Source: Nitrospirota bacterium
GTDB lineage: Bacteria; Nitrospirota; Thermodesulfovibrionia; Thermodesulfovibrionales; UBA6898
DNA: 64,000 nucleotides
Assembly: GCA_016214855.1 (NCBI GenBank)
Contig: JACRMT010000013.1
Span: forward strand, 1-64,000
Reading direction: 5' to 3'
Under the pieces are notes generated by a model. The model worked only from the letters and a program-made list of their open reading frames with translations, was not told where the DNA came from and searched no databases. The position numbers were made by a program, and so were the translations under genes. How positions within the stretch are numbered: position 1 is the first letter of the stretch; every line of letters starts with the position of its first letter. This document shows, one piece after another, positions 1-64,000 of this stretch.

Positions 1-53
1 ACGTCATACGTTGCTCTTGACTGCTTCTCTGTCTCGGTGATACCCTTCTTCAT
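1..53 (-). CDS. Start of an unidentified gene, cut by the window edge
   Basis: On the minus strand an ATG at 53 opens a frame that runs off the window after 17 codons, reading MKKGITETEKQSRATYD. A strong purine-rich ribosome binding site (AAGGAAGGAG) lies about 9 bases upstream, which is the main reason to believe the start. The fragment is short, charged and not hydrophobic, so it is not a signal peptide. I cannot name the family. Confidence 0.45.
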   Translation of the reverse strand, partial: MKKGITETEKQSRATYD

Positions 54-421
54 GGTGGTGGCTCCTTCCTTTGTTGTTTGGTCGCAACTTGAAAGGATAC
101 ACCGCCTTCTATCTATTTACACACTTTTTGATTGTATCTCCCCGTAGATGCTTTTATGGTATCTACCTGTATATGCTTTTCCAGCACTGCTCACCATAAT
201 CCCACCCGTTGCGTCTGTTACTAAGCAGTTCATAAGTATGAAGAAATTCAATTATAAAATCCCTCCTTCCCTCCCTTTGCTAAAGGGAGGAACTATTCCC
301 CTCTTTGGCAAAGAGGGATGAGGGGAGATTTGTGAATAATGTCCACTTACTTTTGAACTTATCAGTAAGTCAAAATTAATTAACTCTATCAAGATGTTAT
401 CGTGAGGTCAAGGGGAAATTG
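54..421. other. Intergenic stretch left of the IS element
   Basis: No gene is seen here. It holds the leader of the minus-strand gene that exits the window and one family A double-hairpin repeat (listed separately). The last six bases, AAATTG at 416-421, are repeated directly on the far side of the insertion sequence and may be its target duplication. Confidence 0.5.
251..340. repeat. Family A double-hairpin repeat, copy 1
   Basis: About 90 bp with two adjacent palindromes, one built on CCTCCCTTTG/AAAGGGAGG and one on CCCCTCTTTG/CAAAGAGGG. They are framed by ATAAAATCCCTCC on the left and GGGGAGATTT followed by TGAATAATG on the right. The same architecture recurs at 5851, 12681 and 37183, so it is a dispersed element and not a lone terminator. 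Confidence 0.85.
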
Positions 422-441
422 CCTGGAGTTTCCTGAGTTTT
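422..441. repeat. IS terminal inverted repeat, left
   Basis: Twenty bases perfectly complementary to 1849-1868. The transposase stop codon (TGA on the minus strand, 441-443) touches this repeat, so the coding region runs to the very end of the element. Confidence 0.85.
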
Positions 442-1699
442 CATCCGAACTCGAACTGGAGCTGGAAATCATCCATGCCGGCAGGGGACAATCCTCGTAA
501 TGCTGTTTTGTCAGGGAACAAGAGATTGAATATTCCGTCAGCTATGGCATAGTTGAAGAAGCTCGGCACACCGAAGAACCGTTTGGATATCAAAAAGACC
601 CTCTCTACCAGCAATTTCAGTTTTATATTCTGCCCAAGATACACTGCTGCAAAATACGACACTGCAAGCACCAGCACCACGATGTTTCGTATGCTGATAT
701 AGCTCCTTACCCGTATATCCTCAAGGTTATAGCACTGCTTGATATACCGGAACGACTCATCACATTTCCACCGGGCCAGATAGTATTCAACGATCTTCCA
801 GATGCTTTCCTTCTTCCGCATATTCACCTGACAGCTTGTCAGCAGCATCATAGGCTTCAGGCCAAACCCCTTTACCACAACAAGAAAGAGCTTATGATCA
901 TAGTCGGGAAGTTTTATCGCAACGGCATTGTATCGGACAGCCCGCCGCTTTTCTTTGCCGTCGTCGTAGACAACGATAACACTCTCATGAGGCATAGGCA
1001 ATGTCATAGCCATATCCAGACAGTGTTTCCGCTTTCCCTTATGAATAAGGTCCCGTTCCTTCAGGCGGATCACAAATCTTGCTGGGGTATCCTTGCTCAG
1101 GTAATGCTTGTAGATCACTCCCCGATCGCCGCCGCGGTCTATGGCATGAATGCCCTTGTCCCCGATATGACTCTCTACTGTCCTTATCGCATGAAGGAGT
1201 TCAGTGTTTTCGCTCTTGACCGCATCATAGGCATACGCCTCACAATACAGCGGAATCACACGGGTGCTTTCGATATCCGCTGCCACGATCTTGCACAGAT
1301 GATATCCATTGCCTACTTCATGCTCACTGCCGTCATACACCTTCCCTAAAAACTCCATTTTCCTGGCATATTTCTTCCGGATGTCGCCGGGTCTATGGCT
1401 ATGACCATGTCATCGCTTACCTTTGCTGCTCCAAGGCGGCATATCTGTTCGTTGATCTCTTCGGTAAAATCCTCGTCATCAAGATTCCGTGACAACCGGT
1501 CTTCCGTCTTGATCAAGGCCTGCTCTTCTTTGAGAGTCCTGGCTATATTGCTCAGCTTTACGTCTTTTGCTGCCTGTATCCCATACAGCATCTCCTTGAT
1601 AAGCTTCCGCTTGGCTTTGTTGAATCCCGTAGAGATGATTCCTGAGTATTTCGATAGCTGTCCCTTCAGATTGGCTGCTGTCTTAGAGTTATCGCTCAT
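441..1699 (-). pseudogene. IS4-family transposase, frameshifted
   Basis: The N-terminal part (1699 down to 1346, 117 aa) and the C-terminal part (1358 down to 441, 305 aa) together make one DDE transposase of about 430 aa. The upstream frame reads MVIAIDPATSGRN and soon stops. In the shifted frame the DNA gives the expected IDP-GDIRKKYARK-MEFLGKVYDG continuity. Inserting one G in the CCGGCG at about 1386-1391 restores the frame, so a single-base deletion is the simplest explanation. IAIDP carries the first catalytic Asp, and the C-terminal half has the later DDE region (YYLARWKCDESFRYIKQ). Both halves are otherwise intact, so the break is probably recent. Programmed frameshifting is less likely because no slippery heptamer is seen. 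Confidence 0.85.
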
Positions 1700-1848
1700 G
1701 GCTCCTCCATCTCAGCCACAGTCAAGGCTTTCCTTATGATAGAGCATCTGAAACTCAGGAATCTCCATTTTTACAAAAAATGCATCAGGCAAGATGCTGA
1801 TTCAGTGTTTACCCTTCTATTTCAACAGCTTAGACCTTTGTGACAGGA

Positions 1849-1868
1849 AAAACTCAGGAAACTCCAGG
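1849..1868. repeat. IS terminal inverted repeat, right
   Basis: Exact reverse complement of 422-441. It lies about 150 bp upstream of the transposase start, where the element's promoter would be expected. Confidence 0.85.
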
Positions 1869-1890
1869 AAATTGCAGACCCGAGGAACCC

Positions 1891-2026
1891 GTCAGTTATG
1901 AGGGGTCTTTTTCAAGAAACCCCTCCTTGCCAAGGAGGGGAATGGGGAGGTTTTGATTGATTTCCCAATACCCCTCCCAACCTCCCCTTGCAAAGGAGAG
2001 GAGGCGCACCCCTCATAACTGAAGCG
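1891..2026. repeat. Family B hairpin repeat, copy 1
   Basis: The outer arms CAGTTATGAGGGGT (1893-1906) and ACCCCTCATAACTG (2008-2021) are perfect inverted repeats. Between them are two internal palindromes, CCCCTCCTTG-CCAAGGAGGGG and CCTCCCCTTG-CAAAGGAGAGG. The right arm continues into GAAGCG, which is also found in the copy at 42364-42522. The element ends just before the chrB promoter. Confidence 0.8.
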
Positions 2027-2038
2027 TTTATATTTTGC

Positions 2039-2073
2039 TTGACATGCCATGTAACACGTGTTACCTTTGTATC
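2039..2073 (+). promoter_or_regulatory. Putative chrB promoter with a palindromic operator
   Basis: A consensus -35 box TTGACA at 2039-2044 is followed after 17 bp by TACCTT (2062-2067) as a weak -10. Between the two, the perfect 14-bp palindrome GTAACACGTGTTAC occupies 2051-2064. A regulator bound there would block or remodel the promoter. The predicted transcription start falls at or within a few bases of the chrB ATG at 2074, and no ribosome binding site is visible, so the transcript may be leaderless. ChrB proteins are known in other bacteria to regulate chr operons, so autoregulation is plausible but inferred. Confidence 0.5.
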
Positions 2074-3075
2074 ATGAATAACACAAAACGAAAGACCAAG
2101 CAAACACCCTGCTGGCTCCTCTTCTTCTACAGCGTCCCTTCCCGGCCGGTGAGCAACAGGATGAGGATATGGAGAAAGCTGGCAAAGGCCGGGGCTGTCC
2201 AGATGAAGGGGGCTGTGTACATACTGCCTTTCAATGAGGAGCACTATGAGTTCCTTCAGTGGCTCGTCTCTGAGATCGCCGGCATGCAGGGTGAGGCCGC
2301 GGTCGTCAGCATCGAGAAGATCGATACCATGAAGGATGAAGAAATTATAGCCTCTTTCGATCAGCAGAGGGCAGGCGAGTACAGATCTTTGCAGAAGTCC
2401 CTTGATGATCTTGGCCGAAGGCTGAGCAGCATACAAAAGGGCTCAAGGTCCCAGAACGTGAAAGGGATATCAGATCAATTTGCAAAGCTCAAAAAAGAGT
2501 ATGAAGAAATTAAAAAGATCGATTTCTTTTCCTCTCAGGAGGGGGCAACCTTAGGCGAAAAGATAAAGCGCATCCATGCTGATCTCAAGAGTGTTTCAGG
2601 CGCTGAAATAAAGCCGGAAAGGCCTGCCGCGCTGATAGTAAGATCGCCTGCTGATTATCACGGCAGAACGTGGATAACGAGAAAACGGCCGTTCATCGAC
2701 AGAATGGCATCAGCCTGGCTCATCAAGAGGTTTATAGACCGTGCTGCTGCCTTTGATTTTATTGATGAAAAGGATATGGAGGCGGTCAGCAAAAGCTTTG
2801 TAACCTTTGATATCCGCGGAGGAGAGTTCACCCACAGCAATGACATGTGCACCTTTGAGGTGCTCATGAGATCCTTTGGCCTCAGGGATAAAACACTCAA
2901 AAAGATGTCTGAAATCATCCACGATCTCGACATGAAGGATGACAAGTTCCACGCGGTCGAGGCAAAAGGCATGGAGAATATCCTTGAAGGCATACGCCGC
3001 ACCGCAAAGAATGACCGTGATGCTCTTGAGAAGGGCATGACCGTGTTCGAGATGCTGTATGCATCAAAAGGCTGA
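2074..3075 (+). CDS. chrB: Chromate resistance protein ChrB
   Basis: A 333-aa cytoplasmic protein with both ChrB domains. The N-terminal domain (about residues 8-110) reads WLLFFYSVPSRPVSNRMRIW and then KAGAVQMKGAVYILP. A charged helical linker follows, and the C-terminal ChrB domain (about 185-333) begins HGRTWITRKRPFIDRMASAW and contains FDIRGGEFTH. In characterised systems ChrB senses chromate and controls, or assists, the ChrA pump. I chose the ATG at 2074 over the in-frame ATG at 2035, because the latter would place the TTGACA/palindrome promoter inside the coding region. The stop is 12 bases before chrA, so the two form an operon. No frameshift or missing segment is seen. Confidence 0.9.
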   Translation: MNNTKRKTKQTPCWLLFFYSVPSRPVSNRMRIWRKLAKAGAVQMKGAVYILPFNEEHYEFLQWLVSEIAGMQGEAAVVSIEKIDTMKDEEIIASFDQQRAGEYRSLQKSLDDLGRRLSSIQKGSRSQNVKGISDQFAKLKKEYEEIKKIDFFSSQEGATLGEKIKRIHADLKSVSGAEIKPERPAALIVRSPADYHGRTWITRKRPFIDRMASAWLIKRFIDRAAAFDFIDEKDMEAVSKSFVTFDIRGGEFTHSNDMCTFEVLMRSFGLRDKTLKKMSEIIHDLDMKDDKFHAVEAKGMENILEGIRRTAKNDRDALEKGMTVFEMLYASKG

Positions 3076-3087
3076 GGAGAAAGACAA

Positions 3088-4362
3088 ATGAGCCTGGTTC
3101 AGAAACCGTCTTTCAAAGAGGCATTTTTCTACTGGCTGAAACTCGGCTTCATAAGTTTCGGCGGACCGACCGGCCAGATCGCGATGATGCACAAGGAAGT
3201 GGTTGAGAAAAAGAGATGGATGCCGGAAGACCAGTTTCTGCACGCTCTGAACTTCTGCATGCTCCTGCCCGGTCCTGAGGCACAGCAGCTGGCAACGTAC
3301 ATAGGCTGGACACTCAACAGGACCCGGGGCGCCCTTACCGCCGGGATACTCTTTGTGCTGCCGTCGGTCTTTCTTCTCTGGGGACTGAGCTGGGTTTACA
3401 CTGTATACGGGACCATACCGTCCGTTGCAGCCCTCCTGTACGGCCTGAAACCTGCTGTGATGGCTATCGTAGCAGAGGCAGTGATCAGGATAGGCAGGAA
3501 GTCCCTGAAGAGCAGCGGACTTGTTCTTCTTGGTGCGCTGTCTTTTATTGCCATCTATTTTATAAATGTCCCGTTCCCGGTGATCGTCTTCGGCGCCGGT
3601 GTAATCGGATATCTGTTGAATAAGCAATTAACCGGCAGTTCAAAAGCACCCGGCCCCGCAGCTGCCGAGACTGTTTTGCCAGCTGCGTCAGGAGGCTGGT
3701 CCAGAACGCTCAGAATCGCGACCTTCGGGATTATCCTCTGGTTCTCCCCGGTCATTCTGCTCGGTACATGGCTTGGATGGGACTCGATCCTTGTTAATAT
3801 CGGCATCCTCTTCAGCAAGGCAGCCCTCGTGACCTTTGGAGGCGCATACGCAGTGCTCGGATATATCGGCCAGCAGGCGGTGACCCACTATGCCTGGCTC
3901 ACACCGGAGCAGATGATGGACGGTCTTGCACTTGCCGAGACCACGCCCGGTCCGCTCATCATGGTGAATCAGTTCGTGGCCTATGTTACTGCGTACCTTC
4001 ACGCGCCCGGGATATCCCCTGCCATAGCAGGTGCGATCGGAGGGCTGTTAGCCACATGGGTGACGTTTGTGCCCTCGATGCTCTGGATATTCATCGGTGC
4101 GCCCTATATAGAGGCCTTGCGCCAAAATGCAAAGCTCTCATCCGCCCTGACAGCCATAACAGCGGCAGTTGTCGGCGTAGTGCTCAATCTGGGAGTGAAC
4201 TTTTCTCACCACACGCTCGTCTCTGATGCCGGACGTTTCGAGTGGTATGCACTTGCAGCATCGATCGTCACCTTCATCGGTATGACAAAGTTCAAGTGGG
4301 GAATGATCCCGGTGATCATCGGCTCTGCGCTGGCCGGATATGTATGGAAAGCAGTTTTATGA
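3088..4362 (+). CDS. chrA: Chromate transporter ChrA (two-domain form)
   Basis: A 424-aa inner-membrane protein of the CHR family, which exports chromate. It is the long form made of two homologous halves. The first half has GGPTGQIAMMHKEVV and LPGPEAQQLATYIGW; the second has FGGAYAVLGYI and TPGPLIMVNQFVAYV. These paired FGG and PGP motifs mark the family. Hydrophobic segments cover most of the length, with a polar linker around residues 175-205. A GAGGAG ribosome binding site precedes the ATG, which lies 12 bases after the chrB stop. Related CHR proteins can act in sulfate transport, but the chrB neighbour favours chromate. Confidence 0.92.
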   Translation: MSLVQKPSFKEAFFYWLKLGFISFGGPTGQIAMMHKEVVEKKRWMPEDQFLHALNFCMLLPGPEAQQLATYIGWTLNRTRGALTAGILFVLPSVFLLWGLSWVYTVYGTIPSVAALLYGLKPAVMAIVAEAVIRIGRKSLKSSGLVLLGALSFIAIYFINVPFPVIVFGAGVIGYLLNKQLTGSSKAPGPAAAETVLPAASGGWSRTLRIATFGIILWFSPVILLGTWLGWDSILVNIGILFSKAALVTFGGAYAVLGYIGQQAVTHYAWLTPEQMMDGLALAETTPGPLIMVNQFVAYVTAYLHAPGISPAIAGAIGGLLATWVTFVPSMLWIFIGAPYIEALRQNAKLSSALTAITAAVVGVVLNLGVNFSHHTLVSDAGRFEWYALAASIVTFIGMTKFKWGMIPVIIGSALAGYVWKAVL

Positions 4363-4389
4363 AAACCCTAATAATCAGGAGGAATTACC

Positions 4390-5244
4390 ATGGATAGTGC
4401 AAAAATGTGTCCTATCGTAAGCGAAAGGATTCTGGTTGCAACAGACGGCTCCGAATATAGCAAGGGAGCTATTCGGGAGGCCATCGGCTTTGCGAAGATA
4501 TGTTCAAGCAGGCTTTACATCATGTCTGTTGTGGAAGTGATAGCAGATGGAGAAACATCAACACAGCAGGTTGAGCAGGAGATGGAGGCAGCGGCCCAGA
4601 AACATCTTGATGCAGTGAAGGCTCAGGCGCTGAATGATGGTGTAACGTGTGAAACATTCATTTCTTATGGCGATCCCCATCAGAACATCGTGGACGAAGC
4701 TGCAAGGAGAAAGATCGATCTGATATTTATCGGCAGGCGCGGGACAACAGGGATGAAAAAACTGCTTATGGGAGAAGTGGCTTCAAAGGTGATCGGCCAT
4801 GCCGATTGCAAGGTCATTGTTGTGCCAAAGGCTGCTGTAATCGGCCCCAGGACTCTCCTCATTGCAACAGACGGTTCTGGACACAGTATCGCCGCTGCTC
4901 GCGAAACGGTCAAGATCGCGAAGAGATGCGGCAGTAACATTATTGTGCTCTCCTCCATGCGCTCAGAAGACGAACTGCCGGCTGCAAAGGCCAACATTGA
5001 CCAGGTCCTCTCAATGGCAAAGCAGGAGGAGATTCCAGCTGAAGGTATAACACCCCTGGGCCGGTCTAAAGATGTGATTGTCGAAACTGCCGGAGGTCGG
5101 GGCGCAGATCTGATCGTTATGGGCATACCGGTGAAGTCGGCCTTTCAGAAGATTTTTTCCGGGAGTGCCACGGAACAGGTGATAGGCAAGGCTGGATGTG
5201 CTGTATTGATCGTAAAAGGCGATGACTCGCCGGCTACCAACTAA
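4390..5244 (+). CDS. Universal stress protein, tandem UspA domains
   Basis: A 284-aa soluble protein with two UspA folds, about residues 11-146 and 155-276. Each starts with the usual strand (RILVATDGSEYS, TLLIATDGSGHS). The nucleotide-binding loop of the first domain reads GRRGTTGMKKLLMGE and keeps the G-x2-G-x9-G spacing. The second reads GIPVKSAFQKIFSGS and lacks the second Gly, so ATP binding may be confined to one domain. AGGAGG precedes the ATG, 27 bases after chrA. Co-transcription with chrA suggests a stress-response role; the specific function is unknown. Confidence 0.88.
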   Translation: MDSAKMCPIVSERILVATDGSEYSKGAIREAIGFAKICSSRLYIMSVVEVIADGETSTQQVEQEMEAAAQKHLDAVKAQALNDGVTCETFISYGDPHQNIVDEAARRKIDLIFIGRRGTTGMKKLLMGEVASKVIGHADCKVIVVPKAAVIGPRTLLIATDGSGHSIAAARETVKIAKRCGSNIIVLSSMRSEDELPAAKANIDQVLSMAKQEEIPAEGITPLGRSKDVIVETAGGRGADLIVMGIPVKSAFQKIFSGSATEQVIGKAGCAVLIVKGDDSPATN

Positions 5245-5256
5245 AGGAGGCTTATT

Positions 5257-5811
5257 ATGAAAGAAGTGACCGAGATGGCAGTAAAACTGATGGCAGCGTC
5301 GGCGCGGACAGCGCCGAAGGCTGGCGGCAAGGACTTTCTCGAGATCGTGGTGATCACAAAGGATGAGGACCTGAAAGCAATCGCAGAGTCGATGAAGGCA
5401 TACGCGCCGAAGAGCACGAACGAGGCCTTCTGGCTGAGGGACGCCTCGAACATCGAAAATTCCCAGGCACTCCTCCTGGTCGGTCTGGCAAAACCGGTGA
5501 CTGCGGGATATGACTGCGGCGCCTGCGGTTATCCAACCTGCGGTGAATTTGCAAAGAACAAGCAGATGACAGACAAGGAGATGGGGTACACCGGTCCGCA
5601 CTGCGTGATGAGGATGATTGACATCGGCGTTGCCCTCTCGTCAGCAGCAAAGACCGCGAGCATATTGAATGTGGACAACCGGGTGCAGCAGCGGGTCGGA
5701 GCTGCGGCACGTGCGATCGGCCTGATCAAGGGTGAGGTGGTCATGGGCATTCCGGTCAGCATAACCGGCAAGAGCATCTATTACGACCGGCAGACAGCAG
5801 CGAAACACTGA
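5257..5811 (+). CDS. DUF2148 ferredoxin-like domain protein
   Basis: A 184-aa cytoplasmic protein of the DUF2148 (ferredoxin-domain) family. Four cysteines, C87, C90, C95 and C116, sit in CGACGYPTCGEF and GPHCVMRM, an arrangement expected to hold an iron-sulfur cluster. The C-terminal half (KGEVVMGIPVSITGKSIYYD) is typical of the family. AAAGGAGG lies upstream of the ATG and the gap to the stress-protein gene is 12 bases, so it belongs to the chr operon. Its reaction is unknown. An electron-transfer or redox-sensing job beside chromate handling is an inference from position only. Confidence 0.8.
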   Translation: MKEVTEMAVKLMAASARTAPKAGGKDFLEIVVITKDEDLKAIAESMKAYAPKSTNEAFWLRDASNIENSQALLLVGLAKPVTAGYDCGACGYPTCGEFAKNKQMTDKEMGYTGPHCVMRMIDIGVALSSAAKTASILNVDNRVQQRVGAAARAIGLIKGEVVMGIPVSITGKSIYYDRQTAAKH

Positions 5812-5850
5812 GATGAAATGACCAAGCCGAAAATGATGAAGTCATTTATT

Positions 5851-5940
5851 TTTATAATCCCTCCTAACCTCCCTTTGCTAAAGGGAGGCACTGCCCCTCT
5901 TGGGCAAAGAGGGGCAAGGGGAGATTTATTGATTAATGCA
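5851..5940. repeat. Family A double-hairpin repeat, copy 2
   Basis: Same layout as copy 1: ATAATCCCTCC, then CCTCCCTTTGCTAAAGGGAGG-type and CCCCTCTTGGGCAAAGAGGGG-type palindromes, then GGGGAGATTT and TTGATTAATGCA. It separates the DUF2148 gene from the MFS gene. It may act as a transcription terminator or mRNA processing hairpin, which is not shown by the sequence. Confidence 0.85.
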
Positions 5941-5963
5941 AACTCGACTATGAGAATCCTGTC

Positions 5964-7166
5964 ATGAACATACTCTCGCCATTTACTGCACTCTGCACGG
6001 TCGGCTTCTTTGCCCGGCTTTCCTATGCCCTTGCAAGGAGCCCGGTGCTCCCCCTCTTCGCGCTCTATTTAGGCGCTGGGCCTGAAGCGATCGGCTTTGC
6101 GGTCGGCATCTCAACCGTTACCGGGATATTTTTCAAGCTGCCGGCAGGAGCTCTTTCAGACGTGATCGGCCGGAAGCGCACCATGTTGATCGGCCTGGTC
6201 TTCTTTGCTGTGATGCCCTTCACCTATCTTCTGGTGAAAGATTACAGCCTGCTGGTCATCATCAGGTTCATACACGGCCTTGCAACCGCTATCTATGGCC
6301 CCGTAGCCATGGCAGTTGTCGCAGATATAGCAGGCAAAAACAAAGGCGAGATGCTTTCATGGTTTTCGTCAGTGACCATTATCGGCAATCTTCTGGGAGC
6401 ACCGCTTGGAGGCTTTATCCTTCATAGCGCATTAGGCGCTGCCGGACCATCCCTGCTCGAATTTCGCTATGCTTATCTTGCAAGCGGCATCGCCGGAGTG
6501 CTTTCCCTTGTCGTGGCCCTGTCAGTGCTGAGGGGAGACAAGGTGCAGGAGAAAGGCAGGGGATTGAAGGAGGCATACAAGAAATTCACTTCAGGCATAA
6601 AAGAGGTGATCAGCGACAGGAATGTTGTGATCACCTCCGCGATGGAGGGTCTCCAGAACCTGACCGTCGGAGCATTAGAGGCCTTTCTGCCCATCTATGC
6701 GGTGACAGTAGCAGGACTGAATGAGTTTCAGGCCGGGCTTCTCTGGGGAGTTCAGGTTATTGTGACCATACTCTCAAAGCCGATCATGGGAAAGACTTCT
6801 GACAGGCACGGAAGAAAATCCCTTATATCAGTCGGGATGGTCCTCTGTGCAGTTTCGTTTGGTGCAATACCCCTGCTTCAGAGCTTTTACTCACTCATGC
6901 TTGCGGCCATCATCTTCGGACTCGGAGAATCCTTTGTGACATCATCCTCTGCCGCACTTGTTGCGGATATCTGCAAAGAAAAACATTTCGGAACGGCCAT
7001 GGGAACCTTCGGAACGATCTTTGATATCGGCCATGCAGCTGGTCCCATACTCGCCGGATTTCTCCTGGCCAGCCACAGTTATCTCTTTTCGTTCTGGGTG
7101 ATGGCAGCGCTGCTGCTTCTGGCAACACCTGTATTTGTGATGACCGTCAAGGTTCAAGAATCATAG
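5964..7166 (+). CDS. MFS transporter
   Basis: A 400-aa, roughly 12-helix major facilitator. The loop between helices 2 and 3 carries the signature GALSDVIGRKRTMLIG, and the equivalent second-half motif is GKTSDRHGRKSLIS. The charged central linker is around residues 185-205. The start shows only a weak ribosome binding site. The gene follows a repeat element and precedes the HD protein by 11 bases. It is a paralogue of the gene at 8938, sharing the SPVLPLFALYLGAG-like opening and the DIGHAAGPILAG segment. Substrate unknown; drug/H+ antiport or small-molecule efflux is the family norm. Confidence 0.85.
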   Translation: MNILSPFTALCTVGFFARLSYALARSPVLPLFALYLGAGPEAIGFAVGISTVTGIFFKLPAGALSDVIGRKRTMLIGLVFFAVMPFTYLLVKDYSLLVIIRFIHGLATAIYGPVAMAVVADIAGKNKGEMLSWFSSVTIIGNLLGAPLGGFILHSALGAAGPSLLEFRYAYLASGIAGVLSLVVALSVLRGDKVQEKGRGLKEAYKKFTSGIKEVISDRNVVITSAMEGLQNLTVGALEAFLPIYAVTVAGLNEFQAGLLWGVQVIVTILSKPIMGKTSDRHGRKSLISVGMVLCAVSFGAIPLLQSFYSLMLAAIIFGLGESFVTSSSAALVADICKEKHFGTAMGTFGTIFDIGHAAGPILAGFLLASHSYLFSFWVMAALLLLATPVFVMTVKVQES

Positions 7167-7177
7167 AGGAGGTATAT

Positions 7178-7753
7178 ATGACAGATCGTGTACTGGCATC
7201 AGACATCGAGATACTGAAAAAGACAGGAGTTTCCGAAGATGACATTCAGCACTGCATCAAGGTGGCACAAAAGGCCATGGAGATAGCAGTAAAAACCGGG
7301 GCAGAGATAAGCATGGATCTTGTCGCCAGGGGCGCACTGTTCCATGACCTCGGCAAAGCCAGGACCCACGGTATGGACCACGGAATGATCGGGGCAGAGA
7401 TCGGAAAAGAGCTTGGTCTTCCGAAACCCCTGACCGACATCATGGAAAAGCATATCCGCGGGGGCCTTACCGAGCCTGAGGCAAGAGAACTGAACCTGCC
7501 AATAAAAGACTATACCCTCAGAAAACTGGAAGAACGGATCGTGATCTATGCTGACCGGCTGGTGGATATCATAACCGATGGGATTGTCCAGATCAATGAG
7601 GAAAAAGAGGCTGAGGACCGGTTCGAGGAGATACTGAAGACCATCCCGAAATACGGCAAGAACGAGATAACCCTTGAACGGTATCTTAGGTATCACCGGG
7701 AGATACAGGGGTTGATAGAGAAAAAGGATACGCCAGGTTCAGGCCAGGATTAA
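7178..7753 (+). CDS. HD-domain protein (small metal-dependent phosphohydrolase type)
   Basis: A 191-aa soluble protein with the metal-binding HD pair in LFHDLGKA (H56, D57), a further His in HGMDHGMIGAE, and KHIRGGL and YADRLVD later in the domain. This is the compact stand-alone HD family related to HDIG proteins, which usually cleave phosphomonoester or phosphodiester bonds in nucleotides. GAGGAGG precedes the ATG. It is the last gene of the rightward chr block. The substrate cannot be read from sequence. Confidence 0.82.
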   Translation: MTDRVLASDIEILKKTGVSEDDIQHCIKVAQKAMEIAVKTGAEISMDLVARGALFHDLGKARTHGMDHGMIGAEIGKELGLPKPLTDIMEKHIRGGLTEPEARELNLPIKDYTLRKLEERIVIYADRLVDIITDGIVQINEEKEAEDRFEEILKTIPKYGKNEITLERYLRYHREIQGLIEKKDTPGSGQD

Positions 7754-7848
7754 GATATCAGGATTAATACTATTCAGAATGCAGACCGGATCAGTGCTGA
7801 TTCAATATTGGCTAACCCGCTCACATAGTACAGACTGTCCAGACACGT

Positions 7849-8220
7849 TCACCAGGTTTGAGTAGCAGAATCGATGGTAACGGCCAAAGTGGCTCGCAGC
7901 CAACTGAACTTCTCTTTCATGAAATCATAATCAGGTCCGGATGTTATGAAGGCGGCCTTTCCCTTGATCAGGAAGCCGGCACCTGCCCCGTGCAAGCCCT
8001 CAACCTTGCTGCTCCCCAGCGTAATCAGCACATTAGGGTTGTGGACAATGTTAGCCTCTGTCTTATGCATGTAACCCGCAGGAATGAACAATCGTCCGTC
8101 TGATGATATTCTGATGTAGCTGTTCCAGGTGTTGACCATATGCGGCCCATCCTTTCCCAATGTCGCAATGGCAACTACCCCATCTTTTTTCATAATTTCC
8201 AGCAGTTTTTCCGGGATCAT
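7849..8220 (-). CDS. Pyridoxamine 5'-phosphate oxidase-like flavin-binding protein
   Basis: A 123-aa protein with a split-barrel flavin-binding fold. The opening VVAIATLGKDGPHMVNTWNS and the RLFIPAGYMHKTEANI segment match the small PPOX-like family that binds FMN or related cofactors. Several relatives reduce or bind flavins, F420 or haem. AGGAGG lies 8 bases before the ATG. It is a lone gene pointing toward the HD gene. The exact cofactor and reaction are open. Confidence 0.75.
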   Translation of the reverse strand: MIPEKLLEIMKKDGVVAIATLGKDGPHMVNTWNSYIRISSDGRLFIPAGYMHKTEANIVHNPNVLITLGSSKVEGLHGAGAGFLIKGKAAFITSGPDYDFMKEKFSWLRATLAVTIDSATQTW

Positions 8221-8340
8221 CGTGACTACCTCCTGTTTGTTGGGTTTGTTGTTCTGTTTAACGTTAAGGTAAGCGGCTTGACCGCTTGTACGCTTGGTTG
8301 GGATCTCATATGTGCGCCGCGAATGATCCCAATTGTCGTA

Positions 8341-8610
8341 TCACAGTTGTCGCAATAGTTTATCGTAATCAGAATGAATGCCAATCCAGAACCAGATTAT
8401 ATCTGCTTCCTGAATGATCCCGATGGCTCTATAGTCTTTGGAAATTCTTACTGAATAGACAGGGCGTGTAGAATGGACTTGTTTGAAATGCAAACTTGGA
8501 TAATACGGGTCTTCCTGAAATTGTTTATAAGCCTCCTTTGCCTGTTTTTGTATAAGTTCCGGCAATGTGGCATAGCACTTCCAAAAAGCCTCTGTAGTTC
8601 TTGAGTTCAC
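8341..8610 (-). CDS. RelE/ParE-type toxin
   Basis: An 89-aa basic protein with the RelE-fold pattern: an N-terminal helix, then HFKQVHSTRPVYSVRISKDYRAIG and a closing IIWFWIGIHSDYDKLL. RelE-like toxins usually cleave ribosome-bound mRNA. Its start codon overlaps the end of the upstream antitoxin by 4 bases, the standard translationally coupled pair. No truncation is seen. Confidence 0.8.
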   Translation of the reverse strand: MNSRTTEAFWKCYATLPELIQKQAKEAYKQFQEDPYYPSLHFKQVHSTRPVYSVRISKDYRAIGIIQEADIIWFWIGIHSDYDKLLRQL

Positions 8611-8825
8611 AGGCTATCAATGTTCAGCGATCTTGTTTTGCCTTTCTTGTGCGCTGCCAGAGCCTCGTCAGCGAGTTTATCAAGGACATCCTCCGATTCG
8701 GCAAACATTAGCTCCCACTTCTTTTCTGCCTCTAATTCTTCAAGCAGCCATTTTGCAATCGCGTTCTGATCCACAACCGGCAATCTGGACGCTTCTTTAA
8801 AGGCTTTTTCAAGCATTTTAGTCAT
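8607..8825 (-). CDS. Antitoxin partner of the RelE-like toxin
   Basis: A 72-aa acidic protein encoded directly upstream of the toxin with a 4-base overlap. It begins MTKMLEKAFKEASRLPVVDQ and contains the amphipathic ELEAEKKWELMFAESEDVLD stretch seen in small antitoxins that wrap RelE-type toxins. AGGAGG lies 7 bases before the ATG. No clear DNA-binding domain is visible, so autoregulation may need the complex. Confidence 0.75.
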   Translation of the reverse strand: MTKMLEKAFKEASRLPVVDQNAIAKWLLEELEAEKKWELMFAESEDVLDKLADEALAAHKKGKTRSLNIDSL

Positions 8826-8937
8826 TTGTTCACCTCCTGCTCTTGTTTTTATTCTATCACGCCTTTCTCGTTCAATAATAGGTCCTCAAGCCGAGTATCT
8901 ATTAACCTAACGCCTTTGCCGCCTTGAATGTATCAAT

Positions 8938-10155
8938 ATGATATCCTTAATAATGCATAAAGACCATGAGCTTGCCACTCCCTTCTTCATACTCTGCATC
9001 ACCGGCTTTCTGGCGATCTTCAGCTCGACGATCTCAAAGAGCCCGGTGCTGCCGCTCTTTGCGACGCATCTCGGCGCAGGGCCCTCAGGGGTCGGCATGG
9101 TGGCCGCTGTCTCTGCCTTCACCGGGATCATTGCGAGCATCCCTGCAGGCATGCTCTCTGACCGATGGGGCAGGAAGCGGATGCTGGTCATCTCATCCGT
9201 GGTATTTGGCACAGCGCCTTTTCTCTATCTGTTCGTTACCACTATATGGCAATTGGCGATCGTCCGGTTTTATCACGGCTTTGCAACAGCCTTATTTATC
9301 CCTGTCTCTATGGCCCTCATCTCGGACATGTTCAGCAATAAACGTGGAGAACGACTCGGCTGGTTCTCGACATCAACACTTCTTGGCAGATTTGGAGCTC
9401 CGATCGCAGGAGGGACCCTATTGGGCGTCTTTGCTGGTGATCCTGATGTCAGTTTCAGGGCAGTCTATCTTGTCTGCGGAGCTGCAGGGGCATTAACACT
9501 GCTGCTTTCTTTCAGGATACCGGCAACTCATGAGAAAAGCAGAACTCAGCAGAGCTGGACTGAAACCCTGCTGGCCTTCAGGTCAGTGGTATCCCATCGC
9601 GCCATACTTATTACCGCTTTGGTCGAGGCAGCGATCCTCTTTGCGTACGGCACCTTCGAGACATTTATCCCTCTTTATGCGAGAGAGCATGGCATCAGCA
9701 CATACGAGATCGGCATATTTCTCTCATCCCAGGTTATCACGCTGGCGATCACAAAACCCGTCATGGGGAGATTTTCAGACAGGCATGGAAGGAGACCTCA
9801 GATCATCGCAGGAGCGCTGTTAGGTGCACTCTCCATAGCAGCCTTTTCCCTTGCCTCATCATTTCTGCCCATGCTCGCCTTCAGCATACTCTTCGGCCTG
9901 AGCCTTTCTGTTGTCACATCCGCGACGTCCGCATATATAGCAGATCTTTCCCGAAAAGAGACCCACGGTTCAGCCATGGGCCTCCTCGGATCTGTCATGG
10001 ACATCGGCCACACCACAGGGCCTCTTGCAGCAGGGATCGTAGCCTCATCCTTTGGCTACAGGATCTCTTTTGTGAGCGCTTCCGTTGTTTTGATCCTGGC
10101 CTCTTCATTATTCTCAGTTACGATGCTTAACTCCCGTCACGAAACTAACCCGTAA
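8938..10155 (+). CDS. MFS transporter (paralogue of the gene at 5964)
   Basis: A 405-aa, about 12-helix transporter. It carries GMLSDRWGRKRMLVIS in the first half and GRFSDRHGRRPQII in the second, both the classic MFS loop motif. It shares SPVLPLFATHLGAG and DIGHTTGPLAAG with the MFS gene 3 kb upstream, so the two are probably an old duplication. The start could be 8938 or the ATG at 8953 (MHKDHELATP); neither has a good ribosome binding site. Its stop codon abuts the stop of the converging CDF-like gene with no gap. Substrate unknown. Confidence 0.83.
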   Translation: MISLIMHKDHELATPFFILCITGFLAIFSSTISKSPVLPLFATHLGAGPSGVGMVAAVSAFTGIIASIPAGMLSDRWGRKRMLVISSVVFGTAPFLYLFVTTIWQLAIVRFYHGFATALFIPVSMALISDMFSNKRGERLGWFSTSTLLGRFGAPIAGGTLLGVFAGDPDVSFRAVYLVCGAAGALTLLLSFRIPATHEKSRTQQSWTETLLAFRSVVSHRAILITALVEAAILFAYGTFETFIPLYAREHGISTYEIGIFLSSQVITLAITKPVMGRFSDRHGRRPQIIAGALLGALSIAAFSLASSFLPMLAFSILFGLSLSVVTSATSAYIADLSRKETHGSAMGLLGSVMDIGHTTGPLAAGIVASSFGYRISFVSASVVLILASSLFSVTMLNSRHETNP

Positions 10156-10821
10156 TTATTCGCAGCCGCCCTGACACGAGCACGTTAAAATACCCTTTGA
10201 CTTTTCGAGCGCCTCACGTCCTTCTCTGAACGACAGAAGAGCGATGCCGAGTGCACCGAAGGAATCGAGCATGCCTATGCCTGTGAGTTCATAACCTATG
10301 CTTGAAATTAGGAGAACACCGGAAAGGTACATGCATGCCCGCGTACAATTGGCATCAGCGATAAGCGCCTGGGAATTGAACTGTCTGCCGATCTTCAACT
10401 TATAATGAATGAGCAGCCACATCGAAAGGATCGAGATGCCTGCTACTATTATGCCCCAGAAAGTGGTCACAGGCCTGTTCCCCTGGTAGAGATTGACAGA
10501 GGCAGTTGCGATCAGTCCGGCAGTCAGGATATAGAAAGCAGCCCCGGTGACCCTCAGTGCTGTTCTTTCAAAGGCATCATGACTTTCACTGCCCGTCTGC
10601 CTCATCCGACGGATCATGTGCCAAATCCCGAACCCTGAGATCACTTCAACAAAGGAATCGATGCCGAAGCCGAAAAGTGCGATCGTTCCGTCTTCATACC
10701 CGAAGAAGACAGAGACAATGCCTTCGATGAGATTATAGAAAATAGTAATGAGTGCGAGGGCGTTTGCCCAGCGGTAAAAAGTGTTTTGCTGTGCGTCCGG
10801 ACGGAATGTAATTGTTTCCAT
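10156..10821 (-). CDS. Cation diffusion facilitator-like transporter
   Basis: A 221-aa membrane protein with five to six helices and the partial CDF pattern: an acidic pair in FGIDSFVEVISG in helix 2 and an Asp in ALIADANCTR around helix 5. CDF proteins export Zn, Co, Fe or related ions. It is shorter than full CDF proteins and lacks the cytoplasmic C-terminal domain; the tail instead ends in a small Cys cluster (CSCQGGCE) that could bind metal. I chose the ATG at 10821 (METITFRPD) over an upstream ATG at 10878, which would add a hydrophilic stretch with no family match. It diverges from the metal-efflux operon at 10898, which supports a metal role. Confidence 0.72.
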   Translation of the reverse strand: METITFRPDAQQNTFYRWANALALITIFYNLIEGIVSVFFGYEDGTIALFGFGIDSFVEVISGFGIWHMIRRMRQTGSESHDAFERTALRVTGAAFYILTAGLIATASVNLYQGNRPVTTFWGIIVAGISILSMWLLIHYKLKIGRQFNSQALIADANCTRACMYLSGVLLISSIGYELTGIGMLDSFGALGIALLSFREGREALEKSKGILTCSCQGGCE

Positions 10822-10897
10822 ACAGTTATCGTAACATATGACTTTGCATGCGGATCCGGATATTGACTGTTTGTTCAAGATTCCGTTAGATTAAACC

Positions 10898-11299
10898 ATG
10901 AACAGGGCACTGCATCTGAGATCTATACCGGCAGGAATTATACTGATATTATTCCTCGTCGCGTCGTTCTTTGGGTCCGAGGGAACGCTCCTCTGCTTCG
11001 GAAAAGACGGGCATGTTGCGGTAGAGTTCGTTGATACCTGCAATGGGTCGGGATTCGGATCGCAGCTTGCGGAAACGGAAAGCGATTCCTGCGGACCCTG
11101 TAAAGATGTCCAATTCTTCAGCAGCCCGGCTTATACAAGAAGTGCTTCACATAGTACGCAGACACTCCCACTGATCTCTTCATCTCCAGTGTTGCCATCA
11201 TTGCCGCTGGATGAGTATTCCAATAACCCTGTAATTCTTCCATTATCTTCTCATCATAAAGCTCTCGCCAGTCTGCATTCCGTTATTCTTCTGATCTGA
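10898..11299 (+). CDS. Small exported protein at the head of the efflux operon (unknown)
   Basis: A 133-aa protein with a clear N-terminal export helix (about residues 12-29). The mature part has spaced cysteines (LLCFGKDGH, DTCNG, SCGPCKD) followed by a Ser/Pro-rich tail. The CxxC and scattered Cys/His residues suggest metal binding in the periplasm. Small exported proteins of this sort are often found beside CusCBA/CzcCBA-type systems. I do not recognise a named family. It lies 84 bases before the TolC gene, with a hairpin-plus-T-run between them. Confidence 0.6.
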   Translation: MNRALHLRSIPAGIILILFLVASFFGSEGTLLCFGKDGHVAVEFVDTCNGSGFGSQLAETESDSCGPCKDVQFFSSPAYTRSASHSTQTLPLISSSPVLPSLPLDEYSNNPVILPLSSHHKALASLHSVILLI

Positions 11300-11311
11300 G
11301 AAGCCTCCTTT

Positions 11312-11352
11312 CCCCGTCCCGCTATATTTGAACGGGGACGTCTGTTTTTTAT
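11312..11352 (+). terminator. Candidate intrinsic terminator or attenuator before the TolC gene
   Basis: CCCCGT (11312-11317) pairs with ACGGGG (11332-11337) across a 14-base loop. A run of six T begins a few bases later at 11345. Placed between the small exported protein and the TolC gene, it could end the first transcript or attenuate read-through into the pump genes. Confidence 0.5.
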
Positions 11353-11383
11353 TCGCTTAGTCCACTAAGGAGGCTACTATCTC

Positions 11384-12637
11384 ATGAATCGAATTTACTC
11401 TATTGTTATTGTTTTATATGCGTTATGCATCAGCGCATCGCCTGCTGCTGCAATCGAACCAAAAGACTTGACGCTTGAGCAGGCGGTCGCCCTCGCCCTT
11501 GGGAAAAACCCTGACCTCCAGAATCTCAGGCTCGAAGAAGAATCCGCAAAGGGTCTAAATGAAAGGGCGCGGCTTCTGCTCATCAATAACCCTACAATCG
11601 AAGGCAATGTCTCGAAGAAAGACAGGCCAGAAGAGGAAGGCGGCGGCAAGTTCACAAACTATGGATTCAAACTCTCCCAGGAATTCGAGGTCGCAGGGCA
11701 ACGCGGGACAAGGATCGATGTTGCTGAAAAAGAGCTTGCAAAAGTGAAGTCGGAAATAAGGGACAGAGTGAGAATTTTGATTGCAGATGTGAAAGACGCC
11801 TTCACTAAGACGCTCGCGCTAACGAAAAAGGGTAGCCTTGCGCGGGAGATCGTAAACTTGCAGGAGGAACTCCTCGGATACACAAAGATCAAGTTCCAGG
11901 CCGGAGATGTCTCGGGACTGGATGTTAATCTTGCAGAAGTTGAACTGAGCAAGGCAAAAAAAGAGCTTCTTCTGGCGCAGCGGGAATACAGGGAATCTCT
12001 GCTTGCGTTGCAGGGGATCATCGGCTTATCGCCTGATATGTCCTTTGCTATACAAGGCGATCTGCCATCAGAAGTCCCGCAGCTGCCTGACAGAGACGCC
12101 CTGAAAACGTTGGCTCTTTCCCATCGGCCTGACTCAAAGGCGAGTGTATTTGAGATGGAAAAGACAGAGTCTGCGCTGAAACTGGTAAAGAAGGAAGCCT
12201 TTCCGAATATAACGCTGTCAGGGTTTTATGACAGAGATGAACGTCGAAATGTTGCAGGCCTGGAGATTTCGATCCCCCTTCCCTTCTTTGACAGGAAGCA
12301 GGCTGAAAAGAAGGAGGCCTTTGCAAAAGCAGAAGGGGCAAAGATAAAAGCAGCGGGCCTGAAAAAGACCATTGAGAGAGAGATTGATCAGGCCTTCAAT
12401 GACATCACATCTGCCATCGAGGAACTGTCACTCTTTAGAAAAGAGATACTGGTGAAAGCAGCCGAAAACCTTAAGCTGCTGAACCTCGCATTCAGGGAAG
12501 GGAAGATCGGTTTCTTTGAAGTGCGGCTCGCGCAGAAGGACACCAACGAGGCACAGTTAGCCTATATTGAAGCACAGACGAGAACACAACTCGCTCTAAA
12601 TGCGATTGAAAAGACCACGGGAGGTGCAGTGAAATGA
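11384..12637 (+). CDS. TolC-family outer membrane efflux protein
   Basis: A 417-aa outer-membrane channel component. A signal peptide (about residues 1-23, ending PAAA) is followed by the two-fold repeated TolC architecture of long coiled helices rich in Lys, Glu and Leu, for example LTLEQAVALALGKNPDLQN at the start and LNLAFREGKIGFFEVRLAQK near the end. It would connect the RND pump and adaptor to the outside. AAGGAGG lies upstream of the ATG. Its stop overlaps the adaptor start as ATGA. Confidence 0.9.
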   Translation: MNRIYSIVIVLYALCISASPAAAIEPKDLTLEQAVALALGKNPDLQNLRLEEESAKGLNERARLLLINNPTIEGNVSKKDRPEEEGGGKFTNYGFKLSQEFEVAGQRGTRIDVAEKELAKVKSEIRDRVRILIADVKDAFTKTLALTKKGSLAREIVNLQEELLGYTKIKFQAGDVSGLDVNLAEVELSKAKKELLLAQREYRESLLALQGIIGLSPDMSFAIQGDLPSEVPQLPDRDALKTLALSHRPDSKASVFEMEKTESALKLVKKEAFPNITLSGFYDRDERRNVAGLEISIPLPFFDRKQAEKKEAFAKAEGAKIKAAGLKKTIEREIDQAFNDITSAIEELSLFRKEILVKAAENLKLLNLAFREGKIGFFEVRLAQKDTNEAQLAYIEAQTRTQLALNAIEKTTGGAVK

Positions 12638-14055
12638 TTATACGGAAAAAAACTAAAGGGCCGAGAATTAAAACTACATCAATTCATAAAATCCCTCCTA
12701 TCCTCCCTTTGTCAAAGGGAGGAATTAGTGACCCCTCTTTGACAAAGAGGGGCGAGGAGAGATTTGTTCAATGCAAATCCTATGTCAAGACTGTCAATAA
12801 CTTTAGATACAATCTGCTTGCGATACTTCTTATTGTTCTGGGTGCAGCGGTATTGACCGCAGGATGCGGAAAAAAGGAAGCGCCAAAAGAAGATAAAAAA
12901 GCAGCGGTCGAGGAGAAGAAAGAAGCCGGACACGAAGGCGAACGCAAAGATGAACATGAGGGTGAGCACGAAGGCGAAGGGCCCGACGTTGTGACGCTGT
13001 CGCCTGAAAAGCAGAAGACCTCGGGAATAGAGGTAAAGCAAGTTGCGCTTGAACATGCTGCTGTTCCCTTATCCGCAACTGCTGCTATTGAGATGAATAT
13101 GGACCGGTCTGCGAAGATCAGCCCAAGGGTGACAGGAAAGGCTGTCAGGATCATCGCATCACAGGGCGACAGGGTAAAGGCAGGACAGGCCCTTGCCTGG
13201 CTCGACAGCGTGGAGCTTGACCAGACCTGGGCAGATCATATCAAGGCACAAGGCAGGGTTGAGCTTGCGAAGAGGAACCTCCAGCGCGAGGAAACCCTGT
13301 TTGAGAAGAAGGTATCGCCTGAAAAGGATGTCCTGAAAGCGAGGCAGGAACTGGGAGAGGCAGAGGCTGACCTCAACCTTGCAAAGGAACGCTTCAGGCT
13401 GCTCGGCGTCGAGGTCTCCCAGTTCGGAACTGCAAAGGGCAATGGAAACCACCCTCTTATTCCGGTCACGAGTCCAGTGAGCGGTGTGGTGCTTGAAAAG
13501 ACAGTCGCCCAGGGAGAGATGGTCAATTCCGAAAAAACGCTCTTTACGATTGCTGACCTTTCAACGCTATGGGTGGTGATCGATATCTACGAAAAAGACA
13601 TTTCCCATCTCAGGCTCGGTACCGGGGTAAAGGTGTCAGTTACGGCGTTTCCTGACAAGACCTTCAGAGGTAAGATCGCCTATATCAGCGACGTAGTCGA
13701 CGAAAAGACAAGGACCGAAAAAGCGAGGGTAACAATAGACAACTCAAGTGGACTACTCAAACCCGGCATGTTTGCGACCGTGCTGACCGAGGCCACAAGC
13801 GGCGGGACCGAAGAACTTATTGCTCTTCCTGAAGAGGCAGTCGTTGTCGACGGGACAAAGAGATATGTTTTTATTCAAACCGCTCCGGCGCAGTTCAAAA
13901 GAAGAGAGATAGTTACGGGAAGGACACTTGGAAACCGGATGGAAGTTACATCAGGACTCAAGGTGGGAGAAATAGTTGCCGTCAAAGGGGCCTTTATCCT
14001 CAAATCGGAACTGAAGAAAGGCGAAATCGTCGACGAACATGGCCATGGCAAGTGA
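12634..14055 (+). CDS. cusB: RND efflux periplasmic adaptor (CusB-like lipoprotein), with a repeat in its N-terminus
   Basis: A 473-aa adaptor that would bridge the CusA-like pump and the TolC channel. From about residue 125 the HlyD/CusB fold is clear: a lipoyl-like half RVTGKAVRIIASQGDRVKAG, a helical hairpin (about 185-250), then PVTSPVSGVVLEKTVAQGE and a beta-barrel. A lipobox LTAGC puts the lipidated Cys at residue 78, which is late. Residues 16-47 are encoded by a family A repeat (12681-12774), so the export segment (59-77) is preceded by about 58 extra residues. No ATG exists between the repeat and the export helix, so 12634 (overlapping the TolC stop) is the only standard start. A Glu/His-rich stretch (about 95-120) could bind metal. 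Confidence 0.85.
   Translation: MIIRKKTKGPRIKTTSIHKIPPILPLSKGGISDPSLTKRGEERFVQCKSYVKTVNNFRYNLLAILLIVLGAAVLTAGCGKKEAPKEDKKAAVEEKKEAGHEGERKDEHEGEHEGEGPDVVTLSPEKQKTSGIEVKQVALEHAAVPLSATAAIEMNMDRSAKISPRVTGKAVRIIASQGDRVKAGQALAWLDSVELDQTWADHIKAQGRVELAKRNLQREETLFEKKVSPEKDVLKARQELGEAEADLNLAKERFRLLGVEVSQFGTAKGNGNHPLIPVTSPVSGVVLEKTVAQGEMVNSEKTLFTIADLSTLWVVIDIYEKDISHLRLGTGVKVSVTAFPDKTFRGKIAYISDVVDEKTRTEKARVTIDNSSGLLKPGMFATVLTEATSGGTEELIALPEEAVVVDGTKRYVFIQTAPAQFKRREIVTGRTLGNRMEVTSGLKVGEIVAVKGAFILKSELKKGEIVDEHGHGK
12681..12774. repeat. Family A double-hairpin repeat, copy 3, inside the adaptor gene
   Basis: Same arms as the other copies (ATAAAATCCCTCC, two palindromes, GGAGAGATTTG, CAATGCA), but here the element is read in frame. 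It encodes peptides such as PPILPLSKGG and SLTKRGEERF between the start codon and the lipoprotein signal. The frame stays open across the whole element. Confidence 0.9.
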
Positions 14056-14194
14056 ATGGACAGCAAGCGCATTACCCGTGGTCTTACCACGAGGTTAGCG
14101 AGCGCATAACAATGAAAGCATTCCTTACATTAGATTCCCTGCAGTCTTGGTGCAGGGAAGATCAATTATGCATTATTAACGGGAGATATTCGCT
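14056..14194 (+). other. Spacer with two hairpins between adaptor and pump genes
   Basis: The 139-bp spacer holds a short hairpin CGTGG-TCTTA-CCACG (14077-14091) and a 7-bp stem CCCTGCA/TGCAGGG (14138-14157). Neither is followed by a T-run, so they look more like mRNA-stability or processing structures than terminators. The pump gene start has GGGAGA upstream. Confidence 0.4.
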
Positions 14195-17100
14195 ATGTTA
14201 GAAAAACTTATCACATATACGTTAAAGCAGAAAGGAATGGTCATATTTCTTTCGCTGCTGATTATAATCTTTGGACTGTATTCATATCTGCAATTGCCGA
14301 TCGACGCCTTCCCGGATGTAACAAACATTCAGGTTGAAGTAGTAAGTCATGCGGATGGCCTCTCTGCCGCAGAAATCGAGAGAAATGTAACATACCCGAT
14401 TGAAATGGCAATGCGCGGCTTGCCGGACCTTGAACAGATGCGTTCCGTTACAAAATTTGGGCTCTCAATCGTTACAATCGTATTTAAAGATAATGTTGAT
14501 ATTTATTTTGCGCGGCAATTGGTATTCGAACGCCTGGCGGAGGCGAGAGAAAAGGTCCCCAAAGGCGTTGAAATTGCTATGGGACCGATCGGTACGGCAA
14601 TGGGTGAAATTTATCAATATACCCTTGAAGGAAAAATGCCGAACGATCCGCTTCAGAAAATAGCTTACCTTACAAACCTCAGAACAATTCAGGAGTGGAT
14701 TATCACACCGCAGTTGAAAAATGTTCCAGGAGTAAATGAAATAAATTCTTTTGGGGGGTATTTTAAACAATACCAGGTAATCGTATCGCCGTACAAAATG
14801 CTGCAACATGCAGTGACCGTAGACGATGTTTACTCGGCCATTGGCAGCAACAATGAGAACGTCGGAGGTAACATTCTCGAGCGAGGCACTGATCAATACA
14901 TTGTCCGCGGTGTCGGCTTGATCAAGAATGTCAGCGACATAGAAAATATTCTCCTGAAATCCCAACACGGCACGCCTACATACATACGCGATGTCGCCCA
15001 AGTGAAGATTGGCGAGGCCGTACGTATGGGCGCGGCCATTAAAAACGGCAAAGATGAAGCTGTTGGTGGAATCGTCATGATGCTGCGCGGAGAAAACAGC
15101 CGTGACGTAGTGCGCCGGGTGAAGGAAAAAGTCAGAGAAATCAATGAAAACAATGTCCTTCCCGAGGGCATCAAACTCGTTTCCTATTACGATAGAAGCG
15201 ATATTGTGAACGCAAGCGTCAGCACGGTAAACAAAGCGCTGATTGAAGGCTCTCTTCTTGTCCTTATTGTGCTTTATTTAATGCTGAACAGTTTCAGGGG
15301 AAGTCTTGTAGTTCTTATTGCCTTACCTCTTTCGCTGCTGGGTACATTTATTGTGATGAAGCTCGTTGGAATAAGCGCAAATCTGATGTCTCTCGGTGGT
15401 CTGGCAATTTCGATCGGCATGATAATAGACACGACCATAATCCAGGTTGAAAACGTGCAGCGACACTTAAGCGAAGAGGGCAATCGACATCCTGAATTAT
15501 TCACCGTGCTGAAAGCAGTGATGGAAGTCAGAAAACCGAGCATATTCGGCGAACTTATTATTGCGATCACGTTTATACCTATTATTTCTCTGGAAGGGAT
15601 TGAAGGGAAGATGTTCAGCCCTCTGGCCATAACCGTAGCGATTGCGCTTCTTGCGTCCCTGTTCCTTTCCGTATTCGTTATTCCGGTCCTCTGCATACTG
15701 TTTTTGAAACCGCAGCCCGAAAAAGAAAGCTTTATCATGAAGCATGCAAACAGGCTGTATCTGCCTCTTCTTGAATATGCCATGCAGAAGAAAAAAGTAA
15801 TACTGGGTATAGCCGGTGTTCTATTGATAGCGTCTCTCTTTCTTGCAACAAGATTAGGGACTGAGTTTATACCGATAATGGATGAAGGCTCATTTGATAT
15901 GGATGTGTCCATGCTGCCCGGTGTTTCCCTTGCAACGGCGATGGAAGTGAATCGACAAGCTGCCGAAAAACTTAAGCAGTTTGATGAGCTGGATGTGGTG
16001 GTGTCCCGGACGGGACAGACCGGTGTTGCCCTAGATACCAGGGGGGCGGACAAGACTGGTTATGTCGGGATATTCAAACCAAAGAGCGAATGGAAACGGA
16101 ATGTTTCGAAGGAAGAATTGACCAATGAGATGAGAGAGTCTCTGGAGTCAATAGCCGGTATCACCTTCGGATTCAGCCAGCCGATTCAGTGCCGGATTGA
16201 TGAGCTTGTTGCTGGAACACGCGCGCAGCTGATTCTCAAGCTGTTTGGTGAAGATATTGACGTGTTGAGTGATAAATCGGCTGAAATTGCAAAAGTGCTT
16301 TCAACCATTAAGGGTGGGACCGATTTAAATGCGGAAAAGGTTTCAGGGCAGCCCTATCTGACAGTAAACATAGACCGAGCTAACATAGCACGGTATGGCT
16401 TGAATATCAGCGATGTTCAGAATGTAATCGAAATTGCTGTTGCCGGAAAATCAGCTACCAGGTTTTACGAAGAAAACCGCAGCTTCGATATATCGGTCCG
16501 CCTGCCTGAAGAAAAAAGGAATTCTCTGGAAGCTATCAGAAATCTGCTGGTCACCACAAAATCCGGGATGAATATTCCGCTCGAACAGTTAGCCGAAGTA
16601 AAAATGATCGAAGGCCCTGTCCAGATAAGCCGCCAGGACGGGGTAAGAAGGATCGGGATCGAGATGAATATAAGCGGCAGGGACATCGGCGGTTTTGTTG
16701 CTGAAGCAAAACAGAAGATAAAAGAGAAGGTCAAATTGCCGGCAGGTTATTACCTTACCTGGGGCGGACAGTTTGAGAACCAGCAGCGTGCCATGAAAAA
16801 ACTGATGATCATCGGGCCGGTTGCGATAGGGTTGATCCTGCTCCTCCTGTATGTCACCTTCCGCTCGATCCGCCTGGCGCTGCTGGTCATCTCCAACCTG
16901 CCATTTGCCCTGATCGGCGGTGTATTCGCGCTCTTCATATCCGGACAGTATCTCTCCGTTCCTGCGTCTGTGGGGTTTGTAGTCCTGTTTGGTGTTGCCG
17001 TGTTAAACGGACTGGTGCTGGTATCGCGCATCTCTCAGCTGCGGGAAGAAGGGCTTGATCTGCAGGGAGCCATCAGGAAGGGAAGTCTTGACAGATTACG

Positions 17101-17299
17101 CCCGGTGTTGATGACCGCATCTATAGCAATTTTCAGCTTGATCCCGATGCTGCTCGCCGGCGGAACAGGTTCTGAAATTCAAAAACCGCTTGCTACAGTC
17201 GTCGTGGGAGGATTGATTACTTCGACTCTGCTGACGCTGTTAATCATTCCTTCGGTTTACAGTTGGTTTGAAAAGAGAAAGATCGAAGCAGAAATGTAG
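14195..17299 (+). CDS. cusA: Heavy-metal RND pump, CusA/CzcA family
   Basis: A 1034-aa inner-membrane proton-driven pump. It shows the full RND layout: helix 1 at 13-31, a large periplasmic loop (QLPIDAFPDVTNIQVEV), helices 2-6 from about 340, a second periplasmic loop from about 560 (TEFIPIMDEGSFD), and the final helices from about 870. The proton-relay helix reads LAISIGMIIDTTIIQVEN (Asp412). This is closer to the IGxxxD form of CusA-type monovalent-metal pumps than to the DFG form of CzcA, so Cu/Ag export is favoured but not proven. It is full length for the family. It is followed at 55 bases by a PII-like gene. Confidence 0.9.
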   Translation: MLEKLITYTLKQKGMVIFLSLLIIIFGLYSYLQLPIDAFPDVTNIQVEVVSHADGLSAAEIERNVTYPIEMAMRGLPDLEQMRSVTKFGLSIVTIVFKDNVDIYFARQLVFERLAEAREKVPKGVEIAMGPIGTAMGEIYQYTLEGKMPNDPLQKIAYLTNLRTIQEWIITPQLKNVPGVNEINSFGGYFKQYQVIVSPYKMLQHAVTVDDVYSAIGSNNENVGGNILERGTDQYIVRGVGLIKNVSDIENILLKSQHGTPTYIRDVAQVKIGEAVRMGAAIKNGKDEAVGGIVMMLRGENSRDVVRRVKEKVREINENNVLPEGIKLVSYYDRSDIVNASVSTVNKALIEGSLLVLIVLYLMLNSFRGSLVVLIALPLSLLGTFIVMKLVGISANLMSLGGLAISIGMIIDTTIIQVENVQRHLSEEGNRHPELFTVLKAVMEVRKPSIFGELIIAITFIPIISLEGIEGKMFSPLAITVAIALLASLFLSVFVIPVLCILFLKPQPEKESFIMKHANRLYLPLLEYAMQKKKVILGIAGVLLIASLFLATRLGTEFIPIMDEGSFDMDVSMLPGVSLATAMEVNRQAAEKLKQFDELDVVVSRTGQTGVALDTRGADKTGYVGIFKPKSEWKRNVSKEELTNEMRESLESIAGITFGFSQPIQCRIDELVAGTRAQLILKLFGEDIDVLSDKSAEIAKVLSTIKGGTDLNAEKVSGQPYLTVNIDRANIARYGLNISDVQNVIEIAVAGKSATRFYEENRSFDISVRLPEEKRNSLEAIRNLLVTTKSGMNIPLEQLAEVKMIEGPVQISRQDGVRRIGIEMNISGRDIGGFVAEAKQKIKEKVKLPAGYYLTWGGQFENQQRAMKKLMIIGPVAIGLILLLLYVTFRSIRLALLVISNLPFALIGGVFALFISGQYLSVPASVGFVVLFGVAVLNGLVLVSRISQLREEGLDLQGAIRKGSLDRLRPVLMTASIAIFSLIPMLLAGGTGSEIQKPLATVVVGGLITSTLLTLLIIPSVYSWFEKRKIEAEM

Positions 17300-17354
17300 A
17301 AGCATTGGCCTATCTGTATAAGGCCTGTCAACAAAAACTCATAAGGAGAATTGC

Positions 17355-17696
17355 ATGAAAGAGATAAAAGCAATAATAAGGCCGTCTAAATTGCTGGAAG
17401 TAACCGAGGCGCTTCATGAAATTAACGGGTTGCCGGGTGTAACGGTATCAGAGATCAAGGGATTCGGCAAAGGCAGGGCGAGGAACGCAAAAGACAAGAT
17501 AGTTTATGAGATGGTGGAATTTATACCACGCATACAACTGGAAGTCGTTGTCGATGATGAGATGGTTGACGAAGTTGTCAACGTGATTCAGAAATTCTCT
17601 CATACCGGCAATACCGGCGACGGGAAAATATTTGTGATCAGTGTTGAGGAGACAATAAAGATAAGGACAAATGAAAGGGGTAACGATGCGATTTAA
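17355..17696 (+). CDS. PII-like signalling protein linked to metal efflux
   Basis: A 113-aa trimer-forming PII-fold protein. MKEIKAIIRPSKLLEVTEAL is the usual first strand-helix, the T-loop region reads GFGKGRARNAKDKIVYEMVE, and the C-terminal half has TGNTGDGKIFVISVEE, the nucleotide-binding B/C-loop signature. The T-loop lacks the uridylylated Tyr of GlnB/GlnK. A PII subgroup (PII-NG) found next to heavy-metal RND pumps has been described, and this gene fits it in sequence and place. It probably binds an adenine nucleotide or the metal state and modulates the pump; that is inference. AAGGAG precedes the ATG. Confidence 0.85.
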   Translation: MKEIKAIIRPSKLLEVTEALHEINGLPGVTVSEIKGFGKGRARNAKDKIVYEMVEFIPRIQLEVVVDDEMVDEVVNVIQKFSHTGNTGDGKIFVISVEETIKIRTNERGNDAI

Positions 17697-17721
17697 ACGC
17701 ATACTCAAAGGAGATTGGATT

Positions 17722-18327
17722 ATGAACCGACTGTTGATATTTATTGTGGTCATGCTCACCGAACTATCACTTCTTGGATGCGGAACTGCCGCAAACAAGA
17801 TTCAGGCAGGATCACAGAGCGTAAGGACCGATGTTTTCATGGAAGTAAAAGATGGGGGCACAATTCCAAAAGGCTTTGCTGACCTCGTTATAAAGGCAAC
17901 TATTAAAACGCACATCGAGGGATACTATGTCCTCGAATCTAAGGAGTCTCGGCATGGCAAACAAAAGTATCCCTTCCTGGTGAATATCGACGGTCAGGCC
18001 GCACAATGGGAAGTTGACGGTATAAAGGACGTCAAGCCTGCTTATGCTGCCGACGGCAAGACAAGCCGCGATCCTGAAGCACGGGAAGGTTTCAAGTATG
18101 TTCTTGAGAAAAAGTTAAGACTGAATGCAGGGCCACACAAGGTGTTCTTCGGCCTACCTGAAGATAACTATTCCACTGAGGTGAAAATATCTCTGATGGA
18201 AGGTGAAATGAACATATTGGAATTCAGGCCTATGTATAAGACAAAGAGCATTCCGACAAGGAGCCCGACCTTTATGAAGGGGATAGACAAATATGAGGTG
18301 TTCTTGAATAATAAAACAATCTGGTAA
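17722..18327 (+). CDS. Putative lipoprotein of unknown function
   Basis: A 201-aa protein starting at 17722, where AAAGGAG lies 9 bases upstream. An earlier in-frame ATG overlapping the PII gene lacks this support. Residues 1-18 form a lipoprotein signal ending in the lipobox LSLLGC. The mature part has no cysteines to note and looks beta-rich, with several YxF/Y segments and the motif AGPHKVFFGLPEDNYS. It is the last gene of the efflux operon. I do not recognise the family. Its position suggests a periplasmic accessory to the pump. Confidence 0.65.
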   Translation: MNRLLIFIVVMLTELSLLGCGTAANKIQAGSQSVRTDVFMEVKDGGTIPKGFADLVIKATIKTHIEGYYVLESKESRHGKQKYPFLVNIDGQAAQWEVDGIKDVKPAYAADGKTSRDPEAREGFKYVLEKKLRLNAGPHKVFFGLPEDNYSTEVKISLMEGEMNILEFRPMYKTKSIPTRSPTFMKGIDKYEVFLNNKTIW

Positions 18328-18341
18328 GACCTCTATCTTGC

Positions 18342-18347
18342 TATAAT
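18342..18347 (+). promoter_or_regulatory. Possible -10 box just before the first Tat oxidoreductase
   Basis: A consensus TATAAT ends 9 bases before the ATG at 18357, so transcription would start almost on the start codon. No good -35 box is seen at the usual spacing, and no ribosome binding site. A similar TATAAT (20434-20439) precedes the second oxidoreductase. Confidence 0.35.
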
Positions 18348-18356
18348 TAAGCCAGG

Positions 18357-20270
18357 ATGCCTATAACCCGCAGGGATTTTCTTAACGGAACATTGCTTGG
18401 CGCAGGTGCTCTTCTGCTCGAACTGCCTGCTCCTTTACGGTTGTTTGCGCAGACCTCTCAGGGTGGAGGCTTAGGAGATATTGGAGATTATGTCGGGCAC
18501 AACGGAAACACAGAGGACGTGATTCGCGCAGCGCACGGCTTGAGAGATGATCGATATAAGCGCATTCCGCCGTCGGAGGTTGTGGACACAGGCGAAGTCT
18601 ATGAACTGGTTGTAATAGGCGGCGGCCTGAGCGGGTTGGGGGCAGCACATCAATTCAAAAAAGCGAGAGAAAAAACATGGAAGTGCCTCATGCTCGAAAA
18701 TCATTCTATCTTCGGCGGAGTAGCAAAGCGGAACGAGTTTATGGTGAATGGCCATAAATTAATAGGCCCGCAGGGGTCGAATTCGTTTGCGGTTATCAAC
18801 ACTCCAGATACCGAGGGTTATGAAATCTATGCCGAATTGGGAATTCCACGGAGTTTTGAGCATCAGGAATTGATTAACACCGACAAAAAACTCTTCTTTG
18901 ACCATACGAACTACGGGTTTATGCTCTGGCACGACAATGCCCCAACCTTCGGATATTTTTTCGATGAACGTAAAGACAGTGCGGATTCCGGGTGGGTGAT
19001 CGATATGTGGGGAAAAAATCTCGAAAGAACGCCTTTTCCGGAGAAGATCAAAAATGACTTCTACAAATGGAGGCGTGCCGACAAGAGATATTATGAAGGT
19101 GAGGATTTCGAGAATTGGCTCGACAGCATGACCTACAAAGATTACCTGGAAAAGATTATGGGACTTAGCCCAGAAATAACGAAGTTCGTCGACCCAGTGC
19201 TCGCAAGCAGTATAGGTTTGGGCTCGGATGTGATCTCCGCCTTTGGCGCGTACCAGGTTGCCATGCCGGGGTTCCAGGGTTTCCCTCGGGGGTTTACAAG
19301 AGGGGGATGGCTGGGTGAGAGCAGCTGGCACTCATTTCCTGGCGGAAACGACGGCTTTGTCCGCCATCTCGTTAAGATGATAATCCCAGGGGCTATATCT
19401 GGCAGTAGTAATTTTGAGGATATAATGAATCGTCAAATCAATTTTGAAGCCCTTGACCGGCTCGGCAATAACATTCGTATAAGGCTGGGGGCGCTTGCAG
19501 TAAGCGTTGAACATTCCTCTGATCCGGAAAAATCGGATTTCGTATGGGTAACTTATCTAAAAGGCGGAAAAATCTACCGCCTGAAGGCACGCGGCGTGGT
19601 GATGGCCTGCGGCAGTTTCGTAAATCGCCGGATCGTAATAGGTCTTCCAGGAGGGTACAAAGAGGCTTACGCTCAGTTCCAGCATGCGCCTTTTATGATC
19701 GCAAATGTCGCGGTCACCAACTGGAACTTTCTGCACAAGCTCGGCATAACGGCCGGTCGTTGGTTTAAGGGTTTCGGTTTTTCATGCAATATCCGGAGAC
19801 CCATGATGATCGGCAATTTCAAACCGCCCCTCGACCCGAACAAGCCGGCCCTTATAACATTCTATGTGCCTTTTTATTACCCCGGTCTGCCGCTCCGCGA
19901 ACAGTGCATAAAGGGCCGCACCGAGTTGCTTTCAACCAGCTTTTCCGATTATGAGGTGATGATCAGGGAACAGATGGTCAAGCTTTTCGGGAAGGCGGGA
20001 TTTGATCCCAAAAAAGATATTGCCGGGATCATCCTCAATCGCTGGGGTCACGCCTATGTTGCCCCGCAACCCGGGTTCTATTTTGACAGAGCTGGGCGCT
20101 CCGCACCGCGCCATCTCATCAGAAAGCGCTTCGGACGTATCGCTTTTGCACATTCAGAACTTAACGGCCACCAGCACTGGATCGGGGCGATAGGCGAGGG
20201 CAGCAGGGCTGCAAAACAGACTATGGGAGCTCTATTCAGCATCAAAGCAATTAAACCAGATAGCACGTAG
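18357..20270 (+). CDS. Tat-exported FAD/NAD(P)-binding oxidoreductase, copy 1
   Basis: A 637-aa flavoprotein. The twin-arginine signal TRRDFLNGTLLGAG (residues 4-17) directs the folded, cofactor-loaded protein to the periplasm; cleavage is likely after LRLFAQ. The dinucleotide-binding motif is VVIGGGLSGLGAAHQF at about residue 84, and a second family block is ILNRWGHAYVAPQPGFYFD near the C-terminus. The overall layout resembles spermidine dehydrogenase-type or amine/polyene-oxidising flavoenzymes, but I cannot assign a substrate. It is followed by a diverged paralogue whose signal peptide DNA is identical. Located just after the metal-efflux operon; a link to metals is not evident from sequence. 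Confidence 0.78.
   Translation: MPITRRDFLNGTLLGAGALLLELPAPLRLFAQTSQGGGLGDIGDYVGHNGNTEDVIRAAHGLRDDRYKRIPPSEVVDTGEVYELVVIGGGLSGLGAAHQFKKAREKTWKCLMLENHSIFGGVAKRNEFMVNGHKLIGPQGSNSFAVINTPDTEGYEIYAELGIPRSFEHQELINTDKKLFFDHTNYGFMLWHDNAPTFGYFFDERKDSADSGWVIDMWGKNLERTPFPEKIKNDFYKWRRADKRYYEGEDFENWLDSMTYKDYLEKIMGLSPEITKFVDPVLASSIGLGSDVISAFGAYQVAMPGFQGFPRGFTRGGWLGESSWHSFPGGNDGFVRHLVKMIIPGAISGSSNFEDIMNRQINFEALDRLGNNIRIRLGALAVSVEHSSDPEKSDFVWVTYLKGGKIYRLKARGVVMACGSFVNRRIVIGLPGGYKEAYAQFQHAPFMIANVAVTNWNFLHKLGITAGRWFKGFGFSCNIRRPMMIGNFKPPLDPNKPALITFYVPFYYPGLPLREQCIKGRTELLSTSFSDYEVMIREQMVKLFGKAGFDPKKDIAGIILNRWGHAYVAPQPGFYFDRAGRSAPRHLIRKRFGRIAFAHSELNGHQHWIGAIGEGSRAAKQTMGALFSIKAIKPDST
18363..18451 (+). repeat. 89-bp perfect direct repeat (signal-peptide segment), copy 1
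   Basis: Bases 18363-18451 are identical to 20466-20554. The segment encodes the twin-arginine signal from the first Arg region through the LFAQ cleavage area, then identity stops abruptly while the downstream proteins differ at many positions. Copy 2 is 2103 bp away. Confidence 0.95.
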
Positions 20271-20433
20271 AGCTCCAACGTGAGGAAGCCGCGTAGGGCA
20301 CCTTCTTATGTAGGGTACAGGGAGAAAGACACAAATCCCTGCCTGTGAAAATAGAGAAGCACTTACAAAAGAGTTGAGAGGGAAGAGTCATTGCTGGAAG
20401 TATTGTTTGATAGGGGTATTTCCTTCGCTACTG

Positions 20434-20439
20434 TATAAT
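20434..20439 (+). promoter_or_regulatory. Possible -10 box before the second Tat oxidoreductase
   Basis: TATAAT ends 14 bases before the ATG at 20454, implying a very short leader. TTGATA at 20407-20412 is a candidate -35, but the 21-bp spacing is too long to be convincing. Confidence 0.35.
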
Positions 20440-20453
20440 AAAGAAGTGAAATC

Positions 20454-22322
20454 ATGACCATCCACATAACCCGCAGGGATTTTCTTAACGGAACATTGCT
20501 TGGCGCAGGTGCTCTTCTGCTCGAACTGCCTGCTCCTTTACGGTTGTTTGCGCAATCCCGGCCAGACTACGGCTTCTCCGGCATAGGCGACTATGCGTCT
20601 TCGAATGGTAACACTGCTGCTGTGATCGCTGCATTCAAAGCTATAGAAAATGGGAACTTAACCTCCCCGATTCTGGATGCAATCGATACGGGGGAAACAT
20701 ATGATCTCGTCATAGTGGGAGGAGGTCTGAGCGGCCTGGGAGCTGCATATGAGTTTAATAAGTCCTCTTCCAGGAAGGCAAAATGCCTTATTCTCGAAAA
20801 TCATCAGATCTTCGGCGGTGCGGCAAAAAGAAATGAGTTCATGGTGCAGGGAGAACGGCTGATAGGACCGCAGGCATCAAATGCCTTTGGCGTCATAGAC
20901 CGTCCGGGCATCCCTGGATATGATATTTACAGCGGGCTGGGCATACCAACAGAGTTTGATTACGCTGAAATGCCGTCAGGACTGAAGCCCCTGGATTTTG
21001 ATGCTACAAATTTTGGGTACAGGCTCTGGTTCGATTCAAAGAGTATCGGCCATTATTATGGTGATCTGAAAGAGGGGACTTCTGCCAAATGGTCGGCAGG
21101 TTTCTGGGAAAGCGGGCTTGCAGGGACGCCCTATCCTGAAAAGGTCAGAAAAGATTTCCTTCGCTGGCGGAATACTACGGACCGCGAGTATGAGGGTAAT
21201 GATTACGGCCGCTGGCTCGATAGCATGACCTATAAGGCTTATCTGGAAAAGGTTCTGAAGCTCGATCCGGAAATTACGCGATATGCTGATCCGGTGCTTG
21301 CCAGTGTGGTGGGGCTTGGCTGTGACGTTATCAGCGCCTATGCAGCCCGGCAGGTCTCTATGCCGGGGTTCCCTGAATTTCAGGGCCATCGTTCTCTGAA
21401 GAACAGTCATTGGCATTCATTCCCCGGCGGCAATGATGGCTTCTCCCGGCATTTTATTAAGGCACTTATCCCGGACGCCATTGAAGGCAGCAGGAGCTTT
21501 GCAGATATACACAATGGACGAGTGCACTTTTCCGCTCTGGATCGCGAGAATAACAAGGTGCGTGTAAGGCTTGGTTCTTCCGTTGTCCGGGTTGATCAGG
21601 AGAAGACCACTGCAAATGGGAAGACCTCAGTTATCACCTATCTTCGCGACGGAAAACATTACCGCGTTAAGGCGCGCAGTGTTGTAATGGCATGCGGCAG
21701 CCGCCTGTCACGGAATGTTATATCCGGCCTGCCGGTCAGTCATGCTGAAGCCTGTGATCAGTTCTATACCTCGCCCATCCTCGTAGCAAATGTGGCACTT
21801 ACCAACTGGCGTTTTCTTTACCAGTTGGGCTTTACAGCCTGCAAATGGTCCAACGGGTTCGGCTTTGCCTGTAACATCCGCAAACCCATGTATGCCGGCA
21901 ATTACCGGCCACCGCTCCATCCTGACAAACCCATTGTGCTGACCTTTTACATCTCCTTTCATCAGCCTGGACTGCCGGTTAAAGAGCAGGGAGAAAAGGG
22001 GCGGGAAAGACTTCTCGGCACAAGCTATGCCCAGTTCGAGTCTCAGCTGATCGGCCAGATGGAACAGCTCTTTTCAGACGCAGGATTTCATGCGGCTAAA
22101 GATGTCGCCGGCATTATTCTGAACAGATGGACCTATGCCTATGTAAATCCGCAGCCGGGCTTCTACTTCGGCAAAGACGGCAAGCCTGCGGCGCGGGACG
22201 TCATCCGCAAGGCCGTCGGACGTATTGCCTTTGCTCATGCCGAACTCAACGGACATCAGCACTGGGTTGCTGCGGTGGATGAAGGCAGAAGAGCGGCAAG
22301 ACAGGCAAGGGAAGGCATGTGA
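20454..22322 (+). CDS. Tat-exported FAD/NAD(P)-binding oxidoreductase, copy 2
   Basis: A 622-aa paralogue of the preceding protein. It has the same twin-arginine signal (TRRDFLNGTLLGAG), the same nucleotide motif (IVGGGLSGLGAAYEF), and shared blocks such as LENHQIFGGAAKRNEFMV, SMTYKAYLEKVLKLDPEIT and ILNRWTYAYVNPQPGFYF. Between these blocks the two differ at many positions, so the duplication of the mature part is old. The C-terminus ends in ELNGHQHW, as in copy 1, which looks like part of the active or cofactor site. Having two copies suggests different substrates or a heteromer. The reaction is not established. Confidence 0.78.
   Translation: MTIHITRRDFLNGTLLGAGALLLELPAPLRLFAQSRPDYGFSGIGDYASSNGNTAAVIAAFKAIENGNLTSPILDAIDTGETYDLVIVGGGLSGLGAAYEFNKSSSRKAKCLILENHQIFGGAAKRNEFMVQGERLIGPQASNAFGVIDRPGIPGYDIYSGLGIPTEFDYAEMPSGLKPLDFDATNFGYRLWFDSKSIGHYYGDLKEGTSAKWSAGFWESGLAGTPYPEKVRKDFLRWRNTTDREYEGNDYGRWLDSMTYKAYLEKVLKLDPEITRYADPVLASVVGLGCDVISAYAARQVSMPGFPEFQGHRSLKNSHWHSFPGGNDGFSRHFIKALIPDAIEGSRSFADIHNGRVHFSALDRENNKVRVRLGSSVVRVDQEKTTANGKTSVITYLRDGKHYRVKARSVVMACGSRLSRNVISGLPVSHAEACDQFYTSPILVANVALTNWRFLYQLGFTACKWSNGFGFACNIRKPMYAGNYRPPLHPDKPIVLTFYISFHQPGLPVKEQGEKGRERLLGTSYAQFESQLIGQMEQLFSDAGFHAAKDVAGIILNRWTYAYVNPQPGFYFGKDGKPAARDVIRKAVGRIAFAHAELNGHQHWVAAVDEGRRAARQAREGM
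20466..20554 (+). repeat. 89-bp perfect direct repeat (signal-peptide segment), copy 2
   Basis: Exact match to 18363-18451, coding for the same Tat signal peptide. Flanking bases on both sides differ between copies. Confidence 0.95.
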
Positions 22323-22430
22323 AAAATATGTATCTGAACCTCCCAAAGCTCTGTCTGTTTTCAGACACGAGCTTCAGGAGGCTGTAGGCTAAAGTCGTCA
22401 GTATTAATACACGCTCAATATCCCTTGAGA

Positions 22431-22778
22431 CTAATTTCCGGTGTGATTGGCCCCAAGATAATCTCCATACAGGCTGAGAAATACATATAGTTTCTGTTTT
22501 GCCGATTCCTTTTCCCTGGGATTGTTAAAAGTAATGACCCACTCGGGATTGTTTTTCAGGGTTTTCTTTTTGACTTCTGCAGGTTGCACCTGAGCCCATG
22601 AGGCATCCAGCTTACCGTTTGCAACTATATCAGCAACTAATTTTGTCGCCTGTTCACCAGCCCGGATTTCCGTGATCTCGGTTTTTTGAACATGACCAGC
22701 ACCTTCGGGGCCATGAGCGTACAATCCGGTTGCTGAAAAGGCTGACAAAAGCACTAAACCAATAATAATTCTATACAT
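22431..22778 (-). CDS. Small exported protein, DUF6488-like
   Basis: A 115-aa protein with a signal peptide ending near YAHG (residue 21-22) and a mature part starting HGPEGAGHVQKTE. The core includes ASWAQVQPAEVKKKT and EWVITFNNP, which I associate with the DUF6488 family of small periplasmic proteins. No enzymatic motif is seen. It is 17 bases downstream of the HupE/UreJ gene on the same strand, so the two are co-transcribed. A metal-related role in the periplasm is a guess from the His-containing N-terminus and neighbours. Confidence 0.6.
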   Translation of the reverse strand: MYRIIIGLVLLSAFSATGLYAHGPEGAGHVQKTEITEIRAGEQATKLVADIVANGKLDASWAQVQPAEVKKKTLKNNPEWVITFNNPREKESAKQKLYVFLSLYGDYLGANHTGN

Positions 22779-22795
22779 AGCTTCCTCCTGATAAA

Positions 22796-23971
22796 TTAGT
22801 ATATGCTCTCGCGAGTTGTTGGAACTTTCGGGATTTGTATTGATGTGTCATTTTGCAACTTCTTCTCAGCTATAACCTGATAAGTGCCTCTGGTTTGCAA
22901 TACGATACTAACAGGAGCATGGCTTGTGTTTTTCCAGTACCAACCGATAGTCCCTTCAAAAGGGGCAGTTAGCGAACCATTTGACTGTCTGTTAGTGCCC
23001 TGCTTAAAGCTCTCGAAATAGCCCGTTTTATCACCTTTTGGTTCACCGTGAAAATCATAATATAGCTTTTCACCGTCCGTCTTCCACAGGTATTCAAGTG
23101 ATGCACCTTTCACAAGATGAAATTTATATTCCTTATCGCTTCCTGCCGGAATCGTGATAGTAATTGAATCTTTCCACGCAGATAGTTGAGATTCTTCAGG
23201 ATTGCCAGCAGCAGCAACCGCTTCAGCAACCACTATTTCTTTAAAAGAGTCTGCACTGGCCGTAAGTTCCTTAGGCTGGCTGCTGTGTGAATAGCCGTGT
23301 GTCTGCACCAGGAACAGCAGCAGGCCAGCCATAATCAAAGAGTAATTTGCAATTCTGCTATGAGCACCGAATGACTGGGATTTTCGCCACAATGCCACAA
23401 GCGCCAGCATGGCTACAAGCGCGGAAATCTGACCCAGTTCAATGCCGGCATTAAATGAAATAATGTTCATCAACAGACTATCTTTACTCAATGGCAATGC
23501 CTGTAATCGGGTGGACAAACCAAAGCCGTGTATCAGACCGAGACCAACGATCATCAGCATCATGTTCGGTGGTTTTATTGCAAAATATTTGCGGAAGCCG
23601 TCAAGATTTGCAAAGGCTATATAACACACGCTCAAAGCAATAACCGCATCAATCAGAAAATAGTTTAACTGTATGCCATTGTAGGTGGCATAAATCAGCG
23701 TGACACTGTGACCCAGGGTAAAGGCAGACACATACTTCACAATATCACGGAAGTTAGTCAGAAAAAAAATAATACCGAAAACAAACATCAAGTGATCATA
23801 GCCACTCAACATATGGGTTGCTCCAATCCACAAATACTTCAGATTGCCGCCCTCTATAATCGCCTGTTTTTCTGCTTCAGACATGCCATGCCCAAAAGCA
23901 ACTTGCGATAGCAGTGTAAATACGAATATGCCAACCATCAGAGAAATAAACTTTGGTTTTGCTAACATCAT
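22796..23971 (-). CDS. HupE/UreJ-family membrane protein with a C-terminal periplasmic domain
   Basis: A 391-aa protein. After a signal or first helix (residues 9-27) comes the HupE/UreJ_2 membrane region (about 45-235) with family motifs GATHMLSGYDHLMFVFG, FTLGHSVTLIYA, LIHGFGLSTR and FNAGIELGQ. These His/Asp-bearing helices are thought to pass nickel, cobalt or another divalent metal. Residues 270-380 form a soluble domain (ITIPAGSDKEYKFHLVKG, then GTIGWYWKNTSHAPV) that would lie in the periplasm. A His-rich patch (TNRQSNG upstream, HGYSHSS near 226) separates the two. Metal identity is unknown. Confidence 0.8.
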   Translation of the reverse strand: MMLAKPKFISLMVGIFVFTLLSQVAFGHGMSEAEKQAIIEGGNLKYLWIGATHMLSGYDHLMFVFGIIFFLTNFRDIVKYVSAFTLGHSVTLIYATYNGIQLNYFLIDAVIALSVCYIAFANLDGFRKYFAIKPPNMMLMIVGLGLIHGFGLSTRLQALPLSKDSLLMNIISFNAGIELGQISALVAMLALVALWRKSQSFGAHSRIANYSLIMAGLLLFLVQTHGYSHSSQPKELTASADSFKEIVVAEAVAAAGNPEESQLSAWKDSITITIPAGSDKEYKFHLVKGASLEYLWKTDGEKLYYDFHGEPKGDKTGYFESFKQGTNRQSNGSLTAPFEGTIGWYWKNTSHAPVSIVLQTRGTYQVIAEKKLQNDTSIQIPKVPTTRESIY

Positions 23972-24235
23972 GTAATTGACTCCTTAATTATTGATTAGTT
24001 TTATTGCCTTGCCAAGCTAATAGTCTTGAGAATGTTCATTCAACAAAAAATAGGAGAATCAAATTTCTCATTAATAGGCCTCTAAATAATTCCGATACTA
24101 ATTATAAGAACGCCGCAAGATCTCTTGGCGGATATACCGCAGGAAAACAGATTATACGCGTTCTTGAAGGCCGCGTTTTTCAACCCCTTGCCTATAGCGC
24201 AGGGGGTGATAAACTCGTTGAGGCCGACTAGGGAA
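23972..24235. other. Intergenic stretch without a convincing gene
   Basis: Short frames exist on both strands but none has a ribosome binding site or a recognisable product. No repeat copy is present. It separates the leftward HupE gene from the 3' end of the leftward His-rich gene. Confidence 0.4.
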
Positions 24236-24661
24236 CTAAACGATAGGAGGAGAAAGGCCCGATGAATACGAACGAAGTACATCTTGATAAAAGTCAGCGG
24301 TTGAGAAAACAAAGCCGATGCCCCGGGACAAAAAATGTTTAAGATGTATCTCGCCGATGGCTGCATGAAACTGCGGGGCAAGAGACGTATCGGTCTGATT
24401 ATGTCTGGTCGCACGACCTTGGTCGTCCAGGAGAAAATGGATATGGTGATTAACGCTGTTCGCATGATTATTTTCGTGTATCTCGCAGCATTGAATGGCA
24501 GATGAAAATGGCAGATGTTCCATGCCATGTCCTGTGTCGCAGGGGATATTATCGGATAGTGCATCAGCAGCGTGGCCGTGGGTGATAGGAATGAGAGCAA
24601 CAAGGCATAAATAGACGATAAACGTAATATGCCCGAAATTTCTTGTTATTCTTTTTTCCAT
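24236..24661 (-). CDS. His-rich small exported protein, member 1
   Basis: A 141-aa protein starting at 24661 (MEKRITRN), with GTGAGG about 7 bases upstream. A signal helix (about 9-27, VYLCLVALIPITHGHA) precedes a His-rich mature region (GHAADALSD, CCEIHENNHANSVNHHIHF), and the C-terminus ends SGLSPPIV. The divergent neighbour at 24777 has the same plan and ends SGLSPPAA. These resemble the small periplasmic proteins often placed beside metal efflux systems. The His clusters suggest metal buffering or delivery. I chose this frame over an overlapping frame (24082-24603) because of the signal peptide and the shared C-terminus. Confidence 0.65.
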   Translation of the reverse strand: MEKRITRNFGHITFIVYLCLVALIPITHGHAADALSDNIPCDTGHGMEHLPFSSAIQCCEIHENNHANSVNHHIHFLLDDQGRATRHNQTDTSLAPQFHAAIGEIHLKHFLSRGIGFVFSTADFYQDVLRSYSSGLSPPIV

Positions 24662-24731
24662 GTTATAGTTTAACCTCACTTAGTAGCCGAAAGCAAGACG
24701 TTCATCACATCCAGATATGGAGGCATTGTTA

Positions 24732-24765
24732 ACAAAAATGTTTCCTAACCTTAAGGAATTTTTGT
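24732..24765. promoter_or_regulatory. Inverted repeat between the divergent His-rich genes
   Basis: ACAAAAAT (24732-24739) and ATTTTTGT (24758-24765) are inverted repeats flanking an imperfect CCTAACCTTAAGG core. The site lies just upstream of the rightward start at 24777 and within the only intergenic space of the pair, so it could be the shared operator. Confidence 0.4.
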
Positions 24766-24776
24766 AAACTAGGAAT

Positions 24777-25187
24777 ATGCCGCTCAAGAGTTCACATAGA
24801 TCAGGATCAACTTTAACGCGGTGTCTCATATTTGTTCTCAGTATTGTTTTTCTTGCACCGCTTTATCACAGCCACGACCACGCCGCCGACCATCACCCGG
24901 CGGTCAGCGATGATCATGTTTCACTCGATGCCGGACCGGCACAGGATGACCTGGCCGCAGATCAGCGGCATAGCGATTCGCACCTGCATATCAAACATAA
25001 TATCGGCAGGACTGATACGACCCTGCGTCTAAAGAACCCTCCATGGAGGCCGGGCTTGTCTACTCTGGCCGAATCGCCTGTCACGACCGAAGACCTTGCA
25101 ACTACGATAATAATCCGCGCTCAAACCTGTGTTTTCCAATGTAACACTCCCAAGCACCTTTCCGGTCTTTCTCCTCCGGCTGCCTGA
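24777..25187 (+). CDS. His-rich small exported protein, member 2
   Basis: A 136-aa protein with an export helix (about 15-28) ending just before HSHDHAADHHPAVSDDHV. A second His cluster is HSDSHLHIKHNIG. The C-terminus reads HLSGLSPPAA, matching the divergent paralogue. The dense HxH/DH pattern would bind Zn, Ni or Cu ions in the periplasm. The gene is 72 bases upstream of the spermidine-synthase-like gene, so the two may be co-transcribed. Not a recognised named family. Confidence 0.62.
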   Translation: MPLKSSHRSGSTLTRCLIFVLSIVFLAPLYHSHDHAADHHPAVSDDHVSLDAGPAQDDLAADQRHSDSHLHIKHNIGRTDTTLRLKNPPWRPGLSTLAESPVTTEDLATTIIIRAQTCVFQCNTPKHLSGLSPPAA

Positions 25188-25258
25188 ACATCAGCACTCG
25201 TTCAGATCTCAGATGCCGGCATTACTTTGACCGGCAGAAATGCAACTAAGGAGTCATT

Positions 25259-26179
25259 ATGCTAAGAATATATATTTTATTATCCTTATGTCTTGCGTTA
25301 TTTCCCCTGAAAGGGTTTGCTCTCGAACCGTCAGAAAAATTGCTCTTTGAGAAGAATTCCCTGTACCAATATATTCAGGTTATTGAGGATACAGTCAAGA
25401 AAGAGCGCTATGTGCGAAACCAGAAAAGAGAATTTACGCAAGGTGGTATTTACGTAAATGCTCCGGACAAGCTCCTCCTTGAATTCACACAGATGAGCTT
25501 TGTCTCTCTTGCATTTCTGGACAGAGATCCGAAAGACGTGCTTTTCGTCGGCCTCGGTGCCGGCGCCATGCCAAAGTATTTCACCAGCCGTTATCCGGAC
25601 GCCAGCATTGATATAGCCGAGATAGACCCGGATATGCTGGTTGTTGCACAGAAGTATTTTTACTTCAAAGAGAACGAAAGGATGAAAGTGCATGTCGATG
25701 ACGGCAGGCTTTTCGTCAAGAGAACAAAGAAAAAATATGACTGGATCATCCTTGACGCATACCAGAATGACTATATACCTTTCCATCTCACAACGCTTGA
25801 GTTCCTCAGGGAGGTCAAGAGCAAGCTCAAAGAGAACGGCGTTGTTGTTGCCAATATTACTTCATCTTTTAAAAACAAGTTTTTCGATTCCATGGTCATG
25901 ACGTACAAGAAGGCATTCCCCCACCTCGCCATTTTCAGGGGGAAGACATCGGGCAATTTCATCTTCGTCGCAACAACGGGCAGTATCATGAAAGACAAAG
26001 AGAATGTCGTGGTAAGGGCACGCAAGATTCAGTCTGTCAGGAAATTCGATTTCGATCTTGAGGACTTTGCCACAAGGTGTGAAGCCTGTGAAGCATACGA
26101 ATGGGAGGGCGCCAAAATCCTGACAGACGACTTTGCGCCGGTAAATCTCTACCAACACCAGAAGTCAGATGCACGATAA
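25259..26179 (+). CDS. Spermidine synthase-like methyltransferase-fold protein, probably exported or anchored
   Basis: A 306-aa protein. Residues 1-21 form a hydrophobic leader ending GFALEP, unusual for this fold. Then comes the spermidine-synthase-like domain: YQYIQVIEDT, the SAM-type glycine motif VLFVGLGAGAMPKYF, the acidic strand SIDIAEIDPDMLVVA, VHVDDGRLFVK, and YDWIILDAYQ. The GLGAG motif and the DAY segment keep the binding-site acids. The next gene, 12 bases on, encodes the membrane half that in many bacteria is fused N-terminally to such a domain. Whether it makes polyamines or acts on something else is unknown. Confidence 0.78.
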   Translation: MLRIYILLSLCLALFPLKGFALEPSEKLLFEKNSLYQYIQVIEDTVKKERYVRNQKREFTQGGIYVNAPDKLLLEFTQMSFVSLAFLDRDPKDVLFVGLGAGAMPKYFTSRYPDASIDIAEIDPDMLVVAQKYFYFKENERMKVHVDDGRLFVKRTKKKYDWIILDAYQNDYIPFHLTTLEFLREVKSKLKENGVVVANITSSFKNKFFDSMVMTYKKAFPHLAIFRGKTSGNFIFVATTGSIMKDKENVVVRARKIQSVRKFDFDLEDFATRCEACEAYEWEGAKILTDDFAPVNLYQHQKSDAR

Positions 26180-26191
26180 GGAGGAGAGGCT

Positions 26192-26797
26192 ATGATAAGA
26201 TTTGTGGTTTTCATTTGCGGTGCGATCGTCATGTCATTTGAAATTCTGGGCAGCCGGGTACTCGCTCCGAACTTCGGCAGTTCTGTCTTTGTCTGGGGAA
26301 GTCTGATCAGCGTCTTTTTAGCCGGTCTCTCTGGCGGATATTATTTGGGCGGGGGACTCGCTGATATCAGTCCTTCTTCCAGAAAACTGAGTTTTATCAT
26401 AGCCGCCCCTGGCCTCCTCCTGTTGACATTCCCTCTGTACAGCGGACCGATATCAGACTGGATATTCATGAAAGATCTCGGTGTAAGGATGAGCCCCCTG
26501 ATCGCCTCCTCGGTCCTCTTTCTGGTCCCAGCAGTATTCCTCGGAATCGTGAGCCCCTATACAGCAAAACTTATGATCTGCAGCCTGCATACATCCGGGA
26601 AGACTATCGGGACACTTTATGCCCTTTCCACCTTCGGCAGCATCATCGGGACACTGATCACCTCCTTTTATCTGATCACTCTTGCAGGGGTAAATGCTCT
26701 CATCATGGGCCAGGGAGTCCTGCTTATCGTCCTGGCGATCCCGCTTTACTTCATGAATATGAGCTGCAAAGTTGGTGAGGATTCAGTGCCGGTTTAA
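26192..26797 (+). CDS. Membrane domain partner of the spermidine synthase-like protein
   Basis: A 201-aa protein with about six hydrophobic helices. The opening reads FEILGSRVLAPNFGSSVFVWG and continues with SGGYYLGGGLAD and GTLYALSTFGSIIGTL, which match the N-terminal membrane module of fused MFS/spermidine synthase proteins. Here it is a separate gene placed after the catalytic gene, in reversed order compared with the usual fusion. GGAGGAG precedes the ATG and the gap is 12 bases, so the two proteins are presumably made together and may re-form the two-domain unit in the membrane. Confidence 0.78.
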   Translation: MIRFVVFICGAIVMSFEILGSRVLAPNFGSSVFVWGSLISVFLAGLSGGYYLGGGLADISPSSRKLSFIIAAPGLLLLTFPLYSGPISDWIFMKDLGVRMSPLIASSVLFLVPAVFLGIVSPYTAKLMICSLHTSGKTIGTLYALSTFGSIIGTLITSFYLITLAGVNALIMGQGVLLIVLAIPLYFMNMSCKVGEDSVPV

Positions 26798-26956
26798 TAA
26801 GGGCGATTGTGGACACGAATAATCTGGACGACGCAATGCCCTATAAGTCATACTCAGAAGTGCAAAGTGTCTGCTGCAGCAGGCGTCATAACGGAGACAT
26901 GATAAAGCCGGCAGAGGTTGAGATGGAACCACTGACTGAATGAAATGAAATAATGT

Positions 26957-29830
26957 ATGGAAGCTGAGAAACATTCTATCCTTACAAGAAAATCTCATGT
27001 CATTGCGTTAATAACAGCGCTGAGTCTGTTAATCGCCTTTGCAGGGTACTTCTACTACCGCAATGAAGAAAGGACCATACGGCAGGAAAAAGAGAGCGAA
27101 CTTAAATCTATAGCCGAACTGAAGATAAAGCAGATCTCGGACTGGTATAAAGATGAATTAAATGATGCAGGCGTTATCTCCAGAAATCCGTTCCTTATGG
27201 AGGTCGTTCATAAATACCTCAACAGCAATAGCGACAAATCCCACCTCGTTACATACCTTAATCAGATAAAGGCGGAACACGGGTACAGCGATATTATCCT
27301 TACAGCAGCAGAGGGAAAACTCCTCTCTTCCTCGGATAAGGCATTGCAACATGTAGAGCCAGCCATTGCAAAGGCTGCCAAGCAGGCTGTAAGGCAGAAA
27401 TCAGCTGTTTCGACCGACGTCTACAGGGGCTCTGTCCATAATGTAACTCGGATTGATTTTATCTCTCCAATTTCGGACAACAACAATTCAGTAGTTGCTG
27501 CGCTGGTGTTCCGTATGGACCCGGATGATTTCCTGTATCCACTCCTCGAATCCTGGCCGACATCGAGCAGAACTTCCGAAACCTATATCGCCCGAAAGGA
27601 AGAGGATAGCGTAATAGTATTAAACAAACTGCGGCATCTTGAAACACCTGCCCTTAGCCACAGATACTCTGCAAATGACAGGGAAGCGGCAATCGTAAGA
27701 GCTGCTAAAGGATATAAGGGCTTCCTCGATGCCATAGATTACCGCGGCGTCAAGGTGGTCGCATACGCAAGCCCCATTCCAGACACGCCCTGGTTCATGG
27801 TTGCCAAGGTAGACAGGACCGAACTTTTTGAAGATCTTTATTTTAGAGTCGGGATTGCGCTTGTCCTTGCTGTCTGCTTAATTCTGCTGGTAGGAGTCAG
27901 CCTGTCGTATCTATATAGCAGACGTTCTGAGAAATTACTACGGAAGAGTGAGACTCTATTCAGGAATCTTTTTGAAAACCATACCGCTGTCAAACTGATT
28001 CTCGATCCTGATACCGGGGCTATAATTGATGCGAACAATGCAGCAGCCAATTTCTACGGTTGGTCGCGTGAGCAGCTCAAACAGATGAAGATTCAGGATA
28101 TCAACACGCTTTCGGCAGAGGAAGTCCAACGGGATATGAAAAAGGCCGGAACCCTGGAGCAGACGTCCTTTGAATTCCGTCACAGGAAGGCCGACGGATC
28201 CATCCGCAATGTTGAGGTGTTCAGCAGCCAAATAGTGGCAAACGGGAAAAACCTCCTCCATTCCATTATCCACGACATCACTGACCGCAAACAGGCGGAA
28301 GAGCGGCTCTCCCAAAGCGAAGCAGAATTCCGCAGGCTCTCGCAGGAATTCAACGGACTGCTCGATGCTATCCCGGACATACTCCTGCTTCTTGATAAAA
28401 ACTTGAAAGTTCTCTGGGCCAATAGAGCCGCAGCTGAAAGCATCGGCGAGAAGCCGGAAGCGCTTGCAGGCAGGTTCTGTCATACCCTATGGTACGGGCG
28501 CGCTACTCCCTGTGAGCCCTGTCCGGTCGCAGAGAGCTTGCTCTCCGGAAAGCGCAGAAACGCAACTGTTACGAGGCCTGATGGCCGCATTTGGGACGTT
28601 CGGACCGTTCCGCTGACTGATGAACAGGGGCGAATTACCAATGTTATAGAAGTTGAACGCGATATCACCGTACATCGCCAGATGGAAGACCAGCTCAGAC
28701 ATTCCCAGAAGCTCGAAGGCGTTGGACAGCTTGCAGGAGGTATTGCCCATGACTTTAATAATGTGCTTACAGCAGTAGTCGGCTTTGCCGGACTGCTTCA
28801 GGTGAAGATGGACATGTCCGATCCCCTCAGGCACTATGCGGATGAGATCATGGCAGCAGGCCAGCGCGGCGCTTCGCTTACGCACCAGATCCTTGCATTC
28901 AGCAGAAAGCAGGTGCTCGACATGAAACCTGTTAATCTGAATGAGATTATCAGAAACCTCGAAAAGATGCTGCACCGGCTCCTCAGGGAAGACATCCGCA
29001 TTGAATTAAATCTCTTCAGCAAAGACCTTCCTATCTTTGCAGACGCAAGCCAGATAGACCAGGTTATGATAAATCTCGCTACAAATGCCCGCGACGCCAT
29101 GCCTGACGGCGGCAAACTCAGTATCGCGACAGAGCCATTTGAAATGGATAGAGAGTATAGCGAAATGCATGGATACGGCAGCCCCGGCAAATATGCCTTG
29201 CTGACGATTTCGGACAGTGGCTGTGGCATGGACCCTGAGACAAAGTCACGCATATTCGAGCCCTTCTTCACCACAAAGGAAGTGGGCAAAGGAACAGGGC
29301 TTGGTCTCGCTGTTGTTCATGGGATAGTAAAACAGCATAACGGCTATATCAATATATATAGCGAAGTCAGAAATGGAACTATCTTTAAAATCTATCTGCC
29401 GCTGACTGAATATGCGGCTAAAGAGACAAAAGAAGAAACTGAAGACCAAATCAGGGGCGGAACCGAAACGATCCTGATCGCCGAAGATGACGCCTCCCTC
29501 AGAACACTCTCCAGAACGGTGCTGAGTCACTATGGGTACAAAGTGCTCGACGCTGTTGACGGAGATGACGCAGTAATTAAATTCAGCAGGGACAAGGAGT
29601 CTATTAAACTGGTTATACTCGACGGCATAATGCCTAATAAAAACGGCAGGGAGGCGTTTGACGAAATTCTCAAACTCTGCCCTGACATGAAAGCCATTTT
29701 TATGAGCGGCTATGCAGAGGATATTTTTACCCATGACGGCATACCGGACACAACTGCAGTCTTCATCCAAAAACCGGTGACGCCCGATAAACTGCTCCGG
29801 ACGGTGCGTGCAGTGCTGGACGGACAATAA
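26957..29830 (+). CDS. Membrane-bound hybrid sensor histidine kinase
   Basis: A 957-aa signalling protein. Helix 1 is at about 14-34 and helix 2 at about 297-319, flanking a 260-residue periplasmic sensor of the Cache type (HGYSDIILTAAEGKLLSSSD is typical). Two PAS domains follow (about 330-450 and 462-580), the second with a CPV-type cysteine cluster (ATPCEPCPVAESLL). The phosphoaccepting His is H598 in GGIAHDFNN. The ATPase has MINLATNARDAMPDGG, DSGCGMD and GKGTGLGLAVVHG. The C-terminal receiver keeps the acidic pair AEDD and the acceptor D889 in VILDGIMP. No output regulator is adjacent; the next gene, 10 bases on, is a binding-protein-like gene. Confidence 0.9.
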   Translation: MEAEKHSILTRKSHVIALITALSLLIAFAGYFYYRNEERTIRQEKESELKSIAELKIKQISDWYKDELNDAGVISRNPFLMEVVHKYLNSNSDKSHLVTYLNQIKAEHGYSDIILTAAEGKLLSSSDKALQHVEPAIAKAAKQAVRQKSAVSTDVYRGSVHNVTRIDFISPISDNNNSVVAALVFRMDPDDFLYPLLESWPTSSRTSETYIARKEEDSVIVLNKLRHLETPALSHRYSANDREAAIVRAAKGYKGFLDAIDYRGVKVVAYASPIPDTPWFMVAKVDRTELFEDLYFRVGIALVLAVCLILLVGVSLSYLYSRRSEKLLRKSETLFRNLFENHTAVKLILDPDTGAIIDANNAAANFYGWSREQLKQMKIQDINTLSAEEVQRDMKKAGTLEQTSFEFRHRKADGSIRNVEVFSSQIVANGKNLLHSIIHDITDRKQAEERLSQSEAEFRRLSQEFNGLLDAIPDILLLLDKNLKVLWANRAAAESIGEKPEALAGRFCHTLWYGRATPCEPCPVAESLLSGKRRNATVTRPDGRIWDVRTVPLTDEQGRITNVIEVERDITVHRQMEDQLRHSQKLEGVGQLAGGIAHDFNNVLTAVVGFAGLLQVKMDMSDPLRHYADEIMAAGQRGASLTHQILAFSRKQVLDMKPVNLNEIIRNLEKMLHRLLREDIRIELNLFSKDLPIFADASQIDQVMINLATNARDAMPDGGKLSIATEPFEMDREYSEMHGYGSPGKYALLTISDSGCGMDPETKSRIFEPFFTTKEVGKGTGLGLAVVHGIVKQHNGYINIYSEVRNGTIFKIYLPLTEYAAKETKEETEDQIRGGTETILIAEDDASLRTLSRTVLSHYGYKVLDAVDGDDAVIKFSRDKESIKLVILDGIMPNKNGREAFDEILKLCPDMKAIFMSGYAEDIFTHDGIPDTTAVFIQKPVTPDKLLRTVRAVLDGQ

Positions 29831-29840
29831 CCGGCTCCCT

Positions 29841-30782
29841 ATGACCTTCCGCATCGGCCATCTATCGACTTTCTATCACACTGCCATGCTTCTTATGGCT
29901 GACAAAGGCCTCTGTTCCGGTATCGGCGCTGATATCGAATGGAAGCTTTTCGGCACAGGCCCTGCTATCGTGAATGCCTTTGAGAAAAAGGAGATCGACC
30001 TTGCATACATCGGTCTGCCTCCGGCAATCATCGGTATTGAGCGCGGCGTGCAGATCGTCTGCATTTCAGGCGGGCATGTAGAAGGCACGGTCTTCTGCGG
30101 TAAGGCTCAATACCGCGGCTATCCTGAGATCAGGGAATTGGACGATATCCTGAAGCAGTTCAAAGGCATGACGATCGGTGTACCGGGTAAAGGCTCCATA
30201 CATGATGTGATACTCCAGGACAGCCTAAGAAAAGCAGGGCTTGCTGGTGATATTGAGGTCAGAAATTTTCCGTGGGCAGATATGGTCACCGAGGCGATGG
30301 TCAGGGATGAGGTGGCTGCTGCATTCGGCACTCCTGCCCTTGCTGTTTCCGTAAAGCACTATGCAGGCGGAAAGCTCCTCTATCCTGCTTCAAAGCTCTG
30401 GCCGAATAATCCGAGCTACGGCATTGTCATTGATAAACAATTCCTTGCCGGCAACCCGAGCCTTACAGAACAGTTCCTCCTTGCCCACGAGAAGGCAGCT
30501 GCATTGTTAAGGAATAAGCCGTCACAGGCGGCAGAGATCATAGCGTCCCATGTCGGTTTTATTGAGCCCGGTTTTGTGCTCGAAACTCTGAGGGTTTCGC
30601 CGAAATACTGCGCTCAGCTTTCTGATGGGTATCTTGCATGCACCATGGATTTTGTGAAGACCCTGAAAGACCTTGCATATATCAGACGTCTGCTGATACC
30701 TGAGGAGATCTTCGACCGATCGCTTATAAGCAGGGTCCATCCGGAAAAACATCATTATGATGACGGCATTCGTATATACTGA
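29841..30782 (+). CDS. NMT1/SsuA-like substrate-binding protein without a signal peptide
   Basis: A 313-aa protein with the periplasmic-binding-protein fold used by nitrate, sulfonate and thiamine-precursor importers: FRIGHLSTFYHTAMLLMADK, GTGPAIVNAFEKKEIDLAYIG, and KGMTIGVPGKGSIHDVILQD. Two things are odd. The best start (29841) gives no export signal, and no permease or ATPase gene is nearby. An upstream in-frame start at 29808 would overlap the kinase gene and still give no signal. It follows the hybrid kinase by 10 bases, so it could be a cytosolic ligand sensor working with the kinase, or a binding protein for a distant transporter. Confidence 0.72.
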   Translation: MTFRIGHLSTFYHTAMLLMADKGLCSGIGADIEWKLFGTGPAIVNAFEKKEIDLAYIGLPPAIIGIERGVQIVCISGGHVEGTVFCGKAQYRGYPEIRELDDILKQFKGMTIGVPGKGSIHDVILQDSLRKAGLAGDIEVRNFPWADMVTEAMVRDEVAAAFGTPALAVSVKHYAGGKLLYPASKLWPNNPSYGIVIDKQFLAGNPSLTEQFLLAHEKAAALLRNKPSQAAEIIASHVGFIEPGFVLETLRVSPKYCAQLSDGYLACTMDFVKTLKDLAYIRRLLIPEEIFDRSLISRVHPEKHHYDDGIRIY

Positions 30783-30807
30783 ATATGCAGCAGTAGTGAC
30801 TATTCAG

Positions 30808-30898
30808 CAATCCCTTCCCTTACCAAGGGGAGGCCAGGTGGGGTTATGCTTATTTGTCGTAACCTCCCCAATCCCTCCTTGGTAAGGAGGGGTTAAAA
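30808..30898. repeat. Family B hairpin repeat, copy 2
   Basis: TTCCCTTACCAAGGGGAGG on the left and CCCTCCTTGGTAAGGAGGGG on the right form two palindromes, joined by GTGGGGTTATG and TAACCTCCCC, themselves complementary. It fills the gap between the binding-protein gene and the Met-rich gene. Confidence 0.75.
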
Positions 30899-30919
30899 CA
30901 TAATTCAAGGAGACGCCTT

Positions 30920-31522
30920 ATGTCAGATAGTGAAAAACCGTTACCAAAACCGCCGAAGACACCCTTTGGGAAAAAGCGGATGAGCGAAGAAGAACAGGAG
31001 GGACAGGCCCCTCTGATGGCAGACCAGATGGCAATGGCTGCAGCAACCGGAAATCTCGACCGGTTCATGCAGCAGAATATCCCTGACAATGAGCATGCGC
31101 GCAAACTGGCCATGATGATGATGGGTATGACCGGTATGATGCCGCCCGGAGCCTTTCCCGGAAAGAGCGCAGAGGCTATGCAGCCGCCTCCTGCGGCAGC
31201 ACAGCCGGAGCAGTCAGGAGAAGCAGCGCCCGAAACAGAGGTTCCTGAGGATGTGAGGCAGGCGATCATGTCAGGCAATATGGAGGAACTGAAAGGACTG
31301 CTGATCCGTGAGCATCAGAGGCGAACCGGCTCAATCATCTCAGAAGTTCCTCCTGCTCCAGAGGCAGAGGCTGGATTCAATACAGCGCCTTCAGGCATCG
31401 AAAAAGAGATATTGGACGAAATGATCAGGATCGCCGCGGCCAACAGCGTCACTCTTGACTGGCTCATCATGAGGGCATTGAAGGTCTTCATCCAGGAGTA
31501 TCAGAAAACCGGCAGGCTTTAA
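30920..31522 (+). CDS. Met/Pro-rich cytoplasmic protein of unknown function
   Basis: A 200-aa hydrophilic protein with no signal or membrane helix. The N-terminus is Lys/Pro-rich (KPLPKPPKTPFGKKRM). The middle is strikingly Met-rich (LAMMMMGMTGMMPPG at about 64-80) and then Pro/Ala/Glu-rich and probably disordered. The C-terminal 45 residues (EKEILDEMIRIAAANSVTLD, then LIMRALKVFIQEYQ) form a likely helical domain. AAGGAG precedes the ATG. I recognise no family. The methionines could bind Cu(I), in keeping with nearby metal genes, but this is speculation. Confidence 0.6.
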   Translation: MSDSEKPLPKPPKTPFGKKRMSEEEQEGQAPLMADQMAMAAATGNLDRFMQQNIPDNEHARKLAMMMMGMTGMMPPGAFPGKSAEAMQPPPAAAQPEQSGEAAPETEVPEDVRQAIMSGNMEELKGLLIREHQRRTGSIISEVPPAPEAEAGFNTAPSGIEKEILDEMIRIAAANSVTLDWLIMRALKVFIQEYQKTGRL

Positions 31523-31525
31523 ATA

Positions 31526-31557
31526 CAGAGAGGACAGGAACTATCCTGTCCTCTCTG
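31526..31557. terminator. Perfect 14-bp hairpin between convergent genes
   Basis: CAGAGAGGACAGGA (31526-31539), a 4-base loop, then the exact complement (31544-31557). It sits between the stop of the Met-rich gene and the stop of the converging Cys-rich gene, the classic place for a bidirectional terminator. No strong T-run follows on either strand, so it may work as a processing or stalling hairpin. Confidence 0.7.
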
Positions 31558-31579
31558 TGCTGAAACTTGAATCCGTCTC

Positions 31580-31966
31580 TTAGATCTTCTTCATCTCGTT
31601 CTTGCAGGTACATTTGCCAGGGTTCTGGCTTATCGTGTCGCATTTGCACTCAGGCCCGCATGCACATGCATACTTGCCGGTTGCCTTGAAGGCCCGCTCT
31701 TTTTCCCACTTTTCTGCCTTGAGCATTACCTTTTCACCGTCAATCTTTGTCACCTTTGCCTTGACCATCTCCTTGTCGCAGGTGCAGTTGCCGGCATTTC
31801 TGGACATGGTCTTGCACGTGCAGCTGTCGCCGCAGTTGCAGGCAAATATCTCATCGCCGACCTTCAGATCCATCTTTGCCTTTGCAGCAGCAAAAGAGAG
31901 TGCAACAAAAGCCGCCATCACCATCACCATCACCATTACCATTGCCATAAGAATCAGCTTCTTCAT
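31580..31966 (-). CDS. Exported Cys-rich metal-binding protein, two modules
   Basis: A 128-aa protein with an export helix (about 4-25) and two copies of a strict six-cysteine module, C-x-C-x3-C-x-C-x9-C-x-C: one at about residues 43-63 (CNCGDSCTCK...GNCTC) and one at about 100-122 (CACGPECKC...GKCTC). Between them is a short strand-rich segment VKAKVTKIDGEKVMLKAEKW. The pattern suggests a metallothionein-like metal cluster outside the cytoplasm. The signal peptide contains an MVMVMVM run from a repeated ATGGTG hexamer, which offers several alternative ATG starts. It is the last gene of the leftward molybdenum-hydroxylase/NosL block and a paralogue of the gene at 47942. Confidence 0.72.
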   Translation of the reverse strand: MKKLILMAMVMVMVMVMAAFVALSFAAAKAKMDLKVGDEIFACNCGDSCTCKTMSRNAGNCTCDKEMVKAKVTKIDGEKVMLKAEKWEKERAFKATGKYACACGPECKCDTISQNPGKCTCKNEMKKI

Positions 31967-32088
31967 CGTCTATCACCTCCTTTCTCCGTCAACCCTAAAC
32001 TTATGATTATCAGGCTGTATCTAAAATCTATTGCATTTCGTCAAAACTGTCAAGAAGAACTTTTCCTCTTGTCTGACGGTCAGCACTG

Positions 32089-32976
32089 CTATTTCAGGAT
32101 CTCCCACATATCTTCAAAAGCTGCCTGAAGTGCAACGTCAAAGCTCCCGACAGCCCCGCCATGAGCCCTGACAAATTCTTCTGCGTCCTTTCTCATTTCA
32201 AAGGCCCACTTGCCCCGTATGGACATAACACCCTGCCTGTCGCCGCCGATCACCCAAAAGGCCTTCCTGGCATTGATCAGCTTTTTTGTCCCATAATCTC
32301 CTGCACCGATAAAACCCGCTGGCACGCCATAATTCAGTGCAAGATCTATTGCAGTGCAGTGGATGCTGCAGGTCCCGGTTTCGCCCGGTCCTTTCTTCTG
32401 CACGACAAGCATTCTGCTGAAATCGAATTTTCTCCTGTCCATACCGCAGTATTTACAGTCAGGATGGACCTGTATGTCGTTCTTTTTTGAATAGGCTGCA
32501 TGTTTTCTGCCCTGCGGCATGGTCACGTCACCGGCCATATCGCTGAATACAGTCTTCATCGCCTCGTCATAAGAAGCCAGCTTGCCGCCATGTTCCGCGA
32601 TGAATTTTTCAGCGGCAGTCCTCTCCGCAAACGCCCACTTTGCGCGCCTTGACATAATGCCTGTCCTGCCCCCTCCGATAACCCAGACCGCCTTCCCGGC
32701 ATCAACAAGTTTTCCTGTAGCATAGTCAGCCACCATCATGCCGGTTATCGTCTTTTCCCTGTGTGCAGCCATATCCACAGCCGTACAGCGAATACTGCAT
32801 GTCCCGCCCTTTGAGCCGCCGTCGTAAGCAAGCAGCATGCGGCCCATCAGATGCTTCTGCCTGTCCATACCGCAAATCAGACAGGCGGGATACTCCTTCA
32901 GATCATCGGGATGATTGTCGTTAACTGCAGCGATAAGGAGGCTGGCGATGCACAGAAGAAGCACGATCTTTCTCAT
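32089..32976 (-). CDS. Tandem NosL-like protein (two domains)
   Basis: A 295-aa exported protein with a signal peptide (1-17) and two NosL-like repeats of about 140 residues. Each repeat has CxxCGMD (C32/C35 and C174/C177), a GTCSIxCTA segment, YATGKLVDAGKAVWVIGG or YGTKKLINARKAFWVIGG, and a closing AHGG. NosL binds Cu(I) and helps mature nitrous-oxide reductase; two fused copies in one chain are unusual. There is no nosZ here. The start overlaps the MocA-like gene by 4 bases, so it is part of the molybdenum hydroxylase operon. A copper or molybdenum-site maturation role is inferred. Confidence 0.78.
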   Translation of the reverse strand: MRKIVLLLCIASLLIAAVNDNHPDDLKEYPACLICGMDRQKHLMGRMLLAYDGGSKGGTCSIRCTAVDMAAHREKTITGMMVADYATGKLVDAGKAVWVIGGGRTGIMSRRAKWAFAERTAAEKFIAEHGGKLASYDEAMKTVFSDMAGDVTMPQGRKHAAYSKKNDIQVHPDCKYCGMDRRKFDFSRMLVVQKKGPGETGTCSIHCTAIDLALNYGVPAGFIGAGDYGTKKLINARKAFWVIGGDRQGVMSIRGKWAFEMRKDAEEFVRAHGGAVGSFDVALQAAFEDMWEILK

Positions 32977-33578
32977 TCATGTTCCTTTCGCAGGGCATAT
33001 TCCCAAAGGATCAGGTCATAGTCTTCAGGCGTGTCCATATCAAGCACGACACCCCGGTCCTCTACTGACAGATAGTCTATTAATGAGTCGTGACTGCTGA
33101 CGATATCCCTCAGGTTTCTTTTTTCGAATATCTCCTGAATGATCACGTGCGGAAAAAGCGTAGGATGTCCCCGTCGTCTGTTATAGCTTGGAATAATTAT
33201 GGCCTCCAGATTTTTCTGATGCCTGGCAAGCAGCGCTTTTATTGTATCAGGCAGAACAAGGGGATGATCAACAGGAAAGACCAGGACAGAAGATGCTCTG
33301 TCTTTCAGTGCATTCAGGCCAACCCGAACTGACGCTGCCATGTCACTGCCCGTGTCAGGATTCCTCGCCAGCGTTACAGGCAGATATCCGATCGCAGCAG
33401 ATACTTCGTCTCCATGCCGACCGGTCACCACAACAATGTCAGTGACTCCTGCAGAAAGAATGGTATTGATACAGTGCTCAATTGCTGTGAGACTGCCCAG
33501 GGGAAGGAGCTGCTTCAACTGCTCCATTCTCCTGGCCGAGCCTGCTGCAAGAAGAACGGCTGATACCTGATGCTGCAT
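32973..33578 (-). CDS. mocA: MocA-like molybdenum cofactor nucleotidyltransferase
   Basis: A 201-aa nucleotidyltransferase. The signature is SAVLLAAGSARRM with QLLPL, then a metal-site region VLVFPVDHPLVLP and NRRRGHPTLF, as in the MocA/MobA family. MocA adds CMP to molybdopterin, making the cytosine dinucleotide form used by xanthine-dehydrogenase-type hydroxylases. That fits the adjacent XdhC and hydroxylase genes. Its start lies 101 bases inside the 3' end of the XdhC gene in another frame. The start is supported by the conserved N-terminal strand. Confidence 0.82.
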   Translation of the reverse strand: MQHQVSAVLLAAGSARRMEQLKQLLPLGSLTAIEHCINTILSAGVTDIVVVTGRHGDEVSAAIGYLPVTLARNPDTGSDMAASVRVGLNALKDRASSVLVFPVDHPLVLPDTIKALLARHQKNLEAIIIPSYNRRRGHPTLFPHVIIQEIFEKRNLRDIVSSHDSLIDYLSVEDRGVVLDMDTPEDYDLILWEYALRKEHE

Positions 33579-34335
33579 TCTCCCTCCTCTTCCCGATGAT
33601 CTGGGCCATGATGCTGATCGCGATCTCCTCAGGCGTAACCGAGTTGATCGGGAGGCCTACGGGTATATGCACCCTGCTGATCTGGTCCTCGGAAAAACCT
33701 GCCTCTGACAGCGCCTTGAAGAGCAGCGCTTTTTTCCTTCTGCTGCCGAGCAGACCGATATAACGGGCTGTCGTCCTGAGCGCTGCGATGACTGCGTCAA
33801 GATCATGGTTATGCCCGCGCGTTGCAACAACGATATAGGCATTGTCAGGAACGATCATACGGTAAAACATGCCGGGAAAATCATTGACCACGATGTCATG
33901 AGCATCAGGCAGGTTCTCAGGATTGGCATATTCAGGACGGTCATCACAGGCCATCACACGGAAACCGCTGAACCGCGCAGCCTTTGTGAGCGCCTTACCC
34001 ACATGACCGGCACCCAGAATGATCAGGGTTGGGTCAGGGATGACAGGATCGATGAAGACCGAAACCCTGCCGCCGCAGACAAGGCCGCCCTGCTTCTCGG
34101 TCAGGTCAAAGGGCAGGGTCACTGACTGTTCATCTCGGATTGCCATAAGCGCAGCCTGTACAACCTCAGCCTCAAGACAGCCGCCGCCCAAGGTTCCGAC
34201 GATCGTGCCGTCATCACGGATCAGCATCTTTGAACCGGTCTTCTGCGGCGCAGACCCCGCAGACTGCACGATCGTTGCAAGCGCAGACGACCTGCCTTCT
34301 TTCTTCAGCCTCAAAAGTTCTTCGTATAGTTCCAT
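33478..34335 (-). CDS. xdhC: XdhC/CoxI-family maturation factor
   Basis: A 285-aa protein that in relatives binds the molybdenum cofactor and helps insert the sulfurated form into xanthine-dehydrogenase-type enzymes. The N-terminal XdhC domain has ALATIVQSAGSAPQKTGSKM and GTLGGGCLEAEV; the C-terminal Rossmann domain has LIILGAGHVGKAL and IGLLGSRRKK. I start it at 34335 (MELYEELL), 15 bases inside the longest frame, since family members begin that way. The last 34 or so residues read through the start of the MocA-like gene and look non-conserved, so the family part ends near HMPV..QIIGKRRE. Confidence 0.82.
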   Translation of the reverse strand: MELYEELLRLKKEGRSSALATIVQSAGSAPQKTGSKMLIRDDGTIVGTLGGGCLEAEVVQAALMAIRDEQSVTLPFDLTEKQGGLVCGGRVSVFIDPVIPDPTLIILGAGHVGKALTKAARFSGFRVMACDDRPEYANPENLPDAHDIVVNDFPGMFYRMIVPDNAYIVVATRGHNHDLDAVIAALRTTARYIGLLGSRRKKALLFKALSEAGFSEDQISRVHIPVGLPINSVTPEEIAISIMAQIIGKRRENAASGISRSSCSRLGQENGAVEAAPSPGQSHSN

Positions 34336-34356
34336 AAAATACCCTCGCACATGTTT

Positions 34357-34395
34357 TTAACCCCACCTACCCTCCCCTTGCTAAGGAGAGGGATC
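34357..34395. repeat. Family B hairpin repeat, partial copy 3
   Basis: A single palindrome CCCTCCCCTTG-CTAAGGAGAGGG preceded by TTTTTAACCCC. It looks like half of the elements at 1891 and 30808. It sits in the gap between the hydroxylase large-subunit gene and xdhC. Confidence 0.65.
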
Positions 34396-34426
34396 AAGAC
34401 CAACGACCTCATTACATTTTCTACCC

Positions 34427-36589
34427 CTAACCTTTCAATGCCTGCATCACCGCCTCAGGGGTCATCGGCAGGGTTCGCATTCTCACCCCTGCGATATTAA
34501 ACAGGGCATTCGCAACCGCTGGTGCCACAGGCGGCACACCCGGCTCTCCAATGCCACCCAGTTTACCGTTGCTCTTCACGATATGGACCTCAATCTCAGG
34601 CGTCTCGCTCATGGTCAGAAGCGGGTATGTATCAAAGTTCTCAGTCTTGACCCCACCCTCTGCAAATTCTATCTTCTCTTTCAGCGCAGACGAAAGCCCC
34701 ATCACAATACCGCCCATCATCTGGGCCTTCACGGTATCCGGATTCACCACATTGCCGCAATCAACAGCGCATACAACCTTGTGGACCTTAATTGTGCCGT
34801 CTTTTTTATTCACGGATATATCCGCGACCTGAGCAACATAACTGTCAAAGGAAAGGTGATAGGCTATGCCCCTGCCCATGCCTTTCTTGAGCGGCTTTCC
34901 CCAGCCCGCCTTTTCCGCAGCCACCTCAAGAACCTTTTGTGCCCTTGGGTGCTTCCTGAGAAGGTCCAAGCGGAACTTGAGAGGGTCTTTCTTTGCCAGA
35001 TGGGCCATCTCATCAATAAAGCTCTCGACCGTAAAGGCATTATGCGAGCTTCCTACCGAGCGCCAGAAGCCGACCGGCACAGGAGTATCGATCCTCACAT
35101 ATTCGACCGAGATGTTCGGGATATCGTATTCCATATTGCTCAGGCCTTCTACCGCTGCATTGTCTATGCCGTTCTTCACCGTAGCAGGAAACACCCGTGC
35201 GAAGATCGAAGGGCAGACGATCTTGTGTGACCATGCGGTGAGCTTGCCCTTTTCATCCAGGCCGCCCTGTATGCGGGACAGGGTGCCGGGTCTGAAATAG
35301 TCGTGATGGAAATCATCTTCACGTGTCCATATCACCTTGACCGGTTTACTAACAGCCTTTGATATCTGGACCGCCTCTTCCACAAAGTCCTGCTCGAACC
35401 GCCTGCCAAAGCCTCCGCCAAGATAGGTGGTATGGACATGGATCTGTTCAGGCTTCAGTCCGGTGATCTTCTGCGCTGTCGAGAGCGTACCGGTCTGGTT
35501 CTGTGTCGGAGCCCAGATATCACATCTGTCCTTCTGCACAAAGGCTGTGCAGTTCATCGGCTCCATGGTCGCATGACTGAGATACGGCAGAGAATATGCA
35601 GCATCGATCTTCGCGGCTGCCGCAGCATATGCCTTCTGCGAATCGCCATCCTTGCGGGCGATAACGCCGTCCTTGCCGAGATGACTTTGAAAGTCCCTCG
35701 CAAGACTTTCGGTTGACAGTGCCTCATCCGTGCCCTTGTCCCAGACAATATGTATGGCAGCCCTGCCCTTCAGCGCAGCATCGAAGGTCTCGGCGCAGAC
35801 CGCAACTCCCCGGTCAATCCGAACCACCTCTTTTACCCCTTTGATCTTCGTCGCAATGGCAGAACCATGCACAGCCTGCGCCTTTGCACCAAATATCGGG
35901 GGACGCAGCACAACAGCAACGAGCATATCAGGCACCGTAACATCCAGACCGAAAATGGCAGAGCCATCTGTTTTTTCCACGATATCGAGCCTCGGCATGG
36001 TCTTTCCGATAAACCTGAGCTCTGAATCTTTTTTCAGGCGCGGCTCTTTTGGCACAGGAATAACGGATGCCGCTTTGCTGAGTCTGCCGTATGAAAGCGT
36101 GCGCTTGCTTGATACATGCTTCACCTTGCCTGCAACAGCTTCACATTCTTTTGCAGGGACCTTCCAGGTCTCGGCCGCAGCAGCAACAAGCATCTCCCTT
36201 GCGGCAGCGCCTGCCTTTCTGAGGGGCTCATACATATGCCTGATGCTTGAACTTCCGCCTGTTGCCTGAGCTCCCCAGACAGGGTCTTTATAACCGTCAG
36301 CAGCAGGAGCGACTTCGAACTTCACCTTTTTCCAGTCAGCCTCCAGTTCATCGGCAACGATCATAGGAATGGAGGTGTAAATACCCTGCCCCATCTCGGA
36401 CTTATTCACAATGACCACAACCGTGTCGTCAGGCATTATCCGCAGCCAGATGCTGGGGCTGAAACCCTTTGCCGCGGCGTCTTCCGCCTCTTTTGCGGAA
36501 AGGATATGGTATCCGGAAGGTGTGATCGCGATCGCAAGGGTAAAACCGGCAATTTTAAGAAACTCCCGCCGTGTGATGGATGAGCTCAT
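34427..36589 (-). CDS. Tat-exported molybdopterin-binding hydroxylase large subunit
   Basis: A 720-aa catalytic subunit of the xanthine-dehydrogenase family, closest in layout to isoquinoline 1-oxidoreductase beta subunits or periplasmic aldehyde oxidases. The start at 36589 has AAGGAGG upstream and gives a Tat signal, SSITRREFLKIAGF. Molybdopterin-binding segments include MGQGIYTSIPMIVADELEAD, GGGFGRRFEQDFVEEAVQ and GGIGEPGVPPVAPAVANAL. The Glu of GEPGVPP is the expected catalytic residue region. It overlaps the 2Fe-2S subunit gene by 4 bases; there is no separate FAD subunit, so electrons probably leave through a cytochrome. Substrate unknown. Confidence 0.88.
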   Translation of the reverse strand: MSSSITRREFLKIAGFTLAIAITPSGYHILSAKEAEDAAAKGFSPSIWLRIMPDDTVVVIVNKSEMGQGIYTSIPMIVADELEADWKKVKFEVAPAADGYKDPVWGAQATGGSSSIRHMYEPLRKAGAAAREMLVAAAAETWKVPAKECEAVAGKVKHVSSKRTLSYGRLSKAASVIPVPKEPRLKKDSELRFIGKTMPRLDIVEKTDGSAIFGLDVTVPDMLVAVVLRPPIFGAKAQAVHGSAIATKIKGVKEVVRIDRGVAVCAETFDAALKGRAAIHIVWDKGTDEALSTESLARDFQSHLGKDGVIARKDGDSQKAYAAAAAKIDAAYSLPYLSHATMEPMNCTAFVQKDRCDIWAPTQNQTGTLSTAQKITGLKPEQIHVHTTYLGGGFGRRFEQDFVEEAVQISKAVSKPVKVIWTREDDFHHDYFRPGTLSRIQGGLDEKGKLTAWSHKIVCPSIFARVFPATVKNGIDNAAVEGLSNMEYDIPNISVEYVRIDTPVPVGFWRSVGSSHNAFTVESFIDEMAHLAKKDPLKFRLDLLRKHPRAQKVLEVAAEKAGWGKPLKKGMGRGIAYHLSFDSYVAQVADISVNKKDGTIKVHKVVCAVDCGNVVNPDTVKAQMMGGIVMGLSSALKEKIEFAEGGVKTENFDTYPLLTMSETPEIEVHIVKSNGKLGGIGEPGVPPVAPAVANALFNIAGVRMRTLPMTPEAVMQALKG

Positions 36590-37038
36590 TTTCCACCCTC
36601 CTTTGCCGCGACCTTGATCGCAGTCTTGATCCTCGGGTACGTGCCGCAGCGGCAGAGATTGCCGTCCATAGCCTTTATGATCTTTGCCTCGGAAAGATTC
36701 TTGCCCTGGGACAGGAGCTCCGCCGCCTGCATGATCTGGCCGGGCTGGCAGAACCCGCACTGGGCGACCTGCTCCTTTACCCATGCTTTTTTGAGAGGAT
36801 GGCCTTCAGGCACGCCTTCGATCGTTGTGATGCTTTTGCCCTGCGCCTCGCCTGCTGATGTCTGGCAGGACCTTACTGCCTTTCCGTCCAGATGGACAGT
36901 GCAGGAGCCGCAGAGACCTTTGCCGCAGCTGTATTTGGTCCCTGTCAGTTTGAGGTGTTCCCTGATCACCCATACCAGCGGCACGTCAGGGCTTATGTCC
37001 AGTGAATGCATTTTCCCGTTGACCTTAAGAGATATCAT
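36586..37038 (-). CDS. 2Fe-2S subunit of the molybdenum hydroxylase
   Basis: A 150-aa subunit with two iron-sulfur clusters. The plant-ferredoxin-type motif is CGKGLCGSCTVHLDGKAVRSC at about residues 38-58, and the second, helical cluster motif is CGFCQPGQ plus CRCGTYPR at about 95-131. It has no signal of its own, so it is probably carried across by the Tat signal on its partner. AGGAGGAG lies before the ATG. It heads the operon that continues with the large subunit, xdhC, mocA and the NosL-like gene. Full length for the family. Confidence 0.9.
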   Translation of the reverse strand: MISLKVNGKMHSLDISPDVPLVWVIREHLKLTGTKYSCGKGLCGSCTVHLDGKAVRSCQTSAGEAQGKSITTIEGVPEGHPLKKAWVKEQVAQCGFCQPGQIMQAAELLSQGKNLSEAKIIKAMDGNLCRCGTYPRIKTAIKVAAKEGGK

Positions 37039-37355
37039 TGTCTCCTCCTGTAATGGAAAGCGTAGCTTATGAAATTCGTTGCGGATCGTTTATCGGCTGC
37101 TAAGCAAATGCTACCCCATGATAAGGGGACTGTCAATCGGAAATTTGGGATTATGAAGCATCTAAAATAATGCAGGCATTGATGTATAAATCCCTCCTGC
37201 CCTCCCTTTGCCAAAGGGAGGCAATTACCCCTCTTTGGCAAAGAGGGGTGAGGGGAGATTTTATGAATAATGCATATTCATTAATGAGATGCTCACTATA
37301 AAATAAGCCTGACTGAACAGAAAAAACGACGAAAACGAATTTTTATCTCAGACGT
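37039..37355. other. Intergenic stretch with a family A repeat
   Basis: The 317-bp gap between the 2Fe-2S gene start and the isochorismatase-like gene stop holds one family A repeat (37183-37273). No gene is supported. The promoter of the hydroxylase operon should lie in the right-hand part, but I see no confident boxes. Confidence 0.5.
37183..37273. repeat. Family A double-hairpin repeat, copy 4
   Basis: TATAAATCCCTCC, then CCTCCCTTTG-CCAAAGGGAGG and CCCCTCTTTGGCAAAGAGGGG palindromes, GGGGAGATTTT and TGAATAATGCA. The best-preserved second hairpin of the family. Confidence 0.85.
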
Positions 37356-38009
37356 TCAGACTTCGCTGATCAGTTCTTCGCTCGTAATAACCCCAATGCC
37401 TTTGCGTCTGTATCGCTCTATGACATTTGCCATCTTCTTGCGTGACAGGACAGCGTCCTCGACAACAGTCACCTTGTACCCGCGGTTCAGAGCACCGAGG
37501 GCCGTGTAATAGACGCAGTACGCAGCATCGACTCCCACAAGGTAGAGTTCATTAACGTGGTTATCGATCAGGAACTGCTCGAACTGCCTGGACGAAAATG
37601 CATCAGTTCTGTTCTTCTCGAAATCGTTTTCATTGATCTTCTTTATCCTGCGGTCGATAATGACCTTTCCCTGCCTCCTGCCACCATGAAGCCGCACGAA
37701 CAGGTTATTGCTGAAGACCTGCCTGATATATGCCACCTCCATGCCCGACTCCGCAGCCTTGTCTATGAGAGAGTTGACGATGAAGAGCATGCCGCCCGTC
37801 GGCGGTCTCGTGACCGGCTGTCTGGTAGTTGTTCCCACATAGCCTTCCTGAATGTCCAACACTACCAGCGCCTTCCGCGGCTCAGGATACGCAGCTATCT
37901 TCCTTCCCCTCGTGGCCATGAACATACTACGGAGCATCATTAAGCCAGCTGCAAGAGCAATGGCAATGATTACCACAAGGGCCATGACTGCAAAGAATTT
38001 TATGGACAT
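37356..38009 (-). CDS. Membrane-anchored isochorismatase-family hydrolase
   Basis: A 217-aa cysteine-hydrolase-type protein. Residues 4-27 form a membrane anchor, which is unusual for this family. The catalytic triad candidates are the Asp in ALVVLDIQ, the Lys in FEKNRTDAF and the Cys in LVGVDAAYCVYYTAL. Family members hydrolyse isochorismate, nicotinamide, ureas or similar amides. No neighbouring gene tells the substrate. The stop is 300 bases from the hydroxylase operon. The anchor places the enzyme at the membrane, with the active domain probably outside or facing the periplasm. Confidence 0.78.
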   Translation of the reverse strand: MSIKFFAVMALVVIIAIALAAGLMMLRSMFMATRGRKIAAYPEPRKALVVLDIQEGYVGTTTRQPVTRPPTGGMLFIVNSLIDKAAESGMEVAYIRQVFSNNLFVRLHGGRRQGKVIIDRRIKKINENDFEKNRTDAFSSRQFEQFLIDNHVNELYLVGVDAAYCVYYTALGALNRGYKVTVVEDAVLSRKKMANVIERYRRKGIGVITSEELISEV

Positions 38010-38095
38010 GGATTAAATCTCCTAATAGCTATGAAGGGAAGAGAACGATTCGGCTGACCCGCCGGGGTTAGACATTTATGGATTATTACCCATTA

Positions 38096-38407
38096 TTATT
38101 TCCATTTTCGAGGGCTTAGTTCGCCTGAAATAAATAACGTCAGAAGTGCACCTAACCCTACACCCCCAAAGAAAGTTTTGAAATGGCTAATTTTGTATAA
38201 GGTTCCTGTATCGAGACTCGAACCGAAGCCAAGCCGAACAAAAAATAACAGCCCGCCGATAATAGCTGATAAACCGGTGATGAAAAGCGCCGTTAATACC
38301 CATCGAGGTCTTTCATAATTTTTTAATCTCGGGACGATGGCAAGAGCTAACCCTCCTATAATCTTTATTATTGCAGAGACAATTTCACCTATTGACCAAG
38401 TATCCAT
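38096..38407 (-). CDS. Small membrane protein of unknown function
   Basis: A 103-aa protein with about three hydrophobic helices (about 8-26, 37-57, 78-95). The C-terminus ends in a basic tail SPRKWK. It starts 9 bases after the stop of the HicB-like gene and could be in the same transcript as the toxin/antitoxin-like trio. I recognise no family, and codon usage gives no warning signs. Small membrane proteins beside such modules are sometimes toxins, but nothing specific supports that here. Confidence 0.5.
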   Translation of the reverse strand: MDTWSIGEIVSAIIKIIGGLALAIVPRLKNYERPRWVLTALFITGLSAIIGGLLFFVRLGFGSSLDTGTLYKISHFKTFFGGVGLGALLTLFISGELSPRKWK

Positions 38408-38416
38408 AGTTTATTA

Positions 38417-38623
38417 TCACCAAAAATAATTATATACTGGTAATGGCTCTTCGTTATGGATCATGTCGTCAACGACATTCTTCACAAGCTTACGGATACC
38501 TCTTAACGCTGCATCCGGAGAATGCGCAAGCCAGCTTAGGCTCGGGAATTCAGCGCAAAGACCGACGTAATCGTTGTCTTCCTCTGACCATGTGACCCGA
38601 TAAGTATACTTGTCTCTTTTCAT
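38417..38623 (-). CDS. HicB-like antitoxin N-terminal domain, stand-alone
   Basis: A 68-aa protein reading YTYRVTWSEEDNDYVGLCAE and FPSLSWLAHSPDAALRGIRK, the partial RNase-H-like HicB fold. Ordinary HicB proteins continue into a C-terminal DNA-binding domain, but this one stops soon after EEPLPVYNYFW. No continuation is found in another frame. No hicA is present. Its start overlaps the PIN gene stop by 4 bases, so it is made together with the PIN toxin candidate. Confidence 0.75.
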   Translation of the reverse strand: MKRDKYTYRVTWSEEDNDYVGLCAEFPSLSWLAHSPDAALRGIRKLVKNVVDDMIHNEEPLPVYNYFW

Positions 38624-39021
38624 TGTCCTTTGAGGCTACTCCACAACTGGCGCGGCGTTACAATCTTTATCCCCTTGTAAGCCTTCAGAACGAGAAGATC
38701 ATCATCGCCGGTTACGATATAGTCTGCTAAACCGGCTAATGCAGTACCGATAATTTGAACGTCATCCTTGTCCCGGCAGAGAGATTCGTCAAGGGGCACA
38801 GGCGTTGTTATCGCTGCAACATCCCTAAGATACTGAATAATGTCGAGCACTGACTTTTTTGGCAACTTGATCTTCTTTATAAGTTTCTCCTGAGTCTCTG
38901 CAAGGATATACTCACTGAGCACAATGGTATGGCCGGAAATTGATACTTCAAGTATTTCTGCACAGAGTCCACGGGCTGCAAATGCAGCTATTATGACGTT
39001 CGTATCGAGGACAAACCTCAC
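38620..39021 (-). CDS. PIN-domain toxin candidate
   Basis: A 133-aa PIN-domain nuclease of the COG1569 type. Acidic active-site residues are visible in RFVLDTNVIIAAF (N-terminal Asp), in the Glu of ILAETQEKLI, in LCRDKDDVQIIGTAL and in YIVTGDDDLLVL. PIN toxins cleave RNA such as tRNA or rRNA. Its start overlaps the RHH antitoxin stop by 4 bases and its stop overlaps the HicB-like gene start by 4 bases, giving a three-gene chain. Confidence 0.82.
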   Translation of the reverse strand: MRFVLDTNVIIAAFAARGLCAEILEVSISGHTIVLSEYILAETQEKLIKKIKLPKKSVLDIIQYLRDVAAITTPVPLDESLCRDKDDVQIIGTALAGLADYIVTGDDDLLVLKAYKGIKIVTPRQLWSSLKGQ

Positions 39022-39236
39022 GAAATGGCCTTGAAGACATCCTCGTCAGTAAGTAAGCCCTGAGCCTCTGCAAAGGGGAGGGTCTTTTTTCTCAGCTGCC
39101 TGAATCTTTTCAATGCAAGATATCTCTCAATAGCGACCCTGATGATCTCACTTCTTGATGCATGTTCTTCGCTGACAACTGCATCGAGTTCCTTCTGAAG
39201 CTTCTCAGGCAACCGTATGGTGATAGTATCCTTCAT
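39018..39236 (-). CDS. Ribbon-helix-helix antitoxin
   Basis: A 72-aa protein with the RHH fold: TITIRLPEKLQKELDAVV followed by SRSEIIRVAIERYLAL. This is a DNA-binding antitoxin and likely autorepressor for the PIN protein. I start it at 39236 because AAGGAGG lies 8 bases upstream; a longer frame from 39290 would overlap the pseudouridine synthase gene and add a non-family tail. The C-terminal part (TLPFAEAQGLLTDEDVFKAI) would neutralise the toxin. Confidence 0.82.
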   Translation of the reverse strand: MKDTITIRLPEKLQKELDAVVSEEHASRSEIIRVAIERYLALKRFRQLRKKTLPFAEAQGLLTDEDVFKAIS

Positions 39237-39286
39237 ATCCAATCCTCCTTGCACTTCGTAAGACATTGTAACACATTTTAAGGCGC

Positions 39287-40159
39287 TCACACCATATGCT
39301 TTACAAGCGAGCCGAAGGCAGGCGGTATGGGGGTGGTGAACTCCATTTTTTTCTTTGTGAGCGGATGGGGGAAAGAGAGGCTGTATGCATGGAGCGCAAT
39401 GCGGCGGATCGGGTTCGACAATGCCCCGTATTTTTTGTCGCCGACGATCGGGTATCCCATATCAGACAGATGCACGCGGATCTGGTGTTTGCGGCCGGTA
39501 TCGAGGATCAGCTCAAGCAGCGCATGCGCCTTGTCCGCCTTGATGACCTTATACCGCGTGACTGCATGTTTGGTCTCCTCGGACATTGCCGCTGAATAGA
39601 CCTTGAACGCCTTTGTTTCATTCAGATAGCTCTCGATCTTCCCTTCCCTCTTCTTTGGCACGCCTTCGACAACCGCATAGTATTTCTTCTCTGCATGCTC
39701 CCAGGCTTCCTGGAGCTTTTTCTTTGCTGCCTCGTTCTTTGCAAATACGAGCAGGCCGGAGGTCTCCCGGTCAAGCCGGTGGACAATAAAGATGCGGTCA
39801 GGCCTTGAAGGGTTGCGCTCCTTGAAATACGCGTTCAGCAGGTAGTATGCAGTTTCTCTTTTTTCATTTTCTGTTGCTATGCTGAGCAGGCCTGAAGGCT
39901 TGTTGATCACCATAACAGCATCATCCTCATGCAATACCTCTATGTCATGTTTCACGAGGATATCCCTGCCCGGCTCAGGCTTGGTATCAAGAGCGAGAAT
40001 ATCACCTGCTGACAGAAGATGGTCATGCCCGGTCACGAGCTTCCCGTTGACCGCTATGGCCCGGTGCTTCAGAAGCTGCCTGATCTTCGTCTTCGTGTAC
40101 CCCATGCGCACAAGAAGCTCGATCAGACCCGAGGCTGTTTTAACGTTGATCGGTTTCAT
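39287..40159 (-). CDS. RluA-family pseudouridine synthase
   Basis: A 290-aa enzyme that converts uridine to pseudouridine in rRNA or tRNA. An S4 RNA-binding domain is at about 1-65. The catalytic block is FIVHRLDRETSGLLVFAK, with the essential Asp in HRLDRETSG. Later motifs KHQIRVHLSDMGYPIVGDKKYG and IALHAYSLSFPHP complete the RluA fold. The start overlaps the rlmN stop by 4 bases, so the two RNA-modification genes form a pair. Which uridine is modified is unclear. Confidence 0.9.
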   Translation of the reverse strand: MKPINVKTASGLIELLVRMGYTKTKIRQLLKHRAIAVNGKLVTGHDHLLSAGDILALDTKPEPGRDILVKHDIEVLHEDDAVMVINKPSGLLSIATENEKRETAYYLLNAYFKERNPSRPDRIFIVHRLDRETSGLLVFAKNEAAKKKLQEAWEHAEKKYYAVVEGVPKKREGKIESYLNETKAFKVYSAAMSEETKHAVTRYKVIKADKAHALLELILDTGRKHQIRVHLSDMGYPIVGDKKYGALSNPIRRIALHAYSLSFPHPLTKKKMEFTTPIPPAFGSLVKHMV

Positions 40160-41205
40160 AATAACGCGTTGTCCTTTTCTCCTGACAGTTTTCCCCTCAA
40201 TTGTCCGCAGGCTGCAAGGATGTCCTGGCCCTTGCTCTCCCTGACAAGCGCTGTCATGCGGTTCTCCTTCAGCACCTGCTGAAACGCAAGCACCCTTTCC
40301 TGCAAAGGTCTTTTCAGGCTGCTCCCCTCATGAGGGTTATACGGGATCAGGTTTATCTTGCAGGGTATGTTCTTGAGCTTTCTGACCAGCCTCTCCGCAT
40401 CCTCGATAGTGTCATTAACCCCGTCGATCAGCACATATTCAAACGTGATCAAACGCTGCGGCTGAAGCGGATACCTCCTGCAGGCGTCAAGAAGCATCTT
40501 GAGCGGATATTTCTTATTGATCGGCATGATCTGGTCCCGGACCGCGTCGGTCGTTGCATTCAGCGAAATGGCAAGATTAACGCCAGGCGCCTTCTGCGGC
40601 AGTTCCATCATCTTCGGCACCAGACCGGAGGTCGAAAGCGTGATCTTTCGTTTTGATATGCCGAGGATATCCGTGATCCTCCAGAGCGCATCGACCACTT
40701 CATCGAAATTGGCAAGCGGCTCTCCCATACCCATAAGCACGATGTTCGAGACCCTCTCAGGCCTGATCAGCCTGTTGACCGACAGGATCTGGTCAACGAT
40801 CTCATGGGCCTTCAAATTTCTGATTAAGCCCGTCTCTCCGGTAAGGCAGAAGCTGCAGGCCATGGCGCAGCCGACCTGCGACGATATACAGAGCGTGCGG
40901 CGGTCATCGTCCGGGATCAGCACACTCTCGATCGTCCGGCCGTCTTCGAGTCCAAAGAGATATTTCTCTGTGCCGTCCTTTGACCGCTGGCGCGTGACAA
41001 GCTCAAGGCTGCTGATATACGCGGTCCTGCCGAGGTCCTCGCGCATGGCCTTTGAGAATTCGGTGATCTCCTGCAGATCCTGAACATATTTTTCATACAT
41101 CCAGTGCATAAGCTGACCAACGCGGTATTTGGGCAGACCCTGCGCCTTTGCAAAACTGAACAGTTCTTCCCGGGAGAGGGACTTCAGATCTATCTTTTGT
41201 GGCAT
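40156..41205 (-). CDS. rlmN: Dual-specificity 23S rRNA/tRNA adenine-C2 methyltransferase RlmN
   Basis: A 349-aa radical-SAM methyltransferase that puts a methyl on C2 of A2503 in 23S rRNA and A37 in some tRNAs. The cluster motif CAMACSFC gives the three Fe-S cysteines, followed by GMGEPLANFDEVV, NLAISLNATTDAVR and the C-terminal catalytic Cys in DILAACGQLRGKL. I use the ATG at 41205 (MPQKIDLKSLS); an upstream frame from 41271 overlaps the response-regulator gene and lacks family sequence. Length is normal. Confidence 0.93.
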   Translation of the reverse strand: MPQKIDLKSLSREELFSFAKAQGLPKYRVGQLMHWMYEKYVQDLQEITEFSKAMREDLGRTAYISSLELVTRQRSKDGTEKYLFGLEDGRTIESVLIPDDDRRTLCISSQVGCAMACSFCLTGETGLIRNLKAHEIVDQILSVNRLIRPERVSNIVLMGMGEPLANFDEVVDALWRITDILGISKRKITLSTSGLVPKMMELPQKAPGVNLAISLNATTDAVRDQIMPINKKYPLKMLLDACRRYPLQPQRLITFEYVLIDGVNDTIEDAERLVRKLKNIPCKINLIPYNPHEGSSLKRPLQERVLAFQQVLKENRMTALVRESKGQDILAACGQLRGKLSGEKDNALL

Positions 41206-41222
41206 TTCAGAAAATGGCTGTA

Positions 41223-41804
41223 TTACTTGTTGGCATGGCACCGCGGGCAGAAAAACTTTGCGGTGAACCACGGGGTATCATGGGAAAAGTCAGGGATCAG
41301 ATCAAGGAGCATCGGCACATTGCAGGATGGGCAGACAAAGCCATTGAGCTTGAAATCCTCCGAAAGCTTCTTTGCATCATAGAGAGATTCCTTGATCTCA
41401 ATATTATAATGCGCGACCGCCTGTTCAGCAGGTTTCTGGGTCAGGGCTGCGCGGATCTTCTCTACGACCTCGTTCGGCTTGGTGATGGACTTCACAATGT
41501 AACCGGCAGCGCCGAGACTCAGCGCCTTCTCGACCTCGTCGGGCTGGCCCTTGGCCGAAAAGACAATTACCGGGATATCCTTGAACTTCTGGTCGGTCTT
41601 GACGACCTGGAGCACCTTGTATCCGTCCATGATCGGCATCATAAGGTCAAGGAGGATAATGTCCGGCTTGCTCAGCGAGAGGGCCTTGATCGCTTCCATG
41701 CCGTTGTCAGCAGTGACCACCGCAAACTGCTCCAGCATAAGCTTATTGCGGTACATCTGCTGTATCGCTTTTGAGTCTTCTACAAGAAGTACCTGGTATT
41801 TCAC
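41223..41804 (-). CDS. Response regulator with a C-terminal zinc-ribbon-like module
   Basis: A 193-aa protein. Residues 1-125 are a receiver domain: VLLVEDSKAIQQMY (acid pocket), DIILLDLMMPIMDGYKV (phosphorylated Asp in LLDLM), IVFSAKGQPDEV, and YIVKSITKP (Lys switch). After a linker the last 45 residues carry two CxxC pairs, FVCPSCNVPM and FFCPRCHANK, which should hold a zinc ion. There is no DNA-binding domain. The output could be protein or RNA contact. It lies 17 bases upstream of rlmN, so co-expression with the RNA-modification genes is likely. No cognate kinase is adjacent. Confidence 0.85.
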   Translation of the reverse strand: MKYQVLLVEDSKAIQQMYRNKLMLEQFAVVTADNGMEAIKALSLSKPDIILLDLMMPIMDGYKVLQVVKTDQKFKDIPVIVFSAKGQPDEVEKALSLGAAGYIVKSITKPNEVVEKIRAALTQKPAEQAVAHYNIEIKESLYDAKKLSEDFKLNGFVCPSCNVPMLLDLIPDFSHDTPWFTAKFFCPRCHANK

Positions 41805-41848
41805 GGTTTAAATGTAATATGCCCTGTTCGCTGATGTCAAGAAAGAGG

Positions 41849-42289
41849 CTATGCCTCTTCTGTCACGATCTCTTCGAGAATAACATCGAAGATAAGGTTC
41901 TGCCCGGCAAGGGCATGGTTCGCATCCATAATGTACCCGGTTTCTGTCTTCTCGATGACCTTTACCGCAATGGGCATCCCGTCAGCACGGTACAGCTGCA
42001 TCTGCTGGCCGACCTCAGGCATAATTCCCTCGCTGATCCTGTCCTTATGAAACTCAAAGATCTTCTCCTTCATGCATGGGCCATATGCCTTGTCAGGGGT
42101 CATCGAGATCGACCGCGTCTCGCCCGGCACCATGCCGATAACGCCTTCTTCGAGACCTTTAATGAACTCGCCCCTGCCGATCTTCATCTCAAGCGAAGCG
42201 CCTCCTTCAGAAGAATCAAAGACCGATCCATCTTCAAGCCTCCCAACATAGTGAATCCTTATTGTATCGCCTTCTTTAACCTGTGCCAT
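41849..42289 (-). CDS. SlyD/FKBP-type peptidyl-prolyl isomerase
   Basis: A 146-aa cytoplasmic proline isomerase and chaperone. The FKBP half reads VKEGDTIRIHYVGRLEDG and FDSSEGG; the inserted chaperone flap covers about residues 70-125; the domain closes with NHALAGQNLIFDVILEEI, as in SlyD. It lacks the His-rich metal-binding tail of E. coli SlyD. I start it at 42289 (MAQVKEGD), with AAGGAAAC upstream, 39 bases inside a longer frame. Full length for the short SlyD class. Confidence 0.88.
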   Translation of the reverse strand: MAQVKEGDTIRIHYVGRLEDGSVFDSSEGGASLEMKIGRGEFIKGLEEGVIGMVPGETRSISMTPDKAYGPCMKEKIFEFHKDRISEGIMPEVGQQMQLYRADGMPIAVKVIEKTETGYIMDANHALAGQNLIFDVILEEIVTEEA

Positions 42290-42363
42290 CTGTTTCCTTC
42301 CTTTTTGATTGATTGTATATTTTACCACAGCTGTTCATAAAAGGTTTTTCAGCGTAGTAAGCA

Positions 42364-42522
42364 TTCAGTTATGCGAGATGCGGCTCCTCTCCTTTACAAG
42401 GGGAGGTCGGGTGGGGTATCGGATAAAGTAATCAAAACCTCTGCCTAAAGCACCTACTTTTGGCCCATACCCCTCCTTGGTAAGGAGGGGATTCTTGAAT
42501 CCATCCACCCATAACTGAAGCG
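42364..42522. repeat. Family B hairpin repeat, copy 4
   Basis: The outer arms TTCAGTTAT (42364-42372) and ATAACTGAA (42511-42519) are inverted repeats. Inside are CTCCTTTACAAGGGGAG-type and CCCCTCCTTGGTAAGGAGGGG palindromes. The right arm ATAACTGAAGCG matches the copy at 1891-2026. It fills most of the 326-bp gap between the FKBP gene and the FabD-like gene, which otherwise shows no gene. Confidence 0.8.
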
Positions 42523-42615
42523 CAACGCAGCATACGGACTTTTTACGAAGCCGTCACAATTGGCTAATGGTCCGCCGGCATGGCATAATATGAAGTCAAA
42601 AATCATGGAGAGACC

Positions 42616-43515
42616 TTGTTAAGAACAGCTGCCATATTCCCCGGTCAGGGGTCCGAGTATCCGGGAATGCTCGCTTCCATAAAGAAGGCGCCGGTGACCG
42701 CTGAGATCTTCAGCAGGATCGGGCATGTTGCCAAAAGGGATATCCTTGAGGCTGCGCTGAAACATACGAACCATGGACTGAGCGATCCTGTGGTCTCCCA
42801 GCTCTCGGTCTTCGGTGCAAGCGCCTGCTACTGGCAGCTGCTCAGAAAACAGGAGGACTTTCAGTGTGTCACCGGCCACAGCCTCGGCTTTTATGCAGCG
42901 CTCTATGCATCCGGCGCTGTCACCCTGGAAGATTGTGCTGCCGTCATCATACATGTTCAGAAGGCAATAGAGGCGGTATCGAATAACAGGGCCGGGCTGA
43001 TGGCATCGATCATGGGGCTGCGAACAGAACAGGTTGAAGAGATCTGCGCAGGGCTTGACGATGTTTATGTTTCCAACGTGAACTCCGTTACTCAGACGGT
43101 CATTTCAGGCTGGAAAGACGCGGTTCGGTCAGCATGCAGCATGGCACTTGAGGACGGTGCACTTTCCGTAAAAGAGCTGTCCATAGCCTATCCCCTGCAC
43201 AGTCCTCTTATGCACGGCATAGAAGATTTGATCGGACGGGCTGTAACCATGCTGGGGATCAGAGAGCCGGAGATCCCGGTCATAAGCCACATTGACGGCG
43301 ACGTATTGCAGAGCGAAGGCATTGCCCGCGTGCTCGCTACACAGCTTACCCAAAAAGTGCTCTGGAGAGACACGGTAAAGGCTATCCGGCAGAGAGGCAT
43401 CAACCGTTTTGTCGAAGTCGGCCCCTCTGATGTTCTCTCAAAACTGGTCAGATGGATTGAACGCGACGCGGAATCTTTCAGGGCAGAGGAGCTGGTGCCG
43501 TGTCCGTTCTCGTAG
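42616..43515 (+). CDS. FabD-like acyl transferase
   Basis: A 299-aa malonyl-CoA:ACP transacylase-type enzyme. The N-terminal motif is AIFPGQGSEYPGML, the nucleophile is Ser89 in VTGHSLGFYAAL, and the later His region is IAYPLHSPLMHG. It would load malonyl or another acyl unit onto the carrier protein encoded two genes on. It starts with TTG at 42616, with GGAGAG 6 bases upstream; no ATG fits. The start of fabG overlaps its end by 16 bases. It leads an operon of lipid-type genes. Confidence 0.85.
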   Translation: MLRTAAIFPGQGSEYPGMLASIKKAPVTAEIFSRIGHVAKRDILEAALKHTNHGLSDPVVSQLSVFGASACYWQLLRKQEDFQCVTGHSLGFYAALYASGAVTLEDCAAVIIHVQKAIEAVSNNRAGLMASIMGLRTEQVEEICAGLDDVYVSNVNSVTQTVISGWKDAVRSACSMALEDGALSVKELSIAYPLHSPLMHGIEDLIGRAVTMLGIREPEIPVISHIDGDVLQSEGIARVLATQLTQKVLWRDTVKAIRQRGINRFVEVGPSDVLSKLVRWIERDAESFRAEELVPCPFS

Positions 43516-44234
43516 CACTCGTCACGGGCGGCACAAAAGGCATCGGCAGGGCCATTGCCCGCTCGCTTGCAGGCAAAGACATTCGGGTCTATATGAACTT
43601 TGCCTCTGACTCGCAGGCCGCTGAGGCAGCGCTCAGTGAACTGAATACTGACGGCAGTTCCGCGGCCGTCATACAGGCTGATGTGTCAGATCAGGAACAG
43701 GTAAATGCCATGATCGGGACGATCGTGCAGAACGAAGGCAGGCTCGATATCCTTGTGAATAACGCTGGCATCATCAGGGACGGCCTCCTCATGCTGATGC
43801 CGGACAGGAATTGGCACAAGGTCATAGAAGTGAACCTGAACAGCGTATACTACTGTTCAAAGTCAGTGCTGAGGCCCATGATCGGCAACAAATGGGGCAG
43901 GATCATCAATATCATTTCGCCGAGCGCTCTTATGGGCAGGGCAGGACAGACGAACTATGCGGCATCAAAGGGAGGCATACTCAGTTTTACCCGGTCATTG
44001 GCGCGCGAGGTCGGCCGGTACAACATCACGGTGAATGCAGTCTCTCCGGGTGTGATAGCAACAGAACTCACCAGAGACATGGATGAGAAGATCAGACAGG
44101 AGTTCATCTCCATGATCCCGGCAGGCAGGTTCGGAACTCCTGAAGAAGTGGCACAGGCAGTTTCATTTCTTGCTTCGCCTGAGGCAGGATATATTACCGG
44201 TGAATATATATCAGTTGACGGAGGACTTACCTGA
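43500..44234 (+). CDS. FabG-like 3-oxoacyl-ACP reductase
   Basis: A 244-aa short-chain dehydrogenase. The cofactor motif TGGTKGIGRAIA is at residues 9-20, then DILVNNAGIIRDG, and the catalytic Ser-Tyr-Lys lies in IISPSALMGRAGQTNYAASK. The C-terminus GYITGEYISVDGGLT is typical of FabG. It would reduce 3-oxoacyl-ACP with NADPH. Start is GTG at 43500 with GAGGAG upstream. Its TGA shares a base with the ATG of the carrier protein gene. Confidence 0.9.
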   Translation: MSVLVALVTGGTKGIGRAIARSLAGKDIRVYMNFASDSQAAEAALSELNTDGSSAAVIQADVSDQEQVNAMIGTIVQNEGRLDILVNNAGIIRDGLLMLMPDRNWHKVIEVNLNSVYYCSKSVLRPMIGNKWGRIINIISPSALMGRAGQTNYAASKGGILSFTRSLAREVGRYNITVNAVSPGVIATELTRDMDEKIRQEFISMIPAGRFGTPEEVAQAVSFLASPEAGYITGEYISVDGGLT

Positions 44235-44494
44235 TGGAAAGAGCAGCACTTGTTGAAGAACTGAAGGCATTGATTATAAAGAACCTGAAGCTGGAGGATA
44301 TGAGCCCTGAAGATATCGATGCTTCAGCGCCGCTCTTCGGGAGCGGACTCGGCCTGGACTCTATCGATGCCCTTGAACTGGTCGTCGGCCTCGAAAAGAC
44401 CTACGGCATCAGTATCCCTGATGAAGATGTCGGCAAAGAGGCCTTTGCATCAGTGAATGCCCTCGCTGACTACGTTATCAAGAGCAGAACATAG
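44234..44494 (+). CDS. Acyl carrier protein
   Basis: An 86-aa four-helix carrier protein. The phosphopantetheine site is Ser43 in GLGLDSIDALELVV. The stretch before it, FGSGLGLDS, and the acidic second helix are typical. It is distinct from a housekeeping AcpP in having DSID for DSLD and a longer N-terminal helix, as in secondary-metabolism and aryl-polyene-type carriers. It overlaps fabG by one base, and its neighbours are an acyl transferase, reductase and dehydratase, so it is dedicated to this pathway. Confidence 0.92.
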   Translation: MERAALVEELKALIIKNLKLEDMSPEDIDASAPLFGSGLGLDSIDALELVVGLEKTYGISIPDEDVGKEAFASVNALADYVIKSRT

Positions 44495-44501
44495 CCCTTC
44501 C

Positions 44502-44900
44502 ATGCGGCCTTCTGAGTATCTTCCGCACCGGTATCCTTTTATCATGCTCGATACGGCAGAGGTGATCGAAGAAGGCCGGCGGGCAAAGGGTTCCCGGCAG
44601 ATAACCATCAATGACCCCATCGTGCTTCCTGACGGCACACTGCCCCAGGTCTATATTATTGAATCCATGGCTCAGGTGTCAGGCATTGCAAGCGGCAGAA
44701 AAGGACGCTCACTCTTCGCAGCCATCAGCGGCCTGAACTTCCACGGGACGGTCAGGGCAGGCGATACGCTTGAGGTGGAGAGTATCGTAGAGCGCAGCAT
44801 AGGCGGCATGTATATTTTTATTGCCCGCGCCTCTGCTTCAGGGAAGGTTATTGCAGACGGGGGGATAGTTCTTCACTTTGATGAGAACCAGAGAGGATAA
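44502..44900 (+). CDS. FabZ-like 3-hydroxyacyl-ACP dehydratase
   Basis: A 132-aa hot-dog-fold protein. The catalytic His is in LPHRYPFIMLD, and the Glu/Gln helix is in YIIESMAQVSGIASG. The remainder (FHGTVRAGDTLEVES) fits FabZ/FabA-like dehydratases and the related hot-dog proteins of aryl-polyene clusters. I start it at 44502; a frame from 44457 would overlap the carrier gene and add 15 non-family residues. It lies 7 bases from the carrier stop and overlaps the transporter gene by 20 bases. Confidence 0.85.
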   Translation: MRPSEYLPHRYPFIMLDTAEVIEEGRRAKGSRQITINDPIVLPDGTLPQVYIIESMAQVSGIASGRKGRSLFAAISGLNFHGTVRAGDTLEVESIVERSIGGMYIFIARASASGKVIADGGIVLHFDENQRG

Positions 44901-47265
44901 GCTTCCGTTCATCTGGGCCCTTGCCAGGAGGTTTCCGATCATCACCGTGCTGGCATCGGCCATTGCCGTGCTGGCATCTGTCGGCGCAATACTCGGCGCG
45001 AACTTCAATACCGATGTCACACGCCTGATCCCTGCAGACGCCCCAAAGACCTCGCTCTATTTTGATCTTGTCGATAAGACCGGCGGCATGGATAAGGCAT
45101 ATATCGTCTTCAGTTCCGACCGGATAATGGACCATGTCGAAAAGATAGAAGCGATCGGCCGGGAGATCGGCTCATCCCCTATGGTGACAAAGGTCTCCTG
45201 GAAAATATCCGGAGAGGCAAAGACATTTCTGAGAGACGTCTATGCAAAAAAAGCCCCCCTGCTTCTGTCACCGGGCGAGATGGAGGAGTTCACCAGGAAA
45301 CTCAGTCCCGGGGGCATGGAACGGGAACTCGAAAAGACCCGCCAGAGGCTGCTGCTGCCCGGCAGCCAGGAAGGCCTGACCATGGCCGATCCCCTGAACT
45401 TCTTTGAGATGTTCCTGCCGCATATGCGCCTTGCTGATGGTTCCTTTGATCCCTCTTCAGGCTATTTTCTGACCCCTGATAAAAAAAATCTGATCATGAT
45501 CCTTACGCCTGCCGGCTCGCCGCGCGATATTGCATTCTCGGAGAAGTTCATCAAGAGCACGGGATCAATATTGGAACGATACAGGGGCACTGACCTCACT
45601 GCGGAGATAACCGGCAGCCACGCTATCACACTCCATGAGGCATCTGCCATGAAGAGGGAGATCGTCATGAATACGGTTTCCTCTCTCGCGGGCGTAATGC
45701 TCATATTTCTGATATTTTTCAGGTCGCTGAAAGGACTGCTCTATGTGATGTTCCCGGTCGTTACCGCGATGATCATGACCCTCGGCATAACGCTTCTCTT
45801 TTCCAATGCCCTTTCAGAGGTGACCGGCGCATTCGCCGGCATGCTCGCCGGACTGAGCGACGATCTGGGCATTGTGCTTTACGTCAGATACCTCGTGACC
45901 GCAGAAGAACATACAAACCCTGCCGAACGCATGGACAGGACCATCAAGGCCGTGTACCGCGGCATAACCACCGGCGCCCTTACCACCGCAATAACTTTTC
46001 TGCCGATGGTCTTCTCGTCCTTCAGGGGGATCCGTGAACTCGGCCTTCTGACCGGCATCGGCATGCTCCTCTGCTGGCTCCTGCTCTTCACCCTGGCATC
46101 GCTCACCATAAAGCCGTCCTCAGGCAGGTTTATCGAGATCCGTGCGCTCAGGAATATTGCCTTATATGCGTACCAGAGGCCTTTGCGCATCATCTGCCTG
46201 TTCTTCTTCTCAACCTTAGCCCTGGCCTTTTTCATCCCCCGCATCCAGTTCATGGGAGATATCACCAAACTCGGTACTGATGACAACAGACCGCGTCAGG
46301 CATTTGAGCGGCTGAAGGATACCTACATCAAAGAACAGGGCGTCTTTATTACAGACATCTCCATGGAGATGGAATCAGCTCTGGTAAGAAGTGTTGAGAT
46401 AAAGGAGGCACTTGCAAAGAATTTAGAACATATAACAACAGCAGGAGATATCCTGCCGCCGCAAGCACGGCAGAAAAAGAATCTCGCAGCTCTTGCTGAG
46501 CTTGATCCGCAGAGGGTCGTCCGGGATTTTCAGAAGATCGCCGCAGAAAAAGGGTTTGATGTTTCAGAGTTCCGGGTATTCACGGAAGGTCTGCATACCA
46601 TACTGCGCAACAGGGAGACGATCACGCTCAGGGATGTTGCGCCGATCAAAGACGTGCTTGAAAGGCTGCTGATCAATGAGGACGACCAGTGGAGGATCAT
46701 TGTTACGGGCAATCTGAGAAAGGACGCGCCCCTGTCAGCGCTGGACGGATACACGCATACCGGGCCTGCCTTCATACGGCAGGAGCTTATTTCGATCCTG
46801 AAAAAAGATACGGCACTCATCGGCCTTATTGCGCTGGCATTCGTGAACATCGTCCTGTTCGTCGATTTCAGAAAGCTGGGCCTTGTGCTGCTCTGCCAGG
46901 TCCCGGTCATTGTCAGCATCATCTGCACACTCGGCATCATGGGCATGACCGGCATAAGCCTCAACTTCATGAATGCAATCATCTTTGTGCTGCTCTTCGG
47001 CATCAGCACAGACTATACGGTCCACCTTTTGCATCAGTATCGTGCTGACAGGGACATCGGCACGACCTTTCTCCAGACCGGCAAGGCTGTACTCGTAGCA
47101 GGTCTTACAACCGTTGCTGGAATCGGTTCTATCGGTTTTTCCACATACAAGGGACTGGCGACCATGGGCCAGGTGGCATCCATCGGCATTACCCTCTCTA
47201 TCGTCCTCTCACTGACCCTTATTCCGGCACTGCTCAGACTGTATGAAGGCAGAACAAACCGATGA
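44881..47265 (+). CDS. MMPL/RND-type lipid exporter
   Basis: A 794-aa inner-membrane protein with two RND halves. Helix 1 is at about 17-37, followed by a periplasmic loop (FNTDVTRLIPADAPKTS), five helices from about 260-420 with AGLSDDLGIVLYVRY, a second loop, and five more helices from about 640 with LLFGISTDYTVHLLHQYRAD. The paired Asp in SDDLG and the STDYT motif are MMPL proton-relay features. Family members export lipids, hopanoids or aryl polyenes to the outer membrane. A TTG three bases earlier is possible, but ATG 44881 is preferred. It overlaps genes on both sides. Confidence 0.88.
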   Translation: MRTREDKLPFIWALARRFPIITVLASAIAVLASVGAILGANFNTDVTRLIPADAPKTSLYFDLVDKTGGMDKAYIVFSSDRIMDHVEKIEAIGREIGSSPMVTKVSWKISGEAKTFLRDVYAKKAPLLLSPGEMEEFTRKLSPGGMERELEKTRQRLLLPGSQEGLTMADPLNFFEMFLPHMRLADGSFDPSSGYFLTPDKKNLIMILTPAGSPRDIAFSEKFIKSTGSILERYRGTDLTAEITGSHAITLHEASAMKREIVMNTVSSLAGVMLIFLIFFRSLKGLLYVMFPVVTAMIMTLGITLLFSNALSEVTGAFAGMLAGLSDDLGIVLYVRYLVTAEEHTNPAERMDRTIKAVYRGITTGALTTAITFLPMVFSSFRGIRELGLLTGIGMLLCWLLLFTLASLTIKPSSGRFIEIRALRNIALYAYQRPLRIICLFFFSTLALAFFIPRIQFMGDITKLGTDDNRPRQAFERLKDTYIKEQGVFITDISMEMESALVRSVEIKEALAKNLEHITTAGDILPPQARQKKNLAALAELDPQRVVRDFQKIAAEKGFDVSEFRVFTEGLHTILRNRETITLRDVAPIKDVLERLLINEDDQWRIIVTGNLRKDAPLSALDGYTHTGPAFIRQELISILKKDTALIGLIALAFVNIVLFVDFRKLGLVLLCQVPVIVSIICTLGIMGMTGISLNFMNAIIFVLLFGISTDYTVHLLHQYRADRDIGTTFLQTGKAVLVAGLTTVAGIGSIGFSTYKGLATMGQVASIGITLSIVLSLTLIPALLRLYEGRTNR

Positions 47266-47945
47266 GCAGCAAGTTCTGCTGCCTGATCCCTGCCTTTAAT
47301 GAAGAGAAGAGGATCAGCGAAGTTATCGCAGGTGTTCGGAAAGTCATCCCTGAGGTGATCGTGGTCGATGACGGCTCGCATGACACCACTGCCGAACTGG
47401 CCGAGAAAGCAGGCGCTCATGTGATCAGACATGAGCAGAATTGCGGCAAAGGTATGGCTCTCAGGACCGGCATCAGCCATGTGCTCAAACAGGGATATGA
47501 TGCTGTCATGACGGTTGACGGCGACGGCCAGCATGCACCTGCCGAAATAGCAGATTTTCTTGCTGCATTTGCATCCGACAGAGGTGATATAATAATAGGT
47601 ACAAGGCTCTGGGACAGGGCGGCAATGCCGTTGTATCGTTATATCCCGAACCGGATCGGAGTATTCTGCATCTCGATGGCTGCGGGCTGCCGGATCGATG
47701 ACACACAGTCAGGCTTTCGCCTTTACAAAAGGGAGGTGCTGGAGACAGTGCAGCTCGAGACAACCGGCTTTGAGACAGAGACAGAGATACTGATCAAGGC
47801 AGGACAGGCCGGGTTTCGGATCTACAGCATGCCTGTCTCGGCGATCTATGACAGCGACTATACTACAAACTTCAGACCGATTCGGGACTTTTACCGGATC
47901 AGCATACTTTTTTTGAAACTGACCATCTTCGGAGGTGTGAAATGA
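47262..47945 (+). CDS. Family 2 glycosyltransferase
   Basis: A 227-aa cytoplasmic transferase of the dolichol-phosphate-mannose-synthase type. The nucleotide-sugar motif is CCLIPAFNEEKRISEVI with VVDDGSHDTTAELAEKAG, and the metal-binding DXD equivalent is VDGDGQHAP. Later come DDTQSGFRLYKREVL and FETETEILIKA. It lacks the C-terminal membrane helices of some relatives but has a hydrophobic end. It overlaps the exporter gene by 4 bases and the next gene by 4 bases. It may glycosylate or transfer sugar to the exported lipid; the sugar and acceptor are unknown. Confidence 0.87.
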   Translation: MSSKFCCLIPAFNEEKRISEVIAGVRKVIPEVIVVDDGSHDTTAELAEKAGAHVIRHEQNCGKGMALRTGISHVLKQGYDAVMTVDGDGQHAPAEIADFLAAFASDRGDIIIGTRLWDRAAMPLYRYIPNRIGVFCISMAAGCRIDDTQSGFRLYKREVLETVQLETTGFETETEILIKAGQAGFRIYSMPVSAIYDSDYTTNFRPIRDFYRISILFLKLTIFGGVK

Positions 47946-48373
47946 AAAAGATCTTCAGGACAGCACTCATGCTGGCAATTGCGATCGGACTTACAGCCAC
48001 TGCGTCATGGACAGCGGACACGGCGACAAAAGGAGCAGATGTCTATTTCTGCGACTGCGAAGAAGGCTGCCCCTGCCCTTCACCCTATCTTGAGCCGGGT
48101 ACCTGCGAATGCGGCCTTGCGCTTGCAAAGGGAAAGGTGATCAGGATCGACAGGGAGAAGGACAGGATATATCTCTGCAAGTGCGACGACGACAAGTGCC
48201 CATGCGCATTCGATCCGAAAGACCAGACCAAATGCGGCTGTAACTATAAGGTGAAGGAATATCCTCTCAAGGGCAAGTATGTCTGCAACTGCGGCCCTGA
48301 CTGCAAATGCAACACGGTTTCGGTCAGTCCCGGCAAATGCTCCTGCGGCGTACCGCTGAAGAAGGTGGAGTAA
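47942..48373 (+). CDS. Exported Cys-rich metal-binding protein, three modules
   Basis: A 143-aa protein with a signal peptide (about 1-25) and three copies of the six-cysteine module C-x-C-x(3,4)-C-x-C-x9-C-x-C: CDCEEGCPCP...GTCECG, CKCDDDKCPC...TKCGCN and CNCGPDCKC...GKCSCG. Modules are separated by short basic strands (LAKGKVIRIDREKDRIYL, KEYPLKGKYV). It is the paralogue of the two-module protein at 31580. The even Cys spacing suggests a zinc or copper cluster outside the cytoplasm, in the manner of metallothionein. The start overlaps the glycosyltransferase stop as ATGA, so it belongs to the lipid-export operon. Confidence 0.75.
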   Translation: MKKIFRTALMLAIAIGLTATASWTADTATKGADVYFCDCEEGCPCPSPYLEPGTCECGLALAKGKVIRIDREKDRIYLCKCDDDKCPCAFDPKDQTKCGCNYKVKEYPLKGKYVCNCGPDCKCNTVSVSPGKCSCGVPLKKVE

Positions 48374-48445
48374 AGAATCGTATCTGGCGATTTTGTGCTG
48401 TTTAGATTTTAGTTGCAGATTTGTTTCGGCTTGAATGCGGCTATA

Positions 48446-48482
48446 GCTGCAATGGGGCAACTTGTCAAATGCAGCCTTTTTT
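48446..48482 (+). terminator. Candidate terminator of the lipid operon
   Basis: GCTGCA (48446-48451) pairs with TGCAGC (48470-48475) over an 18-base loop and is followed by TTTTTT (48477-48482). It lies 70 bases beyond the Cys-rich gene stop and right at the stop of the converging RelE-type gene. Confidence 0.5.
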
Positions 48483-48737
48483 CTATCTGTAGACGTCCTT
48501 TCTATGCCTTATACGGAAAATAGTGATGATCCTTTGATTTTCATCTACAGAATAAACAACCCTGTAATCGCCAACGCGAAGCCTGCATCTGTCTTCACCT
48601 TTAAGTTTCTTTGCATGCGGATAAGGGAAAGGCTCTCCTCTCAGCGACAATATGGCCGTATCAATCTTGAGAAATATCTGGTCTGGCAGGCTGTCGAGTT
48701 CTTTTTTCGCGGATTTCTTAAGAGAAATCCTATACAT
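48483..48737 (-). CDS. RelE-type toxin
   Basis: An 84-aa basic protein: MYRISLKKSAKKELDSLP, ILSLRGEPFPYPHAKKLKG, and RLRVGDYRVVYSVDENQRII ending IFRIRHRKDVYR. These are the conserved RelE helix, substrate loop and closing strands, with the catalytic Arg and the C-terminal His/Arg. Its start overlaps the antitoxin gene by 8 bases. Intact and probably functional. Confidence 0.85.
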   Translation of the reverse strand: MYRISLKKSAKKELDSLPDQIFLKIDTAILSLRGEPFPYPHAKKLKGEDRCRLRVGDYRVVYSVDENQRIITIFRIRHRKDVYR

Positions 48738-48957
48738 GAAGGCGAGCTTTTCTCTTGCGGCTGTATGCTTCGTAATCTTCTGACGGCTCTGCTACACGGT
48801 CTTCAATTGCCTTCAGATCAAGGAGGTCCTCCAGCAGATCATTGACCCTTGCGAGTTCCCGCATGTCGAGGACTGCGGCGACCTTTTGGCCCTTCACATC
48901 GGTTAAATACTGTTTGACTTTGATCTGTTCTTCCTTTTGCTTCATCGCAACAGACAT
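48730..48957 (-). CDS. Antitoxin partner of the RelE toxin
   Basis: A 75-aa protein starting at 48957 (MSVAMKQKEEQ), with AAAAAGGGGGAAAC upstream. The longer frame from 49101 would read through a remnant of a Cys-rich gene and is not credible. The N-terminus (QIKVKQYLTDVKGQKVAAVL) resembles a short DNA-binding strand of Phd/PHD-like antitoxins, and the acidic middle (ELARVNDLLEDLLDLKAIED) would cover the toxin. Confidence 0.75.
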   Translation of the reverse strand: MSVAMKQKEEQIKVKQYLTDVKGQKVAAVLDMRELARVNDLLEDLLDLKAIEDRVAEPSEDYEAYSRKRKARLHV

Positions 48958-49010
48958 TGTTTCCCCCTTTTTGTAACCCGAATTTATTATATCACAGGGA
49001 TTACTACGCC

Positions 49011-49040
49011 TGCAGCGTGCCTCTGAAGAAGGTGGAGTAG
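49011..49040 (+). pseudogene. Remnant 3' end of a Cys-rich gene
   Basis: Reading TGC AGC GTG CCT CTG and onward to TAG gives CSVPLKKVE and a stop, matching the last residues CGVPLKKVE of the 47942 gene. The DNA agrees at 26 of 30 positions with 48344-48373. Nothing more of the gene is recognisable to the left, where the antitoxin leader begins. It looks like the debris of a second copy split off by the toxin/antitoxin insertion or by a duplication. Confidence 0.7.
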
Positions 49041-49107
49041 CAGGTCTCATTTGATGCCAGCATAAGCTGAAAAATCCTGGGTGATAATAGCTCCACCTCA
49101 TTGTTGT

Positions 49108-49165
49108 AATGGGCGTCTCCTCCCCTTTCCAAGGGGAGGCCGGGCGGGGTATCGAATAATGAATC
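49108..49165. repeat. Family B hairpin repeat, partial copy 5
   Basis: CTCCCCTTTCCAAGGGGAG palindrome followed by GCCGGGCGGGGTATCGAATAA, closely matching the left half of the copy at 42364 (TCGGGTGGGGTATCGGATAA). Similarity continues weakly to CACCTAC near 49182. The right half with the second hairpin is missing. Confidence 0.7.
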
Positions 49166-49272
49166 AGACCTTGCGCAGTTCACCTACAACTCAACACGTT
49201 TCAGGAAGATGCAACGATGAAGGTTATGAGAAGAAAGGCGCAACGACAGATTTTATCAATTCCTCCACCGTT

Positions 49273-49611
49273 TTAATCCGAGCTATTCCCAACTGGAGCA
49301 GAGCAATGCTTACAAACTTTTGTTATTCCTCTAAAATTTAAACACGAACAATATTCGCATTCAATAATTAGAGTGAAATATGCTGCAAGCGGCATAGATA
49401 ACATTCCAATGCCGAAGAAGTATATTTCAAATGCTTTACTTATTGGCACATGATCTCTGTCGAGAATAAAAACAGAAACCATGTTCGCAATAAAAAGCAG
49501 CATAAATTGAGTCCCAAGGACGCGCCGCTTTGCGTTAAGTTGACCGTATCTCGGAACAGGGCAATTATTTGAATTAGCTGTTGACTTCAGAAAGCACTCC
49601 TCATTTTCCAT
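49273..49611 (-). CDS. Small membrane protein with a C-terminal CxxC pair (unknown)
   Basis: A 112-aa protein starting at 49611 (MENEECFLKS). Two hydrophobic helices lie at about 37-50 and 61-82, and the C-terminus has CEYCSCLNFRG and CKHCSAPVGN, which could bind zinc. A longer frame starting at 49644 overlaps the upstream gene and seems less likely. I recognise no family. The real status of this gene is uncertain, but the Cys pairs and helices are not typical of a random frame. Confidence 0.5.
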   Translation of the reverse strand: MENEECFLKSTANSNNCPVPRYGQLNAKRRVLGTQFMLLFIANMVSVFILDRDHVPISKAFEIYFFGIGMLSMPLAAYFTLIIECEYCSCLNFRGITKVCKHCSAPVGNSSD

Positions 49612-49627
49612 AAACCTTTTCCCAGCG

Positions 49628-50785
49628 TTACGCTTCCTGAACAATGACCGTATCCAGCAGATGGGAAAATGACTTCAGAACTTCTTTTTCAAAGACATCG
49701 GGAACACGGTCTTTTTTCATTTCAAGCGACTGATTCACGACCACCAGGCTGTCAAAATCAAAACCCTTCACACGCAGATACTCCCGCCCCAGGTGAATGG
49801 CAGTCTCTTTTTCGATCTCCTGCATTTTTTTCTTGTCGAACAATTTCCGGAAAAAGCCGGCCTCTTTTTTTCTCTTCTCCACTTCATTCTGTATCGCTTC
49901 TGCCTTGCGCTTGATCCTCTTCTTCACTTCCCTGAACCCCTCGTAACCCCAGTCCGGCAGAGTCATGCCCGGCGGCACCTCAATGCCGAAATTCCTCTCC
50001 ATGGCAGCCGGCTGCCTGAACTCATCCGTATCGCGCAGGTTCTTTTTTTCCATGGTGTCGCAGAGCCCTGTCCAGAGCTGAGAGATCTGCTTATATTCCG
50101 AGGTCAGTTTCGCGATCAGAGGGTCTTTCTCGGTCTTGCGGGCTGATATGCCCTGCAGTTTATCCCGCTCCCTGAATTCAAGGGTCTTCTCCCTCACCAT
50201 CTTTGCAATTTCGCCGATCACAATCACCCTCTCCTGAACAAGGACATCGGTAAGGCTGACCCGCCGTTCTACGCCCTCTGCGTCCCTGATGTTCAGGTCG
50301 ATATTACAGAGAGAGGTGGCCACGCTCAGGGCCTTGCCCAGATACTGCTTGGCATTGCCATAGCCTTTCAGAGCCTTCTTGAGATCGGTCCCCGGCAGCG
50401 CAGCCTTCACAACCACGCCATCAAGAGGGTTGGACGAAATATGATCGTCAGACAGTCTTCTGAAGACCATGAATTTTGTCCCTTTTTGCCAGAACGTGAA
50501 CGTTCCCTTTCTTAACATATCTTCCACCGTGCGGTTCCGTGATTCGAGGAGCAATTCTTTGAGTGAACTCCTCTGCTCCTCGCTGAGCCCGAAATCCGGA
50601 GCAGTAAAATCTGCAAGATCATTATTTGCAACAAAATGCGCAATCATATTCTTTATCAGCAGCTTCCTGTTGACGCCCTTGGGTATCGTGATGCCGCTAT
50701 ATCCTGTGCCGACCGGCGGCTTTTCCTGTCTGCCGGCCTCTTCGACATTAACCTCATCCCGTAACTGCGAAACTGCGATCTTCAT
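49628..50785 (-). CDS. Large hypothetical protein, no recognised domain
   Basis: A 385-aa hydrophilic protein. The N-terminal 100 residues include TGYSGITIPKGVNRKLLIKN and AHFVANNDLADFTAPDFGLS. The middle has repeated charged helices, and the segment about 280-340 is a Lys/Glu coiled coil (KRIKRKAEAIQNEVEKRKKE). The C-terminus ends VVNQSLEMKKDRVPDVFEKE and SFSHLLDTVIVQEA. No signal or membrane helix. Clean start and length make it a real gene. Function unknown; no neighbour gives a clue. Confidence 0.7.
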   Translation of the reverse strand: MKIAVSQLRDEVNVEEAGRQEKPPVGTGYSGITIPKGVNRKLLIKNMIAHFVANNDLADFTAPDFGLSEEQRSSLKELLLESRNRTVEDMLRKGTFTFWQKGTKFMVFRRLSDDHISSNPLDGVVVKAALPGTDLKKALKGYGNAKQYLGKALSVATSLCNIDLNIRDAEGVERRVSLTDVLVQERVIVIGEIAKMVREKTLEFRERDKLQGISARKTEKDPLIAKLTSEYKQISQLWTGLCDTMEKKNLRDTDEFRQPAAMERNFGIEVPPGMTLPDWGYEGFREVKKRIKRKAEAIQNEVEKRKKEAGFFRKLFDKKKMQEIEKETAIHLGREYLRVKGFDFDSLVVVNQSLEMKKDRVPDVFEKEVLKSFSHLLDTVIVQEA

Positions 50786-50889
50786 CTTCTTTTACCCGCC
50801 CCTTGAGTGAACCCTTTTTTCTGCTCCATCCGAGCCACGTTATTATATCATGCACCAGGAGGTGTTTCTGCCTGCAACTCAGTCAGTGT

Positions 50890-51651
50890 CTACGAAAGTG
50901 TCTTTGCCAACAGCGCTGTGGCCACGCTCAGATGCTCCTCCGGATTAAGCGTCGGACCAAGGAGAGCAATCTGGGCAGGCCGGGTCAGAAGGCGCTCGTC
51001 ATATTGAGCACCCGGACACCGGCTGCGCAGCTCAGCTATAAGACAGGTAAAGTTAAGCGCACGCGACGGCTGAAGCATCGGACCGAGCGAATCATAGACA
51101 AGCGCATTCTCGCGAAAAACCAGTAAGGGGTTGTCTCCGGCATAGAGGTTGAAGAACGCTGTACGCTCCTCGACCGCGACTTCCTGAACAGTCTTGGTGG
51201 TCCTGGTAAGCATCAAACCTCCGGACATTACTGCACGGCCCAGGCTCACTGATCGGCTCTTCACCGTCTCTGTGGTTGTGCCCCTGACGATCCCTATGCC
51301 CCGCAGGATAAGACGGACATTCTGGAACGGGATACTCAGACTCTGACCGGTCTCTGTTACCACAGCAAGACCAGTCACGCTGAGCGCAAATTTTCTGACG
51401 ATCAGAGGAGAAAGTTCTGCAACAATCTCGCCCTCTGTAAGGAGAACAGCACTGAACCCTGCTGACTGCAGCTTTGCTTTCATCTGCATTGCCCGTTCCT
51501 GATCAGCGAATACGCCGACGGTAAAGGGACCATTTCCCGGCGAGCGGAGACGGGAAAGAACCTCATACATGGTCTTGTCCAGGGCCAGGGCAAGGGCAGA
51601 GGCATGCGTTTCCCTGTCCTGCCCCAGACTATGGATTGCAACAACATGCAT
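50890..51651 (-). CDS. Hypothetical protein (unknown)
   Basis: A 253-aa cytoplasmic protein. It starts MHVVAIHSLGQDRETHASAL and continues with a two-domain pattern: an early ferredoxin-like stretch (FTVGVFADQERAMQMKAKLQ, SAGFSAVLLTEGEI) and a later section VRLILRGIGIVRGTTTETVK. It lies 14 bases after the S4-protein stop, so it ends the leftward cluster that includes YwbE-like and DUF2157 genes. I know of similar unnamed proteins but cannot give a function. Confidence 0.65.
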   Translation of the reverse strand: MHVVAIHSLGQDRETHASALALALDKTMYEVLSRLRSPGNGPFTVGVFADQERAMQMKAKLQSAGFSAVLLTEGEIVAELSPLIVRKFALSVTGLAVVTETGQSLSIPFQNVRLILRGIGIVRGTTTETVKSRSVSLGRAVMSGGLMLTRTTKTVQEVAVEERTAFFNLYAGDNPLLVFRENALVYDSLGPMLQPSRALNFTCLIAELRSRCPGAQYDERLLTRPAQIALLGPTLNPEEHLSVATALLAKTLS

Positions 51652-51665
51652 CGCTTATAGCCAGG

Positions 51666-51875
51666 TCATGCAACAATGATCTCATGACCTTCGAATTCAA
51701 CCTTGTCCCCCCTGCGCAGTTTGCAGCGCTTGCGCAGTTCAACACTGCCGTTGACCCTGACGTGGCCCTCGGCAACAGCAGCCTTTGCCATGCCTCCGGT
51801 ATCACAGAGTCCAAGCACCTTCAGGAGGTTGTTCAATTCGATATATTCCCGATTGTTCAGGGCAAACTCTTCCAT
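51666..51875 (-). CDS. S4-domain RNA-binding protein (YbcJ-like)
   Basis: A 69-aa protein made of one S4 fold. The strand-helix-strand motif reads YIELNNLLKVLGLCDTGGMA, KAAVAEGHVRVNGSVELRKR and KLRRGDKVEFEGHEIIV. Such small S4 proteins bind structured RNA, probably rRNA or tRNA. It starts 25 bases after the GDYXXLXY gene stop and is in the same transcript. Confidence 0.88.
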   Translation of the reverse strand: MEEFALNNREYIELNNLLKVLGLCDTGGMAKAAVAEGHVRVNGSVELRKRCKLRRGDKVEFEGHEIIVA

Positions 51876-51900
51876 AGATTGGTTCAGAACCTTTCGGTCC

Positions 51901-52674
51901 CTACTTTACCTCCCTGTTGTCGATGAAGATCCGTGAAATAAGCGCCTTGCCATCCCTGCGCAAGGCAGCCTCGACATGCAGTCTGCTTTGGTCTCTGACC
52001 TGCGGCTGAGCCTGCGGGACATTCTGCTGTTTCGCCAGTGCATCAATGCTGCCCCTTCCCTCCTCGACAAAATAGTGTTCAACGCCATACTCCACGCTGA
52101 GTATCTTCTCTCTGATCTCTCGGGACCCGGCAACCGTACCAACAAATGACAGATCTTCCTTGCTGCATTGAGGCGTGTTTTTTTCCGTAAACAGCTGAAA
52201 ATCCACCTGGCCGTTCCTGTGCGTGCAGAAGAGAACCTTATCATTGCTTCTCGCCCCGGAGAACCACCGCAGTTCAAACTGTCTTGTCTCGCCGGCCTCT
52301 CCCGCTGCTGTCACCATCCAGCGTGACTCGTCAAATACATTCGTCACCCTTCCCTGGATAAAAGTCCCTCTTTCCGGTTTCATATGAGATATGCCTGAAT
52401 ATTCGAAGGTATTGTCAGGCTGCTTCCGAAGAAGCACAAAGACATTATCATTCCTGCGATATTCATCCCTGATGCCAAGTTTGGTGAGGTTGATCCGCGA
52501 AATGTCATAGCTCAGGACCATGTAGTCGCCGCGGAACATATTCCAGGGATCGACCGGGACTGTTTTGAGCAGAACTTTTTCACCCGTGCTCACCCAGTAA
52601 TGACGGTAGGCTATAATGCCCGCGAGAAGAATGGTCTGGATAAGCACGATGGCGATGAATTTCTTTGTCATCAC
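51901..52674 (-). CDS. GDYXXLXY-domain membrane-anchored protein
   Basis: A 257-aa protein with an N-terminal membrane anchor (about 6-24, FIAIVLIQTILLAGIIAY). The family signature GDYMVLSYDI is at about residues 50-59, near FRGDYM. The rest is beta-rich with a second block (YGVEHYFVEEGRGSIDA). It overlaps the DUF2157 gene by 4 bases, and the pair is the usual arrangement for this family. Function unknown, although membrane-associated assembly roles have been suggested for relatives. Confidence 0.8.
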   Translation of the reverse strand: MMTKKFIAIVLIQTILLAGIIAYRHYWVSTGEKVLLKTVPVDPWNMFRGDYMVLSYDISRINLTKLGIRDEYRRNDNVFVLLRKQPDNTFEYSGISHMKPERGTFIQGRVTNVFDESRWMVTAAGEAGETRQFELRWFSGARSNDKVLFCTHRNGQVDFQLFTEKNTPQCSKEDLSFVGTVAGSREIREKILSVEYGVEHYFVEEGRGSIDALAKQQNVPQAQPQVRDQSRLHVEAALRRDGKALISRIFIDNREVK

Positions 52675-53945
52675 AGTTCCTCCTTCATATTGAACGATGC
52701 AAGCACCCGCTTGCGTTTTCGCTCAAGAAGCAGACTGCCGAAGATAAGCATAAGCCCGCCGATGACAAAAAAGAGCGACCGCGGCAGCATCTTCCAGAAG
52801 AAATCGAAATACCTCGCAAAAACGTCCAGGACGAAAAAAAGCAGGCCAACATTGATATAGAAGGCCGCTTTTCTGGCAAACCCGAGCGCTATCATGCCGA
52901 TGATCGCAGCAGCAAACAGGAGGTTGGATGACAGGGAGAGGAAAGTCACAACACCGCTTTTTATGGCTGAGCCATAATGCCTGGCAACACCCTGGGCAGC
53001 CTCATCGATCGCCGGATTATTGAAGGCAAGTAGCAGTATCACCGCCATAAGAAAGACAAGAGATGCAGCCTCTGCAATAAACCACGTTGTCTTTTTCTGC
53101 CGGTCAAACAGAAATGCAACGGTAAGGGCGCATGCAAAAATAACGAGCATCCCGCCATAGAACAGCATCAGTGAAGGGGCGCTGAAGTCAGACCTGAACA
53201 TGTCGCCAAAGGTAAAGATATACCATGAGGACATGGTCACGATCGTGCCGAGCCAGAGGTAGGGACCATGAAAATGGGAAAAGCGTTCTGAGCCCCTGTG
53301 GGCAAGCCCCACGGCAGTCAGCGTGAGACCTGCAGACAGGTAAAGAGGGATAAATGCTGTTACTGAAGAAAAGAACTGCGGTTCACGCATCCAGAAGCTC
53401 GCTTCCATGCCGAGCCAGATGAGAAGGTTGACAAGAGCAAGGGTCAGGATCGTCCTGAACCTGAGCAGATAGGCAAGCGGAAGCGTACCGAGGACCCAGA
53501 GAAGTTCGCCGTTAGGATAATGAACGCTTATATTATAGATCTGCGCTATCAGGTAGATATTGGCGCCGTACGCCATGGTGCCAAGGAAAATGAGTGATGC
53601 GCCGACCTTTACATAATTCTGCCTGACATACCGCATGTAATATCCTGCGCCGTATGCCCCGATCATGGTGCTGAACAGGAGTGCAAGCTTGCCGATCTTC
53701 GGGATGAGGTGCCAGTTCGACGCGACAAAAAGGATAATGCCGAGACCAACCAGGATTGATCCCAATACAGAGACCACCGTTATAAGTCTGCCTGAACCGG
53801 CCTTTGTCTGGACCTCTGAAACAGTATTGTAGTGGGAAAGGATCTTGTCCCGCTGCTCATAGCTTATGAATCCCTTCTCTATCCATGAGCCCATTTCAAC
53901 CCGCAGTTTCCTGAGGAACCCGGCATAATCTTCGTTATAGTTCAT
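52671..53945 (-). CDS. DUF2157-domain membrane protein
   Basis: A 424-aa protein. A soluble N-terminal DUF2157 region (about 1-50, LRKLRVEMGSWIEKGFISYEQ) is followed by about ten hydrophobic helices ending near residue 415. I start it at 53945 (MNYNEDYAGF), with GGGGAGGGGAA upstream; the longer frame from 53972 adds a Gly-rich tail with no family match. It is the usual partner of GDYXXLXY proteins. Role unknown. Confidence 0.8.
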   Translation of the reverse strand: MNYNEDYAGFLRKLRVEMGSWIEKGFISYEQRDKILSHYNTVSEVQTKAGSGRLITVVSVLGSILVGLGIILFVASNWHLIPKIGKLALLFSTMIGAYGAGYYMRYVRQNYVKVGASLIFLGTMAYGANIYLIAQIYNISVHYPNGELLWVLGTLPLAYLLRFRTILTLALVNLLIWLGMEASFWMREPQFFSSVTAFIPLYLSAGLTLTAVGLAHRGSERFSHFHGPYLWLGTIVTMSSWYIFTFGDMFRSDFSAPSLMLFYGGMLVIFACALTVAFLFDRQKKTTWFIAEAASLVFLMAVILLLAFNNPAIDEAAQGVARHYGSAIKSGVVTFLSLSSNLLFAAAIIGMIALGFARKAAFYINVGLLFFVLDVFARYFDFFWKMLPRSLFFVIGGLMLIFGSLLLERKRKRVLASFNMKEEL

Positions 53946-53990
53946 TTCCCCTCCCCCAAAATTACCCTGCATGAAAAACAGAACTCATTG

Positions 53991-54185
53991 TCACCCCATT
54001 ATCTCTTTCACTCTTCCCACTTCCCCGCTCTGGAGGCGGACCTTGATGCCATGGGGATGGACCGGCGAATTCGTCAGGATATCTTTCACCATACCTTTGG
54101 TAAGCGTGCCGGTGCGCTGATCTTTTTTCAGTATAACCGCAACGCTGAGGCCCGGCTTTATATCACTGCGTCTTGTCCCGTCCAT
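53991..54185 (-). CDS. YwbE-family protein
   Basis: A 64-aa protein reading MDGTRRSDIKPGLSVAVILK, KDQRTGTLTKGMVKDILTNS and HPHGIKVRLQSGEVGRVKEI, an almost complete match to the small YwbE/DUF2196 family. It is likely an SH3-like RNA or nucleic-acid binder, but its role is not known. It lies 14 bases downstream of the PilZ gene. Confidence 0.92.
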   Translation of the reverse strand: MDGTRRSDIKPGLSVAVILKKDQRTGTLTKGMVKDILTNSPVHPHGIKVRLQSGEVGRVKEIMG

Positions 54186-54199
54186 GCCTTGTTCTCCCG

Positions 54200-54952
54200 T
54201 TACTTGTCAGCTTCCGGGATCATGCCTTCGACAGAAAAACCGGCATCCTCAAGATAGAGACGGCGAATAAACTCCTTCAGCGTTATCCTGTCAGGCTCGG
54301 ACATCTCCATGAATTCAACGCCGACCTCAAAGCTGGAGACTGTATCAGGAGATACGATACAGGATGCAACCCTCCCGGTGAATGAAAGATGCATGCTCCC
54401 CGGAAGGGTTATCCCCATATGTATCCTCGTGTCAGACTCGAAGCTGTGGCTGCTTTCTATCAGCAGACCGCCGAGGCTCAGCTTTTTCACCCTGTATGTC
54501 TCGGCAACATCAAGCACAGCCATCTCCTTTGCGTCTACATGGAACCTGATGTTGCACCTGAGCCCGCTCATCTCATGCACCTTCACCTGTCTGTGCTTCT
54601 CGATGAGATGGGAAGAGATGAACTTGATCAGGCTTGCAACGATTTCCTGCGGAAGATCGGCGAACTGCAGGCCTGCAGCATATTTCAGATGACTGTACGC
54701 ATCCGCAACCCCTGCTGACTCGTTCTCCATGCACCAGATAACCGTGCCCCGGACAGGCAGATCAAGATCGTTGTCGAGGATCCTCAAAGAATATTCCCTG
54801 CCCATGTCCAGTTTCCGGTCTGTTACCAGGGAAACACCGGTAATGCTGATGTCATTGATAATGACTTCGCTGGCAAATACTGCGTTGCCCTTTATATCCA
54901 TGACATCTACGCTGAACCGCCTGTGCCGCCTCATATTGCTGAATGGTGTCAT
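54200..54952 (-). CDS. Tandem PilZ-domain protein
   Basis: A 250-aa protein with two PilZ folds, about 6-110 and 125-235. The first keeps the cyclic-di-GMP-binding RxxxR (MRRHRRFSV) and D/NxSxxG (INDISITGVSL). The second has LSLGGLLIESS but only RCNIRFHVD in place of RxxxR, so it may have lost ligand binding and act as a protein-contact domain. It would switch motility, adhesion or envelope functions in response to cyclic-di-GMP. No neighbour shows the target. Confidence 0.85.
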   Translation of the reverse strand: MTPFSNMRRHRRFSVDVMDIKGNAVFASEVIINDISITGVSLVTDRKLDMGREYSLRILDNDLDLPVRGTVIWCMENESAGVADAYSHLKYAAGLQFADLPQEIVASLIKFISSHLIEKHRQVKVHEMSGLRCNIRFHVDAKEMAVLDVAETYRVKKLSLGGLLIESSHSFESDTRIHMGITLPGSMHLSFTGRVASCIVSPDTVSSFEVGVEFMEMSEPDRITLKEFIRRLYLEDAGFSVEGMIPEADK

Positions 54953-54987
54953 ATTGTTATTCTCCCATGAATTATGAAAACGCTCAA

Positions 54988-55743
54988 TTATTTTTTCTCT
55001 GCAGGAGCCTTTGCCCCCAGATAACGGCCGCCTGTCCAGATGAGGACCGCAGCAAAAACGATCCGTAAAGCCGCTTCAGGCAGATTATGAGCAAGGGTTC
55101 CGCCCAGGTACGTGCCGATAAGAATTCCGGGAATGAGCCCTGCAAGCAGTCCACCCTCAACATTCCCGAGCCTCCAGTGCGTATAGGCGCCAACCCCGCC
55201 GGCCGGCGCCATGGCAAGAAGCGATGTGCCCTGGCTTATATGCTGGCCCATCCCTGCAAGCAGGACCATTGCCGGTACCATGATCGTGCCGCCGCCGACT
55301 CCCATCATACCTGAAAGGAAACCGGTAAAAACACCGGTAAGCAGAAGTATGCCTGCTTTGTACCAACCCGCGGTCGAAAGCACAAGACCGGGCAGATGGG
55401 GCTTTATAAGCAGAAGGAGAGAGACAACGATCAGAAATCCGCCAAAAGAGCGCTTCAGTTTCCATTCAGGCAGCGCATGGGCAAACTTCGCGCCTTCTCT
55501 TGCCGTGAAGACAGCAGTGACGGCAAGGAGCACAGACGCAGCCCCATCAACCGAACCCTTCAGGAAATAGGTTATTGCACCTGCAATGCCGGTGAAGACG
55601 AGTGCGACAAGACTGGTGCCGTGCGCCTTGTGCTGGGTAAGCTTTCTGATGCCGACCATAAGCGGGATCATGATCACCCCGCCGCCAAGGCCGACCAATC
55701 CTCCGAACATCCCTGCTACAAGACCGATAAAGAAATTCATCAT
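54988..55743 (-). CDS. TauE/SafE-family sulfite/organosulfur exporter
   Basis: A 251-aa membrane protein with about eight helices in two repeated halves. The paired motifs are GLVAGMFGGLVGLGGGVIMI near the start and LSGMMGVGGGTIMVPAMVLL at about residue 135, each with the family G-GGG pattern. The second half has MGQHISQGTSLLAMAP. The family exports sulfite, taurine-derived sulfonates or similar anions. It is a single gene 150 bases below the end of the giant surface-protein gene. Substrate not determined here. Confidence 0.9.
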   Translation of the reverse strand: MMNFFIGLVAGMFGGLVGLGGGVIMIPLMVGIRKLTQHKAHGTSLVALVFTGIAGAITYFLKGSVDGAASVLLAVTAVFTAREGAKFAHALPEWKLKRSFGGFLIVVSLLLLIKPHLPGLVLSTAGWYKAGILLLTGVFTGFLSGMMGVGGGTIMVPAMVLLAGMGQHISQGTSLLAMAPAGGVGAYTHWRLGNVEGGLLAGLIPGILIGTYLGGTLAHNLPEAALRIVFAAVLIWTGGRYLGAKAPAEKK

Positions 55744-55892
55744 GGTACGGGAAATTATAACAGAAGGGCATTTCTGTTATATTTTTTTCCCGGACTCATA
55801 TCTAATTTCTGCAACAAAAAAGACCCCGTAGATCTCGGCAGTGTCTTGATGATCTCAAACGCTTTCAGACCATGTAATCGCTATATCGCCTT

Positions 55893-58800
55893 CTAATGTA
55901 TCACCCTGATGTAGTCCACACCCTCAAAGGTCGTAGCCCCCACCCTGCCGGTCACATGCACCGGGACATGCGTCCCGTTCGGCAGAAGGGTGATCACCGC
56001 ATTGCGGTCGAACTTGACCATCAGATCAGGTATTCCGTCATGATCATAGTCGCCAAGCGCATAGGGCCATGTAACCGCAGGGATCGATCCGCCCAGCCGC
56101 AGCGAGGACATATCGATATCATCGACATTATATCCAGCGGGCAGCTCAATATAGACCGTCACCCAGTTGCCCTGACTCTTTTGATTAAGCGTGTTTGGAT
56201 CGAAATCAATTGTTGCTGTTATGTTTGTAGACGGCAGATGAATCGAGAAGGTCGCCATATCCATCCATGCGCCGTAACGGTCGCCGTCATACGCCCTGGC
56301 CCTCCAGGTGTACGTCGTATTGTCTGAAAGAGCGCTCAGGGTCACTGACGTTATGCCTGAGGCGCTCCGGGGGATCGCTGTCATGGAGCTGACAGGCGTT
56401 GTTCCCGTGTATATCTCAAAGTCATAGGTCAGGCTGTCGCTGTCAGGGTCAGTGGCATTGTTTATCGAAAGCGTGGGCGTAAGAGTGCTCAGACTGCTTC
56501 CCTGTACAGGCTCATACAGCGACGGTGCAGTTGGGGCATCGTTTGCCGTATTAACCGTAAACGAAGAAAGGTCCATCCATGGGCTGTAGAGTTCTCCGTC
56601 AAATGCCCGTGCCCGCCAGAAATAAGTGCTGTTTTCTGTAAGACTGGTCGAGACAGTCCAGCCGGTTATCTGTGGGGTCTCCTGTAGCCCTGATGCGCTG
56701 CTTACAAGGCTTGTCATGGCAGTATCCGTATAGACCTCGAATTCATAGGTAAGGATATCTCCATCCATATCTGTTGCATTATGCACAGACAGGAGAGGAT
56801 TGAAGCTGTTCACCCCTGAACCGATTGACGGGTTCGAAAGCACAGGGGCTGTGGGTGCGTCGTTAGCTGTGTTGACGAAGAAGCCGACAACAGCAGACAA
56901 TGAACTTTCTGCGCTGCCGTCACTTGCCTTGACCCTTGCGTAATAGTATGTGTTGTCTTTCAGACCTGATGCGAGCCATGAGGTGCTGTTTTGACCCTGC
57001 GGCACATATCCGGAGATTATCCTCTCAGGCGAGTCAAAGGTCAAGGCTGTATCCACTTCAAAGAGATAGGTAATTACGGCTGAGTCAGGATCTGTGCTGT
57101 TTGAGATTGTTATAATCAGATCTCTGGATACTGTCTCGCTATTGTCCGGCGGATCGATGATCATTGGGACAGTCGGCGCCTCGTTGGCTGTATTAACAAA
57201 GAATGATGCTGTCGCCATCCATGGTCCTGTGATCAGCCAGTCGTCTGCCTGGGCCTTCCAGTAGTACCATCTGTTTTCCTGGAGTGAGATGGTGACCTGC
57301 CATGAGGTGCTGCCTGAACCTGAGAATATACCGATCTGCTGGTCAACGATATTCACAAAGTCAGGATCGAGCGCAACCATGAAGTTATAGGTAAGGTTAT
57401 CGCTGTCAGGATCTGAAGCGTTGTTGACTGTCAGAATCGGCAACGAGGTATCGACAAATGCGTTATTGGCAGGCGCTGACAGGGTCGGCGCTGCAGGAGG
57501 CTCATTGGTCACGTTCACCCTGAAGGCAGCCGGGGTCATCCACTGCCCATATAACCTGCTGTCAAAGGCCCTTGCCCGCCAGAAGTACAAACTATTTTCC
57601 TGAAGGGTTATCGGAAGCTGCCATGAGGTTATGGAAGTTCCTTCCTGCTGCAGGGTTGATTCAGCCACAAGGGTTGTCAGTCCCGCATCTGCATAAATCT
57701 GAAACTCATAGGTCAGTCTGTCGTCATTGGGGTCAGTGGCATTATTGACAGACAGCACAGGGGTTAAAGTCTCCACGTCGCTGCTATGCGCCGGGATATT
57801 GAGCGAAGGCGCGGATGGAGCACCCTCGACCCTGAAGTATGTGCTTGCAAGGGTCTCTTCAATACTGTTGATCGAAGCGGCAAGTATTACAAGGTAGTCC
57901 TTTGCGCTGTATGTGCCTGTGCCAAGCTGCTGTGCATTGGCATAGGCCGCTCCCATCTGCAGGCCTGTCTGATCTGTCAGGGTGTCGTACACGGAAAGGT
58001 TGACCACATGGACTGTTTTTATGGAAAGGTCTACCTGACTTATATCGATGTTGCCTACATTGGTCACCTGATAGGAGATGTTTAAGGGTTCTCCCTGAAG
58101 TATGCTCTGCCTGTCGACCGAGATCTGGCCCCTGAGAAGTTTTGAAGGCTTGATCTCGGAGCTGATCGTAAGGGTTGCAGCAGCGGTTGAAACAAGAGCG
58201 CCTGATACATCCCTGAGTTCAAGTGTTATTGGGTATGCTCCCGGAGGATTTGTTGCTGTGTTCCAGTAGGTCTTAAGTTCCGTAACCTGGCCTGGCAGAA
58301 GTATGGGAATCGTTTGTGTTTCGGTATGTAGGCTGAAAGCTGACTGCTGATCGCTGATTGCTATCTTCGCCGTCATGTTCTCAAAGATGTAGTTCTGGCT
58401 CAGGCTGGTGATGGATGTGGTTATCACGGCCTGCTGATTCGGGAAGTAGGCGATTTTGTCGGTAGTGACAGCTGAGGAGACCTCCCTGTCTGCTGCTACG
58501 GTGATCGGCGCATCAATCTTCGATACTGCATTGCCTGCCTCTATGAACTGGCTGAATACCCTGTAATCTCCGGCAAGGATACTGCCGGTGTTGAGTATGA
58601 AGCTCAGGGCCTGCGTCTCGGATGGACCAAGGGTCAGGGCCTGTGTGACAGTGGCCTCAGATACCACGGTCCCTGCAGAATCAAGGAGCTTCACCTCTAT
58701 CGTGCCTGAGCGGACTACAACTTTCTGGTTCGCGATATTCAGCGATACACTGATATCCTCATTGGCTGTATAGCTTGCCTTGTCTGTTGTGATACTGAGC

Positions 58801-61800
58801 CCAAGGCTGGAGGCTCCTACGGTTATTGAGCTCCAAGCCGTATTGTTGGTCTCGCTGATCTCATCGATCATATGTTCCGGATCGAGGGAGATGTAATACT
58901 TATGATTGCCTGCCATACCGATTGTCGGAATATCAAAGGCTATGACAACAGCGCCTCCAAAGGGTATGAACTGATAAATAGTCTTCATGTCAATAAGCCT
59001 GCCGCCTGCTGCAGGGTCTCCGTCATAGAGGGCAACGCCTACATTGGCTGCATCGATGCCAAGGTTCCTGATGGTTGCGGTCAGGGTCAGCGGTGCTCCT
59101 TCTTCAGGGTTGAGACTGGTAAAAGTTATATCCGTCCCTGTTATGGCAAGGTCCGGCTTCACTGGCGGCGTGACATCAACAGGGATAAAGGAGCTGTTGT
59201 TGGTCTCGTTGCCCTCATGGATCACATTGAGCGGATCGACTACAACATGGATGTAGTTCATGCCTGACTGGCCGAAGGTGTTCCATGCTGTCTCTGCATA
59301 GGCAGTCGAGCCTGCATCTATCCAGGATTTGGTGACCGATCCGATAAGTGTGCCCCCGCTTGACGGGTCTCCATCATAGAATGAGACAACCACATCCGAG
59401 GCACCCATGTTGCCCGTGTTATGGATGATTGCCGCTATGACCGCTGACTGGCCTTCTGTAACTGCAGGAGGAATAATGGCTATGTCTGATGAAGAGACCG
59501 AGAGATCAGGGATCATTCGTGTGAGGGCTATTGAGGCCATGTTGTTCGTCTCATCGGTCTCGGCTATTGCGTTGGAAGGGTCAGCGACTACATAGACAAC
59601 CGTGTCGCCTGTTAGCGTTATAGACGTGTTGACAGTTGCCGTGCCGGTCAGCGCGCCAATATTCGGTATGATCAGGGTCTTGATAAGGTTCTCTGGTACA
59701 AATGCGTCTTTATAGAACTTAATTGTTACGTTATCCGCTCCAAGGCCGCCAAGGTTCTTAACCGTGGCAGCGACGGTCCTGATATCCATGTTCAGGGGAT
59801 CAGGGGCAGCTGAGGTCAGGTCAGCAGCGGTGATCGAAAGATCAGGCAGTACCAGGGCAAGGGATAGGGAGGCATTGTTATTCGCCTCGTTGAGCTCATC
59901 TATCAGATTTGCTGGGTCGATGACAACATGGATGACTGTATCGCCTGCTATGGTTACGGTTGTGCTGGCTGTCGCAGTTCCGCTGAAAGCGCCAATGCTT
60001 GATATGCTACTGCTCCCTATCAGGTTTTCAGGTTGGACAGCATCTTGATAGAAGCTGACTGCTACATTATGAGCGTCTATAATGCCGAGGTTTCTGACGG
60101 TTGCCGTCACTGTGCGAGTGTTAGGAGCCAGCGGATCAGCAGCCTCCTGCAACGAAGCGGTGCCTATCGAAAGATCGGGCTTCAAGGCCGTGCAGTTCTT
60201 CACAACAAAGCTTGTTGTGGCAATGCTGTATCCGTAGGTTGACTGACCTGTGGTCTGAATCGTTGCTGTTCCGGGCAGGGCAGTTGAGGGTAGCACATAC
60301 TCTGCATTGAAGGTATTGTCAGTGAGGCTGAAGCCGAGCTGGACAGTTGTGCCTTCCTGCAGTTTCAGGGCACCTGTTACGGTGACCTCCTCTGCGGGTG
60401 CATCAGGGATTGCACTGATCCTGACTGTATCTCCCGGGCAGTAGCTCTGCCGCTCGGTAGAGAGGTCTATGTTAAAGGCAAGGTTGAAGCGGGCAAGGGA
60501 AAGGGCAGTGACCGCATAGGCAGTATTATAGTCATAGCTCATCGGTACTCCCATTGCGCTGCTCCAGCCGCCGTCTGCATTCTGTGCTGCAAGGAGCCAG
60601 GACACACCTTTTGCCACTTCAATACCCTGTTCTCCTGCAACAGATAGGCCTACAAGGGCGTAGGCTGCACCCGATGTGTTAAGACCCCATCCGCCGTCAG
60701 CCTGCTGCCTTGACTTGAGCCATGATACAGCCTGGTTAAGCCTGCCCTGGTACGCAGAACCCGCAAGCTTGTATATTTCAGCAGCTATTGATGTATAGCC
60801 GACAGACCCGAAACCTCCGTCAGAAGTTTGCTTGGAGTTAAGGTAGGAAAGCCCTCTGGATACGTTTGTATGTGAAGCCGGAACCCCGGACTGAAGAAGG
60901 CCACGCAGGGCAATAATACTTGAGTATAGATCAGTGTTCACAACAGTATAATTAGTAGCTGGCCACCCGTTGTCAGTTTTTTGCGCTGAATAGAGAAAGG
61001 TGCGAGCATTATTAGCTGCGTTTTGTTCGTTAAGAGACGGATTTGTATAATGGAAATAAAACATACGCAATGAATCACCCGCAGTCCCGATATTGAGATT
61101 GTCAATTGCTGGCGGAAGGTAACCGGACCAGCTCCCGTTACTGCTTTGAGCGCTTAACACCGCAAATCTGCCTTTGGCAATGGCGTTCAGATTCGCTGTA
61201 TCACCTATTGCAGCCGCCTGCAGGGCGACAAGGGCATAGTCTGTTGTCCATGTATACCCGGATGCTGGGAAACCCTCAAAAGCTGCATTGAAATGGTTGT
61301 CGAGCCAGCGGACTCCGTTGTCGATCTTTGTGCCTGTTTTGCCGAGCTTTCCCATAGCATCGAGAATATCCGCAGTTGTTCTGAATTCCGAAAAAGACAT
61401 GCCGGCGATTGCTTTCCATCCGCCGTCCGTCATCTGGTTGTTCAGAAGTCCGTCCACAATACCGTTGATCCTATAGTCAGTCGGCGCTACCTCAATCATC
61501 ATAATGAGCCAAAAGCTTCTGTATTGTTCATAGGGATGATTATATGTGGTCATATCGTACCAGTTCTTTGCCTTGACGACATTGGGATGAGTGGGCGACA
61601 GGGCAAGCGAAAGGCCTATGACCGGATAGGGAATTGTATTAACATCGTTCCAGGTGTCACCAGGTACAGACCCCCAATAACCTGCGGGCAGTTGAGTGTC
61701 TATGAGCCACTGCACTGCCTTCTGGATATAAGTCGCGTTTTTGTCCTCGCCTGCCTTCAGAAGAGCAGTCAGAATAATCCCGGTATAATAGGCTGTTCCA

Positions 61801-64000
61801 CCAAAACTGCCATTCGCTGCCTGATTCCGTTTCAGCCATGCTACAGCATTCTTGATATACGTATCATTTGGAGTGCTGCCGCTTCTGATCAGCGCCATGA
61901 CGGCAGTCGCCGTCGTTTGTAAATTTATGTCCCAACTACCGTCAGGTGCCTGCATCTGGATGAGCTTGTTCAGGACACTTGCATACTTTGTCCCAACCGT
62001 TTTGTTCATACTCTTGTAAGCTCTTATGGCAAGGGCATTGTAATAAATATCAACACCGCCCCATGCCTTCTGCGTGCCTTGGGTATCCACGTTTACCTGG
62101 TGATTGATAAGCCAGGATGCCCCTGATTTGACTGCTGCATCCACCTTCGAGTTTCTGCAGGCAGTGAATACGGCAAGGCAGTTGATATTGTTCGTTTCGT
62201 CAAGTTCTGTTATCACCTTGCCGCTATCGACAAAGACATAAAGAGGGCTGTCGATGAAAAGCACAGTGCCTGATATGGGTATGGTCACAGTATTGGATGC
62301 TCCTGCTGCAAGACCTGATTGATAGGTTGCCGTCCCAAAGATTATGTCAGTGCCGGGATCATAGACCTGGTTATTGTTACTGTCTTCAAAGGCGATGATG
62401 CTGAACGGCCCGTTTGCAGGCTGGTTGCCGATATTTTTGATCGTTACAAGGGCATTGCCAGAAATAATGCGCGTCTGCTTATCAGATGTGACGCCCGTAA
62501 GGTCAATGGATGACGTAACAAGGTCTGGACCCTGCGGAGCCGTAACGACAACAGGCTTGGATGCACTATTGTTCGTTTCATCAAGCTCGATGATTGTGTC
62601 ATCTCTGTCAATTGTGACTCGAAGATCGTAAGTGCCGCCCATTCCGGTCGTATCCCAGGGGATCTGCACAGGCACGGTTCCACCTGCCGGAATAGATGCG
62701 ATTGTTGCCGTGCCGATGATCATGGGAGGATTGAGCATCTGGTTGAAAATACTGAATTCCACAGGCACGGAAAGGGCTGCCTGGTTTCCGGTGTTTCTGA
62801 TTGTTGCGGTTACGGTCAGCATGTCGCCCTGATTGGGGTTCTGGGGCGTATAGGTGATATCAGATGAATTCAGTGTCAGGTCAGGTCCCTGGGTGGAGGC
62901 CACCTTGAGGGTCTTGCCTGCCGTATTGTTCCAGTTGTTGTACTCGGCGATCACGTCGTCAGGATCGGCAACAACATAGATATAGTTTTTACCAGTATGG
63001 CCGGTGGTATTCCACTGCATGGTTACGGTTTCGCTTCCCCGTGTCCCAATAAGAGGGATGGATATATCATTTCCTATTCTTGTGCCGCCTGAAGCAGGAT
63101 CTCCAAGGTAATGGCGCACAACCACGTTTCTGGCATTACCAAGGGTCGCGTTTCGTATGATCGAGGTTATGGTGACCGTGTCCCCATCCTTCGGATTTGC
63201 AGGGCTGAAGCTGATATCAGATGAGTTGATATAAACGTCAATCTCTGCGCCTATGACAAATGTTTTGATGGCAGTATTGTTGGCCTTATTCGACTCGGTG
63301 ATAGTATTCTGGGGGTCAACTACCACGCGGATGGTCTTTTGACCGCCAGTTGCCTGATAATCGGCGATAACTCCAACGGTCGCAACAGAACCGCCTGCTG
63401 GTACGAGAGGCACTATACCGCTTCCCTTAAGTTTGACAGGGCTTTGACCTGACGCTTCCATATAAAAGTCCACGGCCACGTTTGAAGCATCGGTCTCGCC
63501 AAGGTTCCTTACCGAGCAGAATGTGCCGATCATCATATAGGAATCAGGGGCTGCAGGAAAGATCAGGCAGTCTGCTGAAGTGATGCTCAGGTCAGGCAGG
63601 GTGGCTGAGGTGAGGTTTTTGGATGCAATGTTATCGGCTTCGCTCAGCTCGTCTATGGCGTTAAGAGGGTCGATGCTGACGAAGATGGTGCTGGCTGCTG
63701 CTGACGGAATGGTCCAGGTGATTGAGGCAGGAGAACTGCTGAAAGCGGGGATTGAGGCTATTATGGCCTCGCCGATCAGGATACCGCCTGCTAATGGATC
63801 GCCGTCGTAGAACTGAACGGTGATGCCAGCCTGTCCTGAGCCAGTCGAAGGGGCTTGGGCAGGGCCGGTGTTTTTGATATTGGCGGTTATGGTTATGGCA
63901 TCGCCTGTTTTGGGCGCAGGGCTTGAGAAGGTGATGTCAGTGGATGAGATGGAGAGGTTGGGCTTGACGCTTGCTAATGCCCGTAATGCCAATGCGGTTG
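55893..64000 (-). CDS. Giant multi-repeat surface or secreted protein, 5' end outside the window
   Basis: At least 2700 codons are inside the window and the frame is open to the edge, so this is the C-terminal part of a larger protein. Order from the edge: five CARDB domains (63990 to about 62170), an alpha/alpha toroid of prenyltransferase/squalene-cyclase repeats (62150 to about 60500, with repeats like AVAWLKRNQAANGSFGG), a beta domain (YCPGDTVRISA), four more CARDB domains (60185 to about 58830), two cohesin-like beta domains (to about 57850), five fibronectin-III-like repeats (NTANDAPTAPSL type, 57830 to about 56230), and a C-terminal domain with an EF-hand-like DYDHDGIPDL. There is no sorting motif at the end. 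It probably acts as an extracellular or periplasmic scaffold. Confidence 0.85.
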   Translation of the reverse strand, partial: TALALRALASVKPNLSISSTDITFSSPAPKTGDAITITANIKNTGPAQAPSTGSGQAGITVQFYDGDPLAGGILIGEAIIASIPAFSSSPASITWTIPSAAASTIFVSIDPLNAIDELSEADNIASKNLTSATLPDLSITSADCLIFPAAPDSYMMIGTFCSVRNLGETDASNVAVDFYMEASGQSPVKLKGSGIVPLVPAGGSVATVGVIADYQATGGQKTIRVVVDPQNTITESNKANNTAIKTFVIGAEIDVYINSSDISFSPANPKDGDTVTITSIIRNATLGNARNVVVRHYLGDPASGGTRIGNDISIPLIGTRGSETVTMQWNTTGHTGKNYIYVVADPDDVIAEYNNWNNTAGKTLKVASTQGPDLTLNSSDITYTPQNPNQGDMLTVTATIRNTGNQAALSVPVEFSIFNQMLNPPMIIGTATIASIPAGGTVPVQIPWDTTGMGGTYDLRVTIDRDDTIIELDETNNSASKPVVVTAPQGPDLVTSSIDLTGVTSDKQTRIISGNALVTIKNIGNQPANGPFSIIAFEDSNNNQVYDPGTDIIFGTATYQSGLAAGASNTVTIPISGTVLFIDSPLYVFVDSGKVITELDETNNINCLAVFTACRNSKVDAAVKSGASWLINHQVNVDTQGTQKAWGGVDIYYNALAIRAYKSMNKTVGTKYASVLNKLIQMQAPDGSWDINLQTTATAVMALIRSGSTPNDTYIKNAVAWLKRNQAANGSFGGTAYYTGIILTALLKAGEDKNATYIQKAVQWLIDTQLPAGYWGSVPGDTWNDVNTIPYPVIGLSLALSPTHPNVVKAKNWYDMTTYNHPYEQYRSFWLIMMIEVAPTDYRINGIVDGLLNNQMTDGGWKAIAGMSFSEFRTTADILDAMGKLGKTGTKIDNGVRWLDNHFNAAFEGFPASGYTWTTDYALVALQAAAIGDTANLNAIAKGRFAVLSAQSSNGSWSGYLPPAIDNLNIGTAGDSLRMFYFHYTNPSLNEQNAANNARTFLYSAQKTDNGWPATNYTVVNTDLYSSIIALRGLLQSGVPASHTNVSRGLSYLNSKQTSDGGFGSVGYTSIAAEIYKLAGSAYQGRLNQAVSWLKSRQQADGGWGLNTSGAAYALVGLSVAGEQGIEVAKGVSWLLAAQNADGGWSSAMGVPMSYDYNTAYAVTALSLARFNLAFNIDLSTERQSYCPGDTVRISAIPDAPAEEVTVTGALKLQEGTTVQLGFSLTDNTFNAEYVLPSTALPGTATIQTTGQSTYGYSIATTSFVVKNCTALKPDLSIGTASLQEAADPLAPNTRTVTATVRNLGIIDAHNVAVSFYQDAVQPENLIGSSSISSIGAFSGTATASTTVTIAGDTVIHVVIDPANLIDELNEANNNASLSLALVLPDLSITAADLTSAAPDPLNMDIRTVAATVKNLGGLGADNVTIKFYKDAFVPENLIKTLIIPNIGALTGTATVNTSITLTGDTVVYVVADPSNAIAETDETNNMASIALTRMIPDLSVSSSDIAIIPPAVTEGQSAVIAAIIHNTGNMGASDVVVSFYDGDPSSGGTLIGSVTKSWIDAGSTAYAETAWNTFGQSGMNYIHVVVDPLNVIHEGNETNNSSFIPVDVTPPVKPDLAITGTDITFTSLNPEEGAPLTLTATIRNLGIDAANVGVALYDGDPAAGGRLIDMKTIYQFIPFGGAVVIAFDIPTIGMAGNHKYYISLDPEHMIDEISETNNTAWSSITVGASSLGLSITTDKASYTANEDISVSLNIANQKVVVRSGTIEVKLLDSAGTVVSEATVTQALTLGPSETQALSFILNTGSILAGDYRVFSQFIEAGNAVSKIDAPITVAADREVSSAVTTDKIAYFPNQQAVITTSITSLSQNYIFENMTAKIAISDQQSAFSLHTETQTIPILLPGQVTELKTYWNTATNPPGAYPITLELRDVSGALVSTAAATLTISSEIKPSKLLRGQISVDRQSILQGEPLNISYQVTNVGNIDISQVDLSIKTVHVVNLSVYDTLTDQTGLQMGAAYANAQQLGTGTYSAKDYLVILAASINSIEETLASTYFRVEGAPSAPSLNIPAHSSDVETLTPVLSVNNATDPNDDRLTYEFQIYADAGLTTLVAESTLQQEGTSITSWQLPITLQENSLYFWRARAFDSRLYGQWMTPAAFRVNVTNEPPAAPTLSAPANNAFVDTSLPILTVNNASDPDSDNLTYNFMVALDPDFVNIVDQQIGIFSGSGSTSWQVTISLQENRWYYWKAQADDWLITGPWMATASFFVNTANEAPTVPMIIDPPDNSETVSRDLIITISNSTDPDSAVITYLFEVDTALTFDSPERIISGYVPQGQNSTSWLASGLKDNTYYYARVKASDGSAESSLSAVVGFFVNTANDAPTAPVLSNPSIGSGVNSFNPLLSVHNATDMDGDILTYEFEVYTDTAMTSLVSSASGLQETPQITGWTVSTSLTENSTYFWRARAFDGELYSPWMDLSSFTVNTANDAPTAPSLYEPVQGSSLSTLTPTLSINNATDPDSDSLTYDFEIYTGTTPVSSMTAIPRSASGITSVTLSALSDNTTYTWRARAYDGDRYGAWMDMATFSIHLPSTNITATIDFDPNTLNQKSQGNWVTVYIELPAGYNVDDIDMSSLRLGGSIPAVTWPYALGDYDHDGIPDLMVKFDRNAVITLLPNGTHVPVHVTGRVGATTFEGVDYIRVIH
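58332..58362. repeat. Heptamer tandem repeat inside the giant gene
   Basis: Four 7-bp units of GCTGANN (GCTGAAA, GCTGACT, GCTGATC, GCTGATT) plus GCT, in 31 bases. On the coding strand it encodes the odd peptide SDQQSAFSL within a beta domain. Confidence 0.75.
63829..63854. repeat. Short GC-rich insertion in the giant gene
   Basis: GCCTGTCCTGAGCCAGTCGA and the following AGGGGC encode APSTGSGQA between PAQ and GITVQFYDG of the first CARDB domain. The equivalent place in the other CARDB copies of the protein has no such peptide. Sequences of this type (CTTCGACTGGCTCAGGAC) are known dispersed bacterial repeats. Confidence 0.65.

Follow-up and report, generated by a model that had tools for sequence, protein, structure and literature searches.

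A NosL-linked family of putatively exported six-cysteine-module proteins in Nitrospirota and other bacterial phyla

The window analysed here is a stretch of 64,000 nucleotides from the genome of a Nitrospirota bacterium (contig JACRMT010000013.1). Its minus strand encodes at 31580-31966 a small protein of 128 residues, P1, delimited by its open reading frame and translation and supported by alignment and by substitution rates. The protein begins with MKK, followed by a long hydrophobic stretch and SFA/AAK, which reads as a Sec-type signal peptide spanning residues 1 to about 26 (31889-31966, minus strand); a low-confidence helix of the AlphaFold model covers residues 3-29. Two modules of strict CxCx3CxCx9CxC spacing follow: C43-C63 (CNCGDSCTCKTMSRNAGNCTC, 31778-31840, minus strand) and C101-C121 (CACGPECKCDTISQNPGKCTC, 31604-31666, minus strand). 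The earlier note had described two such modules behind a signal peptide, and reading frame, translation and alignments agree with it, the signal being assigned by sequence reading. The mature protein would contain 12 cysteines in 102 residues, arranged in six CxC pairs, and no histidine. P1 is thus small, cysteine-rich and built on CxC motifs, as expected of a metallothionein by composition. Four exact matches to this spacing were counted in the window, against none in 100 first-order Markov windows. Compared with four relatives, the gene shows a dN of 0.08-0.15 and a dS of 1.1-1.8 (dN/dS about 0.06-0.11) and is under strong purifying selection.

Upstream of P1 on the same strand lies the gene of a tandem NosL protein (32089-32976, 295 residues), which the earlier note had recognised as such; PF05573 matches it in two stretches (8.1e-22), and each domain carries CxxCGM. 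Between the two genes, a sequence scan identified a putative promoter, TTGACA-N17-TAGATT (32025-32053, minus strand). It is followed on the same strand by a semi-conserved element (CCTGATAATCATAAGTTTAGGG, 31993-32014) that could act as operator or leader, and by a strong, conserved ribosome-binding site (AAAGGAGGTGAT, 31972-31983). The NosL-linked orthologues share this arrangement of TTGACA-type promoter, semi-conserved TATAA..TTTAG element and ribosome-binding site. A genome search allowing up to three mismatches found the 31993-32014 element in a single copy, the P1 site itself. At two related loci (L100 and L101) the element is almost a perfect inverted repeat (in L100, CCTAAAG...CTTTAGG) and might serve as an operator. 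A conserved RNA hairpin in the leader was rejected, since the orthologous leaders fold differently. On the 3' side, a perfect 14-bp hairpin (31526-31557, minus strand, -29.1 kcal/mol) is a putative terminator between convergent genes. P1 had been taken for the last gene of a leftward run; it does follow that run, but because it possesses promoter-like, ribosome-binding-site and terminator-like elements of its own it is probably independently expressible and not simply the last cistron. Genes similar to P1 are mostly stand-alone in the neighbourhoods of relatives. The convergent neighbour (30920-31522) encodes a conserved hydrophilic protein of 200 residues that has no Pfam match and stays adjacent to P1 across the same genus.

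A paralogue, P2 (47942-48373, plus strand, 143 residues), carries three modules, located by translation and alignment on the plus strand at C37-C57 (48050-48112), C79-C100 (48176-48241, an x4 variant) and C115-C135 (48284-48346). Two more copies with two modules, on C7 and C18, bring the genome to four members, three of which lie away from NosL, like most copies of the family. P2 overlaps by 4 nt the end of a glycosyltransferase gene, which itself overlaps the gene of an MMPL-family transporter (44878-48373 for the whole run). This order is kept in two further genomes (L081 and L085) and shows no evident link to copper. Two genes before the C18 copy (G000:C18) stands a gene for a YtkA-domain protein (L078:5040-5753), preceded by a response regulator/histidine kinase pair; the N-terminal part of the protein is a run of CxC/CxxC-rich repeats (KCQCKGDGKDCKCGKDCKCEHC...).

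The kinship of P1 with the protein at 47942, proposed from the window alone, was borne out by alignment. All 12 cysteines are invariant in 22 aligned sequences (21 two-module proteins and P2), all 18 are invariant in 19 three-module sequences, and the x3/x9 spacing is exact in 105 of the 110 modules gathered. Relative to the three-module form of P2, the two-module form of P1 lacks the middle module; the three-module form is present in more Nitrospirota families. Searches of other genomes recovered relatives in Nitrospirota and in other phyla. The family occurs in 22 of 41 genomes of close relatives, the window's own included, in 15 genomes of one 198-genome draw across the phylum, in 18 of 395 genomes from the phylum of a Geobacteraceae MAG (G223), and at single loci in a Deltaproteobacterium, a Syntrophaceae MAG and an Aminicenantes MAG. 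Relatives' genes were called by a simple ORF procedure, several of these relatives being incomplete metagenome assemblies. An apparent fusion in G507 (a 680-residue frame) was rejected as an artefact of GC-rich DNA, a long frame within which the real gene starts. No relatives were found among the viral contigs and plasmids searched. Signal peptides were assigned by eye throughout; those of P1 and P2 lack a twin-arginine motif on inspection, and the signals of some family members resemble a lipobox (LVFAAC, LSSC, LFAGC), which supports an extracytoplasmic location. Judged by their sequences, P1 and P2 are members of an unnamed bacterial family of putatively exported six-cysteine-module proteins. 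Neither this family, nor its pairing with NosL, nor an exported bacterial metallothionein was described in the literature searched, in which few subscription journals were covered.

No Pfam or NCBIfam model reached its cut-off for P1 or P2, and a PDB sequence search returned no match to their family; the searches thus revealed no characterised family with a different role. P1 was accordingly rejected as a metallothionein already known to Pfam or NCBIfam, scoring 16.2 bits with Metallothio_2 (cut-off 23) and 11 bits with Metallothio_PEC (cut-off 31.8). Family members reach a best E of 0.0028 with Metallothio_PEC, match the copper metallothionein MymT weakly and below threshold (11 of 22 members, best E 0.0043), and give a similarly weak sub-threshold match to periplasmic CopK. 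These matches to MymT, CopK and plant metallothioneins could reflect cysteine composition. The ExtJ model NF040942 scored 16.3 bits against a cut-off of 52.5, over the inter-module stretch alone. Neither the NosL domain PF05573 nor the HMBD domain PF19335 was detected by Pfam in P1 or P2, from which the CPMHP and CPxCGM motifs are absent. The modules might nevertheless descend from the heavy-metal-binding domain HMBD and, like it, deliver metal: the C-terminal half of the module reads PGxCxCGMxL where HMBD reads PGxCPxCGMxL, 4 of 19 three-module proteins match PF19335 weakly (best E 0.0071), and the last-module profile aligns PGxC-CGMxL with a score of 20.2, against a mean of 8.5 and a maximum of 14.3 for permuted columns (0/100). 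The alignment covers only about 14 columns, however, its E-values are far from significance in a library search, and the module has CxC in place of CxxC and lacks both the CPMHP half and the spacing of CPxCGM. Such a descent is distinctly unlikely; as it concerns ancestry, it is compatible with a Cu(I)-thiolate role beside NosL.

The gene neighbourhoods point to copper more strongly than could be foreseen from the window, where the link had been suggested by the NosL gene. Fourteen genomes have NosL directly beside a CxC gene, with both genes on one strand. Of these, 11 belong to the window's Nitrospirota family and cover four genera, a further one comes from a second Nitrospirota family, and the other two fall in the phylum of G223; the group of 11 may represent one inherited event. 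Tandem NosL lies immediately upstream of the P1 orthologue in 11 genomes, at a distance of about 60-430 nt, whether molybdenum-hydroxylase genes are present or absent; in G001 a short ORF is called between the two genes. In several relatives (L013, L019, L026, L100) the first domain of tandem NosL has lost CxxCGM and the second retains it. In the 198-genome draw, NosL was found in 15 of the 15 CxC-positive genomes versus 46 of 198 overall (p 4e-11 per genome and 3e-6 per genus, both uncorrected for kinship and genome size). The control gene XdhC was found in 2 of 15 versus 22 of 198.

The earlier note had placed P1 in a molybdenum-hydroxylase block, and an accessory role for the neighbouring periplasmic hydroxylase would agree with their adjacency, seen in the window and also in several genomes of its genus. 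The tie does not hold: the CxC-NosL pair persists without an adjoining hydroxylase block in G018, G020, G023 and G307, the last from a different phylum, XdhC is not enriched in the draw just cited, and P1 has a promoter-like sequence of its own. Such a role is barely credible. A general periplasmic scavenger of soft metals (Zn, Cd, Hg, As), linked to NosL through shared metal stress, would fit the many copies that stand alone with a strong ribosome-binding site and promoter-like sequence, and the four paralogues in a single genome, which suggest a division of labour. This explanation is rather unlikely given the specificity of the NosL adjacency and co-occurrence, the position of one family member (L021) beside CopC and CopD, and the scanned neighbours of CxC genes, among which no ArsR/MerR regulators and no arsenic or mercury genes were recognised.

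The association extends to a nitrous oxide reductase cluster. In G143, nosZ (TIGR04244, 824 bits for a cut-off of 625) is followed by part of nosR, nosR/nosD (nosD over the TIGR04247 cut-off), an ABC ATPase and permease, SCO1, NosL, a 103-residue protein, the CxC gene, a second NosL and MacB/FtsX. The three-module CxC gene is thus flanked by two NosL genes, beginning 23 nt after the small ORF and ending 12 nt before the second NosL. G487 repeats the association, in the order CxC-NosL-small ORF-MacB/FtsX-ATPase. In two phyla, CxC and NosL genes have beside them a gene for a small putative membrane-anchored protein (L109:8528-8836, 103 residues, no Pfam match found; L229:6321-6644, 108 residues), which may belong to a copper operon as well.

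The AlphaFold model of P1, built on the 22-sequence alignment, reaches a pLDDT of 85.5 over the whole chain and of about 90 across most of the mature part, which is ordered and all-beta; that of P2 (pLDDT 69.8) is too weak for use. The predicted strands of P1 fit a small SH3/Tudor-like beta-barrel in which module 1 would separate the first strand from the second and module 2 would lie at the C-terminal end, a placement derived from secondary structure and aligned ranges on a metal-free model. The best matches among PDB folds were SH3/Tudor-like (VIA-align: Z 6.0, rmsd 2.2 over 53 residues; Foldseek: best E 0.17). They are middling, are interpreted as a common small-barrel arrangement and should not be taken for homology. 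No known metallothionein appeared among the structural matches of either program. An ordered fold, an even number of cysteines and an exported sequence would also suit a metal-free structural or extracellular protein stabilised by disulfides. CxC pairs are a usual mark of metal-thiolate proteins, and disulfides within such pairs are rare; a disulfide-stabilised protein is disfavoured for this reason and, given also the association with copper genes, is very unlikely.

The most probable reading is that P1 acts in the periplasm as a Cu(I)-thiolate protein that buffers or donates copper in partnership with NosL, a reading to which we assign a probability of about 0.6 on the strength of sequence and gene context. 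P1 would be exported by Sec to the periplasm, where each six-cysteine module would fold so as to enclose a small Cu(I)-thiolate cluster, possibly of about 4 Cu if the Cu4S6 clusters of other CxC proteins are a guide, both modules being carried by the small SH3/Tudor-like barrel. Loaded in this way, it could buffer periplasmic Cu(I) and exchange it with NosL-type chaperones. The window's genome encodes NosL, and NosZ was found neither there nor in its genus; a direct role in N2O reduction is therefore unlikely in this organism, where P1 more likely serves buffering or another client, that is, copper buffering and detoxification or some other copper-requiring partner. In NosZ-bearing genomes such as G143, the CxC protein might hold copper for the maturation of N2O reductase. 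The broader view, that the family consists of folded extracytoplasmic metallothioneins forming a Cu(I) reservoir that feeds NosL, and thereby NosZ where present, across several phyla, is possible and is put forward tentatively. If it is true, metallothionein-like chemistry, here borne by an ordered scaffold, would extend to the periplasm of Nitrospirota and other anaerobic lineages. N2O reductase destroys N2O, a greenhouse gas. Part of the copper-delivery pathway becomes directly testable through a CxC candidate whose gene is flanked by two NosL genes within a nosZ cluster, the mechanism of copper handover from NosL to N2O reductase being stated as unknown (PMC6530538).

Several known systems invite comparison. 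NosL is a Cu(I) chaperone with sulfur ligands, the clade II proteins having CXXCXM (PMC6530538), a type that the CxxCGM of the window's tandem NosL fits. NosL (PF05573) has no CxC modules and P1 and P2 have no detected NosL domain; the gene of P1 adjoins that of NosL. The copper store Csp1 is cysteine-rich, is exported by Tat and holds many Cu(I) ions outside the cytoplasm (PMC7558416). P1 resembles it in being cysteine-rich and, by its predicted signal, exported. Csp1 has a Tat signal and a four-helix bundle, whereas the CxC family combines Sec-type signals and CxC modules with an all-beta model. P1 as a Csp copper storage protein was rejected on the all-beta model of its mature part (pLDDT about 90) and a signal without twin-arginine. 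The bacterial metallothioneins (SmtA/BmtA; MymT) are, like P1, small, cysteine-rich and provided with CxC motifs, but P1 differs by its fixed spacing and its signal peptide and does not reach their curated cut-offs. Metallothioneins are moreover described as folding upon metal binding (PMC7558416), whereas the P1 model is already ordered. An exported metallothionein-like buffer had been presented as a distinct biological idea; that part stands as regards a genuine module family of metallothionein-like composition and motif, while Csp1 had already provided a precedent for copper-thiolate chemistry in an exported protein. The nearest functional precedent of P1 is Csp1 and its nearest chemical precedent is the metallothioneins.

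Follow-up and report, generated by a model that had tools for sequence, protein, structure and literature searches.

What is the role of a small exported protein packed with cysteines whose gene comes last in a lipid-type operon, and is its task tied to that of the genes before it? The question is raised by P0001, encoded in the window, by which we mean the whole 64,000-nucleotide stretch of Nitrospirota bacterium DNA that was analysed. Its gene closes the following run of features.

42616..44900, + strand: FabD-like acyltransferase, FabG-like reductase, acyl carrier protein and FabZ-like dehydratase (Pfam and NCBIfam)
44878..47265, + strand: MMPL/HpnN-like RND-type exporter (Pfam MMPL, E 4e-37; HpnN-like)
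47262..47945, + strand: GT2 glycosyltransferase (PF00535, Pfam E 4e-25), directly upstream of the P0001 gene
47931..47935, + strand: GGAGG Shine-Dalgarno-like site within the GT2 3' end, 6 bases 5' of the P0001 ATG; the same TTCGGAGG is seen in the sister species G002 and G003
47942..47945, + strand: ATGA stop-start overlap of GT2 with the P0001 gene (sequence; kept in G002 and G003)
47942..48373, + strand: gene for the exported three-module cysteine protein P0001 (ORF; kept under purifying selection in two species of the genus)

The genes of the lipid-type operon (42616-47945, + strand) include no ketosynthase, and in G001, a genome of the same genus, a thioesterase-like gene apparently lies between dehydratase and MMPL (locus L088). 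Convergent to the cysteine gene is a ParE-like toxin gene (PF05016) with a small likely antitoxin gene just upstream of it (48483-48960, - strand); synteny between the window and the sister species ends right after the cysteine gene. No RNA or tRNA features were found in the window.

The ATG of P0001 shares four bases with the GT2 stop, as the earlier note had observed, and this overlap, together with the TTCGGAGG site, persists across the window's genome, G002 and G003 despite 13-19% nucleotide divergence. The relatives of P0001 in these two same-genus genomes are 91% and 88% identical to it, and comparison with them gives dN of 0.046-0.068 and dS of 0.56-0.77, hence dN/dS of about 0.06-0.12. 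Close relatives with the same overlap and a ratio this low indicate that the gene is real and under selection. Promoter and terminator scans near the gene yielded no more sites than shuffled sequences and are therefore uninformative on separate transcription. Given the arrangement, P0001 is probably co-translated with GT2 in the window's species and its two sisters, and co-transcription of the two genes would be expected.

The product, translated from its ATG, has 143 residues and contains 18 cysteines in nine CxC pairs, laid out as follows.

47942..48016, + strand: approximate Sec-type signal peptide, MKKIFRTALMLAIAIGLTATASWTA (basic n-region, hydrophobic core and small residues before cleavage, judged by eye; helix 5-19 in the model)
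48050..48112, + strand: module 1, CDCEEGCPCPSPYLEPGTCEC (cysteines 37, 39, 43, 45, 55 and 57 invariant in a 32-row alignment)
48176..48241, + strand: module 2, CKCDDDKCPCAFDPKDQTKCGC, with one extra residue (alignments); missing from two-module paralogues; between predicted strands 3 and 4
48284..48346, + strand: module 3, CNCGPDCKCNTVSVSPGKCSC, the most conserved module, whose second half aligns with HMBD

The protein starts MKKIFRTALM, without a twin arginine, and the features visible by eye suggest a Sec-type export signal. The modules span residues C37-C57, C79-C100 and C115-C135, each with an even number of cysteines. Modules 1 and 3 have the identical spacing C.C...C.C.........C.C (CxC-x3-CxC-x9-CxC), whereas in module 2, with CKCDDDKCPC, the first two CxC pairs are separated by one residue more. 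An earlier description of three strictly equal modules behind a signal peptide thus holds for the modules and the signal but not for the equality of spacing. Two or three such modules were seen in none of 200,000 shuffles of the mature P0001 sequence.

Across 32 aligned homologues from several phyla the module cysteines are invariant or nearly so. The three-module gene is present in 31 of 230 genomes of the class, with exactly one copy in each of the 31. A scan of species genomes gave 38 loci, mostly in Nitrospirota and otherwise in Desulfuromonas, Desulfobulbaceae, a Myxococcota-placed 'Deltaproteobacterium', Acidobacteriota and Verrucomicrobia, plus a few weak ones; since this pattern-based scan picks up members in which two conserved peptides are retained, these loci give a minimum for the spread. 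In several homologues (L044, L055, L060, L070 and L071) a lipobox after the hydrophobic stretch replaces the cleavable signal, which supports an envelope location common to the family. No Pfam or NCBIfam model has a cut-off that any tested member reaches, sequence searching found no solved structure (best E 0.5) and a check for plasmid spread of the family gave no match. Among papers on periplasmic metallothionein or Nitrospirae metallothioneins, nothing on the P0001 family was found.

The genome also encodes three two-module paralogues, one in the window (P0002) and one each on contigs C7 and C18, in which a stretch of about 30 residues replaces module 2 of P0001.

31580..31966, - strand: two-module paralogue P0002 (128 aa), preceded by a double NosL gene; it closes a Mo-hydroxylase / XdhC / MobA-like / NosL gene run

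The two-module protein and the duplicated NosL occupy 31580-32976 (- strand), and their pairing, seen across genera, is the better conserved of the associations. Of 13 loci with flanking sequence, nine have a double NosL gene within 1.5 kb of the two-module relative. As NosL is a Cu(I)-binding periplasmic lipoprotein and Cu(I) chaperone (PMC7558416), this neighbourhood supplies an argument for copper, though an indirect one. At locus L009 another exported cysteine-rich protein (5040-5756, + strand), with CxCGKxCxCxHC repeats ahead of a beta domain, is encoded near a two-module gene, a two-component system, MsrA, MsrB and a small exported YHS-like protein, a set that suggests a metal or oxidative stress island.

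Few metallothioneins are known from bacteria, most of them cytosolic, and they have about 50 residues. One of them, MymT, has a mass of 4.9 kDa (PMC7558416). Like SmtA/BmtA (PF02069) and MymT, P0001 is small and cysteine-rich, has CxC motifs and would be expected to form thiolate clusters; unlike them, it has an apparent export signal and three repeats. In Pfam scans at E up to 10 the PF02069 profile matched no family member, and MymT matches two paralogues at no better than E 0.006-0.009, far below the cut-off. The plant PEC metallothionein (PF02068) is the best-scoring Pfam model for all 13 of 13 three-module members (best E 0.003), but its score against P0001 is 10.5 bits where the cut-off is 31.8, and the match probably reflects cysteine composition. 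Csp1, a proposed envelope Cu(I) store, is likewise exported and rich in cysteines; it uses the Tat route, folds as a four-helix bundle and binds 13 Cu(I) (PMC7558416). In contrast to its Tat signal and four helices, P0001 has a Sec-like signal and, in a moderate-confidence model, a predicted all-beta core.

There is also a partial likeness to the heavy metal binding domain HMBD (PF19335; YTCPMHPEV..DxPGxCPxCGMxL). Members of the P0001 family likewise start with aromatic-x-Cys and end with PGKCxCGM(x)L, but where HMBD itself has its CPMHP half, with Met and His, the aligned members carry CxCGxxCxC instead. The HMBD-like part is the second half of modules 1 and 3, PGxCxCG, which in many homologues reads DKPGKCxCGMDL. 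Aligned to HMBD with hhalign, module 3 scores 24.7 against a maximum of 14.9 in 150 cysteine-preserving column permutations, the score of module 1 is reached by one of 150 permutations and module 2 does no better than permuted controls (40 of 150). Single-protein HMBD matches, at E 0.002-0.02, are below the cut-off (best 18.3 bits, compared with a Pfam gathering cut-off of 23.6), and P0001 itself is not listed among the HMBD matches in Pfam scans. In L074 (5962-6300, + strand) the first module (VCPDCHTMAMKAGKCEKCGKDM) is HMBD/zinc-ribbon-like, resembling HMBD over its whole 28-position profile, and the other modules are of the CxC type, so that this protein is a possible evolutionary intermediate.

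Structure prediction gave models of moderate confidence (mean pLDDT 74.8 for P0001 and 79.8 for P0002) with the same strand order in both, module 2 lying between strands 3 and 4. Strands are the only elements of the P0001 model besides the signal helix at 5-19. A Foldseek search found no fold match with E below 1. VIA-align gave Z up to 3.5 to Tudor/SH3-like barrels, a weak similarity confined to residues 30-110, and we consider such values too weak to claim a Tudor/SH3-like identity.

On this evidence we regard P0001 as probably an exported, metallothionein-like metal-binding protein that buffers soft metals in the envelope. The export signal of P0001 is followed by three cysteine clusters that short predicted beta-strand stretches connect. 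In the periplasm, or at the membrane for the lipoprotein homologues, the CxC pairs would form thiolate clusters that bind soft metal ions. The bound metal would most plausibly be Cu(I), possibly Zn or Cd. P0001 would then act as an envelope metal buffer or store, and the two-module relatives may perform the same task beside NosL. That soft metals are bound by thiolates is suggested by the nine CxC pairs, which are conserved throughout the family and lie on an exported protein. It is these pairs, the partial HMBD similarity and the NosL neighbourhood that lead us to place exported metal buffering first, disulfide or structural roles second and service to the lipid pathway third. A soft-metal role in the envelope is thus the best reading of the common envelope or metal-protection task that had been suggested for this protein and its two-module relative.

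In the oxidising periplasm the cysteines may be paired in disulfides instead, and P0001 would in that case be a structural, knottin-like or a redox-buffering envelope protein rather than a metal binder. Its export and its 18 cysteines, even in number within every module, would suit such a role. However, CxC pairs clustered with Gly, Lys and Asp between them are typical of metal-thiolate sites, and both the HMBD-like half-module and the NosL neighbourhood of the two-module relatives also speak against disulfides; we consider this explanation unlikely.

Genomic context bears on the third possibility, that P0001 serves a lipid or glycolipid pathway, for instance by protecting or metallating, as an envelope partner, the machinery of the MMPL-exported product; this would explain its coupling to GT2. 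Nine genomes of the genus and family have an MMPL exporter (at least 59% identity) followed by GT2, yet the cysteine gene lies 3' of GT2 in only three of them, those of the window, G002 and G003; the other six have something else behind GT2. In four species of the same genus (G001, G004, G005 and G007) the single-copy three-module gene is instead directly behind a LemA-TPM-TPM operon (L041, L042 and L013-L016). The LemA-TPM operon is present in the window's genome, G002 and G003 too, with no cysteine gene behind it. MMPL/GT2 orthologues are nearby in one of the 38 loci from several phyla, where loci from genome searches had 1.5 kb flanks and came from draft genomes with many contigs; this one, L040, belongs to the sister clade and its record is probably G003 itself. 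Beyond near relatives the three-module gene has no recurrent neighbours: 62 neighbours scanned with Pfam comprised chemotaxis, regulatory and housekeeping genes, and no recurring metal gene was found among the neighbours scanned. From GT2 to LemA-TPM to varied settings, then, the three-module gene is kept at one copy per genome while its neighbours change.

Service to the lipid pathway draws support from the overlap and TTCGGAGG site kept in three diverged species, and from the strong divergence that sets the clade's protein apart from other family members and gives the impression of adaptation to a new setting. Against it stand the six MMPL-GT2 genomes with something else behind the pair, the absence of MMPL/GT2 near homologues in other genera and phyla, and the LemA-TPM genes that precede the gene in four same-genus species. 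It is, in our judgement, quite improbable even for P0001, and as a general feature of the family a functional tie to MMPL/GT2 is rejected. Of the earlier proposal of an operon with GT2 and MMPL, the operon-like arrangement survives, in three species, and the functional tie does not; nor do homologues consistently sit downstream of MMPL/GT2, co-occurrence being absent outside this clade of three sister species. That the gene follows lipid genes is a chance feature, local to one small species group, and not a general rule, and the task of P0001 would appear to be independent of the lipid-type operon.

Least probable of the alternatives is that P0001 works with NosL to supply Cu(I) to one specific cuproenzyme, as a dedicated delivery protein and not a general buffer: two-module relatives do adjoin double NosL genes at nine of 13 loci, but neither NosL nor a cuproenzyme recurs near the three-module gene among the 38 loci, and 18 cysteines suggest capacity, not delivery of one ion.

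P0001 and its GT2-linked clade sit on a very long branch of the family tree (1.98 changes per site), and P0001 and its clade lack a His (position 65) found in at least 90% of the rows of the 32-row alignment; the task of P0001 may therefore have shifted locally. The GT2-linked gene may be the orthologue of the TPM-linked one in a new position or may represent an old lineage of its own, and it would have become attached to the end of the lipid-type operon in the window's species and its two sisters.

For the family as a whole we put forward metal buffering in the envelope, and this context result cautions against inferring function from one operon. A more elaborate scenario, which we offer only tentatively and hold to be doubtful, is that these are exported metallothioneins descended from HMBD: a small beta-barrel bearing its cysteine clusters as loops, with an extra cluster between strands 3 and 4, buffering Cu(I) in the periplasm and encoded by a single copy per genome across Nitrospirota and several other phyla. 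If this is true, they would have a role, that of periplasmic Cu(I) buffer, for which Csp1-type proteins have hitherto been the main examples. A single-copy family of exported, multi-module proteins, present in Nitrospirota and scattered through Desulfobacterota, Myxococcota, Acidobacteriota and Verrucomicrobiota, would represent an additional kind of envelope metal buffer.
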